Source of the DNA: Actinobacteria bacterium OV320
GTDB lineage: Bacteria; Actinomycetota; Actinomycetes; Streptomycetales; Streptomycetaceae
Assembly: GCA_001298545.1 (NCBI GenBank)
Contig: LJCX01000031.1
Span: 186,001-250,000 of the forward strand
Direction of reading: 5' to 3'
DNA: 64,000 nt
The notes below the pieces were generated by a model. The model saw only the letters and a program-made list of their open reading frames with translations. It had not been told where the DNA came from and searched no databases. Position numbers and translations under genes: made by a program. The stretch's first letter is position 1. Every line of letters starts with the position of its first letter. This document shows, piece by piece, positions 1 to 64,000 of the stretch.

Positions 1-393
1 GAAGAACACGCTGCCCGGGATGGTGCGGTAGGTCTTGTCGCTGTCCTCGGTGAGCGGCTGACCGTTCATCAGGATCGTCCAGCGCTTGTCGGCCACGTCG
101 GGGTCGACGCCGAAGCGGACGGTCTCGTCCGGGTCGACGGTGATCGACTTGATGTCCTTGTCCGCGAGGCACTTGGTCAGCGCGGCGGCCTGGAGGGTGT
201 CACCCTCCCCGCCACAGGTGGCCTCGGAGCTGACCGAGGTGCGGCCGACGGTGATCGTGGAGAGCGGCGTCGGCTTGTCGCAGGCCGACAGGACGAGCAG
301 TCCGGCGGAAACGGCGCCGGCGGCGGCGACGACGCGGCGGCGTCGCGCAACGCCAGGTACATCAGCGGCTCCGCCGCGGGGCATCGTGGTCAT
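1..393 (-). CDS. Putative DUF2771-family lipoprotein, C-terminus beyond window
   Basis: An exported lipoprotein of unknown function. The 131 visible residues start MTTMPRGG, then show a four-arginine run (17-20), a hydrophobic stretch and the lipobox L-S-A-C, which puts the lipidated cysteine at residue 38. Two further cysteines lie in the mature part. I call the ATG at 393; an in-frame ATG three codons later is possible. The reading frame is open to the left edge, so the 3' end is missing. The DUF2771 assignment rests on the general look of the mature domain and on its position beside the MFS and DUF3027 genes, and is less certain than the lipoprotein call. Confidence 0.75.
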   Translation of the reverse strand, partial: MTTMPRGGAADVPGVARRRRVVAAAGAVSAGLLVLSACDKPTPLSTITVGRTSVSSEATCGGEGDTLQAAALTKCLADKDIKSITVDPDETVRFGVDPDVADKRWTILMNGQPLTEDSDKTYRTIPGSVFF

Positions 394-467
394 GGCGGAA
401 GGCTATCGGGCACGCCCGGCCGTCTCTTTACGTGGGGGGCGGCGTGGCTGTGTGTTACGCCACGCGG

Positions 468-1811
468 TTACGCCACGCGGGGCTTCGCACCACTCCCGTG
501 CCGCACCGAGGACAGCAGACCGCGGACCGTGGTCAGCCAGCCCAGCGCGACCACCGCGGCGGCCACCGACAGGCCCAGCGCGCCGTTCAGCGGCATCACG
601 ATGCCGACCGCGCCGCCGAACACCCAGCACACCTGCAGCAGCGTCTCCGAGCGGGCGAACGCCGAGGTGCGCACCAGCTCCGGCACGTCCCGCTGGATCA
701 GCGCGTCGAGCGACAGCTTGGCCAGGGCCTGCGAGAACCCGGCGACCGCCGCCATGCACGCCACCAGGAACGCCCCGAAGAACACCGCGGCGGTGATCGC
801 CGCGCCCAGCACGACGGCGACGACCGTCACGATGATCAGCTCCGGGGCCTTGGAACGCAGCCACGCCCCCACCGCCGTACCGAGCGCGTTGCCCACGCCC
901 GCCGACACCGCCACCATGCCCAGCGACACGGCCGCGCTCTGCCCCGTCAGCGGGTGCTCGCGCAGCAGGAACGCCAGGAAGAAGGTCAGGAACCCGGACA
1001 GCCAGCGCAGGGCGGCGTTGGCGCCGAGGGCGTGCGTGACGGCGATACCGACGGTCCTGAGGCCCGGCCGCTTCACCGGCTGCCGGTGCGGGCCGTGCAG
1101 ATGCTGTTCGTCGGCGGCGAGCAGCGCCACGGCCTCGCCCTTGGCGGAGTCGACCTTGCGGGGCAGCGAGAAGGACAGGAACGTACCGGCCACGAAGATC
1201 ACGAAGGCGCCGTAGAGCGGATAGCGCGGCCCGAGGGCCTGCAGTCCCGCCCCGACGGGCGCGGCGATCCCGGTGGCGAGGAGACCGCCGAGGGTGACCC
1301 GTGAGTTGGCCTTGACCAGGGAGAACCTGGGCGGCAGCAACCGGGGCACCACGGCGCTTCTGACCACGCCGTACGCCTTGGAGGAGACGAGCACGCCGAG
1401 CGCGGCCGGATACATCTCGATGCTGCCGGTGGCGACGGCCCCGGACAGCACGAGCGCGAGGAGCGCACGGGCGAGCATGGACCCGGCCATGGCGGCGCGC
1501 CGCCCGTGCGGGAGCCGGTCCAGCAGGGGGCCGATCACGGGGGCGAGGACGGTGAAGGGGGCCATGGTGATGGCGAGGTACAACGCGACCCGCCCGCGGG
1601 CCTCGTCGGTGGGCACCGAGAAGAACACGGTGGAGGCGAGCGCGATGGTGATCATGACATCGCCGGCGCCGTTCACGCCGTGCAGCTCGATCAGCTTGCC
1701 GAGGCCGGACTCGCCGGCGCCGTGCGCGTGGGTGGCCTTCCGGATCCCGCGGGCGGTGCCGGTGAACGGGAAGTGCAGGGCACGGCCGACCGCGCGGACG
1801 GACCCGCTCAT
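468..1811 (-). CDS. MFS transporter
   Basis: A 447-residue integral membrane protein of the major facilitator superfamily, probably an exporter; the substrate cannot be read from sequence. About ten to twelve hydrophobic segments are visible. The first halves carry the cytoplasmic loop D-R-L-P-H-G-R-R typical of the MFS motif A region between TM2 and TM3. The frame stays open far upstream but only residues from MSGSVRAVG onward look like protein, so I place the start at the ATG at 1811. It is divergent from the DUF3027 gene across a 477-bp gap and runs in the same direction as the lipoprotein gene 74 bp downstream. Confidence 0.88.
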   Translation of the reverse strand: MSGSVRAVGRALHFPFTGTARGIRKATHAHGAGESGLGKLIELHGVNGAGDVMITIALASTVFFSVPTDEARGRVALYLAITMAPFTVLAPVIGPLLDRLPHGRRAAMAGSMLARALLALVLSGAVATGSIEMYPAALGVLVSSKAYGVVRSAVVPRLLPPRFSLVKANSRVTLGGLLATGIAAPVGAGLQALGPRYPLYGAFVIFVAGTFLSFSLPRKVDSAKGEAVALLAADEQHLHGPHRQPVKRPGLRTVGIAVTHALGANAALRWLSGFLTFFLAFLLREHPLTGQSAAVSLGMVAVSAGVGNALGTAVGAWLRSKAPELIIVTVVAVVLGAAITAAVFFGAFLVACMAAVAGFSQALAKLSLDALIQRDVPELVRTSAFARSETLLQVCWVFGGAVGIVMPLNGALGLSVAAAVVALGWLTTVRGLLSSVRHGSGAKPRVA

Positions 1812-2288
1812 CCGGCCCGAACCGCTCACCCGGCTCCTCCCCTTGTTCCCCTTCGTCGCACCGATCCCGGTGGCGCCCTGGGGTGTCCTCGCGGCTGCCA
1901 CCCCGTCATAGTGCCCCGGAAAAGCGGTACGTAGTGCGGTTACCGCGCGTATGGGCGTGTGATCGTCGCCGCGCCGGGCCGGTCGGGACAGGGTTCGGCG
2001 GCGGTTCGGCGGCTTCTGTGAGCGGGAAACGTCCCGTCGGTGTAGGCCGAGCGTCCGCGAGCAGGTAGCGTGCGTAGCGCGCCGTGGCGATTGTTCTCGG
2101 CCGCGCGCCTCCCGGCCATCCCGCAGAATGGATGACAGCAGGTGCGCCCGAGCGCGATCGGGCGCGGACGTCGACGCGGCACTCCCCCAGTGCTTGAAGA
2201 GCCTGGGAGGTAACCCCAGCCGCTCCGTCCGCACCCGCCGCCTTCAGGCCGGCGCACCGAGAGACGGCGTAGGAGAGAAGCGATACCT
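1812..2288. other. Intergenic region between divergent MFS and DUF3027 genes
   Basis: 477 bp with no convincing gene. It must hold two outward promoters. Visible structure: a perfect 8-bp inverted repeat, GCGCCCGA (2144-2151) and TCGGGCGC (2158-2165), with a 6-nt centre, and a weak hairpin CTGGG...CCCAG near 2204-2220. A good ribosome binding site (GGAGAG, about 2272) precedes the DUF3027 start. The reading frames that cross this region have no protein-like character. Confidence 0.6.
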
Positions 2289-3251
2289 GTGAGCGCAGCG
2301 ACCACGCGAAGCCGCACCCCCGACCGCCTGTGCGCCGAGGCCGTCGACCTCGCACGCGCCGCAGCCGAGGAGGCAGCCGCCCCCGGCGTGGTCGGCGAGC
2401 ATGCGGGGCTGCTCTCCGAGGGCGACCGGGTGGTCACCCACTACTTCGAGTGCAAGGAACTGGGCTACCGCGGCTGGCGCTGGGCGGCGACGGTGGCACG
2501 GGCCTCGCGCGCCAAGGTCGTCACGCTCGACGAGGTGGTCCTGCTGCCCGGCCCGGACGCGGTCCTGGCTCCCGAATGGGTTCCGTGGAGCGACCGGCTG
2601 CGCCCCGGCGACATGGGCCCCGGCGACCTCCTCCCGACGGACGCGGAGGATCTGCGTCTGGAGCCCGGCTACACCGGCGAGGACGATCCGCGCCTCCAGC
2701 CGGGTTACTTCGACTCGGACGAGCCGACGCCGAACTCGCCCCTCTCCGAGGAGATGGCCGAGCTGGTGGAGGCGGAGGACGCGGAGGTGACGCCGGCCCC
2801 GCCCGCGGCCCTTCCGTCGGCTCCGCGCCGGGGCACCATCGCCGCGGTCGCCGAGGAACTGGGCCTGCGTCGCGCCCGGGTCCTCTCCCGCTACGGCCTG
2901 CACACCGCGGCCGACCGCTGGGAGGACGGCTTCGGCCCCAAGACGCCCATGGCCCAGGCGGCCCCCGCGTCCTGTGTGAGCTGCGGTTTCCTCACTCCGA
3001 TCGGCGGCTCCCTCGGGCAGGCCTTCGGCGTCTGCGCCAACGAGTTCTCCCCGGCCGACGGCCGGGTGGTCTCCCTGGCGTACGGCTGCGGCGGCCACTC
3101 GGAGGCGGCGGTCATGCCGACGCCCCCGCGGCCCGCTCCGCCGGTGATCGACGAGACCCGCGTCGACCCGTTCCCCCTCCGCCCGGCGGCGGACTCGGGC
3201 TCGGTCCCGGAGAATACGGACGAGGACACCGCGGAACTGGGCCACTCCTAG
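2289..3251 (+). CDS. DUF3027 family protein
   Basis: A conserved actinobacterial protein of unknown function, 320 residues, cytoplasmic (no signal or membrane segment). The conserved part is the first 120 residues, including the motifs HYFECKELGYRGWRW and EWVPWSDRLRPGDMGPGDLLPT, typical of DUF3027. The C-terminal half contains a short Pro/Ala/Glu-rich linker and then a conserved block with a CVSCGF pair of cysteines and a further cysteine in YGCGGH, which could bind metal. GTG start chosen because GGAGAG lies 8-12 bases upstream and the conserved N-terminus begins there. Stands alone on the + strand, followed by a long repeat-rich spacer. Confidence 0.9.
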   Translation: MSAATTRSRTPDRLCAEAVDLARAAAEEAAAPGVVGEHAGLLSEGDRVVTHYFECKELGYRGWRWAATVARASRAKVVTLDEVVLLPGPDAVLAPEWVPWSDRLRPGDMGPGDLLPTDAEDLRLEPGYTGEDDPRLQPGYFDSDEPTPNSPLSEEMAELVEAEDAEVTPAPPAALPSAPRRGTIAAVAEELGLRRARVLSRYGLHTAADRWEDGFGPKTPMAQAAPASCVSCGFLTPIGGSLGQAFGVCANEFSPADGRVVSLAYGCGGHSEAAVMPTPPRPAPPVIDETRVDPFPLRPAADSGSVPENTDEDTAELGHS

Positions 3252-4026
3252 CCCCCGGCCCCACCGGGACCGTCCCGTCCTCCCACCGGGGCCGATCCGG
3301 CTCCCTACCGGGGCCGACGGAGTTTCTGCGGGGCCGAGCGGGCCCTCCGGGTAGATCCGGCCTTGCGGGGCCGCATCGGCCACCTGCCAGGCTGAGCCCG
3401 GCCCTCCGGGCGCCCGGCCCAGGCGGCCCGGGCCCCAGTCTCAGGCCCGCCCGTGGGAGCGGGTCCCCTGCCGGGGCCGATCCGGCTCCCTACCGGGGCC
3501 GACGGAGTTTCTGCGGAGGCCGAGCGGGCTCTCCGGGTGGATCCGGCCTTGCGGGGCCGCATCGGCCACCTGCCAGGCTCAGCCCGGCCCTCCGGGCGCC
3601 AGGCGCCAAGGCGACCTGGCCCAGGCCCGCTCTGGGCCCCAGCCTCAGGCGCCCCGGGCAGCGGATCCTTCCCTGGGTCGATCCGGCCTTGCGGGGCCGA
3701 GCGGGCGGCTGCCAGGGCAGAACCCAGCGCCAGGGCCGCCCGGCCCTCGGGCTATAGCCCCGGCCCCCCGCCCCCCAGCCCCCCCGGCCCCAGGGCCGCC
3801 ACCGGCCCCTCCAGGGCGCCCTCGGTGTCCCTCCCGAACCGTTGCGCACGGTGTTCTTCGCGGGGCTTGGTGGAGCCCAGGTGAGGGTCTTGTGGCCGGT
3901 GGGGGCTCAGTTGTTGTGTGATTGTGATGTGAGGGGTGGCCGGGCTTCCGGGGCCGGTTCGGGGGACGGTCCGGCGGTGCTTCGGCTCGCGGTACCTTCG
4001 AGCCCACGCCGATGAGGAGAGTGAAC
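3252..4026. other. Repeat-rich intergenic region
   Basis: 775 bp without a believable gene between the DUF3027 gene and the sacsin-like ATPase gene. Most of 3286-3760 is GC-rich repeat (listed separately). The last 180 bp (3850-4026) are less GC-biased and are the likely promoter region of the downstream gene. Frames open across the repeats encode only low-complexity Arg/Pro/Gly strings on both strands. Confidence 0.6.
3286..3720. repeat. Tandem long direct repeat (~129 bp, two copies plus a fragment)
   Basis: Copy 1 spans 3286-3414 and copy 2 spans 3471-3600; they begin CCGGGGCCGATCCGGCTCCC and end TCCGGGCGCC. The copies differ by about five substitutions and one inserted base (near 3516) and are 185-186 bp apart. 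A third, shortened copy of the middle part (GATCCGGCCTTGCGGGGCC) lies at about 3679-3720. No gene or transposase is associated, so this is a local duplication in a spacer. Confidence 0.85.
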
Positions 4027-7000
4027 GTGAGCAAGTTCGTGCGGCCGGCACCCGAGGGCGCGGACCCCTTCGGCACGGCCCGCCTGCGTCGCGGAGTCCT
4101 GGACGCCTGGGCGACCAGCCCCGCCCGTTTCCGGGAGGACGCCAACGCCGAGGAGGACCTGGTCCTCGGCGGATACCGGGACCGGCTCGTCGTCGAGCTC
4201 GCTCAGAACGCCGCCGACGCCGCGGCCAGGGCCGACGTGCCCGGGCGGCTACGGCTCACCCTCCGGGACGGCGTCCTCGTCGCCGCCAACACCGGCGCGC
4301 CCCTGGACGCCACCGGGGTGGAGTCCCTCGCCACCCTCCGCGCCTCCGCCAAGCGCGAGGCCCGGCAGTCGGCCGTGGCCGTCGGGCGGTTCGGTGTCGG
4401 CTTCGCCGCCGACCTCGCCGTCACCGACGAGCCCGCCGTCGTCGGGCGGCACGGCGGTGTCCGCTGGGACCTGGCCGAGGCCCGCGCGCTCGCCTCCGAG
4501 ACCGCCCGGCACAGCCCGGGGCTCGGCGACGAGATCCGGCGGCGGGACGGGCATGTGCCCCTGCTCCGGCTGCCGTTCGCCGCCCAGGGCACCGCCCCGG
4601 ACCCGTACGACACGGCCGTCATCCTGCCCTTGCGGGACACCGCGGCCGCCGACCTCGCCGAACGCCTCCTCACCGCCGTCGACGACGCCCTCCTGCTCGC
4701 CCTCCCGGGCCTGGAAGAGGTCGTGATCGAGATCGGCGACGACGCGCCCCGCGTCCTGCGCCGGGACACCGACGCCGACGACGACGCCCTCACCGTCGTG
4801 GCGGACACGCGGGACGGGACCACCCGCTGGCGCGTCGCCGCCGCGCACGGCCCCCTCACGCCCGACCTCCTCGTCGACCGCCCGGTGGAGGAGCGGCTGC
4901 GCCCCCACTGGTCGGTCACCTGGGCCGTACCGGTCGACGACGACGGTTCGCCCGCCCGGCCCCGCACCACCCCCGTCGTGCACGCCCCCACCCCCAGCGA
5001 CGAGCCCCTCGGCGTCCCCGCCCTGCTCATCGCCTCCTTCCCGCTCGACACCACCCGCCGGCACGCCGCTCCCGGCCCGCTCACCGACCACCTGGTGCGG
5101 CGCGCGGCCGACGCGTACGCCGAACTCCTCGCGGGCTGGCGGCCGGTGGGCGCGGGGATCATCGATCTCGTGCCCGGGCCGCTGGGCAAGGGGGAGCTCG
5201 ACGGGGCGCTGCGCCAGGCGATCCTGGAGCGGCTGCCGCGGACCGCGTTCCTGCCGCCCGCCGTCCGGCCCGTCCCCGAGGACGGGGAAGGCGACGGGGG
5301 CGACGGGGTCGACGTGATCGAGCTTCCGGAGGCGCTGCGCCCCCGGGACGCCGAGGTGGTCGAGGGCGCCGGCGCCGACACCGTACGGGTGCTGGCGGAG
5401 GTGCTGCCCACCCTGCTGCCCGCCGGGCTGGAGCGGCGCGTCGAGCTGCGTACGCTCGGCGTCGCCCGGATCCCGCTGGCCGACGCGGTGGACCGGCTGG
5501 CCGGCCTGGAGAAGGACCCGCAGTGGTGGTACCGGCTCTACGACAGCCTGGCCGGTGTGGACCCGGACCGGCTCTCGGGGCTGCCGGTGCCGCTGGCCGA
5601 CCTGCGGACCACCATCGGCCCCCGTCAGGTGCTGCTGCCCACCGCGGACGCGGCCGGTCCCGACCCGGAGATCCTCGCCCGCCTCGGCCTCAAGGTCGCC
5701 CACCAGGACGCCGCGCACCCCCTCCTGGAGAAGCTCGGCGCGCTGCCCGCCACCCCCCGCGCCGTCCTGACCACTCCGCAGGTGCGGGCCGCCGTGGCCG
5801 CGTCCCTGGACGACGACGGCGGCGCCTGGGACGACCAGGACACCCCGGACGCCGAGGAACTCGCCGACACCGTGCTCGCGCTGGTCCGCGACGCCGGACT
5901 GGACCCCGGCGACGAACCCTGGCTCGGCGCCCTCGCGCTGCCCGACGAGGAGGGCGAACTCGTCCCCGCCGGTGAACTGGTGCTGCCGGGCAGCCCGTTC
6001 GCCTCCGTCGTCCGGGAGGACGAACTCGCCTTCGTCGACGCCGAACTGGCGGACCGGTGGGGCGAACAGCCCCTCGCCGCCTGTGGCGTCCTCGCGAACT
6101 TCGCGCTCGTCCGCGCCACCGACGTCGTCCTCGACCCGGACGAACTGGAGCCCCGCGAAGGGGACTTCGCCGAGCCCGACGACGCGGGCCTGCTGGACGC
6201 CGTCGACGTGTGGTGCGAGGACATCCTCGACCGGTTCCCCGACAGCCCGGTGCCTCCCGTGGCCACCGAGCTGGTCGCCGTCCGCGACCTCGACCTCGTC
6301 GACGAGGACCGCTGGCCCCAGGCCCTCGCGCTGCTCGCCCGCCCGCCGCTGCGGGACGCCCTCACCCAGCCCGTCCGGATCCTGCTGCCCGACGGCACCC
6401 ACGAGGTCGTCCGGCCGTACACCGCCTGGTGGCTGCGCGGGAACCCGGTGCTCGACGGCCGCCGCCCGGCCGGTCTGCTCGCGGCCGGCGGGGATCCGCT
6501 CCTGCACGGGCTGTACGAGGAGGCCGACGCCACCGGCTTCGACGACGAGCAGGTGCTGCGCGCCCTCGGCGTGCGGACCTCCGTGGCCGCGCTGCTCGAG
6601 GAGCCCGGCGGCGCCGCCGAACTCCTCGACCGCCTCGCCGACCCGGAACGACCCGTCGCGGCTTCCCAACTGCACGGCCTCTACGGCGCGTTGGCCGAGC
6701 TGGATCCCGAGCAGGTGACCCTCCCGGACGAGCTGCGGGCGGTCGTCGACGGGCGGGTCGAGGTCGTGGACGCCTCCGAGGCCGTCGTCGTCGACTCGCC
6801 CGATCTGCTGCCCTTCACCGAGGGCGTGCCGCTGCTTCCGGTACGGCCGTCCCGGGCCGCCGAGCTGGCCGAGCTGTTCCAGGTGCGGCGACTGAGCGAG
6901 TCCGTGACCGGGCGGGTCGACTCCGAGGGCGTCGAGCACGAGGTGCCGGAGTCGGTGCGGGTGCTGCTCGGGCCGCGCACGCCGGGCACGTACGTCGAGC

Positions 7001-7200
7001 ACGAGGAGCTCGTCGTGGACGGTGTGGAGATCGACTGGCGGCTGACCGACGACGGCGTCCTGCACGCCGCGACCCTGGAGGGCGTCGCCGCCGGCCTGGC
7101 CTGGGCGGCGCGGCAGTGGCCGCGCCGTTTCGAGGTCGCCGCCCTGCTGGAGGACCCGTCACGGACCGCGGAGCTGGCCCGCGACCGCTGGTTCGACTGA
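4027..7200 (+). CDS. Sacsin/Hsp90-like (GHKL) ATP-binding protein
   Basis: A large cytoplasmic protein, 1057 residues, with an N-terminal GHKL ATPase fold of the type found in sacsin and Hsp90. The N-box E-L-A-Q-N-A-A-D-A lies near residue 57 and the glycine-rich loop G-R-F-G-V-G-F near 120. The rest is acidic, Leu-rich and without a domain I can name; it is probably a substrate-binding or scaffold region. Start: AGGAG at 4015-4019 sits 7 bases before the GTG at 4027; ATG 4012 and GTG 4021 are in frame but would overlap that site. Monocistronic, ending in a strong hairpin at 7221. Function is unknown; chaperone or regulatory ATPase is inference. Confidence 0.88.
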   Translation: MSKFVRPAPEGADPFGTARLRRGVLDAWATSPARFREDANAEEDLVLGGYRDRLVVELAQNAADAAARADVPGRLRLTLRDGVLVAANTGAPLDATGVESLATLRASAKREARQSAVAVGRFGVGFAADLAVTDEPAVVGRHGGVRWDLAEARALASETARHSPGLGDEIRRRDGHVPLLRLPFAAQGTAPDPYDTAVILPLRDTAAADLAERLLTAVDDALLLALPGLEEVVIEIGDDAPRVLRRDTDADDDALTVVADTRDGTTRWRVAAAHGPLTPDLLVDRPVEERLRPHWSVTWAVPVDDDGSPARPRTTPVVHAPTPSDEPLGVPALLIASFPLDTTRRHAAPGPLTDHLVRRAADAYAELLAGWRPVGAGIIDLVPGPLGKGELDGALRQAILERLPRTAFLPPAVRPVPEDGEGDGGDGVDVIELPEALRPRDAEVVEGAGADTVRVLAEVLPTLLPAGLERRVELRTLGVARIPLADAVDRLAGLEKDPQWWYRLYDSLAGVDPDRLSGLPVPLADLRTTIGPRQVLLPTADAAGPDPEILARLGLKVAHQDAAHPLLEKLGALPATPRAVLTTPQVRAAVAASLDDDGGAWDDQDTPDAEELADTVLALVRDAGLDPGDEPWLGALALPDEEGELVPAGELVLPGSPFASVVREDELAFVDAELADRWGEQPLAACGVLANFALVRATDVVLDPDELEPREGDFAEPDDAGLLDAVDVWCEDILDRFPDSPVPPVATELVAVRDLDLVDEDRWPQALALLARPPLRDALTQPVRILLPDGTHEVVRPYTAWWLRGNPVLDGRRPAGLLAAGGDPLLHGLYEEADATGFDDEQVLRALGVRTSVAALLEEPGGAAELLDRLADPERPVAASQLHGLYGALAELDPEQVTLPDELRAVVDGRVEVVDASEAVVVDSPDLLPFTEGVPLLPVRPSRAAELAELFQVRRLSESVTGRVDSEGVEHEVPESVRVLLGPRTPGTYVEHEELVVDGVEIDWRLTDDGVLHAATLEGVAAGLAWAARQWPRRFEVAALLEDPSRTAELARDRWFD

Positions 7201-7220
7201 CGGCGTCGCGGTCCGCGTTC

Positions 7221-7252
7221 GAGCGCCCTCGCGGTCATCCGCGGGGGCGCTC
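7221..7252 (+). terminator. Rho-independent-type hairpin after sacsin-like gene
   Basis: Arms 7221-7234 and 7239-7252 pair over 14 positions (one G-U) around the loop TCAT, 20 bases past the stop codon. There is no long T-run, as usual in Streptomyces. Confidence 0.75.
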
Positions 7253-7348
7253 ACATCTTCTCCGTATTTTCTCCATCGAACGTGCAACCGTCGGACTGGG
7301 GTACGAGTCTCTTCCCGTGAATCGTGATTCTCAACGGGGGGAAAACCT

Positions 7349-8116
7349 ATGCGCATCCGCGCCACCGCCGCCGTTTCCTTCGGCGCTCTGGCCCTCGCGG
7401 GCCTGGCCGTTCCCGTCGCGCAGGCCGCGCCGAGCGACGGCGGCAGCGGTGACACCCGGATCACCAAGGTCGTCGTCGACGGTGACAACAAGGTGCCCGT
7501 CTCCACCAACGCGGCGAAGACCATCTCCATCAGCGTGACCGCCACGGACAACTCCGGCATCAAGAGCGCCGAGCACTTCACGCTGATGGGCCCCGACTAC
7601 GGCTTCGAGATGACCGGCACGCCGACGTGCAAGAAGGTCAGCACCACCACCTCCACGTGCACCGCCTCCGTGAAGGTGGACCCGAGGACCGACTACTTCA
7701 GCAACAAGAACGCCGGCACCTGGTACGTCGACGCGTGGATCGACGCCAACGACGGCGACTTCGTGTGGAAGGAGAAGGCCGGCTCCTTCCACTTCCAGCG
7801 CGTCTCCAAGCTGACGGTCAACGCGACGCCGGAGCCGGTGAAGAAGGGCAAGACCCTCACCGTGACCGGCTCCCTCACCCGCGCCAACTGGGAGACGCTC
7901 AAGTTCGGCGGCTACGGAGCCCAGTCGGTGCAGCTCCAGTACAAGAAGAAGGGCTCCACCAAGTGGAGCACCCTGAAGACCGTCAAGACGACCTCGACCG
8001 GCGCTCTGAAGACCACCGTCAAGGCGACGGCGGACGGCAACTACCGCTACACCTTCGTGGGCAACACGAACACGGCGGCGGTCACGGCCGCGAGCGACTT
8101 CGTCGACGTCAAGTAG
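7349..8116 (+). CDS. Small secreted protein, paralogue 1 of 3
   Basis: An exported protein of unknown function, 255 residues. The N-terminus MRIRATAAVSFGALALAGL followed by AQAAP is a clear Sec signal peptide with cleavage around residue 27. Residues ~30-150 are a variable domain with one CKK...STCTA cysteine pair; residues ~155-255 are the shared domain, starting near LTVNATPEPVKKGKTLTVTG and ending DFVDVK. The two halves look like beta-sandwich (Ig-like) domains. ATG start supported by GGGGGGAAAA just upstream. Two paralogues follow on the same strand, so this is a tandem gene family made by duplication. Similar proteins are sometimes labelled calcium-binding, but I see no Ca-site motif. 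Confidence 0.88.
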   Translation: MRIRATAAVSFGALALAGLAVPVAQAAPSDGGSGDTRITKVVVDGDNKVPVSTNAAKTISISVTATDNSGIKSAEHFTLMGPDYGFEMTGTPTCKKVSTTTSTCTASVKVDPRTDYFSNKNAGTWYVDAWIDANDGDFVWKEKAGSFHFQRVSKLTVNATPEPVKKGKTLTVTGSLTRANWETLKFGGYGAQSVQLQYKKKGSTKWSTLKTVKTTSTGALKTTVKATADGNYRYTFVGNTNTAAVTAASDFVDVK

Positions 8117-8278
8117 GCACGGGCGCACTCGAGAACGGCAGCCCGTCCGGGCGGCGGTTTTCCGTACAACCATTTTCCGGTTTCAGGAATCTGATCTTGC
8201 GAGCCGACAGGCTCGTCGACCACTTGGGCTCGCTGGTGGCACCCGCCCGGAGAGCCCCTTGATCCCCTTGGGACATTC

Positions 8279-9208
8279 ATGCGCATACGAGCCACCGTGG
8301 CCGCCGTCACCGGCGCCCTGGCCCTGTCCGCCTTCGCCGTGCCGGCCGCGCAGGCCACCGGCAGCGACTCGCACAACCCCGTCGACACCCTGAAGGCCCT
8401 CCACGCGGCCACCTCCGGCAAGAGCGCCTTCACCGGTTCGACCCCCGCCGACACCGGCACGCCGTACGCGCTGGACGCCAAGTTCGGCAACGTCAAGATC
8501 AACGGCGGCAAGCCGATCGTCGCCGGCACCAGCGGCAAGGTCACGGCCCCGGTCACCTTCACGGTCACGCACGGCGCGGGCGTCGACGTCACCGCGGACG
8601 ACACCGAGCTGGACCTGATCATCTACCGCGGCGCGTTCGACGACCCGACCAACATCCTCGTCGGCGACGACTGGCCCACCTGCACCAACACTTCGGCCAC
8701 GGTCGCCTCCTGCAAGGGCACGATCGACATCCTCCCGGGCGAGGAGCTCTACAACGCCGACGCCACCACCTTCAAGGCGCTCGGCTACGTCATCGACTGG
8801 AACGACGTCGACCCGTACACCGACGACGACATCGACTGGACCAAGGTCGGTTACGCCGAGGGCGACGCCCTGGCCACCACCAAGCTCCAGCGGCTGTCCA
8901 AGCTGACGGTCAACGCGGCGCCGGAGCCGGTGAAGAAGGGCAAGACCATCACCGTCACGGGCAGCCTGACCCGTGCCAACTGGGACACCGCCAAGTACAC
9001 CGGTTACTCCGGCGTCTACGCCCAGCTCCAGTTCCGCAAGAAGAACTCCACCACCTACTCCACGGTGAAGTCGGTCAAGACCACCTCGACCGGCGGTCTG
9101 AAGACCACCGTCAAGGCGAGCGTGGACGGCTACTACCGCTGGAGCTTCGTCGGCACCACGTCCTCCCCGGCGGTCAAGGCCGCGGGCGACTTCATCGACG
9201 TCAAGTAG
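8279..9208 (+). CDS. Small secreted protein, paralogue 2 of 3
   Basis: Exported protein, 309 residues, with a signal peptide (MRIRATVAAVTGALALSAFA, cleavage after AQA). The middle domain is longer than in its neighbours: an insert of about 45 residues rich in Ala/Thr/Ser after the signal, and an Asp-rich loop (DVDPYTDDDIDWT). It keeps the cysteine pair (TCTNT...SCKG). Residues ~210-309 are the shared C-terminal domain (PEPVKKGKTITVTGSLTRAN to DFIDVK). 162 bp downstream of paralogue 1. The Shine-Dalgarno is weak (TTGGGA). Function unknown. Confidence 0.87.
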   Translation: MRIRATVAAVTGALALSAFAVPAAQATGSDSHNPVDTLKALHAATSGKSAFTGSTPADTGTPYALDAKFGNVKINGGKPIVAGTSGKVTAPVTFTVTHGAGVDVTADDTELDLIIYRGAFDDPTNILVGDDWPTCTNTSATVASCKGTIDILPGEELYNADATTFKALGYVIDWNDVDPYTDDDIDWTKVGYAEGDALATTKLQRLSKLTVNAAPEPVKKGKTITVTGSLTRANWDTAKYTGYSGVYAQLQFRKKNSTTYSTVKSVKTTSTGGLKTTVKASVDGYYRWSFVGTTSSPAVKAAGDFIDVK

Positions 9209-9248
9209 GTCGTCGTACGTCGAGCGACAAGCAGGACGCTTCAGCGGT

Positions 9249-9284
9249 GAACGGCCGGTTCCGGAGTTCCGGGGCCGGCCGTTC
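9249..9284 (+). terminator. Hairpin between paralogues 2 and 3
   Basis: A 10-bp perfect stem, GAACGGCCGG (9249-9258) with CCGGCCGTTC (9275-9284), 40 bases after the stop of paralogue 2. It shows that the third gene is probably transcribed from its own promoter in the following 120 bp. Confidence 0.7.
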
Positions 9285-9405
9285 TCCGCTCTTTCTCCGC
9301 TCTTCCGCAGCTCTTACCTTCCGCCGCACAACTGGCTCCGTCCGTCAGGGATCTCACCCGATGAGTCAACAGGCTCCGAGATCTCTCTCCCATCTGGGGA
9401 ACGCA

Positions 9406-10218
9406 ATGCGCATACGCGCCCTCGTGGTCGCCTCCTCCGGCGCCCTCGCCCTGTCCGCCCTCGCCGTCCCGGCCGCCCAGGCCGCCCCGACGGCGGCGCC
9501 GAACGTCACCTTCTCCAACATGAAGGTCAACGCGGGCAAGGCCGTCGTGGTCGGCCCCTCGGCCAAGGTCACCGTCACCGCCACGTACACCGTGACGAAG
9601 CCCGCGAGCCTCAGCGCGAGCTCCTTCGACAACGGCCCGATGCTCTACCGGGGCACCACGCTCAACGAGAACGCCCAGATCATCGCCGGTGACGAGCCGG
9701 GCACCTGCAAGGCCGTCTCCACGACGGTCCTCAGCTGCACCGCCAAGATCCAGTTCCGGCCCACCGTCTCCAGCGCGTACGACGACCTGGCCAACAGCCA
9801 GGCCGGCACCTGGAAGGTCGGCGCTCTCGCCGTCCCGCACGACGCCACCGGCGAAGCCGACCTCAAGTGGCAGAGCAACCTGGGCGCCGTCAACGTGCAG
9901 CGCCAGGCCCAGCTGACGGCCGACGCGACGCCGGAGCCGGTGAAGAAGGGCAAGACCCTCACCGTCACGGGCAAGCTGACCCGCGCCAACTGGGACAACA
10001 ACAAGCTCGGCGGCTACGCGGCCCAGCCGGTGAAGCTCCAGTTCAAGAAGAAGGGCAGCACCGCCTACACCACGGTCAAGACCGTGAAGACCAGCTCGAC
10101 CGGCGCCCTGAAGACCACGGTCGAGGCCGCCGCCGACGGCTACTACCGCTACAGCTTCGCCGGCACCACGACGACCCCGGCGGTCAGCGCGGCGGGCGAC
10201 TTCGTCGACGTCAAGTAG
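9406..10218 (+). CDS. Small secreted protein, paralogue 3 of 3
   Basis: Exported protein, 270 residues. I use the ATG at 9406 because it begins a proper signal peptide (MRIRALVVASSGALALSALA, cleavage after AQA) identical in layout to the two paralogues; a longer open frame runs back to 9247 but crosses the terminator hairpin. The middle domain has the conserved cysteine pair (GTCKA...SCTAK), and the last ~100 residues are the shared domain ending DFVDVK. Its DNA is nearly identical to paralogue 1 around the PEPVKKGKT segment. Converges with the P-type ATPase gene 31 bp away. Confidence 0.88.
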   Translation: MRIRALVVASSGALALSALAVPAAQAAPTAAPNVTFSNMKVNAGKAVVVGPSAKVTVTATYTVTKPASLSASSFDNGPMLYRGTTLNENAQIIAGDEPGTCKAVSTTVLSCTAKIQFRPTVSSAYDDLANSQAGTWKVGALAVPHDATGEADLKWQSNLGAVNVQRQAQLTADATPEPVKKGKTLTVTGKLTRANWDNNKLGGYAAQPVKLQFKKKGSTAYTTVKTVKTSSTGALKTTVEAAADGYYRYSFAGTTTTPAVSAAGDFVDVK

Positions 10219-10249
10219 GTCGACGTCAAGTAAGTCGTCACGCGGCCAC

Positions 10250-12616
10250 CTAGGCCGGGAAACGGCGGTCGACCCACTTCCAGGAGAACTCCAGGGCGAC
10301 CGCCGCCACCGCCGCGACCCCCACCGCGATCCACGGCATGGTCATCCCGATCAGCTTCAGCGCGAAGAAGTCCTGAAGCCACGGGACCACCAGCACCAGC
10401 ACGAACGCCGCGCCCATCGAGGCCACCAGCAGCACCCGCCACCAGGTGTAGGGCCGGGCGATGATCGCCAGCACCCACATCGAGATCAGGAACAGCGTGA
10501 GGGTCGCGGCGCTGGTCTCGGCCTCCAACGAGCCCGTGCCGGTGTAGTGGTGACGGGCGATCAGATAGGTGACGAACGTCGCGATCCCGGCCACCACGCC
10601 GCCCGGGATCGAGTACCGCATCACCCGTCGCACGAAGTGCGGCCGGGCCCGCTCCGTGTTGGGGGCGAGGGCGAGGAAGAAGGCCGGGATGCCGATGGTG
10701 AGGGTGGACAGCAGCGTCAGGTGCCGGGGCAGGAAGGGGTATTCGACCTGCCAGCAGACCACCAGCAGGGCCAGCAGCACCGAGTAGACCGTCTTCACCA
10801 GGAACAGGGTCGCCACGCGGGTGATGTTGCCGATGACCCGCCGGCCCTCCGCCACCACCGACGGCAGGGTCGCGAAGCTGTTGTTCAGCAGCACGATCTG
10901 CGCGACCGCCCGGGTGGCCTCGGACCCCGAGCCCATCGCGACGCCGATGTCGGCGTCCTTCAGCGCGAGGACGTCGTTGACGCCGTCCCCGGTCATCGCG
11001 ACCGTGTGCCCGCGCGACTGGAGCGCGCCGACCATGTCCCGCTTCTGCTGCGGGGTGACCCGGCCGAACACCGTGCCCTCGTCCAGCGCCCGGCCCATGC
11101 CCTCCTGCTCGGCGGGCAGCCGGCGCGCGTCGACCGTACGGCCGTCCAGCCCGAGCTTGGCGGCCACCGCCCCCACCGACACCGCGTTGTCGCCGGAGAT
11201 GACCTTGGCGCGGACGTCCTGCTCGGCGAAGTAGCGCAGAGTGTCGGCGGCGTCCGGCCGCAGCCGCTGTTCGAGGACGACAAGTGCGGCGGGCCTGGCG
11301 CCGCGTGCCGGTTCGGGGTCGTCGAGGTCGCGGGCGGCGCGGGCCAGCAGCAGCACCCGCAGGCCCTGCTCGTTGAGCCGCTCGGTCTCGGCGAGGGCGG
11401 GATCGTCGTCGGCCAGCAGCACGTCCGGCGCCCCCAGCAGCCAGGTGCCGTTCTCCCCGTTGCCCTCGCTGAGACTGGCGCCGCTGTACTTGCGGGCGGA
11501 GGAAAACGGCAGGGACTCGGTGCAGCGCCAGTCCTCGGCGTCCGGGTAGGCGTCGATGATCGCCTGCAGGGAGGCGTTGGGCCTCGGGTCGGACTCGCCG
11601 AGGGCCCCGAGCACCCGGCGGACGTACGACTCGTCGTAGCCGTCGAGCATGCTGAGCCCGGTGACGTCCATGCCGCCCTCGGTGAGCGTGCCGGTCTTGT
11701 CCAGGCAGACGGTGTCGACGCGGGCGAGGCCCTCGATGGCCGGCAGCTCCTGCACCAGGCACTGTTTTCGGCCGAGTCGGATGACGCCGATCGCGAAGGC
11801 GACCGAGGTGAGCAGGACGAGCCCCTCGGGGACCATCGGGACGATGCCTCCGACGGTGCGGGCGATGGACTCCTTGAGGTCGTTGTTCTTGACGAAGAGC
11901 TGCGTGACGACCAGGCCGATCGCGGCCGGGACCATCATCCAGGTCACGTACTTGAGGATCGTGGAGATGCCGGAGCGCAGCTCGGAGTGGACGAGCGTGA
12001 AGCGGGAGGCCTCCTCGGCGAGCTGCGCGGCGTAGGCCTCCCGCCCCACCTTCGTGGCCTGGAAGGCGCCGCCGCCGGCCACCACGAAGCTGCCCGACAT
12101 GACCTGGTCGCCCGGCCGCTTGACGACGGGGTCGGCCTCGCCGGTGAGCAGTGACTCGTCGATCTCCAGCCCGTCCGCCTCGACGCACACCCCGTCCACG
12201 GCGACCTTGTCCCCGGGGCCGATCTCGATGAGGTCGTCCAGGACGAGTCCGGAGGTGGCGACCTCGACGGCCGTGCCGTCGCGGCGGACGGTGGGCCGGG
12301 CCTCGCCGACGACCGCGAGGGAGTCCAGGGTCTGCTTCGCCCGCCACTCCTGGATGATGCCGATGCCGGTGTTGGCGAGGATCACGAAGCCGAACAGGCC
12401 GTCCTGGATGGGGGCGACGAACAGCATGACCACCCAGAGGACGCCGATGATCGCGTTGAACCGGGTGAAGACGTTCGCCCGGACGATCTCGCCGACGGAG
12501 CGGCTGCTGCGGACGGGTACGTCGTTCACCTGACCGCGCGCGACGCGCTCCGCGACCTCGGCGGCGGTGAGGCCGGTCGCCGTGGGCACGGAGGCGGGGG
12601 CGTCGGTGTGGGCCAT
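10250..12616 (-). CDS. CtpE-like P-type cation-transporting ATPase
   Basis: A 788-residue membrane pump that uses ATP to move a cation. It shows the full P-type set: TGEA in the actuator domain (usually TGES; the catalytic Glu is kept), the TM4 motif P-E-G-L, the phosphorylation site DKTGTLT with Asp306, and the hinge motif TGDGVNDVLALKDADIG. There is no N-terminal heavy-metal domain and no CPC motif, so it is not a copper or zinc pump. PEGL and overall size resemble mycobacterial CtpE, for which calcium has been reported, so Ca2+ is the best guess. The ATG start is followed by a hydrophilic 40-residue tail before TM1. Lies 132 bp downstream of the DUF2530 gene. Confidence 0.9.
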   Translation of the reverse strand: MAHTDAPASVPTATGLTAAEVAERVARGQVNDVPVRSSRSVGEIVRANVFTRFNAIIGVLWVVMLFVAPIQDGLFGFVILANTGIGIIQEWRAKQTLDSLAVVGEARPTVRRDGTAVEVATSGLVLDDLIEIGPGDKVAVDGVCVEADGLEIDESLLTGEADPVVKRPGDQVMSGSFVVAGGGAFQATKVGREAYAAQLAEEASRFTLVHSELRSGISTILKYVTWMMVPAAIGLVVTQLFVKNNDLKESIARTVGGIVPMVPEGLVLLTSVAFAIGVIRLGRKQCLVQELPAIEGLARVDTVCLDKTGTLTEGGMDVTGLSMLDGYDESYVRRVLGALGESDPRPNASLQAIIDAYPDAEDWRCTESLPFSSARKYSGASLSEGNGENGTWLLGAPDVLLADDDPALAETERLNEQGLRVLLLARAARDLDDPEPARGARPAALVVLEQRLRPDAADTLRYFAEQDVRAKVISGDNAVSVGAVAAKLGLDGRTVDARRLPAEQEGMGRALDEGTVFGRVTPQQKRDMVGALQSRGHTVAMTGDGVNDVLALKDADIGVAMGSGSEATRAVAQIVLLNNSFATLPSVVAEGRRVIGNITRVATLFLVKTVYSVLLALLVVCWQVEYPFLPRHLTLLSTLTIGIPAFFLALAPNTERARPHFVRRVMRYSIPGGVVAGIATFVTYLIARHHYTGTGSLEAETSAATLTLFLISMWVLAIIARPYTWWRVLLVASMGAAFVLVLVVPWLQDFFALKLIGMTMPWIAVGVAAVAAVALEFSWKWVDRRFPA

Positions 12617-12748
12617 GGGATCGACGGTACGTGCGGATCTGGGGGTTCACCCCCTGGGGACGCCGAAGATCCGACTTCGGGAGGACGGGCGCGGTGGCGT
12701 CCAGTACCCCGGTAGTAGCGCCCCCGGGACCGGCCTGGGGGACAGCCC

Positions 12749-13030
12749 CTAGTCGGTGACCGGGCTCGCGGGCCCGGCCGGCCCGCTCGCCGCGTCCCGC
12801 TTGATCGCCGCGTCCCGTTTGCGGACGTACCAGATGCCGATGAGGCCGAGTCCGGCGCCCGCGAGGCACGTCCAGATCCACCACAGGTGGCCGTGGTCGT
12901 CGTACCAGCCGTAGAAGGGGAGCTGGACGAGGAAGAGGACGAACCAGAGGATCGTGCCGCCGGTGACGGTGGCGACCACGGGGCCCTCCAGGGGCTCCGG
13001 CGCCTCGTGTTCAGGGATCCACTTCTTCAT
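12749..13030 (-). CDS. DUF2530 family membrane protein
   Basis: A 93-residue protein with two membrane segments (about 21-40 and 50-68) separated by the loop YGWYDDHGHLWW, and a charged C-terminal tail RKRDAAIKRDA. N-terminal WIPEHEAPEPLEG is typical of DUF2530, a small actinobacterial membrane family of unknown function commonly found beside a MFS/permease and MarR gene. Divergent from the NCS2 permease gene, and upstream on the same strand as the P-type ATPase. ATG start at 13030 is the only reasonable one. Confidence 0.85.
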   Translation of the reverse strand: MKKWIPEHEAPEPLEGPVVATVTGGTILWFVLFLVQLPFYGWYDDHGHLWWIWTCLAGAGLGLIGIWYVRKRDAAIKRDAASGPAGPASPVTD

Positions 13031-13147
13031 GGTGCTCAGCTTACGAGGCAGTCGGGTCTACGCGCGGAGATGGCCGATCCGAACGTTATATGTTCATACT
13101 GAAACGGTTTGGTACTGACCACTTCTCTTCGTAGGAAACGCCAAAAG

Positions 13148-14599
13148 ATGCCCACGTCGGCCCCCGCCAAGGTCCCCGCCCCTGAACAGCCGGGAGCCAC
13201 GCCCCTCTTCGGCGCCCTCGACCGTTACTTCAGGATCACCGAACGGGGCAGCAGCCTGCCCCGCGAGATCCGAGGTGGTTTCGCCACCTTCTTCGCGATG
13301 GCGTACATCATCGTGCTGAACCCGATCATCCTCGGCAGCGCGAAGGACATGTACGGGCACCAGCTCGACAACGGTCAGCTGGTCACCGCCACCTGTGTCA
13401 CGGCCGCCTTCACCACGCTCCTCATGGGCGTCATCGGCAACGTGCCCATCGCCCTGGCCGCCGGCCTCGGCGTGAACTCGGTGGTCGCCCTCCAGCTCGC
13501 CCCCCGGATGTCCTGGGCGGACGCCATGGGCATGGTCGTGCTCGCGGGCTTCGTGGTCATGCTCCTGGTCGCCACCGGTCTGCGTGAGCGCGTCATGAAC
13601 GCGGTGCCCTTCGGCCTGCGCAAGGCGATCAGCATCGGTATCGGCCTGTTCATCATGCTGATCGGGCTCGTCGACTCCGGCTTCGTCAGCCGCATCCCGG
13701 ACGCCGCCCACACCACCGTCCCGCTCCAGCTCGGCGCCGACGGTCACCTGAACGGCTGGCCGGTCCTCGTCTTCATCCTGGGCTCCCTGCTCACGCTGGC
13801 CCTGATCACCCGCAAGGTGCCCGGCGCGATCCTCATCTCGATCGTCGCGATGACCGTCCTCGCGCTGATCATCAACGCGGTCGCGACGATCCCGTCCTGG
13901 GGCCTCACCACCCCCGAGTGGCCCGGCAACCCCGTCGCCACACCCGACTTCGGGCTCATCGGCGAGTTCAGCCTGTTCGGCGGCTTCGGCAAGGTCGGCG
14001 TCCTGACCGGCATCCTCTTCGTCTTCACGGTCCTGCTGTCGTGCTTCTTCGACGCGATGGGCACGATCATGGGCGTCAGCGACGAGGCCAAGCTGACCAA
14101 CGCCAAGGGCGAGATGCCCGGCATCAACAAGGTCCTCTTCGTCGACGGCCTCGCGGTCGCCGCGGGCGGTGCCAGCTCCTCCTCCGCCACCACCGCCTTC
14201 GTGGAGTCCACGGCCGGCGTCGGCGAGGGTGCCCGCACCGGCCTCGCGAACATCGTCACCGGCGGCCTCTTCACCGTCGCGCTGTTCCTCACGCCGGTCG
14301 CCACCATGGTCCCGTCCCAGGCCGCCACCCCGGCGCTGCTCGCGGTGGGCTTCCTGATCCTGGCCGGTTCGGTCAAGGAGATCGACTGGGCGGACCTCAC
14401 CATCGCCATCCCGGCCTTCATCACCATGGTGATGATGCCGTTCACCTACTCGATCACCAACGGCATCGGCATGGGCTTCATCACCTTCGTGCTGCTGCGC
14501 CTGGCGGCCGGGCGTGGCCGGGAGGTCCCGGCGCCCATGTACGTGGTCTCCGCCGTCTTCGCCTTCTACTACCTGATGCCGGCCCTCGGGCTCACCTGA
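13148..14599 (+). CDS. NCS2-family purine (guanine/hypoxanthine-type) permease
   Basis: A 483-residue transporter of the AzgA-like branch of the NCS2 nucleobase family, expected to import purine bases with protons. The N-terminal block ERGSSLPREIRGGFATFFAM and the following AYIIVLNPIIL are diagnostic; the signature G-A-S-S-S-S-A-T-T-A-F-V-E-S lies near residue 345. About 12-14 membrane segments. Start: the ATG at 13148 has AGGA 11 bases upstream; a TTG at 13109 is in frame but lacks a binding site. The upstream 78 bp are AT-richer than the neighbourhood and contain GAAC-N7-GTTC. Its stop codon is inside a hairpin shared with the convergent gene. Confidence 0.9.
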   Translation: MPTSAPAKVPAPEQPGATPLFGALDRYFRITERGSSLPREIRGGFATFFAMAYIIVLNPIILGSAKDMYGHQLDNGQLVTATCVTAAFTTLLMGVIGNVPIALAAGLGVNSVVALQLAPRMSWADAMGMVVLAGFVVMLLVATGLRERVMNAVPFGLRKAISIGIGLFIMLIGLVDSGFVSRIPDAAHTTVPLQLGADGHLNGWPVLVFILGSLLTLALITRKVPGAILISIVAMTVLALIINAVATIPSWGLTTPEWPGNPVATPDFGLIGEFSLFGGFGKVGVLTGILFVFTVLLSCFFDAMGTIMGVSDEAKLTNAKGEMPGINKVLFVDGLAVAAGGASSSSATTAFVESTAGVGEGARTGLANIVTGGLFTVALFLTPVATMVPSQAATPALLAVGFLILAGSVKEIDWADLTIAIPAFITMVMMPFTYSITNGIGMGFITFVLLRLAAGRGREVPAPMYVVSAVFAFYYLMPALGLT

Positions 14600-14637
14600 T
14601 CCCCGCCCGCCCTGCGGCGGCGGCTCAGGTGAGCCCG
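14587..14637. terminator. Bidirectional terminator built from two coding ends
   Basis: Perfect 13-bp inverted arms at 14587-14599 and 14625-14637. Each arm is the last codons of a gene, so both proteins end Gly-Leu-Thr-stop. The 25-nt centre can pair further (CCGCC/GGCGG). Confidence 0.75.
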
Positions 14638-14807
14638 TAGAACTTCTCCGTCTCCTCGACGGCGGTCTGGAACCGCTCGTCGAAGTCATCGCGAATGAGC
14701 GTCTGGACGACATAGTCCTGGACGCTCATTCCCCTTTTCGCGGCATGCTGCCGGAGCCGTTCGAGCAGCTCCTCGTCTATCCGCAGGCTGAGCACACTGG
14801 TCCCCAT
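14625..14807 (-). CDS. Ribbon-helix-helix (Arc/CopG-like) protein, orphan antitoxin-like
   Basis: A 60-residue protein. Residues 4-45 fit a ribbon-helix-helix DNA-binding fold: a beta strand VLSLRID, helix EELLERLRQHAAKRG, then SVQDYVVQTLIRD. The last 15 residues (ERFQTAVEETEKFYG) resemble the toxin-binding tail of type II antitoxins. There is no toxin gene next to it; neighbours are a purine permease (convergent) and a MarR gene (divergent). It may act as a stand-alone regulator. Start ATG at 14807; conserved family length is similar. Confidence 0.8.
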   Translation of the reverse strand: MGTSVLSLRIDEELLERLRQHAAKRGMSVQDYVVQTLIRDDFDERFQTAVEETEKFYGLT

Positions 14808-14924
14808 GAGACGAGGGTCGCGGGCACGTACCGCAGTCCGGTCTCTTTCCGCCGCCTACTCACTCGTTCGAGTGATGGCGAGGTTTCCGTGGCCGGGGTC
14901 ACGGGGAATCCCGGTACCCCCCAG

Positions 14925-14953
14925 CTTGTTTAGCCAGAGTAATGAGTTACCCT
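14925..14953 (+). promoter_or_regulatory. Candidate leaderless promoter of the MarR gene
   Basis: CTTGTT (14925-14930), 17-bp spacer, TACCCT (14948-14953), then six bases to the ATG at 14960, so transcription would begin at the start codon. The arms TTTAG (14929) and CTAAA (14952) bracket this promoter and could belong to an operator. Confidence 0.45.
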
Positions 14954-14959
14954 AAAGAG

Positions 14960-15397
14960 ATGCCTGACCTCACCCATGGCGACAACGCTGCCGCCGTGAA
15001 CTCCCTGCGTTCAGCCGTGATGCGGCTGTCCCGTCGGCTCAAGCACCAGCGGGTCGACGAGTCGCTGAGCCCCACCGAGATGTCGGTGCTCGGCACCCTC
15101 TCCCTCTGCGGCAGTGCCACCCCGGGCGAGCTCGCCCGCAAGGAGCACGTGCAGCCGCCCTCGATGACCCGCATCGTGGCGCTGCTGGAGGCCAAGGGTC
15201 TGGTCCGGCTCGAGCCGCACCCCGAGGACCGGCGCCAGAAGGTCGTCACCAAGACCGAGCAGGCCGAGGCCATGCTCGCGGAGAGCCGCGCCAAGAGGAA
15301 CGCCTTCCTGGCCACCCTGGTCGACGGCCTCGACGAGGACGAGTGGGCGAAACTGCGCGCCGCCGCCCCCGTGCTGGAGAAACTCGCACACCTGTAG
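14960..15397 (+). CDS. MarR-family transcriptional regulator
   Basis: A 145-residue winged-helix repressor. The MarR signature spans residues ~35-100: LSPTEMSVLGTL, then the recognition-helix part PPSMTRIVALLEAKGLVRL and the wing EDRRQKVV. Such proteins bind as dimers and release DNA on ligand or oxidant binding. I start at the ATG 14960 (MPDLTHGD) because a -10 TACCCT lies six bases upstream (leaderless mRNA); an in-frame ATG at 14942 would add six residues. The MFS exporter gene follows after 31 bp, so the regulator most likely controls itself and that exporter. Confidence 0.88.
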   Translation: MPDLTHGDNAAAVNSLRSAVMRLSRRLKHQRVDESLSPTEMSVLGTLSLCGSATPGELARKEHVQPPSMTRIVALLEAKGLVRLEPHPEDRRQKVVTKTEQAEAMLAESRAKRNAFLATLVDGLDEDEWAKLRAAAPVLEKLAHL

Positions 15398-15428
15398 ACA
15401 GCCGTCAGACCATGAGGAGGCGACCCTT

Positions 15429-16793
15429 TTGAGTTCGGGATCCGGAGCAGACTCCGCCCCCGCACCGACCACCCACGAGACCCTTGCCGAGCCGCCCGCC
15501 ACGGGCGCCCGCAAGTCATCGATGTTCAGCTCTCTGAAGGTCAGGAACTACCGCCTGTTCTTCATGGGCCAGGTCGTGTCCAACATCGGCACCTGGATGC
15601 AGCGCATCGCCCAGGACTGGCTGGTCCTCAGCCTCACCGGCTCCGCGACCGCCGTCGGCGTCACGACGGCCCTCCAGTTCCTGCCCATGCTGCTCTTCGG
15701 CCTCTACGGCGGCGTGCTCGTCGACCGGCTGCCCAAGCGCCGGACGCTGCTGTTCACCCAGTCCGCGATGGCCCTCACCGGCATCGCGCTCGCCGTCCTC
15801 ACCCTCTCCGGCCACGTCCAGGTCTGGCACGTCTACGTCGCCGCCTTCGCCGTGGGCCTCGCGACGGTCCTGGACAACCCCGCCCGCCAGACCTTCGTCT
15901 CCGAGATGGTCGGCCCCGACCAGCTCCAGAACGCGGTCAGCCTCAACTCCGCGAACTTCCAGTCCGCCCGGCTGGTCGGCCCCGCCGTGGCAGGCGTGAT
16001 GATCACCGGCGTCGGGACCGGCTGGGCGTTCCTCTTCAACGGGCTGTCCTTCGTCGCCCCGCTCGCCGGCCTGCTGCTGATGCGCTCGCGCGACCTGCAC
16101 GCCGTCTCGCGTGCCCCGCGCGGCAAGGGCCAGCTGCGCGAAGGGCTGCACTACGTCGCCGGGCGCCCCGACCTGATCTGGACCATCGTCCTCGTCGGGT
16201 TCGTCAGCACCTTCGGCTTCAACTTCCCCGTCTACCTGTCGGCCTTCGCCGACGACGTCTTCCACGCGGGCGCGGGCTCCTACAGCCTCTTCAACACGCT
16301 GATGGCGGTGGGCTCCCTGGCGGGCGCCCTGCTCGCGGCCCGGCGCGGCACCGCCCGGATGCGGGTGCTCGTCGCCGGGGCGGTGGCCTTCGGCACGATG
16401 GAGATCGTGGCCTCCCTGGCCCCCTCGCTGTGGCTGTTCGCCCTGCTCATGGCACCGATCGGGATGTTCGGCATGACGGTCAACGTCACCGCCAACAGCA
16501 GCGTCCAGCTGGGCACCGACCCGGCCATGCGCGGCCGGGTGATGGCCCTCTACATGATGGTGTTCATGGGCGGCGCCCCGATCGGCGCGCCGATCGCCGG
16601 CTGGATCACCGACGCGTACGGCGTCCGGGCGGGCCTCGCGGCGGGCGGCGCCGTCTCGGCCGCCGCGGCCGTCACCATCGGCCTGGTCCTGGCCAAGATG
16701 GGCAACCTGCGCCTGGCGGTGGGCTGGAACCACGGCCACCCGAGCGTGCGGTTCGTGCCCCGGGAGGCCCGGGAACTCGCCGCCGTGGCCTGA
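15429..16793 (+). CDS. MFS transporter (DHA3/EntS-like)
   Basis: A 454-residue membrane exporter of the DHA3 branch of the MFS. The first membrane helix follows FSSLKVRNYRLFFMGQVVS, characteristic of this branch, with motif A-like G-V-L-V-D-R-L-P-K-R-R at ~100 and DNPARQTFVSEMV at ~155. The start is a TTG: a perfect AGGAGG (15415-15420) sits 8 bases before it and no ATG/GTG fits. Co-transcribed with the MarR gene 31 bp upstream; a drug or metabolite efflux function under MarR control is the natural reading. Substrate unknown. Confidence 0.9.
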   Translation: MSSGSGADSAPAPTTHETLAEPPATGARKSSMFSSLKVRNYRLFFMGQVVSNIGTWMQRIAQDWLVLSLTGSATAVGVTTALQFLPMLLFGLYGGVLVDRLPKRRTLLFTQSAMALTGIALAVLTLSGHVQVWHVYVAAFAVGLATVLDNPARQTFVSEMVGPDQLQNAVSLNSANFQSARLVGPAVAGVMITGVGTGWAFLFNGLSFVAPLAGLLLMRSRDLHAVSRAPRGKGQLREGLHYVAGRPDLIWTIVLVGFVSTFGFNFPVYLSAFADDVFHAGAGSYSLFNTLMAVGSLAGALLAARRGTARMRVLVAGAVAFGTMEIVASLAPSLWLFALLMAPIGMFGMTVNVTANSSVQLGTDPAMRGRVMALYMMVFMGGAPIGAPIAGWITDAYGVRAGLAAGGAVSAAAAVTIGLVLAKMGNLRLAVGWNHGHPSVRFVPREARELAAVA

Positions 16794-16805
16794 CGCCGTA
16801 CGACG

Positions 16806-17351
16806 TCACCCGGAGGATGCGGCGGGGGGCCGCACCCTCCGGGCCAGCACCTGGCCCGGCCACGCGTGTTCGCCGACCGTGTAGGCCTCGGTCGAGGTGA
16901 AGCCGTTGGCCTCGTAGTACGCGACGAGCTTGCGGTCGTCGCCCGCGTAACAGTCCACCCGCAGCAGGCCGACGCCCGCCCGCCGGGTCTCCTCGGCGGC
17001 GTGCGCGAGCAGGGCGCTGCCCACCCCGTGGCCCTTGAAGCGGCGGTCGGAGGCGAGCCAGTGGATGTACCGCTCGGGCTCCCCGGGCGGCGGGAGATGG
17101 GCCAGATACGCGCCGGGTGAGTCGGTGAGGGTGAGGGTGGCGGCCGGTACGCCGTCCGCCTCGGCGACGTACGCCCAGCCCTCGTCGATGTACCGGGCGA
17201 CCGACTCCACCGTCTTCGGGCTCCGGGACAGGGGATTCGTCCCCCACTGGCCGGGGCGCCCCTGCGCGACCAGCCACTCCACGCTGCTGTCGAGCATGCC
17301 GAGTATCACGGGGACGTCGTCGGGTCCGCCTTCTCTGATGGTGATCCGCAT
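16806..17351 (-). CDS. GNAT-family N-acetyltransferase
   Basis: A 181-residue acyltransferase of the Gcn5 family. The acetyl-CoA loop is in DRRFKGHGVGSALLAHA (about residues 103-120), matching the Q/R-x-x-G-x-G/A pattern; the C-terminal part VDCYAGDDRKLVAYYEANGF fits the last strand and helix. Start at the ATG 17351; two more ATGs lie three and four codons upstream and lack better ribosome binding sites. Divergent from thpR with 51 bp between. Acceptor substrate cannot be predicted. Confidence 0.88.
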   Translation of the reverse strand: MRITIREGGPDDVPVILGMLDSSVEWLVAQGRPGQWGTNPLSRSPKTVESVARYIDEGWAYVAEADGVPAATLTLTDSPGAYLAHLPPPGEPERYIHWLASDRRFKGHGVGSALLAHAAEETRRAGVGLLRVDCYAGDDRKLVAYYEANGFTSTEAYTVGEHAWPGQVLARRVRPPAASSG

Positions 17352-17402
17352 GACGCCCATCATGCCGGGCGGACTGCCCCGCCGACGGGGAAAATCGGGG
17401 GC

Positions 17403-17975
17403 ATGAGACTCTTCGCCGCCGTGCTGCCCCCGGACGACGTCGCCGACGAACTCGCCGCCGAGGCAGCCCGGTTGCGCACGCTGCCCGGCGCGGACGGGCT
17501 GCGCTGGACGGGCCGCCCCGGCTGGCACTTCACCCTCGCCTTCTACGGCGAGGTCGACGACGACCTCGTACCGGAACTGTCGGCACGGCTGGAGCGGGCC
17601 GCGCACCGCGGCACGCCCTTCGCGCTGGCCGTGCGGGGCGGGGGACAGTTCGGACACGGGCGGGCGCTGTGGGCCGGGGCCGCCGGGGACGTGCCGGCGC
17701 TGCGCCTGCTGGCCGACCGGGCGGAGGCGGCGGCCCGCAAGGCGGGCGTGGAGATGGGGGAGCACCGCCGCTACAAGGCGCACCTCACGCTGGCCCGCAG
17801 CCGCGAGGCGGTGGACGTGCGGGCGTACGTCGAGGCGCTGGACGCCTTCGAGGGCCGCACCTGGACGGTGGAGGAGCTGGTGCTGGTCCGCAGCAGCCTG
17901 CCGAGGTCCGGCGTTCCCGGGGAGCAGCCCCGTTACGAGCCGGTCGGGCGCTGGGCGCTCGGCGGGGCCGGTTAG
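17403..17975 (+). CDS. thpR: RNA 2',3'-cyclic phosphodiesterase (2H family)
   Basis: A 190-residue cytoplasmic enzyme of the 2H phosphoesterase family that opens 2',3'-cyclic phosphate ends to 2'-phosphates and can act in tRNA end processing. Both catalytic H-x-T-x motifs are present: HFTL at residue 42 and HLTL at 127, spaced as usual. N-terminus MRLFAAVLPPDDV is typical of the family, and the length is normal. Divergent from a GNAT gene; a 29-residue membrane peptide gene follows 9 bp downstream and may be co-transcribed. Confidence 0.9.
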   Translation: MRLFAAVLPPDDVADELAAEAARLRTLPGADGLRWTGRPGWHFTLAFYGEVDDDLVPELSARLERAAHRGTPFALAVRGGGQFGHGRALWAGAAGDVPALRLLADRAEAAARKAGVEMGEHRRYKAHLTLARSREAVDVRAYVEALDAFEGRTWTVEELVLVRSSLPRSGVPGEQPRYEPVGRWALGGAG

Positions 17976-17984
17976 GCTCCACCC

Positions 17985-18074
17985 GTGGACCCGAAGACCC
18001 GGAACCGGATCATGGCCGGTGCGCTCGTGTTGTTGTTCGTCGTGGTGGCCCTGGCGGCCGCGCTCGGTAGATAG
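17985..18074 (+). CDS. Small single-span membrane peptide (29 aa)
   Basis: A 29-residue reading frame starting GTG, with a basic N-terminus (DPKTRNRIMAG) followed by one hydrophobic helix (LVLLFVVVALAAAL) and a short GR end. TAGG lies 8 bases upstream. The composition is that of a real membrane peptide and not a chance frame, and I recall similar short proteins in this position in other streptomycetes. Its last codons form one arm of the terminator at 18053-18090, so the gene ends the thpR transcript. Function unknown. Confidence 0.65.
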   Translation: MDPKTRNRIMAGALVLLFVVVALAAALGR

Positions 18075-18090
18075 GCCGAGCGCGGCCGCC
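18053..18090. terminator. Terminator hairpin, 15-bp stem
   Basis: Arms 18053-18067 and 18076-18090 pair perfectly over 15 bp around TAGATAGG, which contains the stop codon of the 29-residue peptide. It sits between convergent genes and may serve both. Confidence 0.8.
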
Positions 18091-18147
18091 GAGGCGCACC
18101 CCGTCACCAGGCGGAGGCCGCCGAGGCGCACCCCGTCACCAGGCGAA
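18084..18147. repeat. 32-bp tandem duplication at the end of the aldo/keto reductase gene
   Basis: The segment starting GGCCGCCGAGGCGCACCCCG is present twice, at 18084 and 18116, offset by 32 bp, with one or two differences. The second copy contains the stop codon and last codons of the reductase; the first copy lies in the spacer and in the terminator. Confidence 0.8.
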
Positions 18148-19128
18148 GGCCTCCGGGGACGGCCCCGGCCCGGGGAAGACCTCGTCCAGGCCGGACAGCA
18201 GCTCCTCGCTCAGCTCCAGCTCGACCGCGCGCAGCGCGGAGTCGAGCTGCTCGGCGGTGCGCGGACCGACGATCGGGCCGGTCACGCCGGGCCGGGTGAG
18301 CAGCCAGGCCAGGCCGGCCTCCCCGGGCTCCACGCCGTGCTTGTCCAGCAGGTCCTCGTAGGCCTGGATCTGCGCGCGGGCGGTGGGGTCGGCGAGGGTG
18401 TCGGCGGCCCGTCCGGAGGCGCGGCGCCCGCCCTCCGCCTGCTTCTTGATGACCCCGCCGAGCAGCCCGCCGTGCAGCGGCGACCAGGGGATGACCCCGA
18501 GGCCGTACTCCTGGGCGGCCGGGATGACCTCCATCTCGGCGCGCCGCTCGGCCAGGTTGTACAGGCACTGCTCGCTGACGAGCCCGAGGGTGCCGCCGCG
18601 CCGGGCGGCGGTCTCGTTGGCCTGGGCGATCTTGTAGCCGGGGAAGTTGGACGACCCCGCGTAGAGGATCTTGCCCTGCTGCACCAGTACGTCGATGGCC
18701 TGCCAGATCTCCTCGAAGGGAGTGCTGCGGTCGACGTGGTGGAACTGGTAGAGGTCGATGTGGTCGGTGCCGAGCCGCTTCAGGCTGGCGTCGACGGCCC
18801 GCCGGATGTTCAGCGCGGAGAGCTTGTCGTGGTTCGGCCAGGCGTCGCCGTCGGCGGCCATGTTGCCGTACACCTTGGTGGCGAGGACGACCTGGTCACG
18901 GCGCCCGCCTCCCTTGGCGAACCAGCTGCCGATGATCTCCTCGGTACGGCCCTTGTTCTCACCCCAGCCGTACACGTTCGCCGTGTCGAAGAAGTTGATG
19001 CCCGCACCGAGCGCCGCGTCCATGATCGCGTGGCTGTCGGTCTCGTCGGTCTGCGGGCCGAAGTTCATGGTGCCGAGGACGAGGCGGCTGACCTTGAGTC
19101 CGGTACGTCCGAGCTGCGTGTACTTCAT
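18136..19128 (-). CDS. Aldo/keto reductase
   Basis: A 330-residue NADPH-dependent oxidoreductase of the AKR superfamily (YajO/Tas-like branch). The catalytic tetrad is visible: Asp and Tyr in FFDTANVYGWGENKG, Lys in VVLATKVYG and His in LYQFHHVD. The C-terminal cofactor part reads TGPIVGPRTAEQLD. The start is the ATG of MKYTQLGRTGLKVS at 19128; a TTG three codons earlier is possible. The 3' end lies in a 32-bp duplication. Substrate unknown; members reduce small aldehydes and ketones. Confidence 0.9.
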   Translation of the reverse strand: MKYTQLGRTGLKVSRLVLGTMNFGPQTDETDSHAIMDAALGAGINFFDTANVYGWGENKGRTEEIIGSWFAKGGGRRDQVVLATKVYGNMAADGDAWPNHDKLSALNIRRAVDASLKRLGTDHIDLYQFHHVDRSTPFEEIWQAIDVLVQQGKILYAGSSNFPGYKIAQANETAARRGGTLGLVSEQCLYNLAERRAEMEVIPAAQEYGLGVIPWSPLHGGLLGGVIKKQAEGGRRASGRAADTLADPTARAQIQAYEDLLDKHGVEPGEAGLAWLLTRPGVTGPIVGPRTAEQLDSALRAVELELSEELLSGLDEVFPGPGPSPEAFAW

Positions 19129-19188
19129 GGGACTCAAGCCAACGACTTGGAGTGCGCTCCATGCAAGGGGGACCGGCCGGGGAACGGG

Positions 19189-19785
19189 TCAGTCGCGGGG
19201 GAACTCGTCGGTGTTGAGGGTGAGGCCGAGGGGGGTGGTGGTCAGGTCGACGTCGGTCCCGTAGTCGACGCGCAGCTCACACCGGTAGTCGCCGTCCTTG
19301 GGCTCGGTGAAGACGGTGCACCTGCCCTTGTAGGGGTCGGCAATGAGGTAGACGGGGACCTCGGCGACCGCGTAGGCAGTCTTCTTGGGGCCGTAGTCGT
19401 TGGGAGCCGTCCCCCTTGAGATGACCTCTCCGATGAACTCGATGTCGTCGTATTGCCAGCGGCCTTCTTCGTTCTTTGTCGCGCCGTCGCGGAACTTGGC
19501 CACATCGGGGCAGAAGCCGTTCTGATGACCGGGGAAGTCGACCCGGACATCGGAGAAGACCCGCGCGTGCCGCCGCCCGAAGCGGTCCTCAAGAGCCCAG
19601 AGGAGTTCGCGAATGGTTTCCCAGTGGATGTCCCGCTGCGGAGTCATGTGGACGTTGCCCCCGACGATCTCGACCTTGTATCCCTCGGGGACGGGCAGTC
19701 GCTCAAGCGCCTCGAACCATCCGTCCAGGCGCTTGGTGTTCTCGTCGGCCATGTCGATCTCGATCCTGTCTTCCAGGATGGTCAT
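19189..19785 (-). CDS. Uma2-family (DUF820) putative nuclease
   Basis: A 198-residue protein of the Uma2 family, a PD-(D/E)XK restriction-endonuclease-like fold abundant in actinobacteria and cyanobacteria. The likely active-site residues are the Asp of CPDVAKF, the Glu of EVISRG and the Lys in YGPKKTAYAV, followed by the family's VPVYLIADP block. The biological role of the family is not established. I start at ATG 19785, which has GGAGGAGC seven bases upstream, and not at a longer in-frame start. Probably monocistronic. Confidence 0.85.
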   Translation of the reverse strand: MTILEDRIEIDMADENTKRLDGWFEALERLPVPEGYKVEIVGGNVHMTPQRDIHWETIRELLWALEDRFGRRHARVFSDVRVDFPGHQNGFCPDVAKFRDGATKNEEGRWQYDDIEFIGEVISRGTAPNDYGPKKTAYAVAEVPVYLIADPYKGRCTVFTEPKDGDYRCELRVDYGTDVDLTTTPLGLTLNTDEFPRD

Positions 19786-19902
19786 CTGGCGCTCCTCCCC
19801 GGCTGCCCCCATGCGTGAGTGCCGCCGCGCAGTACAACGATACGCATGGTGACGAGGTCATGGCGCGGAGCGCATATGCCAGAACCGGGTGGGGCGCGGG
19901 TC

Positions 19903-20601
19903 TCAGCCCGCGTACTCCCCGCCCAGCCCCCACCCCTGGTGCATCGCCTCCGCGAAGGCCGACGCCAGCCGGTGCTCGCCGTTCGCGTTCGGGTGGGTGC
20001 CGTCGTAGGTGTCGGTGTCGATGTCCCAGGTCCGCGGGACCGAGGCCAGCAGGATGGGGGAGCCCGGCTCGTCCAGGTCGGCGGCCGTCTTCGCCAGGAG
20101 CTCGTTGAAGCGGGCGACCTGGGCGGCGAAGGGCGCGTCGGCCGCGGCGCGGATGTTGGGGATGACCGGCAGCCACACCATGGCGATCCGCGGGTTCGCC
20201 GCGCGGGCCTGGGCGGCGAAGGCGCACGCGTTCTCCGCGGTCTGCTCGGCGTTCGTGTAGAAGCCCAGGTCGATCAGGCCGAGCGAGACCAGCAGGATGT
20301 CCGCCCGCGACTCGCGAACCGCCGCGCCGATCAGCGGGGCCATGTGCAGCCAGCCCTCGCCCCAGCCGGCCAGGTGACCGCGCGGGAAGTCGGGGTCGGC
20401 GTAGGCGTGCGAGGCGGCGGAGTCCGTCGCCTTGTCGTAGAGCGTCTCGCGGGGGCCGGCCAGGGTGAACGGGCCGCCGTACGTGGTGCACAGGTGCCGC
20501 CACATGCGGTAACGCCAGGTGTGCTCGCCCGAGCTGCCGATCGTCATCGAGTCGCCTACGGGCATGAACCTGAGCATCCGCTCATGATGAGGGATCGGCA
20601 A
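19903..20601 (-). CDS. SGNH/GDSL-family hydrolase
   Basis: A 232-residue esterase-type protein. Block I reads PVGDSMTIG (nucleophile Ser near residue 17) and block V reads DGTHPNANGEH with the catalytic Asp and His. Block III, normally G-x-N-D, reads G-L-I-D, so the oxyanion-hole Asn is not in its usual place. There is no signal peptide, so it is probably cytoplasmic, unusual for this group. The TTG start at 20601 has GGAGG ten bases upstream; the ATG at 20577 is an alternative that lacks one. Divergent from the beta-propeller gene (77 bp). Confidence 0.85.
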   Translation of the reverse strand: MPIPHHERMLRFMPVGDSMTIGSSGEHTWRYRMWRHLCTTYGGPFTLAGPRETLYDKATDSAASHAYADPDFPRGHLAGWGEGWLHMAPLIGAAVRESRADILLVSLGLIDLGFYTNAEQTAENACAFAAQARAANPRIAMVWLPVIPNIRAAADAPFAAQVARFNELLAKTAADLDEPGSPILLASVPRTWDIDTDTYDGTHPNANGEHRLASAFAEAMHQGWGLGGEYAG

Positions 20602-20678
20602 AGGATCACCGCCTCCGGGGGCGTGTGAGACGGGCCACGAATCCTCGAACGGGTGGGCGGGATGGCAGGCTTGTGGGC

Positions 20679-23391
<2,713 letters not shown>

Positions 23392-23430
23392 GCCGCACGG
23401 CGGTATGAGACGCACGGAGGTATGAGACGC

Positions 23431-23468
23431 GACGAAGGGCGCCCGGTGTGCACCGGGCGCCCTTCGTC
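23431..23468. terminator. Bidirectional terminator between cellulase gene and serC
   Basis: A near-perfect 38-bp palindrome: arms 23431-23448 and 23451-23468 pair over 18 bp. It ends with TCGTCCTCATACC and serves both convergent genes. Confidence 0.88.
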
Positions 23469-23505
23469 CTCATACCTGAGGCGTACTCATGCGGTACCTA
23501 AGCGG

Positions 23506-27757
<4,252 letters not shown>

Positions 27758-27982
27758 GGGGAGCGCTGAAAGGGGCCCTGAGGCGTGGTCGCCGCCACCG
27801 GGTACGTGCGCTGAGGGGGCCTGAGGGAGCGCTGCGGCAGCCCTGAGGGGAGAGGTGGCCCGTGCGGGCGGTGGCGGGCGTGGCTGAGCCCCGGAGGGGC
27901 GGGGCCGACTCCTACGCTGACGGGACGGTCGTCCGGCGATGCGAACGGGCGATGCGAACGGTCATTCGAAGGAGCCCCGCGT

Positions 27983-29107
27983 ATGAGCCTGCGCGTCCAG
28001 TCCATCACCCGTGACGAGCACCTGGCGTTCGTCGCGGCCCGCCCCTCCGCCAGCCATATGCAGGTCCCTTCGTGGGGTGACGTGAAGCCGGACTGGCGGG
28101 CGGAGAGTCTGGGCTGGACGGACGGGACGGGTGCGCTCGTCGGGGTGGGGCTGGTGCTGTTCCGGCCGCTGCCGAGGCTGCGGAAGTACCTGGCGTATCT
28201 GCCCGAGGGGCCGCTCGTCGACTGGCACGCGCCGGATCTGGTCGAGCGCTGGCTGGAGCCGATGCTCGCGTGGCTGAAGGCGCGGGGGGCGTTCTCCGTG
28301 AAGATGGGCCCGCCCGTCGTCGTACGGCGCTGGAGCGCCGACGCGGTCAAGGCGGCCATCGCCGACCCGGGCGCCCACCGGCTGCGGGACGCCGAGGCGA
28401 GCTCGTACGAGCCGCGCGCCTTCGAGGTCGCCGACCGGCTGCGCCGCGCCGGCTGGCAGCAGACCGAGCCGGGCGGCGAGGACGGCTTCGCGGCCGGTCA
28501 GCCCCGCTACGTCTTCCAGGTCCCGTTCGCCGGGCGCACGCTGGAGGACGTCCACAGCGGGCTCAACCAGCAGTGGCGGCGCAACATCAAGAAGGCCGAG
28601 AAGGCGGGCGTGAAGGTCGTCCGGGGCGGGGCGGAGGACCTGCCGGCGTTCTACGGGCTGTACACCGAGACCGCCGAACGCGACCGCTTCATCCCGCGCC
28701 CCCTGTCCTACTTCCAGCGTATGTGGAGCGCGCTGAACGCCGAACATCCCGACCGTATGCGGCTCTACCTCGCCCACCACGACGGGGAGGTCCTCGCCGC
28801 CGCGACCATGCTGACCGTCGGCGAGCACGTCTGGTACTCCTACGGCGCCTCCACCGGCCGCAGGCGCGAGGTCCAGCCGAACAACGCCATGCAGTGGCGC
28901 ATGATGGCCGACGCCCATGAAGGGGGCGCCGCCGTCTACGACCTGAGAGGGATCACCGACACCCTGGAGGAGTCCAACCACCTGCTCGGCCTGCTCCGCT
29001 TCAAGGTGGGCACGGGCGGACAGGCCGTGGAGTACCTGGGCGAGTGGGATTTCCCCCTGAACAAGCTGCTGCACCGGGCGCTGGACCTCTACATGGCGCG
29101 CAGATAG
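27983..29107 (+). CDS. FemABX-family aminoacyltransferase (FemX-like)
   Basis: A 374-residue protein of the FemABX family, which transfers an amino acid from tRNA to the lipid II stem peptide; in Streptomyces the first glycine of the bridge is added by such an enzyme. Two GNAT-like halves are visible; the motif NQQWRRNIKKAEKAGVKV lies mid-protein, and the C-terminal GVGTGGQAVEYLGEWDFPLNK-type ending is typical (here VGTGGQAVEYLGEWDFPLN). Start ATG with AAGGAG eight bases upstream. The 225-bp gap before it carries CCTGAGGGGAGCGCTG-like repeats. Other FemABX roles cannot be excluded. Confidence 0.88.
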   Translation: MSLRVQSITRDEHLAFVAARPSASHMQVPSWGDVKPDWRAESLGWTDGTGALVGVGLVLFRPLPRLRKYLAYLPEGPLVDWHAPDLVERWLEPMLAWLKARGAFSVKMGPPVVVRRWSADAVKAAIADPGAHRLRDAEASSYEPRAFEVADRLRRAGWQQTEPGGEDGFAAGQPRYVFQVPFAGRTLEDVHSGLNQQWRRNIKKAEKAGVKVVRGGAEDLPAFYGLYTETAERDRFIPRPLSYFQRMWSALNAEHPDRMRLYLAHHDGEVLAAATMLTVGEHVWYSYGASTGRRREVQPNNAMQWRMMADAHEGGAAVYDLRGITDTLEESNHLLGLLRFKVGTGGQAVEYLGEWDFPLNKLLHRALDLYMARR

Positions 29108-29112
29108 CCGCC

Positions 29113-29140
29113 GGCCGCCCGCTCCGCGTCGAGGGCGGCC
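29113..29140 (+). terminator. Hairpin after FemX-like gene
   Basis: GGCCGCCC (29113-29120) and GGGCGGCC (29133-29140) form an 8-bp perfect stem with a 12-nt loop, directly after the stop codon. Confidence 0.65.
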
Positions 29141-29174
29141 GACGTCTCACAGCCCGAGACAGTGGCATAACGGG

Positions 29175-29208
29175 TTCACACGCCTGACCGAGTCCATTAC
29201 CCTGGACT
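29175..29208 (+). promoter_or_regulatory. Promoter and overlapping operator of the RhtA-like gene
   Basis: TTCACA (29175-29180), a 17-bp spacer, and TACCCT (29198-29203) form a good sigma-70-type promoter. The -10 sits in the centre of a perfect inverted repeat AGTCCA-N6-TGGACT (29191-29208), a likely repressor site. Transcription should start near 29210. Confidence 0.6.
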
Positions 29209-29258
29209 TGACAGTGCAGCGTGATGTACGCACCTCGAGCCGAGCCCCAGGACCGCCC

Positions 29259-30227
29259 GTGACTGCCCCCGACACCGCCGCCACACCCCAGCTCGCCCCC
29301 ACCGCCACCGCCACCGCGACCGGCGCCCCCGGGACCCCGGGCGGCCGACTGGGCGCCCTCGGCCCGGTCGGCCTCGTGCTGGCCGGAGGCATCTCGGTGC
29401 AGTTCGGCGGCGCGCTGGCGGTGACGCTGATGCCGAGGGCGGGCGCCCTGGGCGTGGTCGCGCTGCGGCTGCTGGTGGCGGCGGTGGTCCTGCTGGTGAT
29501 CTGCCGGCCCCGGCTGCGCGGCCACTCCCGCACCGACTGGAGCACGGTCGTCGTCTTCGGCGTCACGATGGCCGCGATGAACGGCCTCTTCTACCAGGCG
29601 GTGGACCGCATCCCGCTGGGCGCGGCGGTCACGCTGGAGGTCCTCGGCCCCCTCGCGCTGTCGGTCGTGGTCTCGCGCCGCGCGCTGAACCTCGTCTGGG
29701 CCGGCCTGGCCCTCGCGGGCGTCTTCCTGCTCAGCGGGGGCGGCGGAGACGGTGGCGGGCCGGGCGGCGGCCTCGACCCGGTGGGTGTCGCCTTCGCACT
29801 GGGGGCGGGGGCGATGTGGGCGGCGTACATCGTCTTCAGCGCCCGCACCGGCCGCCGTTTCCCGCAGGCGGACGGCCTGGCGCTGGCGATGGCGGTGGGC
29901 GCCCTGCTCTTCCTCCCCCTGGGCCTCGCCGAGTCGGGCAGCAAACTGGCCGACCCGGTGACGCTGGGCCTGGGGGCGGCGGTGGCCGTGCTCTCCTCGG
30001 TCCTGCCCTACACCCTCGAACTCCTCGCCCTGCGCCGTATGCCTTCGTCCACCTTCGCGATCCTGATGAGTCTGGAGCCGGCCGTCGCCGCCACCGCGGG
30101 CTTCCTCATCCTCGACCAGGCCCTGACCACGATCCAGGCGGCCGCGATCGCCCTGGTCGTCGCGGCGAGCATGGGCGCGGTCCGCACACAGGTGGGGCGG
30201 CCGAAGTCGGCGGTCCCGGAGGCCTGA
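29259..30227 (+). CDS. EamA/DMT-family exporter, RhtA-like
   Basis: A 322-residue membrane protein with ten helices, of the drug/metabolite transporter superfamily, close in style to RhtA (threonine/homoserine efflux): GPVGLVLAGGISVQFGGALAV near the N-terminus and the two EamA repeats of ~140 residues, the second ending SMGAVRTQ. Start: GTG at 29259 with AGGA six bases upstream; a longer frame begins at the TTG 29208 but that lies in the promoter/operator. The first ~30 residues are a Pro/Ala/Thr-rich cytoplasmic tail. Substrate is a guess (amino acid or similar). Confidence 0.87.
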   Translation: MTAPDTAATPQLAPTATATATGAPGTPGGRLGALGPVGLVLAGGISVQFGGALAVTLMPRAGALGVVALRLLVAAVVLLVICRPRLRGHSRTDWSTVVVFGVTMAAMNGLFYQAVDRIPLGAAVTLEVLGPLALSVVVSRRALNLVWAGLALAGVFLLSGGGGDGGGPGGGLDPVGVAFALGAGAMWAAYIVFSARTGRRFPQADGLALAMAVGALLFLPLGLAESGSKLADPVTLGLGAAVAVLSSVLPYTLELLALRRMPSSTFAILMSLEPAVAATAGFLILDQALTTIQAAAIALVVAASMGAVRTQVGRPKSAVPEA

Positions 30228-30243
30228 CGGGCACCGTCCGTAA

Positions 30244-30272
30244 GCACCTGTCCGGCCGCCGGCCGGACGTGC
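30244..30272 (+). terminator. Hairpin after RhtA-like gene
   Basis: GTCCGGCC (30250-30257) pairs with GGCCGGAC (30261-30268) around GCC, and the stem extends through GCAC/GTGC with a two-base bulge. Confidence 0.7.
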
Positions 30273-30338
30273 GGCCGACGTTTCGTGTCTCGGCGAAACG
30301 GTGAACAGGGGCCCCGGGCCGCTCCGAGACTTCGTCGC

Positions 30339-31562
30339 ATGCGCAGCTACCGCGGCTTGTTCCGCACCCCGGAGTTCACTCCGTTCCTGCTCTCCTTCGC
30401 CGTTTTCGCCGCGGCTCAGACGATCGGCGGCCTGGCTCTCGGCACGCTCGTCTTCCGGGCCACCGGCTCCCCGTTCCTGTCGGCGGTGAGCATGTTCGGC
30501 CCGCAGCTCGCGCAGTTGCTGGGGGGCGCGTTCCTGCTCTCGGGCGCCGACCGCCTGCCCCCGCGCGCGGTCCTGTCCGGCCTCGCCCTCGCCTTCGCGG
30601 CCGGCACGGCGGTGCTGGCGCTGCCGGGCCTGCCGGTGTGGGCGCTCTTCGCCGTCGTCCTCCTGCAGGGGCTGGTCGCGTCGCCGGCCGGCGGAGTGCG
30701 CGGGGGACTGCTGAACGAGATCCTGTCCAAGGACGGCTACGTCCTGGGCCGTTCGGTGTTCAACATGCTCTGGGGCCTGGTGCAGATGGCCGGGTTCGCG
30801 ACGGGCGGCGCACTGCTGGCGCTCCTGTCCCCGCGGACCTGTCTGCTCCTCGCGGCGGCGCTGTACGTGCTGTCGGCCCTCGTCACCCGCCTGGGCCTCA
30901 CCGCGCGCCCGCCGCGTTCCCCGGGCCGCCCGTCCGTCTCGGCGACCTGGCGCACCAACGCCGTCCTGTGGTCCTCACGCCCCCGCCGCCTCACCTACCT
31001 GGGCCTGTGGGTCCCCAACGGCCTGATCGTCGGCAGCGACTCGCTCTATGTCTCGTACGCCCCCGAAGCAGCCGGCCTGCTGTACGCGTTCGGGGCGCTC
31101 GGCATGTTCGTGGGCGACATGGCGGTGGGCCGCCTGGTGCCGGCCGCGGTGCGACCCCGGCTCGCGACCCCGCTGCGCCTGCTGCTGGCGGTGCCCTACC
31201 TGTTCTTCGTCCTGCGGCCGGGAGCGGCGCTGTCGGCCGTTGCCGTCACCGTCGCCTCCGTCGGCTTCGCCGCGAGCCTGGTCCTGTCGGAACGGCTGAT
31301 GTCCCTCACCCCGGACGACCTCGCGGGCCAGGCTCTCGGGCTGCACGTCACCGGCATGGCCGCTCTCCAGGGCCTCGGCGCCGTCCTGGCCGGCACCCTG
31401 GCCCAGCTGACCTCCCCGGCCGCCGCGATGACGCTCATGGCGACCGGCTCGGTCACCGTGAGCCTGACCCTCGCGGCGCTCGGCAGGCACGAGGAAGCAC
31501 GGCGGCCGGCCGATTCCGGTACGCGTCCGGGCGCCCTGCCGAAACCCGCGGCCACCGACTGA
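30339..31562 (+). CDS. MFS transporter
   Basis: A 407-residue MFS permease. It opens [19 protein letters not shown], and has about twelve helices; the TM2-TM3 loop has only a weak motif A ([10 protein letters not shown]). The C-terminal tail is hydrophilic. Start ATG 30339; a longer frame upstream has no protein character. The terminator upstream and hairpin downstream suggest it is transcribed alone. Substrate unknown. Confidence 0.87.
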
Positions 31563-31564
31563 CC

Positions 31565-31583
31565 GGGGTCCGTGGGCGACCCC
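31565..31583 (+). terminator. Short hairpin after MFS gene
   Basis: GGGGTC (31565-31570) and GACCCC (31578-31583) pair around a 7-nt loop immediately after the stop codon. Confidence 0.5.
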
Positions 31584-31653
31584 CACATGGGGCTCCGGCA
31601 CACGACCCGTACACGGCCCCCGGGGGGACTCAAAGGCCTCGGGGAAATTCATG

Positions 31654-31691
31654 CAAGCATGCTTGATTGTTTCTTGGCCCGCTGCCATGCT
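31654..31691 (+). promoter_or_regulatory. Operon promoter with overlapping palindromic operator
   Basis: A perfect 12-bp palindrome CAAGCATGCTTG (31654-31665) overlaps the -35 TTGATT (31663-31668); a 17-bp spacer leads to CATGCT (31686-31691), and seven bases later is the ATG of the first gene. This is the arrangement of a leaderless transcript under repressor control. The TetR gene at the operon's end is the obvious candidate regulator. Confidence 0.65.
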
Positions 31692-31698
31692 CCACCCC

Positions 31699-32493
31699 AT
31701 GGCCGACCCGACGCCCGTGCTCGACGACCTCCGTGCCGAAAGCGACGAACTCGACCGGCTGGTAGCCGAGTTGAGTCCCGAGCGGTGGACGCTCCCGACC
31801 CCCGCCCCCGGCTGGACCGTCGCCCACCAGATCGCGCACCTCGCCTGGACCGACCACTCCTCCGCGCTGGCCGTGACCGACCAGGACGCGTTCGCCCGCG
31901 AGGTCGAGAAGGCGCTCGCCGCGCCCGGGGACTTCGTCGACAACGGCGCGCGGGAGGGGGCCGCGAAGCCGCCCGAGCGGTTGCTCGCGGACTGGCGGGC
32001 CGGGCGCGAGGCCCTGGCGGACGCCCTCGGGGCGGCCCCCCAAGGAGCGCGTTTCCCCTGGTACGGCCCGCCCATGTCGGCCGCCTCCATGGCCACCGCG
32101 CGGCTCATGGAGACCTGGGCACACGGCCGGGACGTGGCGGACGCGCTGGGCGAGACGCCCGCACCCACCGACCGGCTCCGGCACATCGTCCGCCTCGGCG
32201 TCCGCACCCGGAACTTCGCCTTCGGCGTGCACGGACTGCCCACGCCGTTCGAGGAGTTCCGCGTCGAACTGCGCGGCCCGTCCGGCGCGATGTGGACGTA
32301 CGGCCCCGAGGACGCCACGGACCGCGTGACCGGCCCCGCCCTCGACTTCTGCCTCCTGGTCACCCAGCGCGCCCACCGCGCCGACCTCGCCCTGCGCGCC
32401 GAGGGCCCCGACGCCGACCGCTGGCTGGACATCGCCCAGGCCTTCGCGGGCCCGCCCGGCAGTGGCCGTAAGCCGAAGGGAGCCGTCCGGTGA
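31699..32493 (+). CDS. TIGR03084-family (DinB/maleylpyruvate-isomerase-like) metal-binding protein
   Basis: A 264-residue protein of the mycothiol-dependent maleylpyruvate isomerase-like fold. Likely metal ligands are in [14 protein letters not shown] (~34-47) and in [14 protein letters not shown] (~135-150), the usual pattern of the TIGR03084 family, whose members occur beside AtuA and acyl-CoA carboxylase genes. Possibly a thiol-dependent isomerase or hydrolase; no reaction is known. Start ATG 31699 fits the promoter as a leaderless start; an open frame from 31651 runs through the operator and is not used. Overlaps the AtuA-like gene by four bases (GTGA), so the two are translationally coupled. 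Confidence 0.85.
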
Positions 32494-34178
32494 CGGCCCT
32501 GCGGATAGGCAACGCCTCCGGCTTCTACGGCGACCGCTTCGACGCCCTGCGCGACATGCTCACCGGCGGCGAACTCGACGTCGTCACCGGCGACTACCTC
32601 GCCGAGCTGACCATGCTGATCCTCGGCCGCGACCGGCTGAAGAACCCCGCCGGCGGGTACGCCCGCACCTTCCTCCGGCAACTGGAGGAGTCCCTCGGCC
32701 TCGCCCACGACCGCGGCGTACGGGTCGTCACCAACGCCGGGGGCCTCAACCCGGCCGGACTCGCCGACGCGGTCCGGCAGTTGGCCGACCGGCTCGGCAT
32801 CCCGGTGCGCGTCGCGCACGTCGAGGGCGACGACCTCGGCGCCCGGTTTCCCGGCAGCCTCACCGCCCATGCCTATCTCGGCGGCTCCGGCATCGCCGCG
32901 TGTCTGCGCGAGGGCGCGGAGGTCGTCATCACCGGGCGGGTCACCGACGCGGCCCTCGTCACCGGCCCCGCCGCCGCCCACTTCGGCTGGGGGCCCGAGG
33001 AGTACGACCGGCTCGCGGGCGCCGTCGTCGCCGGACACGTCCTGGAGTGCGGGACACAGGCCACCGGCGGCAACTACGCCTTCTTCGCCGAGGGCGGCCG
33101 TGACCTGCGGCGGCCCGGCTTCCCGCTCGCCGAGATCCACGAGGACGGCAGCTGCGTCATCACCAAGCATCCCGGCACCGGCGGCTTCGTCGACGTCGGC
33201 ACGGTGACCGCCCAGCTGCTGTACGAGACGACGGGCGCCCGGTACGCCGGCCCCGACGTCACCGCCCGGCTGGACACCGTACGGCTCACCCAGGACGGCC
33301 CGGACCGGGTACGGATCCACGGCGTACGCGGGGAAGCCCCGCCCCCGACCCTCAAGGTCGGCCGCACCCGCCTCGGCGGCTTCCGCAACGAGGTCGTCTT
33401 CGTGCTCACCGGCCTGGACATCGAGGCCAAGGCCGCGCTCGTACGGGAACAGATGGCACAGGTCTTCCTCAAGTCACGCCCCGCCGAGGTGCGTTGGGAG
33501 CTGGTCCGGACCGACCGGGCCGACGCCGAGACCGAGGAGACCGCGAGCGCACTGCTGCGGCTCGTCGTGCGCGACCCCGAACCGGACGCCGTGGGAAGGG
33601 CGTTGAGCGGGGCGGCCGTGGAGCTGGCACTGGCCAGCTATCCCGGCTTCCATGTGCTCGCGCCGCCCGGGAAGGGCTCCCCCTACGGGGTGTTCGAGGC
33701 CGCGTACGTGCCCCAGGAGGACGTCGAGCACCTCGCCGTCCTCCACGACGGCCGCCGCCTGCCCGTCGCCGCACCCACGGCCGCCGGCACCCGCGTCCTC
33801 GAGGAAGTGCCGGAACCGGACCTGCCGGATCCACCACCCCCCGGCCCCGTACGGCGCGCGCCCCTCGGGCTCGTGGCCGGCGCCCGCAGCGGCGACAAGG
33901 GCGGCAACGCCAACGTGGGGGTGTGGGCCCGGACGGACGAGGCCTGGCGCTGGCTCGCCCACGAACTGACGGCCGACAGGTTCCGGCAGCTCGTCCCCGA
34001 GAGCCGCGAGCTGACCGTCACCCGCCACCCGCTGCCCCGGCTGCGCGCCCTGAACTTCGTCGTCGAGGGCGTCCTCGGCGCCGGGGTCGCCGCCCAGCAC
34101 CGCTTCGACCCGCAGGCCAAGGCACTCGGCGAATGGCTGCGCTCCCGACACCTGGACATCCCGGAGGCCCTCCTGTGA
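32490..34178 (+). CDS. AtuA-like (DUF1446) acyclic terpene utilisation family protein
   Basis: A 562-residue protein of the AtuA/DUF1446 family. Residues 1-~430 form the DUF1446 domain: [15 protein letters not shown] at the start, [28 protein letters not shown] and [18 protein letters not shown]. The last ~110 residues are a second domain with [18 protein letters not shown]. AtuA is required for citronellol/geraniol catabolism in Pseudomonas but its reaction is unknown; in that cluster it also sits beside a biotin carboxylase and carboxyltransferase, as here. Starts GTG overlapping the preceding stop and ends overlapping the next start by four bases. Confidence 0.9.
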
Positions 34179-35782
34179 CGGCTCTCACGTCCGCCCTGGA
34201 CACCCAGGGCCCCGACTACCGCGCGCACCGCGAGGCCATGCTCGCCAAGCTCGCCGACCTCGACACCGAGCACGCGAAGGCGCTGGCGGGGGGAGGGGAG
34301 AAATACGTCGCCCGGCACCGCGCGCGCGGCAAGCTCCTCGCCCGTGAGCGCATCGAGCTGCTCCTCGACCCCGACACGCCGTTCCTGGAGCTGTCGCCGC
34401 TGGCCGCCTGGGGCAGCGCCGCCCCCGAGTACACCGTGGGCGCCTCCCTCGTCACCGGCATCGGGGTCGTCGAGGGCGTCGAGTGCATGATCACCGCCAA
34501 CGACCCGACCGTGCGCGGGGGCGCCAGCAACCCCTGGTCCCTGAAGAAGGCCCTGCGCGCCAACGACATCGCCCTCGCCAACCGGCTGCCCTGCATCAGC
34601 CTGGTGGAGTCGGGCGGGGCCGACCTGCCGTCGCAGAAGGAGATCTTCATCCCCGGCGGGGCCGTCTTCCGCGACCTGACCCGGCTCTCCGCCGCCGGGA
34701 TCCCGACCGTCGCCGTCGTCTTCGGGAACTCGACCGCGGGCGGCGCGTACATCCCCGGCATGAGCGACCACGCGATCATGGTCAAGGAGCGCGCGAAGGT
34801 GTTCCTCGGCGGGCCGCCCCTGGTGAAGATGGCGACCGGCGAGGAGAGCGACGACGAGTCGCTGGGCGGCGCGGAGATGCACGCGCGCGTGTCCGGCCTC
34901 GCCGACCACTTCGCCGTCGACGAGCGCGACGCGCTGCGGCAGGCACGCCGCGTGGTGGCCCGCCTCAACCACCGCAAGGCGTACCGGGATCCCGGGCCCG
35001 CCGTCCCTCCGCGGTACGACGAGGACGAACTCCTGGGCATCGTCCCCGGGGATCTGCGCACCCCCTTCGACCCGCGCGAGGTGATCGCCCGGATCGTCGA
35101 CGCCTCCGACTTCGACGAGTTCAAGCCCCTCTACGGGACGAGCCTCGTCACCGGCTGGGCGACCCTGCACGGCTACCCGGTCGGGATCCTGGCCAACGCC
35201 CAGGGCGTGCTCTTCAGCGCGGAGTCCCAGAAGGCCGCCCAGTTCATCCAGCTCGCCAACCAGCGCGACATCCCGCTCCTCTTCCTGCACAACACCACCG
35301 GCTACATGGTCGGCAGGGAGTACGAGCAGGGCGGCATCATCAAGCACGGCGCGATGATGATCAACGCGGTCGCCAACTCGAAGGTCCCGCACCTGTCCGT
35401 CCTCATGGGCGCCTCGTACGGGGCCGGCCACTACGGCATGTGCGGGCGCGCCTACGACCCCCGGTTCCTCTTCGCCTGGCCGAGCGCCAAGTCGGCGGTG
35501 ATGGGCCCGCAGCAGCTCGCCGGGGTCCTGTCCATCGTCGCCCGGCAGTCGTCGGCCGCGAAGGGCCTGCCCTACGACGACGACGCGGACGCCGCCCTGC
35601 GCGCCATGGTGGAGCAGCAGATCGAGTCCGAGTCGCTGCCGATGTTCCTGTCCGGGCGGCTGTACGACGACGGTGTCATCGACCCGCGCGACACCCGCAC
35701 CGTTCTCGGCCTGTGCCTGTCGGCCGTCCACACCGCGCCCTTCGAGGGTGCGCGCGGTGGCTTCGGCGTCTTCCGGATGTGA
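34175..35782 (+). CDS. Acyl-CoA carboxylase beta (carboxyltransferase) subunit, MCC/AtuC-like
   Basis: A 535-residue carboxyltransferase subunit. It resembles the beta subunits of methylcrotonyl-CoA and geranyl-CoA carboxylases: CISLVESGGADLPSQ, GNSTAGGAYIPGMSDH, VFLGGPPLVKMATGEE, and LFLHNTTGYMVGREYE with GASYGAGHYGMCGRAYDPRF. It moves the carboxyl group from biotin to the gamma-carbon of a 3-methyl-enoyl-CoA. Partner is the biotin carboxylase encoded 5 bp downstream. Start GTG 34175 within the GTGA overlap. The preference for 3-methyl-branched substrates is inferred from the neighbours. Confidence 0.92.
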   Translation: MTALTSALDTQGPDYRAHREAMLAKLADLDTEHAKALAGGGEKYVARHRARGKLLARERIELLLDPDTPFLELSPLAAWGSAAPEYTVGASLVTGIGVVEGVECMITANDPTVRGGASNPWSLKKALRANDIALANRLPCISLVESGGADLPSQKEIFIPGGAVFRDLTRLSAAGIPTVAVVFGNSTAGGAYIPGMSDHAIMVKERAKVFLGGPPLVKMATGEESDDESLGGAEMHARVSGLADHFAVDERDALRQARRVVARLNHRKAYRDPGPAVPPRYDEDELLGIVPGDLRTPFDPREVIARIVDASDFDEFKPLYGTSLVTGWATLHGYPVGILANAQGVLFSAESQKAAQFIQLANQRDIPLLFLHNTTGYMVGREYEQGGIIKHGAMMINAVANSKVPHLSVLMGASYGAGHYGMCGRAYDPRFLFAWPSAKSAVMGPQQLAGVLSIVARQSSAAKGLPYDDDADAALRAMVEQQIESESLPMFLSGRLYDDGVIDPRDTRTVLGLCLSAVHTAPFEGARGGFGVFRM

Positions 35783-35787
35783 GGCTC

Positions 35788-37641
35788 ATGATTACTTCCG
35801 TTCTGGTGGCCAACCGCGGCGAGATCGCCTGCCGCGTCTTCCGGACCTGCCGCGAGGCGGGCATCCGCACCGTCGCCGTGCACTCGGACGCCGACGCGGG
35901 CGCCCTCCACGCGCGCGTGGCGGACTCGGCCGTACGGCTGCCGGGCAGCGCGCCCGCGGAGACCTACCTGCGCGCCGACCTCGTGGTGAAGGCCGCCGTC
36001 AGCGCGGGCGCGGACGCCGTGCACCCCGGCTACGGCTTCCTCTCCGAGAACGCCGACTTCGCGCGCGCCGTCCTGGACGCGGGCCTCGTCTGGATCGGGC
36101 CACCGCCCGAGGCGATCGAGGCGATGGCGTCCAAGACCCGCGCCAAGCAGCTCATGGGGCTCGCCCCGCTCGCCTCGGACGAGGTGACGGAGGCCGACCT
36201 GCCGGTGCTGGTGAAGGCCGCCGCGGGCGGTGGCGGGCGCGGTATGCGCATCGTGCGCCGTCTGGCGGAGCTGGGCGCCGCGCTGGAGGGCGCCCGGGCC
36301 GAGGCCGCGAGCGCGTTCGGCGACGGCGAGGTGTTCGTCGAGCCGTACGTCGAGAACGGCCGTCATGTCGAGGTGCAGATCCTCGCCGACACGCACGGCA
36401 CGGTGTGGGCGCTCGGTACCCGCGACTGCTCCCTGCAGCGGCGCCACCAGAAGGTGATCGAGGAGGCGCCGGCGCCGGGCCTGTCGGAGCGGACGGCGCA
36501 GGAGCTGCGCGCGCTGGCCGTGCGTGCCGCGCGGGCCGTCTCGTACGTCGGCGCCGGCACCGTCGAGTTCCTCGTCGCCGACGGCCGTGCGCACTTCCTG
36601 GAGATGAACACCCGCCTCCAGGTCGAACATCCCGTCACGGAGGCCGTCTTCGGTCTCGATCTGGTGGCCGAGCAGATCCGGGTCGCGGAGGGCGCCGCCC
36701 TGGCTCCCGAGCCTCCACGCGCGCGTGGCCACGCCGTCGAGGCGCGGCTCTACGCCGAGGACCCGGCGAACAACTGGACGCCGCAGACCGGCACCCTGCA
36801 CCGGCTGGCCGTCCCCGAGGGCGTCCGTCTGGACACCGGCTTCGGTGACGGCGACGACATCGGCGTCCACTACGACCCCATGCTCGCCAAGGTCGTCGCC
36901 CACGCCCCCACGCGCGCGGAGGCGGTCCGCAGGCTCGCGGGCGCCCTGGAACGCACGGTCCTGCACGGCCCTGTCACCAACCGCGACCTGCTGGTCCGCT
37001 CCCTGCGCCACGCGGAGTTCACCTCCGCCCGCATGGACACCGGCTTCTACGACCGGCATCTCGGCGACCTCACCGTCGCGGAGCCCGACCCGTACGCCCC
37101 GCTGGCCGCCGCCCTCGCGGACGCGCGCACCCGCTCGCCGCTGGGCGGCTGGCGCAACCTGCCGTCCCAGCCGCAGACGAAGCGGTACGCGGCGGCGGGC
37201 GAGGAGACCGAGGTCCGCTACCGCCACACCCGGACCGGCCTCACTGCCGAGGGGGTGCAGGTGGTGCACGCCGACCCCGGCCTGGTCGTCCTGGAGATCG
37301 ACGGCGTACGGCGCCGCTTCGAGGTCGCCCGCTACGGCGACCGCGTCCACGTCAACGACGCCGCCCTCACCGCGCTGCCCCGCTTCCCCGCCCCGGAGGC
37401 CCAGCACGCCCCCGGCTCCCTGCTCGCGCCGATGCCCGGCACGGTCGTCAAGCTCGCGGACGGTCTCATCACCGGATCGAGTGTCCGGGCCGGTGAACCG
37501 CTGCTGTGGCTCGAAGCGATGAAGATGCAGCACGTCATTTCGGCCCCGGTGGAGGGGACGGTGACGGCCTTGCCGGTGACGACGGGACAGCAGGTGGAGC
37601 TCGGCACCCTCTTGGCCGTCGTCGAGGGAGACACGCCCTGA
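35788..37641 (+). CDS. Acyl-CoA carboxylase alpha subunit (biotin carboxylase + BCCP)
   Basis: A 617-residue protein. It carries a biotin carboxylase domain (1-~440: ANRGEIACRVFRTC, GYGFLSENADFA, KAAAGGGGRGMRIV, EMNTRLQVEHPVTEA), a linker, and a C-terminal biotinyl domain with EAMKM, Lys579 being the biotin site. The ATP-grasp lid region before KAAAGGGG is about ten to twenty residues shorter than in typical biotin carboxylases (between MASKTRAKQLMG and the Gly loop). Start ATG 35788, five bases after the beta-subunit stop, with GTGAGG as binding site overlapping that stop. Forms the acyl-CoA carboxylase with the preceding gene product. Confidence 0.92.
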   Translation: MITSVLVANRGEIACRVFRTCREAGIRTVAVHSDADAGALHARVADSAVRLPGSAPAETYLRADLVVKAAVSAGADAVHPGYGFLSENADFARAVLDAGLVWIGPPPEAIEAMASKTRAKQLMGLAPLASDEVTEADLPVLVKAAAGGGGRGMRIVRRLAELGAALEGARAEAASAFGDGEVFVEPYVENGRHVEVQILADTHGTVWALGTRDCSLQRRHQKVIEEAPAPGLSERTAQELRALAVRAARAVSYVGAGTVEFLVADGRAHFLEMNTRLQVEHPVTEAVFGLDLVAEQIRVAEGAALAPEPPRARGHAVEARLYAEDPANNWTPQTGTLHRLAVPEGVRLDTGFGDGDDIGVHYDPMLAKVVAHAPTRAEAVRRLAGALERTVLHGPVTNRDLLVRSLRHAEFTSARMDTGFYDRHLGDLTVAEPDPYAPLAAALADARTRSPLGGWRNLPSQPQTKRYAAAGEETEVRYRHTRTGLTAEGVQVVHADPGLVVLEIDGVRRRFEVARYGDRVHVNDAALTALPRFPAPEAQHAPGSLLAPMPGTVVKLADGLITGSSVRAGEPLLWLEAMKMQHVISAPVEGTVTALPVTTGQQVELGTLLAVVEGDTP

Positions 37642-37685
37642 GGGGCGAGACCGACCACGACGCACTCGCAGACGAAGGAGCCACA

Positions 37686-38831
37686 TTGAGCACGCTGATC
37701 GAATCCGACGAGCACAAGGCCCTCCGCAAGGCGGTCTCGTCCTTCGCCAGGAGCCACGCCCACGACTCCGACGGGGAGAAGAGCGGCCTCTGGCAGGAAG
37801 CCGCCAAGCTCGGCTACATCGGCGTCAACCTGCCGGAGGCGTACGGCGGCGGAGGCGGCGGCATCGCCGAGCTCTCCCTGGTCCTCGAAGAGCTCGGGGC
37901 CGCCGGAGCCCCGCTGCTGATGATGATCGTCTCCCCGGCGATCTGCGGCACGGTCATCGCCCGCTTCGGCACCGAGGCCCAGAAGCGGGAGTGGCTGCCC
38001 GCCCTGGCCGACGGCAGCCGCCTCATGGCCTTCGGCATCACCGAACCCGACGCCGGCTCCAACAGCCACCGCATCACCACCACCGCCCGCCGTGACACCG
38101 CGAGCGGCGACTGGCTGCTGACCGGCCGCAAGGTCTTCGTCTCCGGCGTCGACATCGCCGACGCCACCCTGATCGTCGGCCGCACGGAGGACGCCCGCAC
38201 CGGCAGCCTCAAGCCCTGCCTGTTCATCGTCCCGCGCGACGCCGAAGGCTTCTCCCGCCGCCGCATCGACATGGAACTCGACAGCGTGGAGAAGCAGTTC
38301 GAGCTCGTACTGGACGAGGTGCGGCTCCCGGCGGAGGCGCTCGTCGGCGACGAGGACGCGGGCCTGCTCCAGCTCTTCGCCGGACTCAACCCCGAGCGCA
38401 TCATGACGGCCGCCTTCGCGATCGGCATGGGCCGCCACGCGCTCTCCAAAGCGATCGAGTACGCGCGCGACCGCACCGTCTGGAAGAGTCCGATCGGCGC
38501 CCACCAGGCCATCGCGCACCCCCTCGCGCAGGCCCACATCGACCTCGAACTGGCCCGCCTGATGATGCAGAAGGCCGCCCAGCTGTACGACGCGGGGGAC
38601 GACGCCGGCGCGGGCGAGGCCGCCAACATGGCCAAGTACGCGGCCGGGGAGGCCTGTGTGAAGGCGGTCGACCAGTCCGTGCACACCCTCGGCGGCAACG
38701 GCCTCACGCGCGAGTTCGGCCTCGCCAGGCTGATAACCGCCTCCCGCGTGGCTCGTATCGCCCCGGTGAGCCGGGAGATGATTCTCAACTACGTCTCCCA
38801 CCAGACCCTGGGCCTGCCCAAGTCGTACTGA
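37686..38831 (+). CDS. Acyl-CoA dehydrogenase
   Basis: A 381-residue FAD flavoprotein that makes a 2,3-double bond in an acyl-CoA. Family motifs: MAFGITEPDAGSNSHRI, the middle-domain SGVDIADATLIVGR, and the C-terminal VHTLGGNGLTREFGLARL. The catalytic Glu is likely in GGNGLTREF or nearby loops and cannot be fixed by eye. Start: TTG at 37686 with AAGGAG five bases upstream; an apparent longer frame runs into the biotinyl domain of the previous gene. It would supply the enoyl-CoA for the carboxylase encoded upstream. Confidence 0.9.
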   Translation: MSTLIESDEHKALRKAVSSFARSHAHDSDGEKSGLWQEAAKLGYIGVNLPEAYGGGGGGIAELSLVLEELGAAGAPLLMMIVSPAICGTVIARFGTEAQKREWLPALADGSRLMAFGITEPDAGSNSHRITTTARRDTASGDWLLTGRKVFVSGVDIADATLIVGRTEDARTGSLKPCLFIVPRDAEGFSRRRIDMELDSVEKQFELVLDEVRLPAEALVGDEDAGLLQLFAGLNPERIMTAAFAIGMGRHALSKAIEYARDRTVWKSPIGAHQAIAHPLAQAHIDLELARLMMQKAAQLYDAGDDAGAGEAANMAKYAAGEACVKAVDQSVHTLGGNGLTREFGLARLITASRVARIAPVSREMILNYVSHQTLGLPKSY

Positions 38832-38873
38832 CCGCAGTCGGCAACCGTCGTGTCCGGCGCGCGAGGAGGAACC

Positions 38874-40442
38874 ATGTTCCGCAGCGAGTTCGCAGACGTC
38901 CCGCCCGTAGAACTCCCCATCCACGACGCCGTGCTGAGCCGTGCCGCCGAGTTCGGTGAACTGCCGGCGCTCGTCGACGGCACGGACGGCACCACCCTCA
39001 CGTACGACCAGGTGGACCGGTTCCACCGGCGGGTCGCCGCCGCGCTCGCCGAGGCCGGGGTCCGCAAGGGCGACGTACTGGCCCTGCACAGCCCCAACAC
39101 GGTCGCCTTCCCGCTCGCCTTCTACGGGGCCACGCGCGCGGGCGCCACGGTCACCACCGTGCACCCGCTCGCCACCGCCGAGGAGTTCGCCAAGCAGCTC
39201 GACGACTCCGCCGCCCGCTGGATCGTCACCGTCTCCCCGCTCCTCCAGACGGCCCGACGGGCGGCCGAACTCGCGGGCGGCGTCAAGGAGATATTCGTCT
39301 GCGACACCGCCGCCGGGCACCGCTCGCTCGTCGACATGCTCGCCTCGGCGGCCCCGGAACCGCAGGTGGACATCGACCCGGTGGAAGACGTGGCGGCCCT
39401 GCCGTACTCCTCCGGCACCACCGGCGTCCCCAAGGGCGTGATGCTCACCCACCGGCAGATCGCCACCAACCTCGCCCAGTTGCGGCCGGCGATGTCCGTG
39501 GGCCCCGGCGACCGCATCCTCGCCGTGCTGCCGTTCTTCCACATCTACGGCCTGACCGCCCTGATGAACGCGCCCCTGCGCGAGGGCGCCACCGTCGTGG
39601 TCCTGCCCCGCTTCGACCTGGAGACGTTCCTCGCGGCCATCCAGAACCACCGCATCACCGGCCTGTACGTGGCCCCGCCGATCGTCCTCGCCCTCGCCAA
39701 GCACCCGGCGGTCACCCGGTACGACCTGTCGTCCCTGCGGTACGTCGTCAGCGCGGCCGCGCCCCTGGACGCCGCCCTCGCCGCCGCCTGCGCCGAGCGC
39801 CTGGACCTGCCGCCGGTCGGCCAGGCCTACGGCATGACGGAACTCTCCCCGGGCACCCACGTCGTCCCGCTCGACGCCATGCGGGACGCCCCCGCCGGCA
39901 CCGTCGGCAAGCTCATCGCCGGCACCGAGATGCGGATCGTCTCCCTCGACGACCCAGACAAGGACCTCGACATCGGCGAGGCCGGCGAGATCCTCATCCG
40001 GGGGCCGCAGATCATGAAGGGCTACCTGGGCCGCCCCGACGCCACCGCCGACATGATCGACGGCGACGGCTGGCTGCACACCGGCGACGTCGGGCGGGTC
40101 GACGCGGACGGCTGGTTGTTCGTCGTCGACCGGGTCAAGGAACTGATCAAGTACAAGGGCTTCCAGGTGGCCCCCGCCGAGCTCGAGGCCCTCCTGCTCA
40201 CCCACCCCGGCATAGCGGACGCGGCCGTCATCGGCGTCTACAACGACGACGGCAACGAGGTCCCGCACGCGTACGTGGTCCGGCAGCCCACGTCACCCGA
40301 GCTCGCCGAAGGAGAGATCGCGATGTACGTCGCCGAGCGGGTCGCCCCCTACAAGCGCGTCCGCGGGATCACCTTCATCGACGCCGTGCCGCGTGCCGCC
40401 TCAGGCAAGATCCTGCGCCGTCAACTGAGGGAGCGTGCATGA
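38874..40442 (+). CDS. Acyl-CoA ligase (AMP-forming, 4-coumarate:CoA-ligase type)
   Basis: A 522-residue adenylate-forming enzyme that activates a carboxylic acid to its CoA thioester with ATP. The AMP motif is LPYSSGTTGVPKGVMLTH; A5 region GQAYGMTELSPGTH; A7-A8 WLHTGDVGRVDADGWLFVVDR; catalytic lysine in RAASGKILRRQLR. ATG 38874 has GAGGAGGA just upstream. Four-base ATGA overlap with the hydratase gene. In this operon it most likely loads the branched acid that the dehydrogenase and carboxylase then process; an aromatic acid is the alternative suggested by the 4CL-like sequence. Confidence 0.9.
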   Translation: MFRSEFADVPPVELPIHDAVLSRAAEFGELPALVDGTDGTTLTYDQVDRFHRRVAAALAEAGVRKGDVLALHSPNTVAFPLAFYGATRAGATVTTVHPLATAEEFAKQLDDSAARWIVTVSPLLQTARRAAELAGGVKEIFVCDTAAGHRSLVDMLASAAPEPQVDIDPVEDVAALPYSSGTTGVPKGVMLTHRQIATNLAQLRPAMSVGPGDRILAVLPFFHIYGLTALMNAPLREGATVVVLPRFDLETFLAAIQNHRITGLYVAPPIVLALAKHPAVTRYDLSSLRYVVSAAAPLDAALAAACAERLDLPPVGQAYGMTELSPGTHVVPLDAMRDAPAGTVGKLIAGTEMRIVSLDDPDKDLDIGEAGEILIRGPQIMKGYLGRPDATADMIDGDGWLHTGDVGRVDADGWLFVVDRVKELIKYKGFQVAPAELEALLLTHPGIADAAVIGVYNDDGNEVPHAYVVRQPTSPELAEGEIAMYVAERVAPYKRVRGITFIDAVPRAASGKILRRQLRERA

Positions 40443-41185
40443 CGACCGCCCTGGTCGGACGGACCCGCGTCCGAGGAGTCGAGACCCTCAGCCTCGACTC
40501 GCCCACCACCCGCAACGCCCTCTCGCGCGCCCTCGTGAGCGAACTGACGGACGCGCTCGGGAGCTGCGACAAGGACGACGACGTACGCGCCGTCGTCCTC
40601 ACCCACACCGGCAACACCTTCAGCGCGGGCGCCGACCTGAAGGACCCCCCGCCGCCCGACGCGGTGCCAGCGCTGCTCCGGCGGATCCTCGAACTGCGCA
40701 AGCCCGTGGTGGCCCGGGTCGCCGGACACGTGCGGGCGGGCGGGCTGGGTGTGCTCGGCGCCTGCGACATCGCGCTCGCCTCCGGCACGGCGACGTTCGC
40801 GTTCACGGAGGTGCGGATCGGGGTCGCGCCCGCCGTCATCTCGCTGCCGCTGCTGCCCCGCGTCGACCCGCGCGCCCTCGCCCGCTACTGCCTCACCGGC
40901 GAGACCTTCGGCGCGGCCGAGGCGGCCCGGATCGGCCTCGTCACCCTCTCGGCCGGCGACGGCGACCTGGACGAGGCCCTGGCACCCGTCCTCGACGGCC
41001 TGCGCCGGGCCGCGCCCACGGCCCTGGCCAGGACGAAGGAGCTGCTCACGGCTAAGGTGCTGGAGGCCCTCGTCGAGGACGCGGGCGAGATGACCAGGCT
41101 CTCGGCCTCGTTGTTCGCCGGCCCCGACGCCCGCGAGGGAATGACGGCCTTCCTCGAACGACGGGATCCTCCATGGGTGTTGTGA
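40439..41185 (+). CDS. Enoyl-CoA hydratase, LiuC/AtuE-like
   Basis: A 248-residue crotonase-fold enzyme. The oxyanion-hole motif is NTFSAGADLK; the second block reads GGLGVLGACDIA and TEVRIGVAPAVISLPLL. One of the two catalytic Glu residues of classical hydratases (the E of GGGCELA) is missing while the Glu of F-T-E-V is kept, the same pattern as in LiuC-type methylglutaconyl-CoA hydratases, so hydration of a gamma-carboxylated, 3-methyl enoyl-CoA fits well. Start ATG in the ATGA overlap with the ligase gene; the TetR gene starts inside its last 13 bases. Confidence 0.88.
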   Translation: MTTALVGRTRVRGVETLSLDSPTTRNALSRALVSELTDALGSCDKDDDVRAVVLTHTGNTFSAGADLKDPPPPDAVPALLRRILELRKPVVARVAGHVRAGGLGVLGACDIALASGTATFAFTEVRIGVAPAVISLPLLPRVDPRALARYCLTGETFGAAEAARIGLVTLSAGDGDLDEALAPVLDGLRRAAPTALARTKELLTAKVLEALVEDAGEMTRLSASLFAGPDAREGMTAFLERRDPPWVL

Positions 41186-41850
41186 CCACGGACGACCGCG
41201 CCCCGGACGACCGCGCCCCGGACGACCGCGCCCCGGGCGACCGCGCCCCGGGCGATCGCGGGCCGGGTGACCGGGTGCCCAAGCAGGACCGCAGCCGGGC
41301 CACGCGTCGGCGGCTCCTGGCGGCCGCCGTGGCCTGTCTCGCCGAACGCGGCTGGGCGGGCTCCACGGTCTCCGTCGTCGCGGAACGCGCGGGCGTCTCC
41401 CGGGGCGCCGCCCAGCACCACTTCCCCACCCGCGAGGACCTCTTCACCGCGGCCGTCGAGTACGTCGCCGAGGAACGCTCGGACGCGTTGCGCGCGCTGT
41501 TCCCGCAGGGCGCGACGGGCGACCGGCGCGCGGTCGTCACCGCCCTCGTGGCCCTGTACACCGGCCCGCTCTTCCGGGCCGCGCTGCACCTGTGGGTGGC
41601 CGCCTCCAACGAGGAGCAGCTGCGCTCGCGCGTGACCGAGCTGGAGGCCCGCGTGGGCCGCGAGAGCCACCGCATAGCCGTCGAGCTCCTGGGCGCCGAC
41701 GAGTCCGCGCCCGGCGTCCGCGAGACCGTCCAGGGCCTGCTGGACATGGCCCGCGGCCTCGGCCTCGCCAACCTCCTCACCGACGACGCGGGGCGCCGCG
41801 AGCGCGTGGTGGCGCAGTGGGCGGGACTGCTGGACGACGCACTCGGCTGA
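41173..41850 (+). CDS. TetR-family transcriptional regulator of the acyl-CoA operon
   Basis: A 225-residue TetR repressor. After an odd hydrophilic N-terminal extension (six 15-bp repeats giving DDRAP/GDRAP units, residues ~7-36), the HTH domain spans ~40-90: ATRRRLLAAAVACLAERG, STVSVVAERAGVSRGAAQHHFPTREDLF. The C-terminal ligand domain is helical. Start ATG 41173 overlaps the hydratase gene, so it is part of the operon and probably autoregulated through the CAAGCATGCTTG palindrome at 31654. The inducer is probably an acyl-CoA made by the pathway. A start further inside the repeat cannot be ruled out. Confidence 0.88.
   Translation: MGVVTTDDRAPDDRAPDDRAPGDRAPGDRGPGDRVPKQDRSRATRRRLLAAAVACLAERGWAGSTVSVVAERAGVSRGAAQHHFPTREDLFTAAVEYVAEERSDALRALFPQGATGDRRAVVTALVALYTGPLFRAALHLWVAASNEEQLRSRVTELEARVGRESHRIAVELLGADESAPGVRETVQGLLDMARGLGLANLLTDDAGRRERVVAQWAGLLDDALG
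41191..41280 (+). repeat. 15-bp tandem repeat, six units, inside the tetR gene
   Basis: Units of the type GACGACCGCGCCCCG begin at 41191, 41206, 41221, 41236, 41251 and 41266; the first three are identical and the last two have diverged. The length is a multiple of three, so copy number can vary without frameshift. Confidence 0.9.
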
Positions 41851-41959
41851 CCCCACCGTCGACACCCCGCCCTGGCCCGACCCGGCCGCCCGCCGACGGG
41901 CCCGCACACGACAGCGTTCCCGCCCGGGCGAGGTCCGAGCCCCCGAGGTGACGGTCCCG

Positions 41960-42640
41960 TCAGGGGCTGAGCCGCTCCACCCGCCAGCTGCCGTCCGCCT
42001 CCGCCACGTACCGCAGCCGGTCGTGCAGCCGGTTCAGGCGGCCCTGCCAGAACTCCACCGACTGGGGAGCCACCCGGAAACCGCCCCAGTGCGGCGGCAC
42101 CGGCACCTGCTCGCCCTCCGGGTAGCGGGCCGCCAGCTCGGCGTAGGAGGCGTCGAGATCGGAGCGGCCGGCGATCACCGAGGACTGCGCGCTGGCCCAG
42201 GCCCCCAGCTGGGAGCCGTGCGGCCGGGTCCGGAAGTACGCGGCGGTCTCGTCGCGCCCGGTGCGCCGTGCCACGCCCCGCACGATGACCTGCCGGGCCA
42301 TCGGATGCCAGGGGAAGAGCAGCGAGACGTACGGGTTCTCGGCGAGGTCGCGGGCCTTGCGGGAGTCGTAGTTGGTGTAGAAGACGAAGCCCTGCTCGTC
42401 GAAGTGCTTCAGCAGCACCGTGCGGGAGCCGGGCCGGCCCTCGGCGTCCGCGGTGGACACGACCATGGCGTTCGGCTCGAAGAGATGGGCCTCGACGGCC
42501 GCGTCCTTGAACCAGCGGGCGAACTGCTCCACGGGCGTGGCGGCCAGCTCGGCCTCGGAGATCCCCTCGGCCCGGTACTGCTTGCGCATGGCGGCGGGAT
42601 CGGGGGCGGGGCCGGGGGAGACGGCGTCTGCGTCGGTCAC
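41960..42640 (-). CDS. pdxH: Pyridoxamine 5'-phosphate oxidase
   Basis: A 226-residue FMN enzyme that oxidises pyridoxine and pyridoxamine 5'-phosphates to pyridoxal phosphate. Clear PdxH features: [50 protein letters not shown]-type FMN-binding region, [16 protein letters not shown], and the C-terminal [15 protein letters not shown] ending ERLSP. The GTG at 42640 begins the normal family N-terminus; a longer frame upstream has no homology-like content. Divergent from citrate synthase across 368 bp. Confidence 0.95.
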
Positions 42641-43008
42641 GTGGTCATCTTGCCGTATGGCCCACCGCCGCAGACCGACCCACCAAAGGTGGCACTGAGT
42701 GCCGCGACCACTCCCCAAGGGTGGCACTCGGGGATATGGTGCAGAGGCACTCGTCGCCGTGTCCCGCCCCGGTCGGGTGCCGGTCGGGTGACCGACGGCC
42801 GCACGGGGCATCAGTGGAGTACCGCCCAGGACCGCGAGTCCTCGCACCCGAGGTGCACAGGACCGTGGAGCCGCAGGCGCCGCCCGTCGCCCACCCGCTG
42901 TCCCCCACCACCCACCGCACCCGTCCCACCCCCACCCCACTCCCACACCGTTCGTTTCATACCTTCCGCCCCACACATCCCGTCGCACACATCACGAGGA
43001 GCCGCCCG
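42641..43008. other. Divergent promoter region of pdxH and citrate synthase
   Basis: 368 bp with no gene. The pdxH-proximal part has two copies of CCAA(A/G)GGTGGCACT (42683-42696 and 42715-42728), 32 bp apart, and the first overlaps the inverted repeat GGCACT-G-AGTGCC (42691-42703). A -10-like TATGGT (42735-42740) faces the citrate synthase gene. The remaining ~260 bp before the start are C-rich leader with no visible structure; AGGAG (42997-43001) is the ribosome binding site. Confidence 0.6.
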
Positions 43009-44109
43009 ATGTCCGACTTCGTACCCGGACTCGAAGGAGTCGTCGCGTTCGAGACGGAGATCGCCGAACCCGACAAGGAGGGCGGCGCCCTGCGGTACCG
43101 GGGCGTCGACATCGAGGACCTGGTCGGTCACGTCTCTTTCGGCAACGTCTGGGGCCTGCTCGTCGACGGCGCCTTCAATCCCGGCCTGCCGCCCGCCGAG
43201 CCGTTCCCGATCCCCGTCCACTCCGGTGACATCCGCGTCGACGTGCAGTCCGCGCTCGCCATGCTCGCGCCCGTCTGGGGTCTGAGGCCGCTCCTCGACA
43301 TCGATGCCGAGCAGGCCCGCGCGGACCTCGCCCGCGCCGCCGTCATGGCCCTCTCCTACGTCGCCCAGTCCGCGCGCGGCCAGGGCCGGCCGATGGTCCC
43401 GCAGCGGGAGATCGACAAGGCGCAGTCCGTCGTCGAGCGGTTCATGATCCGCTGGCGCGGCGAGCCGGACCCCAAGCACGTGGCCGCGGTCGACGCCTAC
43501 TGGACGTCGGCCGCCGAGCACGGCATGAACGCGTCCACCTTCACGGCCCGCGTGATCGCCTCCACGGGCGCCGACGTCGCCGCCGCGCTGTCCGGCGCCG
43601 TGGGAGCCATGTCGGGCCCGCTGCACGGCGGCGCCCCCTCCCGCGTCCTCGGCATGATCGAGGAGATCGAGCGGACCGGGGACGCGGAGGCGTACGTCAA
43701 GCAGGCCCTCGACAAGGGCGAGCGGCTCATGGGCTTCGGCCACCGCGTCTACCGCGCGGAGGACCCACGCGCGCGCGTGCTGCGCCGTACGGCCCGCGAG
43801 CTGGGCGCGCCCCGCTTCGAGATCGCCGAAGCCCTGGAGAAGGCGGCCCTCGCGGAACTCCACGCCCGCCGTCCCGACCGGGTCCTGGCGACGAACGTCG
43901 AGTTCTGGGCGGCCATCATCCTGGACTTCGCCGAGGTCCCGGCGCCCATGTTCACGTCGATGTTCACCTGCGCCCGCACGGCGGGCTGGTCGGCGCACAT
44001 CCTGGAGCAGAAGCGCACCGGCCGCCTGGTCCGCCCGTCGGCCCGCTACATCGGCCCGGGTTCCCGCAGCCCTCGCGAGATCGAGGGCTACGGGGACATC
44101 AGCGGCTAG
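43009..44109 (+). CDS. Citrate synthase 2
   Basis: A 366-residue citrate synthase of the short actinobacterial form (a paralogue of the main enzyme), condensing oxaloacetate and acetyl-CoA (or possibly a related acyl-CoA). Active-site blocks: GPLHGGAPSRV, LMGFGHRVYR, and the C-terminal TSMFTCARTAGWSAHILEQ with RPSARYIGP. ATG 43009 has AGGAG seven bases upstream. Because streptomycetes have another citrate synthase, a 2-methylcitrate or specialised role is possible. Convergent with the oxygenase gene. Confidence 0.92.
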   Translation: MSDFVPGLEGVVAFETEIAEPDKEGGALRYRGVDIEDLVGHVSFGNVWGLLVDGAFNPGLPPAEPFPIPVHSGDIRVDVQSALAMLAPVWGLRPLLDIDAEQARADLARAAVMALSYVAQSARGQGRPMVPQREIDKAQSVVERFMIRWRGEPDPKHVAAVDAYWTSAAEHGMNASTFTARVIASTGADVAAALSGAVGAMSGPLHGGAPSRVLGMIEEIERTGDAEAYVKQALDKGERLMGFGHRVYRAEDPRARVLRRTARELGAPRFEIAEALEKAALAELHARRPDRVLATNVEFWAAIILDFAEVPAPMFTSMFTCARTAGWSAHILEQKRTGRLVRPSARYIGPGSRSPREIEGYGDISG

Positions 44110-44155
44110 GCCGGGCCGCCCGGCCCACCGCCGGAGCGCGGCGTCACACGCGGCA

Positions 44156-45172
44156 TCACGCGGGGCTGAGCAGCTCCGCGTGGTGCCGTTCGGCCACCAG
44201 CGGGTGGGCCCGCAGCTTGCCCTTCAGCTCGTTGAAGCCGTACTCGGCGAAGAGCGGGTTGGCCGGGTCGTCGGTCACACCGGGCGCGGCGGAGGCGTGC
44301 GGGAAGGGCAGTGGCTCGACGCGGGCGTCCAGACGGGGGTTGTAGAAGAAGGGCACGGAGAACCGCTCGACGGCACTCGGCGGCGACACGACCCGGTGGT
44401 TGGTGGCCACGAGATATCCGTTGGTCGCGACCTCCAGCAGCTCACCCAGGTTGACGACGAAGGCGCCCGGCAGCGGTGGTACGTCATGGAACAGCCCGTC
44501 CGCGCGCTGTACCTGGAGCCCGCCGACCCGGTCCTGGAGCAGCAGCGTCAAGAACCCGTAGTCCTTGTGCGCCCCGACGCCTTGACCCGCACCGTCGCCC
44601 GCGCTTCCCGGATACCGCACGAGCTTCAGATGCGGATGCGCCCGCTCACCGAACGCCTGGTCGTAGAAGTCGACGGGCGCCCCGATCGAGGCGAGCAGCT
44701 CGTGCAGCAGCTTCTCGGCGACGGCGCTCAGCCGCGCGATCCACGCGAGTGCGGCGGTCCGCAGCGCGGGCAGCCCGGCGGGCCACTGGTTGGGCCCCTC
44801 CAGCCACCAGTAGGCGGGCTCGTCGGCCCGGGGTGTCCGGGCGGGCCGCTCGGCCCCTATGTCGAGCTGGTCCCGCCAGTCCTGCCGCCCGCCGGTCCGC
44901 TCGTCGCCGGTCCGCGTGTAGCCGCGGAAGTGCGGCGAGTTCACGTTGTCGATGGCGAGCCGCTCGGCCTCGGGCAGCGCGAAGAAGGCCCGCATGGCGG
45001 ACAGCAGCTCGCCGGTCTCCCGCTCACCGACCCCGTGCCCGACCAGCTGGAAGAACCCCACGTCGTGCGCGGCACTGTGCAGCTGCGCGTGCAGCAGCGC
45101 CCGGGCCTGGGGTCCGCGGTCGGCGGCGGAGAGATCGATGATCGGCAGTTGCTGGTACGACGGGTTCGTCAT
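44156..45172 (-). CDS. 2-oxoglutarate/Fe(II) oxygenase (isopenicillin N synthase family)
   Basis: A 338-residue non-haem iron oxygenase. The N-terminal DIOX_N part reads IIDLSAADRG and GFFQLVGHGV; the Fe ligands are His and Asp of GAHKDYGFLTLL and the distal His of ATNHRVVSPP; the 2OG-binding R-x-S is in ERFSVPFF. The length and motifs are typical. The substrate is unknown. No good ribosome binding site precedes the ATG 45172. A 24-residue leader peptide gene lies 120 bp upstream on the same strand, which suggests that expression responds to amino-acid (cysteine?) supply. Confidence 0.9.
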   Translation of the reverse strand: MTNPSYQQLPIIDLSAADRGPQARALLHAQLHSAAHDVGFFQLVGHGVGERETGELLSAMRAFFALPEAERLAIDNVNSPHFRGYTRTGDERTGGRQDWRDQLDIGAERPARTPRADEPAYWWLEGPNQWPAGLPALRTAALAWIARLSAVAEKLLHELLASIGAPVDFYDQAFGERAHPHLKLVRYPGSAGDGAGQGVGAHKDYGFLTLLLQDRVGGLQVQRADGLFHDVPPLPGAFVVNLGELLEVATNGYLVATNHRVVSPPSAVERFSVPFFYNPRLDARVEPLPFPHASAAPGVTDDPANPLFAEYGFNELKGKLRAHPLVAERHHAELLSPA

Positions 45173-45292
45173 GGTACGTCCGCAGGTGTACGGGGCCCGG
45201 CCGCCGCCGTGGGTGGGGCGGCGCACGGGTGCCAAGTGGGCAAGAGGGAGGGGGAACGCAGGCGGATGTGAACCGCGGAAGGGGCCGGAAGC

Positions 45293-45367
45293 TCAGAGGG
45301 AGCGTCGACAGCCCATGCTCGTGACGCGGACGTAGTCCACGTGGCGGCGTCGAACGAGCGAAAGCAT
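45293..45367 (-). CDS. Leader peptide (24 aa) of the RRHVD type
   Basis: A 24-codon frame, ATG 45367 to TGA 45293, encoding MLSLVRRRHVDYVRV then TSMGCRRSL. The core R-R-x-H-V-D-x-x-R-V-x-S plus a cysteine-arginine end matches the 'putative leader peptide' family found in Streptomyces upstream of sulfur-assimilation and some oxygenase genes. It lies 120 bp upstream of the 2OG oxygenase. Translation of the Cys/Arg-rich end could control the downstream gene by attenuation; that is inferred from the family. A longer open frame runs upstream but has no protein character. Confidence 0.75.
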   Translation of the reverse strand: MLSLVRRRHVDYVRVTSMGCRRSL

Positions 45368-45875
45368 GCGCCCAGGGTACTGCCTGACGAAAGATCCGTA
45401 CGTGGCGCGGATCACGCCCCGCAAACCCTGCGGACGGCGAGCCCGAAGAGTGGAGAGCTCGAAGAGCGCAGAGCCCGAGAGCAAAGGGACCCGGGAACGG
45501 AGGACCCGGGAACGGAGGATCCGGGAAACGGAGGGCCCCAGGGACGGAGGGCCCCAGGGACGGAAGGCCGGAAATGCAGGCGACCCGCGAGTCTGGTCCT
45601 CGCTCAGGAGGGCCGGCCGGACGTACCGGCGACTCGCGGGTCGGGTGACTGCGTTGAACTGGCCGGTTGCGTGCAACTCACACACGCCGGTCCGGCACCG
45701 CACTCAGTGGGCGACGGGCCACTAGCCCGCAGCCACCTCCGACGTCCGGTGTGCATACATGCTTCGGACCACCTCCTTTCCTTCGGTACGCCCCACACTA
45801 GGAACCCATCCGCGGTGCCTCAAGTGTTTTTCTGCGATGTTGACTCGGCGGACCGGAACGCGATTCCCTGCTCGC
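45368..45875. other. Intergenic region between leader peptide and GNAT gene
   Basis: 508 bp. 45460-45570 is a tandem degenerate repeat (GACCCGGGAACGGAG type units, then AGGGCCCCAGGGACGG twice). 45700-45875 is AT-richer than the surroundings and must hold the GNAT promoter. No gene on either strand convinced me. Confidence 0.5.
45460..45570. repeat. Degenerate 15-16-bp tandem repeats
   Basis: Three units around CCGGGAACGGAGGA (45488-45531) followed by two units of AGGGCCCCAGGGACGG (about 45533-45565). Non-coding. Confidence 0.75.
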
Positions 45876-46403
45876 GTGACCGATCTTCGTCTGCGCACCG
45901 AGGCCGTGGCCGGTGAGGCCGCGCTCGAACAGTGGCGGCACGTCCACAACACGATCGTGCCGCCCGCCGCGATGTCCCTCGACGAGGTGCGCGAGCGCGC
46001 GGGCCGCTACCGGCTGGAGAACGCCTACGTCGGTGACGTCCTCGTCGGCTGCTCGACCGTGCGGCCGCCCGAAGGCGATCAGGCGGCGGCGACCGTCATC
46101 GCGCGCGTGCTGCCCGCTCACCGGGGGCGCGGCCACGGCGCCGCCCTGTACGACCACGCTCTCGCCCACGCGCGCGTGCTCGGCGCCCGGGTGGTCGAGA
46201 CGTGCGTGCTGGCCGTCAACGAGGACGGCCTGCGGTTCGCGCGGGCACGCGGTTTCGCCGAGGTCGAGCGGTACGTGCTCGACGGCGAGACGGCGGAATG
46301 GGTCGACCTGCGGCTCCTGCCCCGCGATGACGAGGGGCGCGGTACAACGATTCCTCTGCAATCTTGCGGGAACCATATGTGGGCTGCGTCACGTTCGAGT
46401 TGA
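45876..46403 (+). CDS. GNAT-family N-acetyltransferase
   Basis: A 175-residue Gcn5-family protein. The acetyl-CoA loop lies in VLPAHRGRGHGAALYDHALAH (residues ~73-93), matching R-x-x-G-x-G/A, followed by GARVVETCVLAVNEDGLRFARARGF. I place the start at the GTG 45876 (VTDLRLRTEA), where family homology seems to begin; an upstream frame could add up to 39 residues. The C-terminal 30 residues look irregular (the frame runs into the promoter region of the next gene). Substrate unknown. Confidence 0.8.
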   Translation: MTDLRLRTEAVAGEAALEQWRHVHNTIVPPAAMSLDEVRERAGRYRLENAYVGDVLVGCSTVRPPEGDQAAATVIARVLPAHRGRGHGAALYDHALAHARVLGARVVETCVLAVNEDGLRFARARGFAEVERYVLDGETAEWVDLRLLPRDDEGRGTTIPLQSCGNHMWAASRSS

Positions 46404-46438
46404 ATGAGGGCAAGTGAGCGAACCTGCAGGGGGTCCAG

Positions 46439-47908
46439 GTGAGTGCTTCCCGACGTAGTGGGACCACCGACGAGCTGGGGCCGGACGAGCCCGAGCGGTC
46501 GGGCGGCGACGGCCCCACGCCCCCGGAAGGCGCGGAGACCGCGGTTGGCCCGGACGGCACCGATCTGCTCGCCGCGCTGCTCGACGGCATGGACGCGGCG
46601 CTCTGCGCGTTCGACGGCGACGGCATCGTCACCCACTGGAACCGCGAGGCCGAGCGCATCCTCGGCTGGACCGCCGCCGAGGCGGTCGGCCGGCACGGCT
46701 TCGCGGGCTGGGCCGTGCGCGAGGCCGACGCCGAGGACATCGAGGGGCGGCTGATGTCCGCCATGCACGCGTCGGGCCGCCAGGTCCACGAGTTCGCGCT
46801 GCTGACCAAGGACGGCGGCCGCGTCCTCGTGCGCAGCCAGTCCGCCGCCGTGCGCGGGCCCGACGGCAAGCCCGCGGGGCTGTACTTCGCGTTCAGCGAG
46901 GTGCACGCCCAGATCGACCTGGAGCGCTCCATCGCGCTCAGCGAGGCCCTCTTCGACGACGCCTCCTGGGGAGTCGTCCTGGTCGACGCCGACCTGCGCC
47001 CCGCCGTCGTCAACGCGCACGCCGCCCGCGCGCTCGGCACCGGCCGTACGGCCGCCCTGGGCCGCCCCCTGGGCGATCTGCTCACCCGGGGCGTCGAGGA
47101 GCTGGAGAACGCGCTGACGCACGTCCTCGCCGAGGGCGCTCCGCCGGCCCCCGCCGAGCTGTGGGTCGGCGTGCGCACCCCGGAGGGGGAGAAGCGGCGC
47201 TGCTGGCGCAGCGGCTTCCTGCGGCTCGCCTCGCCGCTCGCCGAGGAGCCGGTGCCGCTCGGGGTCGGCTGGCTCTTCCAGGACGTCACGGAGGCCAAGC
47301 AGGGCGAGCAGGAGGCCTCGCTGCTGCGCTTCCGCGCCAACCAGCTGCACCGGGCGGCCCGCGCGGCCGCCGAGTGCGAGGACCCCGCCGAGGCGGCCAC
47401 CGTGCACCTCGACTTCGCGCTCGCCGGATTCGCCGACCACGCCCTGGTCGACCGGGTGATGGGCGGCGCCCCGGCCGACGTGGAGGGGGCCGGTCCGCAG
47501 CGGCTGATGCGGGTCGCGGCCACCCCCTCGGGCGGGCCGGGTCCCAGCGCGCTCACCGGACACACGGGCCTGCCGGTGCGCTACGGCGAGGCGCACCCGG
47601 CGCTTCAGAGCGTGGCGAGGGCCGGTTCGGTGCGGGCCGGGGTGGGCTCCGCGCCGGCCGACGAGGCACGGGAGTGGGCCCGGGCGCGCCTGTGGCCCGA
47701 CGACACGGTGCACGCCTTGTGCGCGGTGCTGCGCAGCAGGGGCCGCACCCTGGGTGTCGTGACGTTCCTGCGCGGCGGCGGCCGTACGGCCTTCGAGCGT
47801 TCCGACGCGAACTACGCCGAGGATGTCGCCGTCCGGATAGCCGCGGCGCTGGACCTCGCCGATCTGACCGGGGCGGCCGACGCGGCGGCTCGGGACGAAG
47901 GCGCCTGA
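46439..47908 (+). CDS. PAS-PAS-GAF sensor protein without output domain
   Basis: A 489-residue cytoplasmic protein. PAS1 spans ~43-155 (MDAALCAFDGDGIVTHWNREAERILGW), PAS2 ~165-285 (DDASWGVVLVDADLRPAVVN, ending GVGWLFQDVTEAKQGE), and a GAF-like region ~300-475 with VHALCAVLRSRGRTLGVVTFLRG. Streptomyces proteins with this start usually end in a PP2C (SpoIIE-like) phosphatase domain; here the protein stops after the GAF. GTG start with AGGGGG seven bases upstream. The first 35 residues are a disordered acidic/proline-rich tail. Probably a sensory partner of another protein. Confidence 0.85.
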   Translation: MSASRRSGTTDELGPDEPERSGGDGPTPPEGAETAVGPDGTDLLAALLDGMDAALCAFDGDGIVTHWNREAERILGWTAAEAVGRHGFAGWAVREADAEDIEGRLMSAMHASGRQVHEFALLTKDGGRVLVRSQSAAVRGPDGKPAGLYFAFSEVHAQIDLERSIALSEALFDDASWGVVLVDADLRPAVVNAHAARALGTGRTAALGRPLGDLLTRGVEELENALTHVLAEGAPPAPAELWVGVRTPEGEKRRCWRSGFLRLASPLAEEPVPLGVGWLFQDVTEAKQGEQEASLLRFRANQLHRAARAAAECEDPAEAATVHLDFALAGFADHALVDRVMGGAPADVEGAGPQRLMRVAATPSGGPGPSALTGHTGLPVRYGEAHPALQSVARAGSVRAGVGSAPADEAREWARARLWPDDTVHALCAVLRSRGRTLGVVTFLRGGGRTAFERSDANYAEDVAVRIAAALDLADLTGAADAAARDEGA

Positions 47909-47978
47909 CCCGCGCGGTCGCCCGGTCGGTCGGGCGGTCGGCCCGCCGGTCGCGCCGCCGGGTGGCGGTGGCGCCCGT

Positions 47979-48734
47979 TCAGCGGCGGTAGAAGATCCGG
48001 TCCCGGTACTCCTCCATGATCCGCCCGTTCCAGTCGTGGCCGCCGTCGACGTTGCCGGAGCGCAGCAGCGGGGGCTCGATGCCGCGCTCGGCGAGGACGC
48101 CGGCCGCGGTGGCCATCACGGCCTGCAGGAGGGCCGAGGTGACGACCGTGGAGGCGGGGGCGAAGGGCGCGGGGACGGTGTCGAGGGTGAGCTCGGCGTC
48201 GCCGACCGCGATCTTCGAGTCGAGGACGACGTCGCAGTGGTCCTTCAGGAACGTTCCGGAGGCATGCCGGGACGTCGTCTCCGAGGCGTAGGCCACCGAC
48301 GTCAGGCCGATCACCCGGACGCCCAGGGCGCGGGCCTTCTGGGCCATCTCCACGGGCAGGGCGTTGCGGCCGGACAGCGACACGATGACGAGGGCGTCGC
48401 CCGCGCGCAGGGGCGAGGTGTCCAGGACCGCGCTCGCGAGGCCGTCGACGCGCTCCAGGGCGGAGCCGAGGGTGGCGGGGGTGACGTCGACGCCGACGAC
48501 GCCCGGGACCGCGAGCAGGTTCATCAGGGCGAGGCCGCCCGCGCGGTAGACGACGTCCTGGGCGGCGAGGGAGGAGTGACCGGCGCCGAAGGCGAAGAGG
48601 CGGCCGCCTGCGGCCACGGTGTCGGCGAGGAGCGTGCCGGCGGCCTCGACGGTGTCGGCCTCCTCGTCGCGGGCCCGCTGGAGCAGGGCGATCGCGGCGT
48701 CGAAGAACTGGGCGGCGAGCTTGCGGTCGCTCAT
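47979..48734 (-). CDS. SIS-domain sugar-phosphate isomerase/binding protein
   Basis: A 251-residue protein with one SIS domain. It has the sugar-phosphate pocket pattern: AFGAGHSSLAAQDVVYRAGG near 50-70 and ALVIVSLSGRNALPVEMAQKARALGVRVIGLTS at ~115-145. Such proteins bind or isomerise phosphosugars, often amino sugars. The ATG at 48734 begins the family N-terminus MSDRKLAAQFFDAA; a longer frame upstream is not needed. The promoter carries a DasR-type box, so GlcNAc-6-P/GlcN-6-P control is likely. Divergent from dmdR1. Confidence 0.88.
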   Translation of the reverse strand: MSDRKLAAQFFDAAIALLQRARDEEADTVEAAGTLLADTVAAGGRLFAFGAGHSSLAAQDVVYRAGGLALMNLLAVPGVVGVDVTPATLGSALERVDGLASAVLDTSPLRAGDALVIVSLSGRNALPVEMAQKARALGVRVIGLTSVAYASETTSRHASGTFLKDHCDVVLDSKIAVGDAELTLDTVPAPFAPASTVVTSALLQAVMATAAGVLAERGIEPPLLRSGNVDGGHDWNGRIMEEYRDRIFYRR

Positions 48735-48777
48735 CCGAAGGGCCCCTTTGCCGTAGCGGGTGTCCGTGTCGCGGATC

Positions 48778-48807
48778 ACCGTGCGGTCTGGACCAGTGCG
48801 CTGTCAA
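48778..48807 (-). promoter_or_regulatory. SIS gene promoter with DasR-like (dre) box
   Basis: On the minus strand TTGACA (48807-48802), an 18-bp spacer and CACGGT (48783-48778). Inside the spacer is ACTGGTCCAGACCGCA (48797-48782), 13 of 16 matches to the DasR responsive element ACTGGTCTAGACCACT. DasR control of iron regulation through dmdR1 has been reported in S. coelicolor. Confidence 0.7.
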
Positions 48808-48904
48808 TACGCCCGGTGGCGGTGGGGCGTCCGGGGTGCCGGCCTGCCTCGCGGTGGGGATCCGCGCCCCGATGTAACCGCCTCGTTTCAACGGCGCGGC
48901 ACGG

Positions 48905-48932
48905 TTGTCAGTGGTATCCGGCAGAATTGAGT
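48905..48932 (+). promoter_or_regulatory. Candidate dmdR1 promoter
   Basis: TTGTCA (48905-48910), 16-bp spacer, TTGAGT (48927-48932), about 70 bp before the start codon. The -10 is weak. No iron-box palindrome is visible. Confidence 0.3.
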
Positions 48933-49004
48933 CCAGGGCCAGCGCACGCGCCGGAGAGCCGTTCAGCCTTCGGCAGAGCCAGCAGAGCTAATCGAGGGGC
49001 ACAC

Positions 49005-49697
49005 ATGTCCGGACTGATCGACACCACGGAGATGTATCTCCGCACCATCCTCGAGTTGGAAGAGGAAGGCGTGGTGCCCATGCGTGCCCGGATCGCCGAA
49101 CGCCTCGACCAGAGCGGGCCGACGGTCAGCCAGACGGTGGCGCGCATGGAGCGCGACGGTCTGGTCTCCGTGGCCAGCGACCGACACCTGGAGCTCACCG
49201 ACGAGGGCCGCAGGCTCGCCACGCGCGTGATGCGCAAGCACCGCCTCGCCGAGTGTCTCCTCGTCGACGTGATCGGCCTGGAGTGGGAGCAGGTGCACGC
49301 CGAGGCCTGTCGCTGGGAGCACGTGATGAGCGAGGCCGTCGAGCGTCGCGTGCTGGAGCTGCTGCGGCACCCGACCGAGTCGCCGTACGGCAACCCGATC
49401 CCGGGCCTGGAGGAGCTGGGCGAGAAGGACGGCGCCGACCCGTTCCTGGACGAGGGCATGGTCTCGCTGGCCGACCTCGACCCGGGCCTGGAGGGCAAGA
49501 CGGTCGTCGTACGCCGGATCGGCGAGCCGATCCAGACGGACGCGCAGCTGATGTACACGCTGCGCCGCGCGGGCGTGCAGCCCGGTTCGGTGGTGAGCGT
49601 GACGGAGTCGGCGGGCGGTGTCCTGGTGGGCAGCGGCGGCGAGGCCGCCGAGCTGGAGTCGGACGTCGCGTCCCACGTGTTCGTCGCGAAGCGCTGA
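49005..49697 (+). CDS. dmdR1: Iron-dependent transcriptional repressor, DtxR family
   Basis: A 230-residue DtxR/IdeR-type repressor that, with Fe2+, shuts off siderophore and iron-uptake genes. Domain 1: HTH at ~20-60 (IAERLDQSGPTVSQTVARMERDGLV). Metal ligands correspond to DtxR: Met10, and in VHAEACRWEHVM the residues His98, Cys102, Glu105, His106. C-terminal SH3-like domain ~150-230. ATG 49005, with GAGGGG upstream. The S. coelicolor orthologue DmdR1 (SCO4394) is described as overlapping the antiparallel gene adm; a long antisense frame is present here too (48963-49676). Confidence 0.95.
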   Translation: MSGLIDTTEMYLRTILELEEEGVVPMRARIAERLDQSGPTVSQTVARMERDGLVSVASDRHLELTDEGRRLATRVMRKHRLAECLLVDVIGLEWEQVHAEACRWEHVMSEAVERRVLELLRHPTESPYGNPIPGLEELGEKDGADPFLDEGMVSLADLDPGLEGKTVVVRRIGEPIQTDAQLMYTLRRAGVQPGSVVSVTESAGGVLVGSGGEAAELESDVASHVFVAKR

Positions 49698-49813
49698 GCT
49701 CCGGCCTGGCGGGCGCGGGACGTCGTCGGGGCGACCGGCGGTCGTCGCCTAAACGCTGAGCATTGTTCAACTCCTGGGGAGCGTGGGGAAGTTGGGGTGT
49801 TCCGTCGATCTCG

Positions 49814-49846
49814 TCGAATCGCAGATTCCCTGTGTCGAATCGCAGC
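49814..49846. repeat. Paired direct repeat GTCGAATCGCAG
   Basis: Two perfect 12-bp copies with start-to-start distance of 21 bp, i.e. two helical turns, the geometry of a tandem protein-binding site. Confidence 0.6.
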
Positions 49847-49928
49847 GCTCCGGCGCTTCACGTGCCAGGCTGTCGCGTGGGGCATATGACCTGAGGGGGG
49901 CCGGATGCCGTGCCGCGGAGCAGTGGAG

Positions 49929-49956
49929 GGCCCCGGTGCCGTACGGCACCGGGGCC
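49929..49956. terminator. 28-bp perfect palindrome, probable terminator
   Basis: Arms 49929-49942 and 49943-49956 are exact complements centred on GTAC. In RNA it forms a 12-bp stem with a four-base loop, followed by TGTCCTCCCCT. Confidence 0.7.
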
Positions 49957-50215
49957 TGTCCTCCCCTGTACTGACCCGGAGCCCCGAGCTCTCAGGGTCA
50001 TTCCCCTCGGACCGATTTCCCCGAGCGGTCCGCCTCCCGTTGAAGGTCTCCCCTCGGCAGCGGCGATCATTCCTTGAGTGTGGTCACTCGAACGAGGGGT
50101 GTTGTGCGCGGAGAGTGCATTTCTCGAAAGGCCATTCGATAGCCTGCGGGTGATTGAAGGCAGTACGAAGGCATCGGAAGCGCAGCGGTATGACGGCTAG
50201 GGGGTGCCAGGACCT

Positions 50216-51172
50216 ATGGCGCGACGCATCGACGTGACCGGGGCGGGCGGCGTGCGCCTGGCGGCCTGGGAGTTCGGTGACCCGCCCAAGGGCGACCCGG
50301 CGAAAGCGGTGACGGAGCCCGTGATTCCGCCCCAGTCCGTGCGGAAGCGGGAGGGGGGCCGGCCCGCCGGGCTCCACGAGAACGGCGCCGGAAGCAGGCC
50401 GGGCGTCCTGTTACTGCACGGTCTGATGGGCCGGGCCTCGCACTGGTCGTCCACCGCCCGCTGGCTCTCCGAGCGGCACCGCGCGGTCGCCCTCGACCAG
50501 CGCGGCCACGGGCAGAGCGCGAAGCTGCCCGAGGCCGCCTTCACCCGCGAGGCCTATGTCGAGGACGCGGAGGCCGCCCTGGAGCAGCTCGGCCTCGCCC
50601 CGGCCGTCCTCATCGGCCACGCCATGGGCGCGCTCACCGCGTGGCAGCTGGCCGCCAAGCGCCCCGACCTGGTGCAGGGTCTGATCGTCTGCGACATGCG
50701 GGCCTCCGCGCTGGGCGCGGCCTCGCAGCGCGAGTGGGGCGACTGGTTCAAGTCCTGGCCGGCCCCCTTCGCCACGCTCGCCGACGTCCGCAAGTGGTTC
50801 GGCGAGGACGACCCCTGGGTGGAACGCCCGAACCCGTCCCGGGGCGAGTTCTACGCCGAGGTGATGCACGAGTCGCCGGACGGCTGGCGTCCCGTCTTCG
50901 AGCCCGAGCAGATGCTCAAGACCCGCGAGACCTGGGTCTACGACGCGCACTGGGAGGAGCTCACCCAGGTCCAGTGCCCGGCGCTGGTGGTGCGCGGCCT
51001 GGACGGCGAGCTCGGCCGCGCCGAGGCCCAGGAGATGGTGCGGGTCCTGCCGCGCGGCGCGTACGCGGAGGTCGCCGACGCCGGGCACCTCGTGCACTAC
51101 GACCAGCCGGAGGGATGGCGCACGGCGATCGAACCGTTCCTCGACGCCGTACTCGCCCCCGACGCCCCCTGA
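50216..51172 (+). CDS. Alpha/beta-hydrolase-fold protein lacking the nucleophile serine; contains a TTA codon
   Basis: A 318-residue protein of the alpha/beta hydrolase fold. The oxyanion region VLLLHGLMGRASHW, the DQRGHGQS block, and the catalytic His in ADAGHLVHYDQP are present, but the nucleophile elbow reads G-H-A-M-G: residue 136 is Ala (GCC, 50621-50623) instead of Ser. It is therefore probably not a classical esterase; it may bind a ligand, act as a regulator, or use other chemistry. Codon 66 is TTA (50411-50413), so translation needs the bldA tRNA and should be developmentally timed. A Lys/Pro-rich insert (~25-60) precedes the fold. ATG 50216 chosen over a GTG 12 bases upstream. Confidence 0.88.
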   Translation: MARRIDVTGAGGVRLAAWEFGDPPKGDPAKAVTEPVIPPQSVRKREGGRPAGLHENGAGSRPGVLLLHGLMGRASHWSSTARWLSERHRAVALDQRGHGQSAKLPEAAFTREAYVEDAEAALEQLGLAPAVLIGHAMGALTAWQLAAKRPDLVQGLIVCDMRASALGAASQREWGDWFKSWPAPFATLADVRKWFGEDDPWVERPNPSRGEFYAEVMHESPDGWRPVFEPEQMLKTRETWVYDAHWEELTQVQCPALVVRGLDGELGRAEAQEMVRVLPRGAYAEVADAGHLVHYDQPEGWRTAIEPFLDAVLAPDAP

Positions 51173-51196
51173 GCACCGGTGCTCTCTGAGTCCCCT

Positions 51197-51212
51197 GGCC
51201 CCGTGAGGGGCC
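51197..51212 (+). terminator. Small hairpin after alpha/beta hydrolase gene
   Basis: GGCCCC (51197-51202), loop GTGA, GGGGCC (51207-51212), followed by a second small hairpin CCTGA/TCAGG. Confidence 0.55.
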
Positions 51213-51244
51213 CCTGATCCCCTCAGGCCCCGGCCCCGCTGGGG

Positions 51245-51460
51245 CTCGGGCCCCGCTGGGGTTCCGGCCCCTCCTCGGGCTCGGGTCCCGCTGGGGTTCC
51301 GGCCCCTCCTCGGGCTCGGGTCCCGCTGGGGCTCCGGCCCCTCCTCGGGCTCGGGCCCCGCTGGGGCTCCGGCCCCTCCTCGGGCTCGGGCCCCGCTGGG
51401 GCTCCGGCCCCTCCTCGGGCTCGGGTCCCGCTGGGGTTCCGGCCCCTCTTAGGGCTCGGG
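51245..51460. repeat. 35-bp tandem repeat, six units
   Basis: Units starting CTCGGG(C/T)CCCGCTGGGG begin at 51245, 51280, 51315, 51350, 51385 and 51420, with a degenerate stub at 51455. Differences are confined to C/T changes at two positions and the end of the last unit. Confidence 0.93.
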
Positions 51461-51617
51461 CCCCCTCGGGCCCCGGCCTCGCTCGGCTCCCGGCCCTCCC
51501 TCGGGGCCTCTGAGGTCCCTGCGGGCTCTGGTGATCTCCCTGAGCCCCTGCGGCCCGCCGGAGGCGCCCAGACGACCGCCGAAGGCCTCCCGAGGCCGCG
51601 GGTCCAGGCTTCCTCGG

Positions 51618-51673
51618 CGGTCAGGCGGTCAGGCGGTCAGGCGGTCAGGCGGTCAGGCGGTGAGCCGGTCAGG
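51618..51673. repeat. 8-bp tandem repeat CGGTCAGG, seven units
   Basis: Five perfect copies of CGGTCAGG (51618-51657), one variant CGGTGAGC and one more perfect copy. Isolated CGGTCAGCC copies continue near 51723, up to the end of the ABC permease gene. Confidence 0.92.
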
Positions 51674-51734
51674 CGGGTCGCGGGGCCGCTCGCCCTCGGC
51701 GGCCGCGGAGGCAGCCGGCCGCGCGGTCAGCCGG

Positions 51735-53342
51735 TCAGCCCTTGCTCACCGCCGTCAGGATCTCCGGGAGGCGCGTCGCCGTCCGGGGAGCGGCCAGACG
51801 CAGTCCCAGCAGCGTGATCGCCGCGCCGTACACCGCGCCCCCCGGCAGCAGCAGCCAGGTCCAGGAGTCCCCGCCCTCGGTGACGTGCAGCCAGATCGTC
51901 ACCGCGATGACGGGCGCGCACAGCAGGGCGGCCGAGACCATCCCGCCGAAGATCGCGATCCAGGCGAGACCGGCCTGGCCCGGGGCGACGTTCTTGTAGC
52001 CCTCCTGCGGGATCGAGTAGGGGAAGCGGGCCGAGGTCCAGGCGCCCGTCGCCAGCATCGCGCCGAGCAGCGCGAGGGACAGCCCCAGCGCCTCGGGCAG
52101 CTTCGACCAGTCGCCGAGCATCGCCGTCGTCAGCACGGTCACCAGCGTCGCGTACGGCAGGGTGATCAGCAGCAGGGCCAGCGCCCGCGCGCGCAGCTCG
52201 ACGTACGCGTCCCGGCGCGAGGAGATCGTCATCGCGACCATCCAGAACGCGGACGTGTCCTGCCCGAACTGGTTGTACATCTGGATGCCGAGCATCCCGG
52301 CGGCGAAGCAGGCGAAGTAGATCGAGCCGGTGCCCTGCAGGGCGTTGAAGACCGGCACGATCAGCCCGATGGCCAGCGACGTCACCCAGGCCGCCTTCGT
52401 CTTCGGGTCGCGCCAGATGTAGCGAAGACCGCGCTCCATCACGGTGCCGGTGCGCCCGCCGGGCAGCAGTCGCCCGAGCCCCGCCGAGCTCCGCCGTTCC
52501 CGCGCGGCCGGCTCGGCCGCCTGGAGGGTGGAACCGTCGGGCGAGATCATCAGCCGGGTCAGGCTCCGCGTCCACACCCGCACCAGCAGCACCAGAGCGC
52601 CCGCGCTGACGGCGATCTGCGCGGCGGCCGTCCCGTACGCGCCCTCGCTCACCGAGTCCACCGCGCCGATCGCCGAGGCGGGCGGCAGCCAGCGCAGCAC
52701 GTCCGCCGCCGGATCGAGCTGCCCGAGACCGGACGTCCCGAGCCGCTGCGCCCCGAAGTTGACGACCTGCGCCCCGATCGCGATGACCAGCCCGCTCAGC
52801 ACCGCGAGATCGCGTCCCTTACGGCTGGTCAGCAACCGGATGTTGGCGGCGGCCACGGCCCGGGCGAGCGCCACGCAGACCAGCAGCCCGAGGGCGACGG
52901 CGAGCACACCCACCGTCCACGCGGCGGCCCCGTGCGCCACGGACACCACCGACCCCACCAGCATCAGCAGCGTGAACAGCGGCCCGATGCCGACCAGGGA
53001 GGCCGCCAGCAGCGCCCGCACCAGCGGCCGGGGCCGCAGCGGCAGTATCACCAGCCGGGTCGGGTCCAGGGTCTCGTCACCGCTGGGGAAGAACAGCGGC
53101 ATCACCGCCCAGCCCATCCCCAGCACCGCCGCGAGCAACACCACCAGCGACACCGCGTGGTCGTGCCCGCGCAACGCGATCAGTCCGAGCAGCTGAAGCG
53201 CGGCGAACAGCAGCGTGGCGACGGCGGAGGCGACGTACGCGGCCCGCCGCCCGCCCGACTGCCGCAGCCCGTTGCGCAGCAGTGACAGCTTCAGCCGTAC
53301 GACGGTGGGGACGAGGCCCGGCGGGGAGGTCGGCTCGCTCAC
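51735..53342 (-). CDS. ABC transporter permease
   Basis: A 535-residue membrane protein with about twelve hydrophobic helices, the permease partner of the ATPase gene upstream. It begins MSEPTSPPGLVPTVVRLKLSLLRN and has a cytoplasmic loop with GRTGTVMERGLRYIWRDPKTKAAW in the middle, like ABC-2-type exporters that are duplicated. The GTG start at 53342 overlaps the ATPase stop by four bases (GTGA), so the two are translationally coupled. Substrate unknown; DUF-type exporters of this pair are common in actinobacteria. Confidence 0.88.
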   Translation of the reverse strand: MSEPTSPPGLVPTVVRLKLSLLRNGLRQSGGRRAAYVASAVATLLFAALQLLGLIALRGHDHAVSLVVLLAAVLGMGWAVMPLFFPSGDETLDPTRLVILPLRPRPLVRALLAASLVGIGPLFTLLMLVGSVVSVAHGAAAWTVGVLAVALGLLVCVALARAVAAANIRLLTSRKGRDLAVLSGLVIAIGAQVVNFGAQRLGTSGLGQLDPAADVLRWLPPASAIGAVDSVSEGAYGTAAAQIAVSAGALVLLVRVWTRSLTRLMISPDGSTLQAAEPAARERRSSAGLGRLLPGGRTGTVMERGLRYIWRDPKTKAAWVTSLAIGLIVPVFNALQGTGSIYFACFAAGMLGIQMYNQFGQDTSAFWMVAMTISSRRDAYVELRARALALLLITLPYATLVTVLTTAMLGDWSKLPEALGLSLALLGAMLATGAWTSARFPYSIPQEGYKNVAPGQAGLAWIAIFGGMVSAALLCAPVIAVTIWLHVTEGGDSWTWLLLPGGAVYGAAITLLGLRLAAPRTATRLPEILTAVSKG

Positions 53343-54109
53343 CGGGTCGCCCCGCCGCCCAGCCAGTCGAGGTCGGAACCGGTGTCCCGCCCCTGTGCCC
53401 CGACGAGTTCGAGAAACGCCTGCTGCAAGGAGGGAGCCGAACCCCGCACCTCCTCCAGCGTCCCGTGCGCCCGGATCCGCCCCGCCGCCAGCACCGCCAC
53501 CCAGTCGCACAGCGACTCGACGAGCTCCATGACATGGGAGGAGAAGACGACCGTCGCCCCGGACGCGGTGTACCGCTCCAGCACTCCCCGGATGATCTGC
53601 GCGGACACCGGGTCGACCCCCTCGAACGGCTCGTCGAGGAAGAGCACTTCGGGGTTGTGCAGCAGCGCGGCCGCGAGCCCGATCTTCTTCCGCATGCCGG
53701 TCGAGTAGTCGACGACGAGCTTGTGCTGGGCCCCGGCCAGATCGAGGACGTCGAGCAACTGCGTGGCCCGCTTGTCGACCTCGGGGCCCGGCAGCCCCCG
53801 CAACCGTCCGCTGTAGCCGAGAAGTTCACGCCCCGAGAGCCGCTCGAACAGCCGTAGCCCCTCCGGCAGCACGCCGATCCGTGCCTTCACCTCGACGGGA
53901 TCACGCCACACGTCGTGCCCGACCACCTCGACGGACCCCTGATCGGGCCGCAACAGCCCGGTCACCATCGACAGGGTCGTGGTCTTCCCGGCGCCGTTCG
54001 GCCCGACGAGCCCGATGAACTTCCCGGACGGCAGATCGAGATCGATCCCGGCGACGGCGACCTGCTGCCCGAACCGCTTCCAGAGGTTACGCACGCGTAC
54101 GGACGTCAT
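53339..54109 (-). CDS. ABC transporter ATP-binding protein
   Basis: A 256-residue ABC ATPase. Walker A GPNGAGKTT (~36-44), Q-loop region, the signature YSTGMRKKIGLAAALL (a variant of LSGGQ), Walker B VLFLDEPFEGVD, and the H-loop in VFSSHVMELVE. The C-terminal tail after ~220 is a typical short extension. It powers the permease encoded by the overlapping downstream gene; in family terms an exporter of the ABC-2 type. Start ATG 54109, lying 36 bp downstream of the PrimPol gene. Confidence 0.93.
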   Translation of the reverse strand: MTSVRVRNLWKRFGQQVAVAGIDLDLPSGKFIGLVGPNGAGKTTTLSMVTGLLRPDQGSVEVVGHDVWRDPVEVKARIGVLPEGLRLFERLSGRELLGYSGRLRGLPGPEVDKRATQLLDVLDLAGAQHKLVVDYSTGMRKKIGLAAALLHNPEVLFLDEPFEGVDPVSAQIIRGVLERYTASGATVVFSSHVMELVESLCDWVAVLAAGRIRAHGTLEEVRGSAPSLQQAFLELVGAQGRDTGSDLDWLGGGATR

Positions 54110-54145
54110 GCATGAACCCTACGGCGGAGAACGCGCCCCAGGGGG

Positions 54146-54799
54146 TCAGCGATCGCGCCCGCAGGCGTAGGCGAGCGGCGAGATCAACTCCTCCGCGTCC
54201 GGCAGCCAGCGGTTCGCGGCGGTGGGCCGGCACGCCCACTGCACGGCACCCCGCGACCCGAACCGCGTGGGCGGCGCGGCGACCCACATGCCCTCGCCGA
54301 GCGTCAGGAGATCGAGCGCGCCCAGCGACCAGCCCAGCTTGCGCACCATGTCCGGCACCTTCGCCGACGCGCCCGGCAACACGAAGAACTGCATCCGCCG
54401 GTCCGGCGTCAACGTGACGGGACCGAGCGTCAACTCCATCCGCTCCATCCGCGCCAGTGCGAGAAACCCGGCCGTCTCCGGAACGGAGATCGCGTCGAAC
54501 GTACGCCCGGTCGGCAGCAGGATCGAGGCGGTCGGCTGCTTCTGCCACATCCGGCGCGCGACCGTCGCGCTCCCGGTGGCCTGGGTCGCCCAGTCGGGGC
54601 GTGCGGGGTGCGCGCCCGGCGCCGCACACGCGCCGTCGCCGCAGGAGCAGCGCTGCAGTCCTTCGACGGGTTCCAGCCAGGTGCCGGGGAACACGTCCCA
54701 ATGACGTTCCTCGGCGTATCGGACAGCGGTCTCGAGCAGCGATTCCCCGCGCTGCTTCGGGATTTGAGTGGCTTCGGCGCCCGCGATGGTCTCTTCCAC
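54146..54799 (-). CDS. PrimPol N-terminal domain protein
   Basis: A protein of 217 residues (from the GTG at 54799; a GTG at 54823 would add eight) with the bifunctional DNA primase/polymerase N-terminal fold. It contains RHWDVFPGTWLEP, then a Cys-rich stretch CSCGDGACAAPGAHPARPDW typical of this family in streptomycetes, and ASILLPTGRTFDAISVP. No helicase domain is attached, so it is a lone domain; no phage or plasmid genes are near. Role in DNA repair or replication cannot be decided. No clear ribosome binding site for either start. Confidence 0.8.
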   Translation of the reverse strand: MEETIAGAEATQIPKQRGESLLETAVRYAEERHWDVFPGTWLEPVEGLQRCSCGDGACAAPGAHPARPDWATQATGSATVARRMWQKQPTASILLPTGRTFDAISVPETAGFLALARMERMELTLGPVTLTPDRRMQFFVLPGASAKVPDMVRKLGWSLGALDLLTLGEGMWVAAPPTRFGSRGAVQWACRPTAANRWLPDAEELISPLAYACGRDR

Positions 54800-55143
54800 G
54801 ATGAACACAACTCTAGCCGTCACCAGGGGTTACGCCCGTCACATTGCGCGGGGGAGGAGCATCGATTCCGCGTCCGGGGCGCATGGGTGCACGGGCGGGG
54901 GCGCGCGGGAGGAACGGGCGCGGGAGCGGGTAACCAGGTAGAGGGGGGCGGGCGTCCGCCGGTAACCCGGCAATTCTCTGTATTCCTCGGCAAGTCTTGG
55001 CAATCCTCACATGCCTCGCATTTTCGCTGCGGCTGTGGGGCATTGATCTTCTCGGCCGGAACTTTTCGGTGGAAGACACGTCAACTCGGTGTGTGGGCGG
55101 GCACCCGCCGTCCCGGTCACCGCAGCCACAGGGGGTAGTGCCC
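54800..55143. other. Divergent region upstream of the NsdA-like regulator gene
   Basis: 344 bp, no gene. Positions 54960-55090 are clearly AT-richer than average. GGCAA occurs at 54969, 54989 and 54999, i.e. at 20 and 10 bp spacing, as phased direct repeats. AGGGGG (about 55130) is the ribosome binding site of the next gene. Confidence 0.5.
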
Positions 55144-56529
55144 ATGGCCGCAAGGCCGCTAGTCGCGAGGCAGCCGAACGAACGGTTGCAGGCGCTCATC
55201 CAGGAGGCGGGGTGCTCGAACGCCGGGCTCGCCCGCCGCGTCAACATGTGCGGCGCCGAGCACGGACTCGACCTGCGCTACGACAAGACGTCCGTGGCCC
55301 GTTGGCTGCGCGGACAGCAGCCGCGGGGCCGCGCCCCGGCGATCATCGCCGAGGCGCTGGGCCGCAAGCTCGGCCGTACGGTCACGATCGACGAGATCGG
55401 CATGGCCAACGGCAAGAACCTCGCCTCGGGCGTGGGTCTCCAGTTCTCGCCGACGGTACTGGGGGCCATCGAGCAGGTCTGCGAACTGTGGCGCAGTGAC
55501 GTGGGCCGACGCGACTTCCTCTCCGGGTCGTCCGTGGCCGCCTCCGCGCTGGTCGAGCCGAGCCGCGACTGGCTGATCTCCTCCCCCGACGCGCAGGTTG
55601 CGCGGTCGGCCGGCCCCCGGGTGGGCCTCTCCGACGTCGCGGCCGTCAAGGCGATGACCCAGGCGCTGGTCGACCTGGACCACCAGTACGGCAGCGGGCA
55701 TGTGCGCCCGGTCGTCGTGCACTACCTCAACAGCGTCGTCTCGGGCCTGCTGGCCGGCTCCTACCGGGAGGCGGTGGGCCGGGAACTCTTCGCGGCCGTG
55801 GCCCGGTTGACGGAACTCGCCGGCTACATGGCCGTCGACACCGGCCAACCCGGCCTCGCCCAGCGCTACTACATCCAGGCGCTGCGGCTCGCCCAGGCGG
55901 CTGGCGACAGGGGGTACGGCGGCTACGTCCTCGCCGCGTCCATGAGCCATCTCGCCGCGCAGCTCGGAAACCCGCGGGAGATCGCGCAGTTGGCGCGCGC
56001 CGCGCAGGAGGGGGCGCGGGGGCGGGTGACGCCGCGCGCGGAGGCGATGTTCCTCGCGGCGGAGGCACGCGGCCACGCGCTGCTGGGGGACGCGCGCGGG
56101 GCGCAGGCGGCGTCCGGGCGGGCCATCTCGGCGCTGGAGGCGGCCGAGCCGTCCGCCGGGGACGACCCCGCGTGGATCGCGCACTTCGACGAGGCCTATC
56201 TGGCCGACGAGTTGGCGCACTGCCACCGCGACCTGGGCCAGGCCGAGGCGGCGGCGCGCTGTGCCGAACAGTCCCTGGCCGGGCACCCGGAGAGCCGTGC
56301 GCGCCGGCGCGCCATCGGCTACGTCCTGCTGGCCACCGCGCAGGTGCAGCAGCGCGAGATCGAACAGGCCTGCCACACGGGCCTCAAGGCGGTCGAGCTC
56401 CTCGAGACGCTCCGCTCCAACCGGGGCGCGGAGTACCTGGAGGACCTCCAGCAGCGACTGGAACCGTTCCGGGACGAGTCGGTGGTAAGGGAGTTCGGGG
56501 CGCGGCTGGAGCTGCAGACCGCGGCGTGA
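55144..56529 (+). CDS. NsdA-like transcriptional regulator with TPR-type repeats
   Basis: A 461-residue protein of the streptomycete family that includes NsdA. Residues ~10-75 are a helix-turn-helix (LQALIQEAGCSNAGLARRV, TSVARWLRGQQPRGRAP); the internal RRDFLSGSSVAASALV segment (~120-138) is a family hallmark; ~160-450 are helical TPR-like repeats (YYIQALRLAQAAGDRGYGGYVLAASMS, AEAAARCAEQSL). Members repress sporulation and antibiotic production. Start ATG 55144 with AGGGGG seven to eight bases upstream. The exact target is unknown. Confidence 0.85.
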   Translation: MAARPLVARQPNERLQALIQEAGCSNAGLARRVNMCGAEHGLDLRYDKTSVARWLRGQQPRGRAPAIIAEALGRKLGRTVTIDEIGMANGKNLASGVGLQFSPTVLGAIEQVCELWRSDVGRRDFLSGSSVAASALVEPSRDWLISSPDAQVARSAGPRVGLSDVAAVKAMTQALVDLDHQYGSGHVRPVVVHYLNSVVSGLLAGSYREAVGRELFAAVARLTELAGYMAVDTGQPGLAQRYYIQALRLAQAAGDRGYGGYVLAASMSHLAAQLGNPREIAQLARAAQEGARGRVTPRAEAMFLAAEARGHALLGDARGAQAASGRAISALEAAEPSAGDDPAWIAHFDEAYLADELAHCHRDLGQAEAAARCAEQSLAGHPESRARRRAIGYVLLATAQVQQREIEQACHTGLKAVELLETLRSNRGAEYLEDLQQRLEPFRDESVVREFGARLELQTAA

Positions 56530-56742
56530 ACGGACGGGGCGCCGCCGCGTGAACACGCGGGAAACGGCGATGGCGCGCGGAAGGAGGGGCGGATACAGCG
56601 CACGGCGCTCCGGAACTGTCACCGAAGTCACTGTCAGACCCGCTGGGAGGGAGATCACGTTCTGAGCTGCGTGGCACGGGGTTCCGGGGACCCGGTAGCG
56701 TGAACCGACGATTCCGAAGGTCCCCCATTCGTAGGAGTCCCG

Positions 56743-58599
56743 GTGACGCAGAGTGGACAGGGCGAGGAGCCCTCGGCGCAACCCGCGCGCGAAGGCATCG
56801 TGCTGCCCTCCGACGGTGGGGAACCCCTGCTGCCGGGAATGACGACGAACCCGCCGCGGCCGGTACCCCGCCAGGGACCGCCGCCGGGACCGCCGTCGGG
56901 CCACCAGTCCGGCCAGTACGGCGCTCAGCAGTACGGACAGCAGCAGTACGGACAGGACGAGTACCGGCAGGACGAGTACGGGCAGCAGCAGTACGGGCAG
57001 CCGGACTACGGGCAGCACGCGCCCCAGGGGCAGCCCGAGTACGGGCAGCAGGCGCCGGCCGGCGGACAGACCTGGGGGGATCCCTGGGGCCCCGGCGGCC
57101 AGACGCCCGCCCCGCAGCAGCCCGCCCCGCAGCAGTCCGCCCAGGGCTGGCCGCTCCCCGCGGACCAGACGGACGGGCCGGGCCGCACGGACCAGGGGTA
57201 CCAGCAGCACCAGCCTCAGTACTCGCTGCAGCCGCAGCAGCCGCAGGACCAGTGGGACAGCGGGCCGGCGGCCCCGTGGAACGGCGGCACCCCGGCGGGC
57301 GCGGGCCCGCTCCCGCCGGAGAGCGCACCGGCGCCGGGCGCACCCCTGCCGCCCGCCGCCGCGCCGATCGACGACGGCGCGACGCAGTACATACCGCCGG
57401 TCCCGGCAGGCCCGGCTGCCGACGGCCGGGGCCCGTACCCGCCGCAGTTCGCCGGACCCGGTGCCGCCGACGAGGGCGCCACCCAGTTCCTGCCGCCCGT
57501 CCCCGCCGCCCCCGTCGACGAGGGCGCGACGCAGTACATACCGCCGGTCGCCCCCGGCGCGCTGCCGCCCGAGGTGCCGGCCGAGTCGACCCAGTACCTG
57601 GGCCGTACCCCGCACAACGCCCCGGGCCCGATGCCGGCCCCCGGAACGCAGCCCGGCGCGTACTCCGACTCCGAGCCCACGCAGTACATCCCGCCCGTCG
57701 CCGCGCAGGCCGACGGCGACCGGCAGCCGCCCGCCGAGTTCGAGAACCTCTTCCGCAGCGGGCCGGCCACCGACAGCCCGGCAGGATCCACGCAGCAGCT
57801 CCCGCGCTTCTCCGAGCCGGACACCCCCGGACGCGGCCACGGTGGCGCACCGGGCTACGGCGCCGGGCCCGCCGCCCGTTCCCCGCAGCCCGCCTACACC
57901 CCGCCCGGTGACCCGGCGGCGGGCGGGCGGCGCGGGGCACGAGACGACGGCGGCGGCCGGGGAGGCCGTACCGGTTCGCGGCTGCCGTTGTTCGCGGCGG
58001 TCGGCGTGGCGCTCGCGGTCGTCGGCGTCGGCGCGGGCGCGATGCTCGCGGGCGGGGGCGGTGGCCAGGGCGACGACAACCAGACCGTCGCCGCGTCGGC
58101 CCCCGCGACCGAGGGGTCCGCGTCGGCGTCCAGCGGCGCGGCCGAGCAGCAGGCCGTCGAACTCGACAAGCTGCTCGCGGACAGCGGCAGCAGCCGGGCC
58201 AGCGTGATCAGCGCGGTGGCCGACGTGAAGGCGTGCGGCAATCTCGCCCAGGCCGCCACGGACCTGCGGGACGCGGCGAAGCAGCGCTCCGAACTGGTCA
58301 CCAGACTGTCCGCACTCAAGGTCGACCAGCTGCCGGACCACACCGCGCTGACCACGGCCCTCACCAAGGCGTGGCAGGCGTCCGCGTCCGCCGACGACCA
58401 CTACGCGACCTGGGCCGACCAGGTCGCCGCCGACAAGAAGAAGAGCTGCAAGAAGGGCTCGGCCCGCACCACCTCCGAGACCCAGGCCGGCAACCGCGCG
58501 AGCGGCACCGCCAGCACCCAGAAGACGCAGGCCGCGAAGTTGTGGAACAAGATCGCGCGGACCTACGGCCTGACGCAGCGCCAGCCCACCCAGCTGTAG
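56743..58599 (+). CDS. Q/P/G-rich membrane protein with repeated TQYIPPV motifs
   Basis: A 618-residue protein anchored by one helix (~412-437, LFAAVGVALAVVGVGAGAML). The cytoplasmic N-terminal ~405 residues are disordered: QQYGQ/EYGQ repeats (~58-105), then the motif ATQYIPPV or variants at ~213, 246 (ATQFLPPV), 262, 283 (STQYLGR), 312 (PTQYIPPV) and 349 (STQQLPR). These Thr-Gln-Tyr/Phe motifs resemble phospho-Thr sites recognised by FHA domains. The outer C-terminal domain (~450-618) is helical with two Cys (KACGNL and KKSCKK). GTG start with AGGAG five bases upstream. Unknown function. Confidence 0.85.
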   Translation: MTQSGQGEEPSAQPAREGIVLPSDGGEPLLPGMTTNPPRPVPRQGPPPGPPSGHQSGQYGAQQYGQQQYGQDEYRQDEYGQQQYGQPDYGQHAPQGQPEYGQQAPAGGQTWGDPWGPGGQTPAPQQPAPQQSAQGWPLPADQTDGPGRTDQGYQQHQPQYSLQPQQPQDQWDSGPAAPWNGGTPAGAGPLPPESAPAPGAPLPPAAAPIDDGATQYIPPVPAGPAADGRGPYPPQFAGPGAADEGATQFLPPVPAAPVDEGATQYIPPVAPGALPPEVPAESTQYLGRTPHNAPGPMPAPGTQPGAYSDSEPTQYIPPVAAQADGDRQPPAEFENLFRSGPATDSPAGSTQQLPRFSEPDTPGRGHGGAPGYGAGPAARSPQPAYTPPGDPAAGGRRGARDDGGGRGGRTGSRLPLFAAVGVALAVVGVGAGAMLAGGGGGQGDDNQTVAASAPATEGSASASSGAAEQQAVELDKLLADSGSSRASVISAVADVKACGNLAQAATDLRDAAKQRSELVTRLSALKVDQLPDHTALTTALTKAWQASASADDHYATWADQVAADKKKSCKKGSARTTSETQAGNRASGTASTQKTQAAKLWNKIARTYGLTQRQPTQL

Positions 58600-58764
58600 A
58601 CGCGGACCAGGCCGGTGCCGTCGCAGGGGCGGGCCGGCCGGATCGGCCGCGTCGGGCGGGCCGGCCGGATCGCCGGAATCAGCCGGTTCGGGCGGGTGCC
58701 CGGTTCGAGCGGATGTCCGGTTCGGGTGGGTGTCCGGGTTGGGTGGGTGTCCGGGTGGGGCGGG

Positions 58765-60093
58765 TCAGTCGACGTCGGCCTTCTCCAGGGTCTTCGTCAC
58801 GTCCACGAAGCCCTTCTTGGCGGACACCAGGCGGCCCTTCTGCACGGCCTGGAGGGTGACGTCGGCGTTGACCAGGCGGGGGAAGCCGATCGAGGCGAGC
58901 TGGTCGGTGAACTCCCAGCGGAGCGTCGGCGTGAGTCCGCCCGTGGTGACCTTCAGCCCGTTGTCCAGGGCGCCCCGCACGGAGTCGGCGGTCACCTCGC
59001 CGCCGTCCAGCGACTCCACGGCCTGCCGGAACACGGTGTAGGCGATCCAGGTGGTCTGCACGCCGGTGTCGGTGGGGTCGATTCGGGTGTCGGAGAACGC
59101 CTCCTCGCTGATCACCTTCTTCATCGGCGCCCAGGCGGGGTCGCTCGTCACCGGGTACCAGCCGGTGACGTAAGCCCCCTCGAAGGGTCCGGAGGCGGCA
59201 CCGGCGGCGTTGATCACCGTCTGGTCGACGCTGCCGAGGACGGTGCCGGTGCGGACGTCGGGGTAGTCCGTGCGGGTGCGCCGGAACGAGTCCATGAAGG
59301 TGGCGGTGCGGTCCCCGAGCGCGGTCACCACGCACCCCTTCCCGCCCCCGGTCGAGTCGCCGGTCGCGTTCTTCATGGCGGCCTCGGCCTGCGTCGCGTA
59401 CTCGGTGGCGTCCTCCGGAGCCCGCTGGTCCTCGGCCTTGTCGTGCCCGCCCGCGGTCAGTCCGGCGTTGAGCATCGGTGGCAGCGCGTCGCCTGCGATG
59501 GTGTCGGGGCGGACGAGCGAGACGGGACCGCAGGTCGCGCCGAGCTCCTTGCCGAGGCCGGCCAGCAGCGAGGGCTGGCCGCCGTTGACGGGGTAGGACA
59601 GCGGGCTGGTGAACTCGGCGTTCGTGACGCCGTAGCCGCCTATGTAGGGGATACCGGCACCTTCGAGGTGCGGGAAGAAGGCGTCGGAGCGCTGGCTGTA
59701 GGAGCCGACCACGGCGACCGCGTGCTCCTTGACCGCGCGCCGGGCGCAGGACGCCGCGGACACGGTGTCGTTGTGGTCGTTGCAGGTCAGGACCTTGAGC
59801 TTGCGGCCGTTGAGACCGCCGTTCGCGTTGATCCAGCGGGCGTAGGCGAGGGCGAAGGCGGGCATGCCCGGCTTGTTGGTGGCGGACGTCTCCTCGGGCG
59901 CCCAGGTCATGACGACGATCGGGCCGTCCCCGGAGCCCCCCGAGACACCGGGGACGACCCCGCAGCCGACGGCGAGTGACGCACAGGCGGCCAGGGCACC
60001 CGCCGAGAGGGCGGTCGCTCTGACGGACCTGGTGAAGCGGAAGGACCTGGGGAGGAAGGTGCTTCGCGTTGCTGTGCGTCGCTTGCCGGTCAT
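58765..60093 (-). CDS. Branched-chain amino-acid-type ABC substrate-binding lipoprotein
   Basis: A 442-residue extracytoplasmic binding protein of the type I periplasmic fold (Peripla_BP_6/LivJ-like). A basic N-terminus and hydrophobic segment end in the lipobox L-A-V-G-C (lipid Cys ~44). Then the ligand domain: IVVMTWAPEETSATNKPGMPAFALAYARWINANGGLNGRKL, CARRAVKEHAVAVVGSYSQ. No permease or ATPase gene of the same system is in the window, so it is an orphan or a sensor. ATG 60093; promoter directly upstream. Confidence 0.9.
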   Translation of the reverse strand: MTGKRRTATRSTFLPRSFRFTRSVRATALSAGALAACASLAVGCGVVPGVSGGSGDGPIVVMTWAPEETSATNKPGMPAFALAYARWINANGGLNGRKLKVLTCNDHNDTVSAASCARRAVKEHAVAVVGSYSQRSDAFFPHLEGAGIPYIGGYGVTNAEFTSPLSYPVNGGQPSLLAGLGKELGATCGPVSLVRPDTIAGDALPPMLNAGLTAGGHDKAEDQRAPEDATEYATQAEAAMKNATGDSTGGGKGCVVTALGDRTATFMDSFRRTRTDYPDVRTGTVLGSVDQTVINAAGAASGPFEGAYVTGWYPVTSDPAWAPMKKVISEEAFSDTRIDPTDTGVQTTWIAYTVFRQAVESLDGGEVTADSVRGALDNGLKVTTGGLTPTLRWEFTDQLASIGFPRLVNADVTLQAVQKGRLVSAKKGFVDVTKTLEKADVD

Positions 60094-60115
60094 GGACACG
60101 CACGATTCCGTCACA

Positions 60116-60144
60116 TCGCTAACCTGGGAGTGACCCAGGGTCAA
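60116..60144 (-). promoter_or_regulatory. Promoter and palindromic operator of the binding-protein gene
   Basis: On the minus strand TTGACC (60144-60139), 17-bp spacer, TAGCGA (60121-60116); transcription would start near 60109 and leave a 16-nt leader. A perfect 13-nt palindrome TGACCCAGGGTCA (60131-60143) overlaps the -35. Confidence 0.65.
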
Positions 60145-60211
60145 CGCGTGGTGACGGCAAGGTGAATTGCCGGGGCACCCGCGGTACGTGGGACGGGGAA
60201 ACGTACGATCT

Positions 60212-60712
60212 ATGACCGTGCAAGGTTCGGAGAACTCTTCCCGTCGCGGCCGTCGCTCCCCCACCATGGGCGGCATGCCACTCAACGACATGCCGTGGTG
60301 GCGCTGGCGCAGCAATGTGCGCTCCGCGCTGCACATGCTCTCCGACCCGGTGTTCCAGCAGAACGTCTGGCTGGCCGGCGTCGAGGGGTACGGGGACGTC
60401 ACCGACGCCGTGTACCGCCTCGTCGAGGACACCTGGCTCGACAACTGGTCCGCCGAGAAGTACGTCGGCACGATCTTCCGCGACTCGCAGGAGGCGGCCC
60501 TCGTGGACACCGCCGTGCTGCGGGTGCTGCGGATCATGCACCAGGTCGGGCCGGACGCCCCGGTCTCCGCGTACGTCGACCACGAGGCGTGGCCGGAGGC
60601 GGTACGGGCGGCGCGGGACGCGCACGTGCGGATGGCGGCCAGCGACGGCGACGACGCCGACGCGCCGCCGCGCACCCTCGAGGTGCTGCGCATCATGACG
60701 CGCGCCGCGTAG
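60212..60712 (+). CDS. Conserved hypothetical protein
   Basis: A 166-residue cytoplasmic protein I cannot assign to a named family. The conserved-looking core begins at PLNDMPWWRWRSNVRSALHML and runs through VFQQNVWLAGVEGYGDVTDAVYRLVEDTWLDNWSAEKY and ALVDTAVLRVLRIMHQVG. It is mostly helical with many Trp and Met. Start ATG 60212 (an ATG 57 bases further in is possible). It is followed by purU after 99 bp and divergent from the binding-protein gene. I recall it as conserved in streptomycetes but no function. Confidence 0.8.
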   Translation: MTVQGSENSSRRGRRSPTMGGMPLNDMPWWRWRSNVRSALHMLSDPVFQQNVWLAGVEGYGDVTDAVYRLVEDTWLDNWSAEKYVGTIFRDSQEAALVDTAVLRVLRIMHQVGPDAPVSAYVDHEAWPEAVRAARDAHVRMAASDGDDADAPPRTLEVLRIMTRAA

Positions 60713-60811
60713 GCCGCGGGCGGGGCGGGGCGGGGGGAGCGGGGCGGACGCCGTGTTCCGTCCTGCGGGACGATTGCCCACGGCAGTGGCCGGTGTGCGA
60801 CCCTGTCGGGC

Positions 60812-61696
60812 ATGAACGCGCAGCCCACCCGAGCCGCGGCGACCGCCGCCGACCAGTACGTCCTCACCCTTTCCTGCCCCGACAAGCAGGGCATCGTGCA
60901 CGCCGTGTCGAGCTATCTCTTCATGACCGGCTGCAACATCGAGGACAGTCAGCAGTTCGGCGATCACGACACGGGTCTGTTCTTCCTGCGCGTCCACTTC
61001 TCGGCCGAGCCGCCGGTGACCGTGGACAAGCTCCGGGCGAGCTTCGCGGCGATCGGCGACTCCTTCCACATGGACTGGCAGATCAACCGGGCCGACGAGA
61101 AGATGCGCGTCGTCCTCATGGTCAGCAAGTTCGGGCACTGCCTGAACGACCTGCTGTTCCGCGCCAGCATCGGCGCGCTGCCGGTGGAGATCGCGGCCGT
61201 GGTGTCCAACCACACCGACTTCGCCGAGCTGGTGGGCTCGTACAACATCCCCTTCCGCCACATCCCGGTGACGAGGGAGAACAAGGCGCAGGCCGAGGCG
61301 GAGCTGCTCGAGCTGGTCCGGGAGCAGGACGTCGAGCTGGTCGTCCTCGCCCGCTACATGCAGGTCCTCTCCGACGACCTGTGCAAGCAGCTCAGCGGCC
61401 GGATCATCAACATCCACCACTCTTTCCTGCCGAGTTTCAAGGGCGCCAAGCCGTACCACCAGGCGCACGCGCGGGGCGTGAAGCTGATCGGGGCGACGGC
61501 GCACTATGTGACGGCCGACCTCGACGAGGGGCCGATCATCGAGCAGGAGGTCGAGCGCGTCGGGCACGGCGTCACGCCGGACCAGCTCGTCGCCGTCGGG
61601 CGGGACGTGGAGTGCCAGGCACTGGCGCGCGCTGTGAAGTGGCACGCGGAGCGGCGGATCCTGCTCAACGGGCGGCGCACGGTCGTCTTCGCGTAG
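60812..61696 (+). CDS. purU: Formyltetrahydrofolate deformylase
   Basis: A 294-residue enzyme that hydrolyses 10-formyl-THF to formate and THF, balancing one-carbon units. N-terminal ACT domain ~15-90 (LTLSCPDKQGIVHAVSSYLF), then the formyltransferase fold with the catalytic Asn, His, Asp set in INIHHSFLPSFKGAKPYHQA and ADLDEGPIIEQ. Length is standard. Probably monocistronic; a strong hairpin follows 39 bases past the stop. Confidence 0.95.
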   Translation: MNAQPTRAAATAADQYVLTLSCPDKQGIVHAVSSYLFMTGCNIEDSQQFGDHDTGLFFLRVHFSAEPPVTVDKLRASFAAIGDSFHMDWQINRADEKMRVVLMVSKFGHCLNDLLFRASIGALPVEIAAVVSNHTDFAELVGSYNIPFRHIPVTRENKAQAEAELLELVREQDVELVVLARYMQVLSDDLCKQLSGRIINIHHSFLPSFKGAKPYHQAHARGVKLIGATAHYVTADLDEGPIIEQEVERVGHGVTPDQLVAVGRDVECQALARAVKWHAERRILLNGRRTVVFA

Positions 61697-61734
61697 CCGT
61701 CGCGAGCCTCGGAAGCCGCCGCAGGTCGTCGCGG

Positions 61735-61760
61735 GCGTCGGCGGGCGGTCCCGCCGACGC
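61735..61760 (+). terminator. Terminator of purU
   Basis: An 11-bp perfect stem: GCGTCGGCGGG (61735-61745), loop CGGT, CCCGCCGACGC (61750-61760), then TCCCGCC. Confidence 0.8.
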
Positions 61761-61836
61761 TCCCGCCCGGCGCCGGTCCGCCCCGGCCATGACCGGCCGC
61801 ATCGGGATGCGCCCGGCTACGGCCGGCTACATCCAG

Positions 61837-63363
61837 CTACATCCGGCTCAGTGACGCCGCCGCGAACAGTACGTCCCTGATCGCCTCGCGGTCGCCCAGC
61901 TGGCCCGCCGCCGCCTCCTCCGGGGAGACATGGCCGGCGGCCAGGCGGCAGAACTCCACGTCGTCCAGGGCGACGTGGGCCACCTCGTGATCGGCGGAGC
62001 CCACCGCGCCCGGTGAGTCCAGCGGGATCAGCCACTCGCCGCCGCCCGAGCCCTCGATCTCCAGACGCAGGCTGCGGCCGGGGCGGCCCGCGGTCACCAG
62101 GTGGCGGGTGCGCGAGGGCGTGGCGAGCCCCGCGCGGCGGCGGGCCGCGAGGGTCTCGGGCAGCATCCGCGCGGCGAGGTCGATCATGCCGTGCAGGTGG
62201 CGTGCGGCGGGCGGCGCGTAGGGGTAGTCGACCGCTTCCGCGATGTCCTCGGCGTGCACCCAGCACTCGAAGGCCCGGTCCAGCATCGCGTCGCGCAGGG
62301 GCAGTTCGAAGCCGCCGTACGACACCGGCATGGTGCCGGGGCCTCCTCCGGTGAAGGACACCGTCCGCACCAGGGCGTGGGTCTGTTCGCGCCAGGGGCC
62401 GCGCACGGAACGAGTGGGCGGAAAGTGCGAGCCCGCCCAGAACGACTCCGTGCGCCGGGCCGGGGTGTCCACCGTCCCGCCCGACCCGGTCGCCCCGTCC
62501 CGCCCGTGGCCCTTGTGCGTCTCGTCTGCCTCGTTCGTCTCGTTCGTCCCGTTCGCCTCGCCGTTCCCGCCCGGCCGGTCGCCGGTGGTGAACGGGGCCA
62601 GCGGGTCGTCGAGCCCGAGGGCGAGGGCCACCAGCCCGTCCACGGCGAGCAGGTGGGCGATGACTCCGGCGACGGTGGTCCGGCGGCTCGTGGCCCCCTC
62701 GCCGCGGAACCAGCGCAGCCGCACCGGGGCGTGCCACTCGGCGTCCCCGAAGTCCTGGAGCAGGGCGTCGAGCCGCGCGGTCTCGGCGTCGTACGACGCC
62801 GCCCAGACGGGTACCGGGATGCGGGGCGGACGACGGTTCAGGCAGCCGTCGAGGACGCGGGTGCGCAGGCCCGGGTCGAGGTCGAGGCTCTCCGGGCGCT
62901 GGAGCAGGCCGACCGCCTCGCGCAGCCGCCGTGCCTCGTCCGCGCAGGCTCCGCAGTCGCCGAGGTGCTCCTCGACGGCCGCCGTCTCCTCGGCCGAGCA
63001 GGCCGCCAGGGCCCAGGCGCCCAGCAGGGACTTGAGCACCGGGTGTTCGAGCGTGAGCGGTCCCGGGCCGGCCGGCTCCGCGGGCGGCAGCGGCAGCCCG
63101 CTGTCCTCCACGGAGGCGCGGGGGAGCGGGATGCGCGGCGGGCGGCCGGGTTCGCGCGCCGGAGGCGTGCCGCCGGGGCCGCTCGGTGCGTCGCCGTCGC
63201 CGTCGTCGCCGGACGCCGTTGCCCCGCCCTCCTCCGGAGGCCTCTCCTGGCGCCTCCTCTCGTCCCTCTTCTCGTCCTTCTCCTCGTCCTTCTCCTCGTC
63301 CCTCTTCATGTCCTCTTCGTTTCCGCCGTCCTCGGGCGGCGGGAACACGTTCTCGCCACTCAC
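61837..63363 (-). CDS. Zinc-finger (ZAS) plus maleylpyruvate-isomerase-like protein, probable anti-sigma factor
   Basis: A 508-residue protein. The N-terminus has a charged run (KRDEEKDEEKDEKRDERR, ~20-37). A zinc-binding anti-sigma motif H-x3-C-x2-C lies in EEHLGDCGACADEARRL near 128-145. The remaining ~330 residues resemble the mycothiol-dependent maleylpyruvate isomerase/DinB fold (TVAGVIAHLLAVDG, RAFECWVHAEDIAEAVDYPYAP). No membrane helix is present, so it would be a soluble anti-sigma. Its GTG start (63363) overlaps the stop of the sigma gene by four bases (GTGA). A disordered Asn/Thr/Glu-rich insert (~260-280) sits mid-protein. Function is inferred from coupling. Confidence 0.82.
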   Translation of the reverse strand: MSGENVFPPPEDGGNEEDMKRDEEKDEEKDEKRDERRRQERPPEEGGATASGDDGDGDAPSGPGGTPPAREPGRPPRIPLPRASVEDSGLPLPPAEPAGPGPLTLEHPVLKSLLGAWALAACSAEETAAVEEHLGDCGACADEARRLREAVGLLQRPESLDLDPGLRTRVLDGCLNRRPPRIPVPVWAASYDAETARLDALLQDFGDAEWHAPVRLRWFRGEGATSRRTTVAGVIAHLLAVDGLVALALGLDDPLAPFTTGDRPGGNGEANGTNETNEADETHKGHGRDGATGSGGTVDTPARRTESFWAGSHFPPTRSVRGPWREQTHALVRTVSFTGGGPGTMPVSYGGFELPLRDAMLDRAFECWVHAEDIAEAVDYPYAPPAARHLHGMIDLAARMLPETLAARRRAGLATPSRTRHLVTAGRPGRSLRLEIEGSGGGEWLIPLDSPGAVGSADHEVAHVALDDVEFCRLAAGHVSPEEAAAGQLGDREAIRDVLFAAASLSRM

Positions 63364-63950
63364 GCCGCACCCCCGTATTCGGGCGGTGCCCCTGGGGCCG
63401 CCGAGTCGTGGGCGGTGGACAGGAGTTGCAGGCCGAGGCGGAGCCTGCGGCGGGCCTCGTCCTCGGTGACGCCGAGGTCGGCCGCGGTCTGGCGGTAGTC
63501 GCGCCGCTGGAAGTAGGCCAGTTCCAGGGCGGCGCGCAGCGGGGCGGGCATGGCCTGGACGATGTAGTCGGCGCGGGCGGCGACGGAGGCGTGCCGCACC
63601 CTGCGTTCCAGCTCCTCGGTCGCCTCGGCGGAGCCGGGACCGGCCTCGGCCAGCGCGGCGGTCTCGGTGGCGCGCAGGCGCTGCACGGCGAGGCGGTGGG
63701 TCAACGAGGCGACCCAGGTGCGCAGCGGGCCCTGCTTCGGGTCGTAGGCGTCGGGGTGTTCCCAGACATGCGCGAAGACCTCACGGGTGATGCCGTCGGC
63801 GGCCCGTTCGTCTCCGAGCACACGATGGGCGAGACCGTGCACGAGCGAAGCGAATCGGTCATAGAGCTCGCCGAGGGCGGCGGCCTCACCGCGTGCGAGT
63901 CGTTGCTGCATCTTGCGGTCCCAGCGGGGCGGTGCGTCCTTCTTCGCCAT
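63360..63950 (-). CDS. ECF-type RNA polymerase sigma factor
   Basis: A 196-residue group 4 (ECF) sigma factor. Region 2 lies at ~25-95 (ALGELYDRFASLVHGLAHRVLGDERAADGITREVFAHVWEHP), and region 4 at ~120-185 (MPAPLRAALELAYFQRRDYRQTAADLGVTEDEARRRLRLGL). SigK-like in organisation. ATG 63950 with AGGGGG a few bases upstream. The next gene overlaps it by four bases and encodes the likely soluble zinc-finger anti-sigma factor, so the pair is translationally coupled. Target promoters unknown. Confidence 0.9.
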   Translation of the reverse strand: MAKKDAPPRWDRKMQQRLARGEAAALGELYDRFASLVHGLAHRVLGDERAADGITREVFAHVWEHPDAYDPKQGPLRTWVASLTHRLAVQRLRATETAALAEAGPGSAEATEELERRVRHASVAARADYIVQAMPAPLRAALELAYFQRRDYRQTAADLGVTEDEARRRLRLGLQLLSTAHDSAAPGAPPEYGGAA

Positions 63951-64000
63951 GCGGCCCCCTCACCCGTGCGCCTGCCTCTGCCTGTGCGTGTGTCCAGCCT

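Follow-up and report, generated by a model that had tools for sequence, protein, structure and literature searches.

What does a protein with the alpha/beta-hydrolase fold do when the serine of its nucleophile elbow is an alanine, and is such a protein the result of a recent accident in one strain or the member of a family that manages without this residue? The question is raised by a gene of Actinobacteria bacterium OV320 (Streptomycetaceae), located in a stretch of 64,000 nucleotides (contig LJCX01000031.1, positions 186,001 to 250,000) that we call the window. A sequence-only reading of this gene had pointed to the motif GHAMG at the elbow and proposed that the protein, unable to hydrolyse in the usual way, could be a ligand receptor, a regulator or a catalyst of other chemistry, and either a recent loss of function or a genuine conserved pseudoenzyme. 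The catalytic serine is commonly used to label a protein as a hydrolase or as a dead pseudoenzyme. Here both states of the residue are found within one largely syntenic orthologue set that is under selection, so that neither label is safe.

The gene, its product and the predicted fold

The features of the locus are collected in Table 1. The ATG start of the gene was retained, the alternative being a GTG 12 nt upstream (50204). Translation bears out the GHAMG elbow, and the oxyanion-hole segment and the catalytic His are kept as the sequence-only reading had said, the latter (H291) within AGHLVHYDQP. The Pfam profile Abhydrolase_1 covers residues 64–297 (E 1e-23), and an AlphaFold2 model, obtained with an alignment of eight rows as input, had a mean pLDDT of 82, with residues 24–59 poorly predicted. 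This predicted model matches alpha/beta hydrolases, the top structure being 3kxp (Z 30.0, rmsd 2.6 Å, 266 residues). Among the 25 best NCBIfam families listed none reached its cut-off; the top one, PcaCD, gave 90.4 bits vs 430, and the curated cut-offs of 3-oxoadipate enol-lactonase, MenH and other named equivalogs were likewise missed. Within the window's own genome the next matches were weak (E 8.5e-14 or worse). Of what defines a classical serine alpha/beta hydrolase, the fold (by Pfam and the model) and the catalytic His and acid are present, and the Ser, Cys or Asp of the elbow is absent, the window protein having Ala there and 165 of the 243 orthologues either Ala or Gly. The classical reading is thus excluded for the window protein, in agreement with what had been argued from the missing serine.

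Table 1. Features of the locus (positions in the window)
Feature	Position	Strand	Basis
SIS-domain protein, nagS orthologue (GlcNAc-6-P dehydratase), divergent from dmdR1	47979..48779	-	name by synteny with PMC12680351
DtxR-family iron regulator, dmdR1 orthologue, syntenic neighbour	49002..49697	+	name by synteny with PMC12680351
Terminator-like GC-rich inverted repeat following dmdR1	49930..49955	+	by eye, sequence and upstream alignment
Second conserved upstream element, CACTCGAACGAG	50085..50096	.	upstream alignment
Upstream palindrome TCGAA-N6-TTCGATA	50124..50141	.	conserved; putative operator
Alpha/beta-hydrolase-fold protein, 318 aa + stop, Ala at nucleophile elbow	50216..51172	+	translation, profile, model
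Oxyanion-hole motif HGLMG, residues 68-72	50417..50431	+	sequence, conservation
Nucleophile elbow G134-H-A136-M-G138	50615..50629	+	Ala136 codon GCC at 50621-50623
Codon of Asp160, candidate acid of the dyad, following strand beta-6	50693..50695	+	conservation; putative dyad role
His291 codon, proposed general base	51086..51088	+	conservation; putative role

Distribution and gene neighbourhood

We have found the gene in 384 of 392 sampled Streptomyces genomes (best match with E 1e-80 or better), the other eight having weaker matches only, and the 80 named loci that were kept are all from Streptomyces. In an order-level sample it was present in 178 of 197 genomes, every one of them in the window's genus, and in 0 of the 15 genomes of other families. 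In a class sample no match better than E 2e-38 appeared outside Streptomyces. The family sample gave it in at least one genome of the codes g7, g8, g9, g10, g12, g13 and g16 and in none of the sampled genomes of g2–g6, g11, g14, g15 and g17. The protein family was seen here in a single family (code f1), that of Streptomyces and its sister genera.

The surroundings are also recognizable from strain to strain. All 23 of the named Streptomyces loci displayed have dmdR1 directly upstream and in the same direction. Among sister-genus regions this holds for 16 of 20; L227 is rearranged, and the remaining three gave no dmdR1 match in the stretch examined. The usual order is a gene for a PAS protein (+), nagS (-), dmdR1 (+) and the hydrolase-fold gene (+), with exceptions such as L195, in which the PAS gene is inverted. 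In the window the PAS-domain protein is encoded at 46439–47908, its order with the other three genes being mostly kept, and Pfam gives for it PAS domains only, with no output or phosphatase domain. In S. coelicolor nagS and dmdR1 are SCO4393 and SCO4394, and their linkage was reported as family-wide, with Yinghuangia excepted in the legend of a supporting figure (PMC12680351). From the adjacency to SCO4394 we infer that the hydrolase-fold gene is SCO4395. Among the papers searched by this tag, and among the results listed by description, we found no publication about it; SCO4395 does not appear in the body text of the paper on NagS (PMC12680351), and neither SCO4393–4395 nor a hydrolase is mentioned in PMC12161575. 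Being nearly universal in Streptomyces and placed beside the iron master regulator gene dmdR1 and the gene of the GlcNAc checkpoint enzyme, nagS, the gene is a target for functional work.

Seven of the eight Streptomyces genomes without the gene have dmdR1. Loss by decay was considered and rejected for these seven, no hydrolase remnant being detected at E 1e-3 beside dmdR1 in a span of up to 1500 nt on each side (in L294 the relevant side covered about 300 nt). In two loci without the gene, L295 and L296, a primase-polymerase gene lies directly after dmdR1. The window has a primase-polymerase-like gene at 54146–54823 (Pfam Prim-Pol), adjoining the gene of another protein (55081–56529). The latter, with no match in Pfam, we take to resemble NsdA, a negative regulator of Streptomyces differentiation.

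Residue 136 and the rest of the active site

From 292 loci, 288 had a readable motif, 244 of these scored above 180 bits, and removal of a paralogue (L233; 39%, GQSLG) left 243 orthologues. Four loci that seem to carry a frameshift or a rearrangement, in draft genomes (L076, L229, L278 and L292), were kept, and some named loci duplicate numbered ones (e.g., L134 and L015), so the safer count is that of 238 distinct sequences. Residue 136 was Ala in 155, Ser in 78 and Gly in 10 of the 243 orthologues (150, 78 and 10 of the 238), with the share of Ala inflated by a retrieval biased towards sequences similar to that of the window. The exact motif GHAMG was present in 154 of them and the change is therefore not chance or error; a sequencing error and a single-strain change are both ruled out by these counts. 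A second sample of 30 loci, which consisted of the best-scoring matches and overlapped with the earlier genomes, the window's own included, gave 25 GHAMG and 5 GHSMG. The sister genera were mostly of the Ser type, with 15 Ser, 3 Gly and 1 Ala among 19 readable sequences. The codons used were GCC or GCG, TCC or TCG, GGC or GGG, and one AGC. Thr, Pro, Val, Asp/Glu and Cys, though mutationally as close, did not appear in any of the 243 orthologues, indicating that the size of the residue is constrained and its hydroxyl is not.

The positions around the elbow behaved very differently. The site rate was 0.38 at residue 136 vs about 0.06 at G134, H135, M137 and G138, and among the 253 core positions, ordered by increasing rate, residue 136 was number 162, a little faster than the median. 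G134, H135, G138 and L140 were found in all 243 orthologues, T141 in 242 and M137 in 237. Position 160 was always an acid (D 236, E 7) and position 291 was His in 238 of the 240 orthologues readable there; D263, the other candidate acid, located after strand 7, varied more (232 D, 5 E, 3 A and 1 K in 241). The dyad accompanied the alanine faithfully: D160 in 154 of the 155 Ala-bearers (the remaining one with E) and H291 in 153 of 154. In the ten Gly-bearers the acid was D in five and E in five. His291 had been lost in two orthologues, L290 (Ala at 136), which has D, and L223 (Gly at 136), which has P, and these two could be later stages of decay. In total 72 core positions were at least 98.5% invariant, including active-site motifs (H68-G69, G134-H135, G138, A289-G290-H291) and residues of the cap region (W177, W181, W194, F195, D199, R209, W224, H245, W246), and this argues for a specific ligand, under an enzyme or a receptor reading alike. 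Among the most conserved stretches was also the segment GELGRAEAQEMVRVLP (264–279), not part of the classical motifs.

This orthologue family combines a variable nucleophile position with a nearly frozen His-Asp dyad. Neither of the two origins suggested beforehand describes it well. Recent loss of function in a single strain is contradicted by the wide occurrence of Ala, and the clean conserved pseudoenzyme by the coexistence of Ser and Gly orthologues and by the repeated changes of state described below; what remains is a family with varying nucleophile, tiny residues and a His-Asp pair nearly fixed. It had also been anticipated that Ser-bearing orthologues would reduce the finding to a point change of one strain. 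Such orthologues do exist, but the single-strain change does not follow from them.

How often residue 136 has changed

A codon tree was obtained from the hydrolase-fold gene together with dmdR1 (251 rows, 193 of them with dmdR1, residue 136 excluded), using as outgroup eight paralogues, all with Ser. It needs at least 27 changes at residue 136 with Ser at the root, the parsimony cost being 27 for Ser and 29 for either Ala or Gly as the root state. Depending on placement, these are 12–14 steps from Ser to Ala, 6–8 from Ala to Ser and 7 to Gly; some of them fall on weakly supported deep branches and the exact number is soft. One of the steps from Ser to Ala is ancestral to a clade of 114–125 rows. 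With late placement the well-supported clades that arose by this change had 114, 8, 7, 4 and 2 rows, with SH-aLRT values of 99.8, 99.7, 96.3, 95 and 100, which were read after re-rooting with Biopython and may be off by one branch near the root. Apparent returns to Ser within the large Ala clade were obtained under both placements, in L105/L208 (100) and in L171.

The protein tree gave a similar picture, with 28 changes at residue 136, of which 8–9 (Ala or Ser) are forced by the starred branches alone. A single Ala clade was rejected (lnL 225.5 lower, p-AU 4.4e-5) on 42 rows chosen for mixing, i.e., mixed pairs plus some others, whose starred branches force two changes. In a rough rate fit, to which we give no weight, the lnL was -101.6 when return to Ser was allowed vs -128.3 without it. 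Besides mutation, gene conversion between species could have moved the states of residue 136.

Selection and control families

The Ala-bearers give no indication that selection was relaxed after the loss of Ser. Their pairwise dN/dS, taken over residues 61–312 with 136 omitted, was 0.197 (2323 pairs, 138 rows) vs 0.283 in the Ser-bearers (1024 pairs, 47 rows), in pairs that are non-independent and with a Ser group that is the more divergent. The neighbouring DtxR gene, dmdR1, gave 0.084 and 0.114 in the same Ala and Ser groups.

Two hydrolase families used as controls kept the serine throughout, one in 18 of 18 loci (75–100% identity) and the other, RsbQ-like, in the 30 loci read out of 39 places (67–100% identity), both with the window genome's own copy included and both narrower in identity (67–100%) than the family studied here (47–100%). 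Among 44 weaker matches, i.e., paralogues and other hydrolases, the aligned position was Ser in 41 and Asp in three.

Two further ideas about the distribution of states were discarded. Mutation bias was not apparent, with GC3 of 0.930 in Ala-bearers vs 0.933 in Ser-bearers (p 0.35). As for compensating residues, in 20 independent Ala/Ser pairs no other column clearly followed the state of residue 136; the top ones, 247 (7/10 one way) and 133 (7/9), are unremarkable for some 317 columns.

Comparison with known proteins of the same fold

The top structural match, 3kxp, is an E-2-(acetamidomethylene)succinate hydrolase, an enzyme of vitamin B6 breakdown. It has 26% identity with the window protein, was also the top profile match (E 3e-22), and has the same spacing of 24 between the elbow and the Asp in the alignments; unlike the window protein, its elbow is aligned as Ser.

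RsbQ and D14 share with our protein the fold, with a single domain and a cap, and appear among the structural rows of the predicted model (RsbQ 1wpr with Z 25.8, rmsd 2.6 and 239 aligned residues; D14 with Z 25.6). Both retain the Ser nucleophile, which RsbQ requires, and RsbQ acts with a PAS-phosphatase partner. The window protein agrees with the RsbQ type in fold and size and departs from it in the serine, present in 78 of 243 orthologues here vs 30 of 30 in the RsbQ-like control. An adjacent PAS-phosphatase was not found either, the PAS gene being PAS-only and separated by nagS and dmdR1, and the other neighbours searched in Pfam not being phosphatases. A distinct RsbQ-like gene of the window genome (L008) keeps the Ser. 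At that locus (G000:C20, 101–1657 and 1492–2319, both on the minus strand) the end of the RsbQ-like hydrolase overlaps the start of an open reading frame that, by eye, resembles PAS plus phosphatase (RsbP-like).

The nearest parallel is that of the cofactor-independent dioxygenases HOD and AqdC, which use a His-Asp dyad, have a non-essential nucleophile and show a natural exchange of Ser to Ala (PMC10548524). In HOD the residues are S101, D126 and H251 and the dyad deprotonates the substrate; the S101A change raised the KM for the substrate 60-fold with kcat unaffected (PMC10548524), so that the Ser of HOD is not wholly neutral. Like these and other HQDs, the window protein has the alpha/beta-hydrolase fold, conserved His and acid and the Ser/Ala exchange, and the acid is at a similar distance, D126 being 25 residues past S101 in HOD and D160 24 past residue 136 here. 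At the sequence level, the dyad is there together with a Ser/Ala elbow that, to judge from its evolution, appears dispensable. Unlike in HOD, the positions matched by motif to W36, H38 and H102, which are substrate and O2 sites (PMC10548524), read L70, G72 and M137, and the window protein would therefore work like HOD, probably without being a member of its family. HOD and AqdC were absent from the 60 best sequence matches listed, drawn from searches with 286 and 526 matches, and from the 50 structural rows listed; a relationship may still exist. Another difference is that Gly also occurs here and that the exchange is documented in one largely syntenic orthologue set. The tomato methylketone synthase MKS1 is a decarboxylase with the hydrolase fold that has no canonical triad and retains the His as base (PMC10548524); it is a plant enzyme, likened to the window protein by its description in that paper.

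A proposed dyad without nucleophile and its alternatives

The repeated loss of Ser from an otherwise fixed site argues that an acyl-enzyme is unlikely to be needed, and we consider it very probable that the serine hydroxyl is dispensable, also in the members that have it. Of the three roles proposed at the outset, the retained dyad favours other chemistry. Our main reading, to which we give about one chance in two from conservation and from the analogy with HOD and MKS1, is that no nucleophilic serine is involved and that His291 and Asp160, as a dyad, serve as general base towards a small-molecule ligand. This ligand would sit in the space bounded by the oxyanion hole and the cap, itself conserved, and would be deprotonated or positioned by the dyad in all the members, Ser-bearers included, and the residue at the elbow need only be tiny. 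The reaction would proceed without acyl-enzyme and could be a decarboxylation, an elimination, a C-C cleavage or a cofactor-free oxygenation. The conserved His-Asp pair could also be maintained for binding or folding alone.

A non-catalytic role as ligand receptor or regulator, in which the pocket, shaped by dyad and cap, binds a small molecule and the signal is passed on to a protein partner, as with RsbQ or the plant proteins D14/GID1, is the main rival, possible but doubtful. An apparently unneeded hydroxyl agrees with it, as do the RsbQ and D14 structures among the matches and the regulatory or nutrient-signalling nature of the neighbours (dmdR1, nagS and the PAS protein) in a largely conserved order; against it, the receptors themselves keep their serine, including the RsbQ-like protein of the window genome, the near fixation of His291 and of the acid at 160 in Ala-bearers goes beyond the obvious needs of a receptor, and no partner was found in a neighbourhood where the PAS protein lacks a phosphatase domain and two genes intervene.

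It is rather improbable that the Ser-bearers are true serine hydrolases and that the Ala- and Gly-bearers are products of repeated inactivation which survive only for some time. Ser as the most parsimonious root, the predominance of Ser in the sister genera and the two orthologues that have also lost His291 could be so explained, but not easily the 12–14 steps to Ala, one of them ancestral to more than a hundred rows, the retention of the dyad with a dN/dS that is not raised, or the seeming reversions to Ser within the large Ala clade. The conservation of GELGRAEAQEMVRVLP outside the classical motifs would suit a protein whose primary function is that of a protein-protein scaffold, with Ser serving a secondary activity only and the pocket being a relic; this we regard as very improbable, since a scaffold independent of the pocket has no need of invariant active-site motifs and cap residues.

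Flanking regions

The terminator-like repeat after dmdR1 suggests that the hydrolase-fold gene is transcribed separately, probably from behind the palindromic element. The core of this element, TCGAA-N6-TTCGA, occurred without mismatch upstream of 178 of 191 orthologues and in none of the shuffled upstreams, and it runs into a TAGNNT-like box; for the second element, CACTCGWANGNG was present in 166 of the 191. The 18-base pattern appears once in the window genome, and in 61 Streptomyces genomes it had one match in 46, two to four in eight and none in seven, two of which (G003 and G032) also lack the gene. We have inspected 30 of the 65 places listed and 29 of them were beside a hydrolase-fold orthologue, the exception being L400; to judge from the contig numbers, G002 and G021 also have their single match in another place. 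One palindrome per genome, located before the hydrolase-fold gene, is then a rule, not a law.

A broader picture that we put forward only tentatively is that of a dyad-only family of Streptomyces, with Ala, Ser and Gly nearly neutral at the elbow, a so far undescribed reaction tied to iron or amino-sugar physiology, and a dedicated operator that is found once per genome. If true, it would be a natural experiment in which a catalytic triad sheds its nucleophile many times and the function is kept. The existing Ala, Ser and Gly forms of the protein provide a natural series on the role of the elbow residue other than as nucleophile.

The palindrome resembles an SOS box, the LexA consensus of S. 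venezuelae being tCGAAC-N4-GNNCGa (PMC9380542), but 144 of the 178 sites read TCGAAT and six TCGAAC. LexA is a possible regulator, with an imperfect fit; the main text of PMC9380542 mentions no hydrolase, dmdR1, dtxR or nagS. Downstream of the gene, at 51220–51480 of the window, GC-rich direct repeats can be seen by eye, with a unit like ctcgggccccgctggggctccggcccctcct appearing several times.
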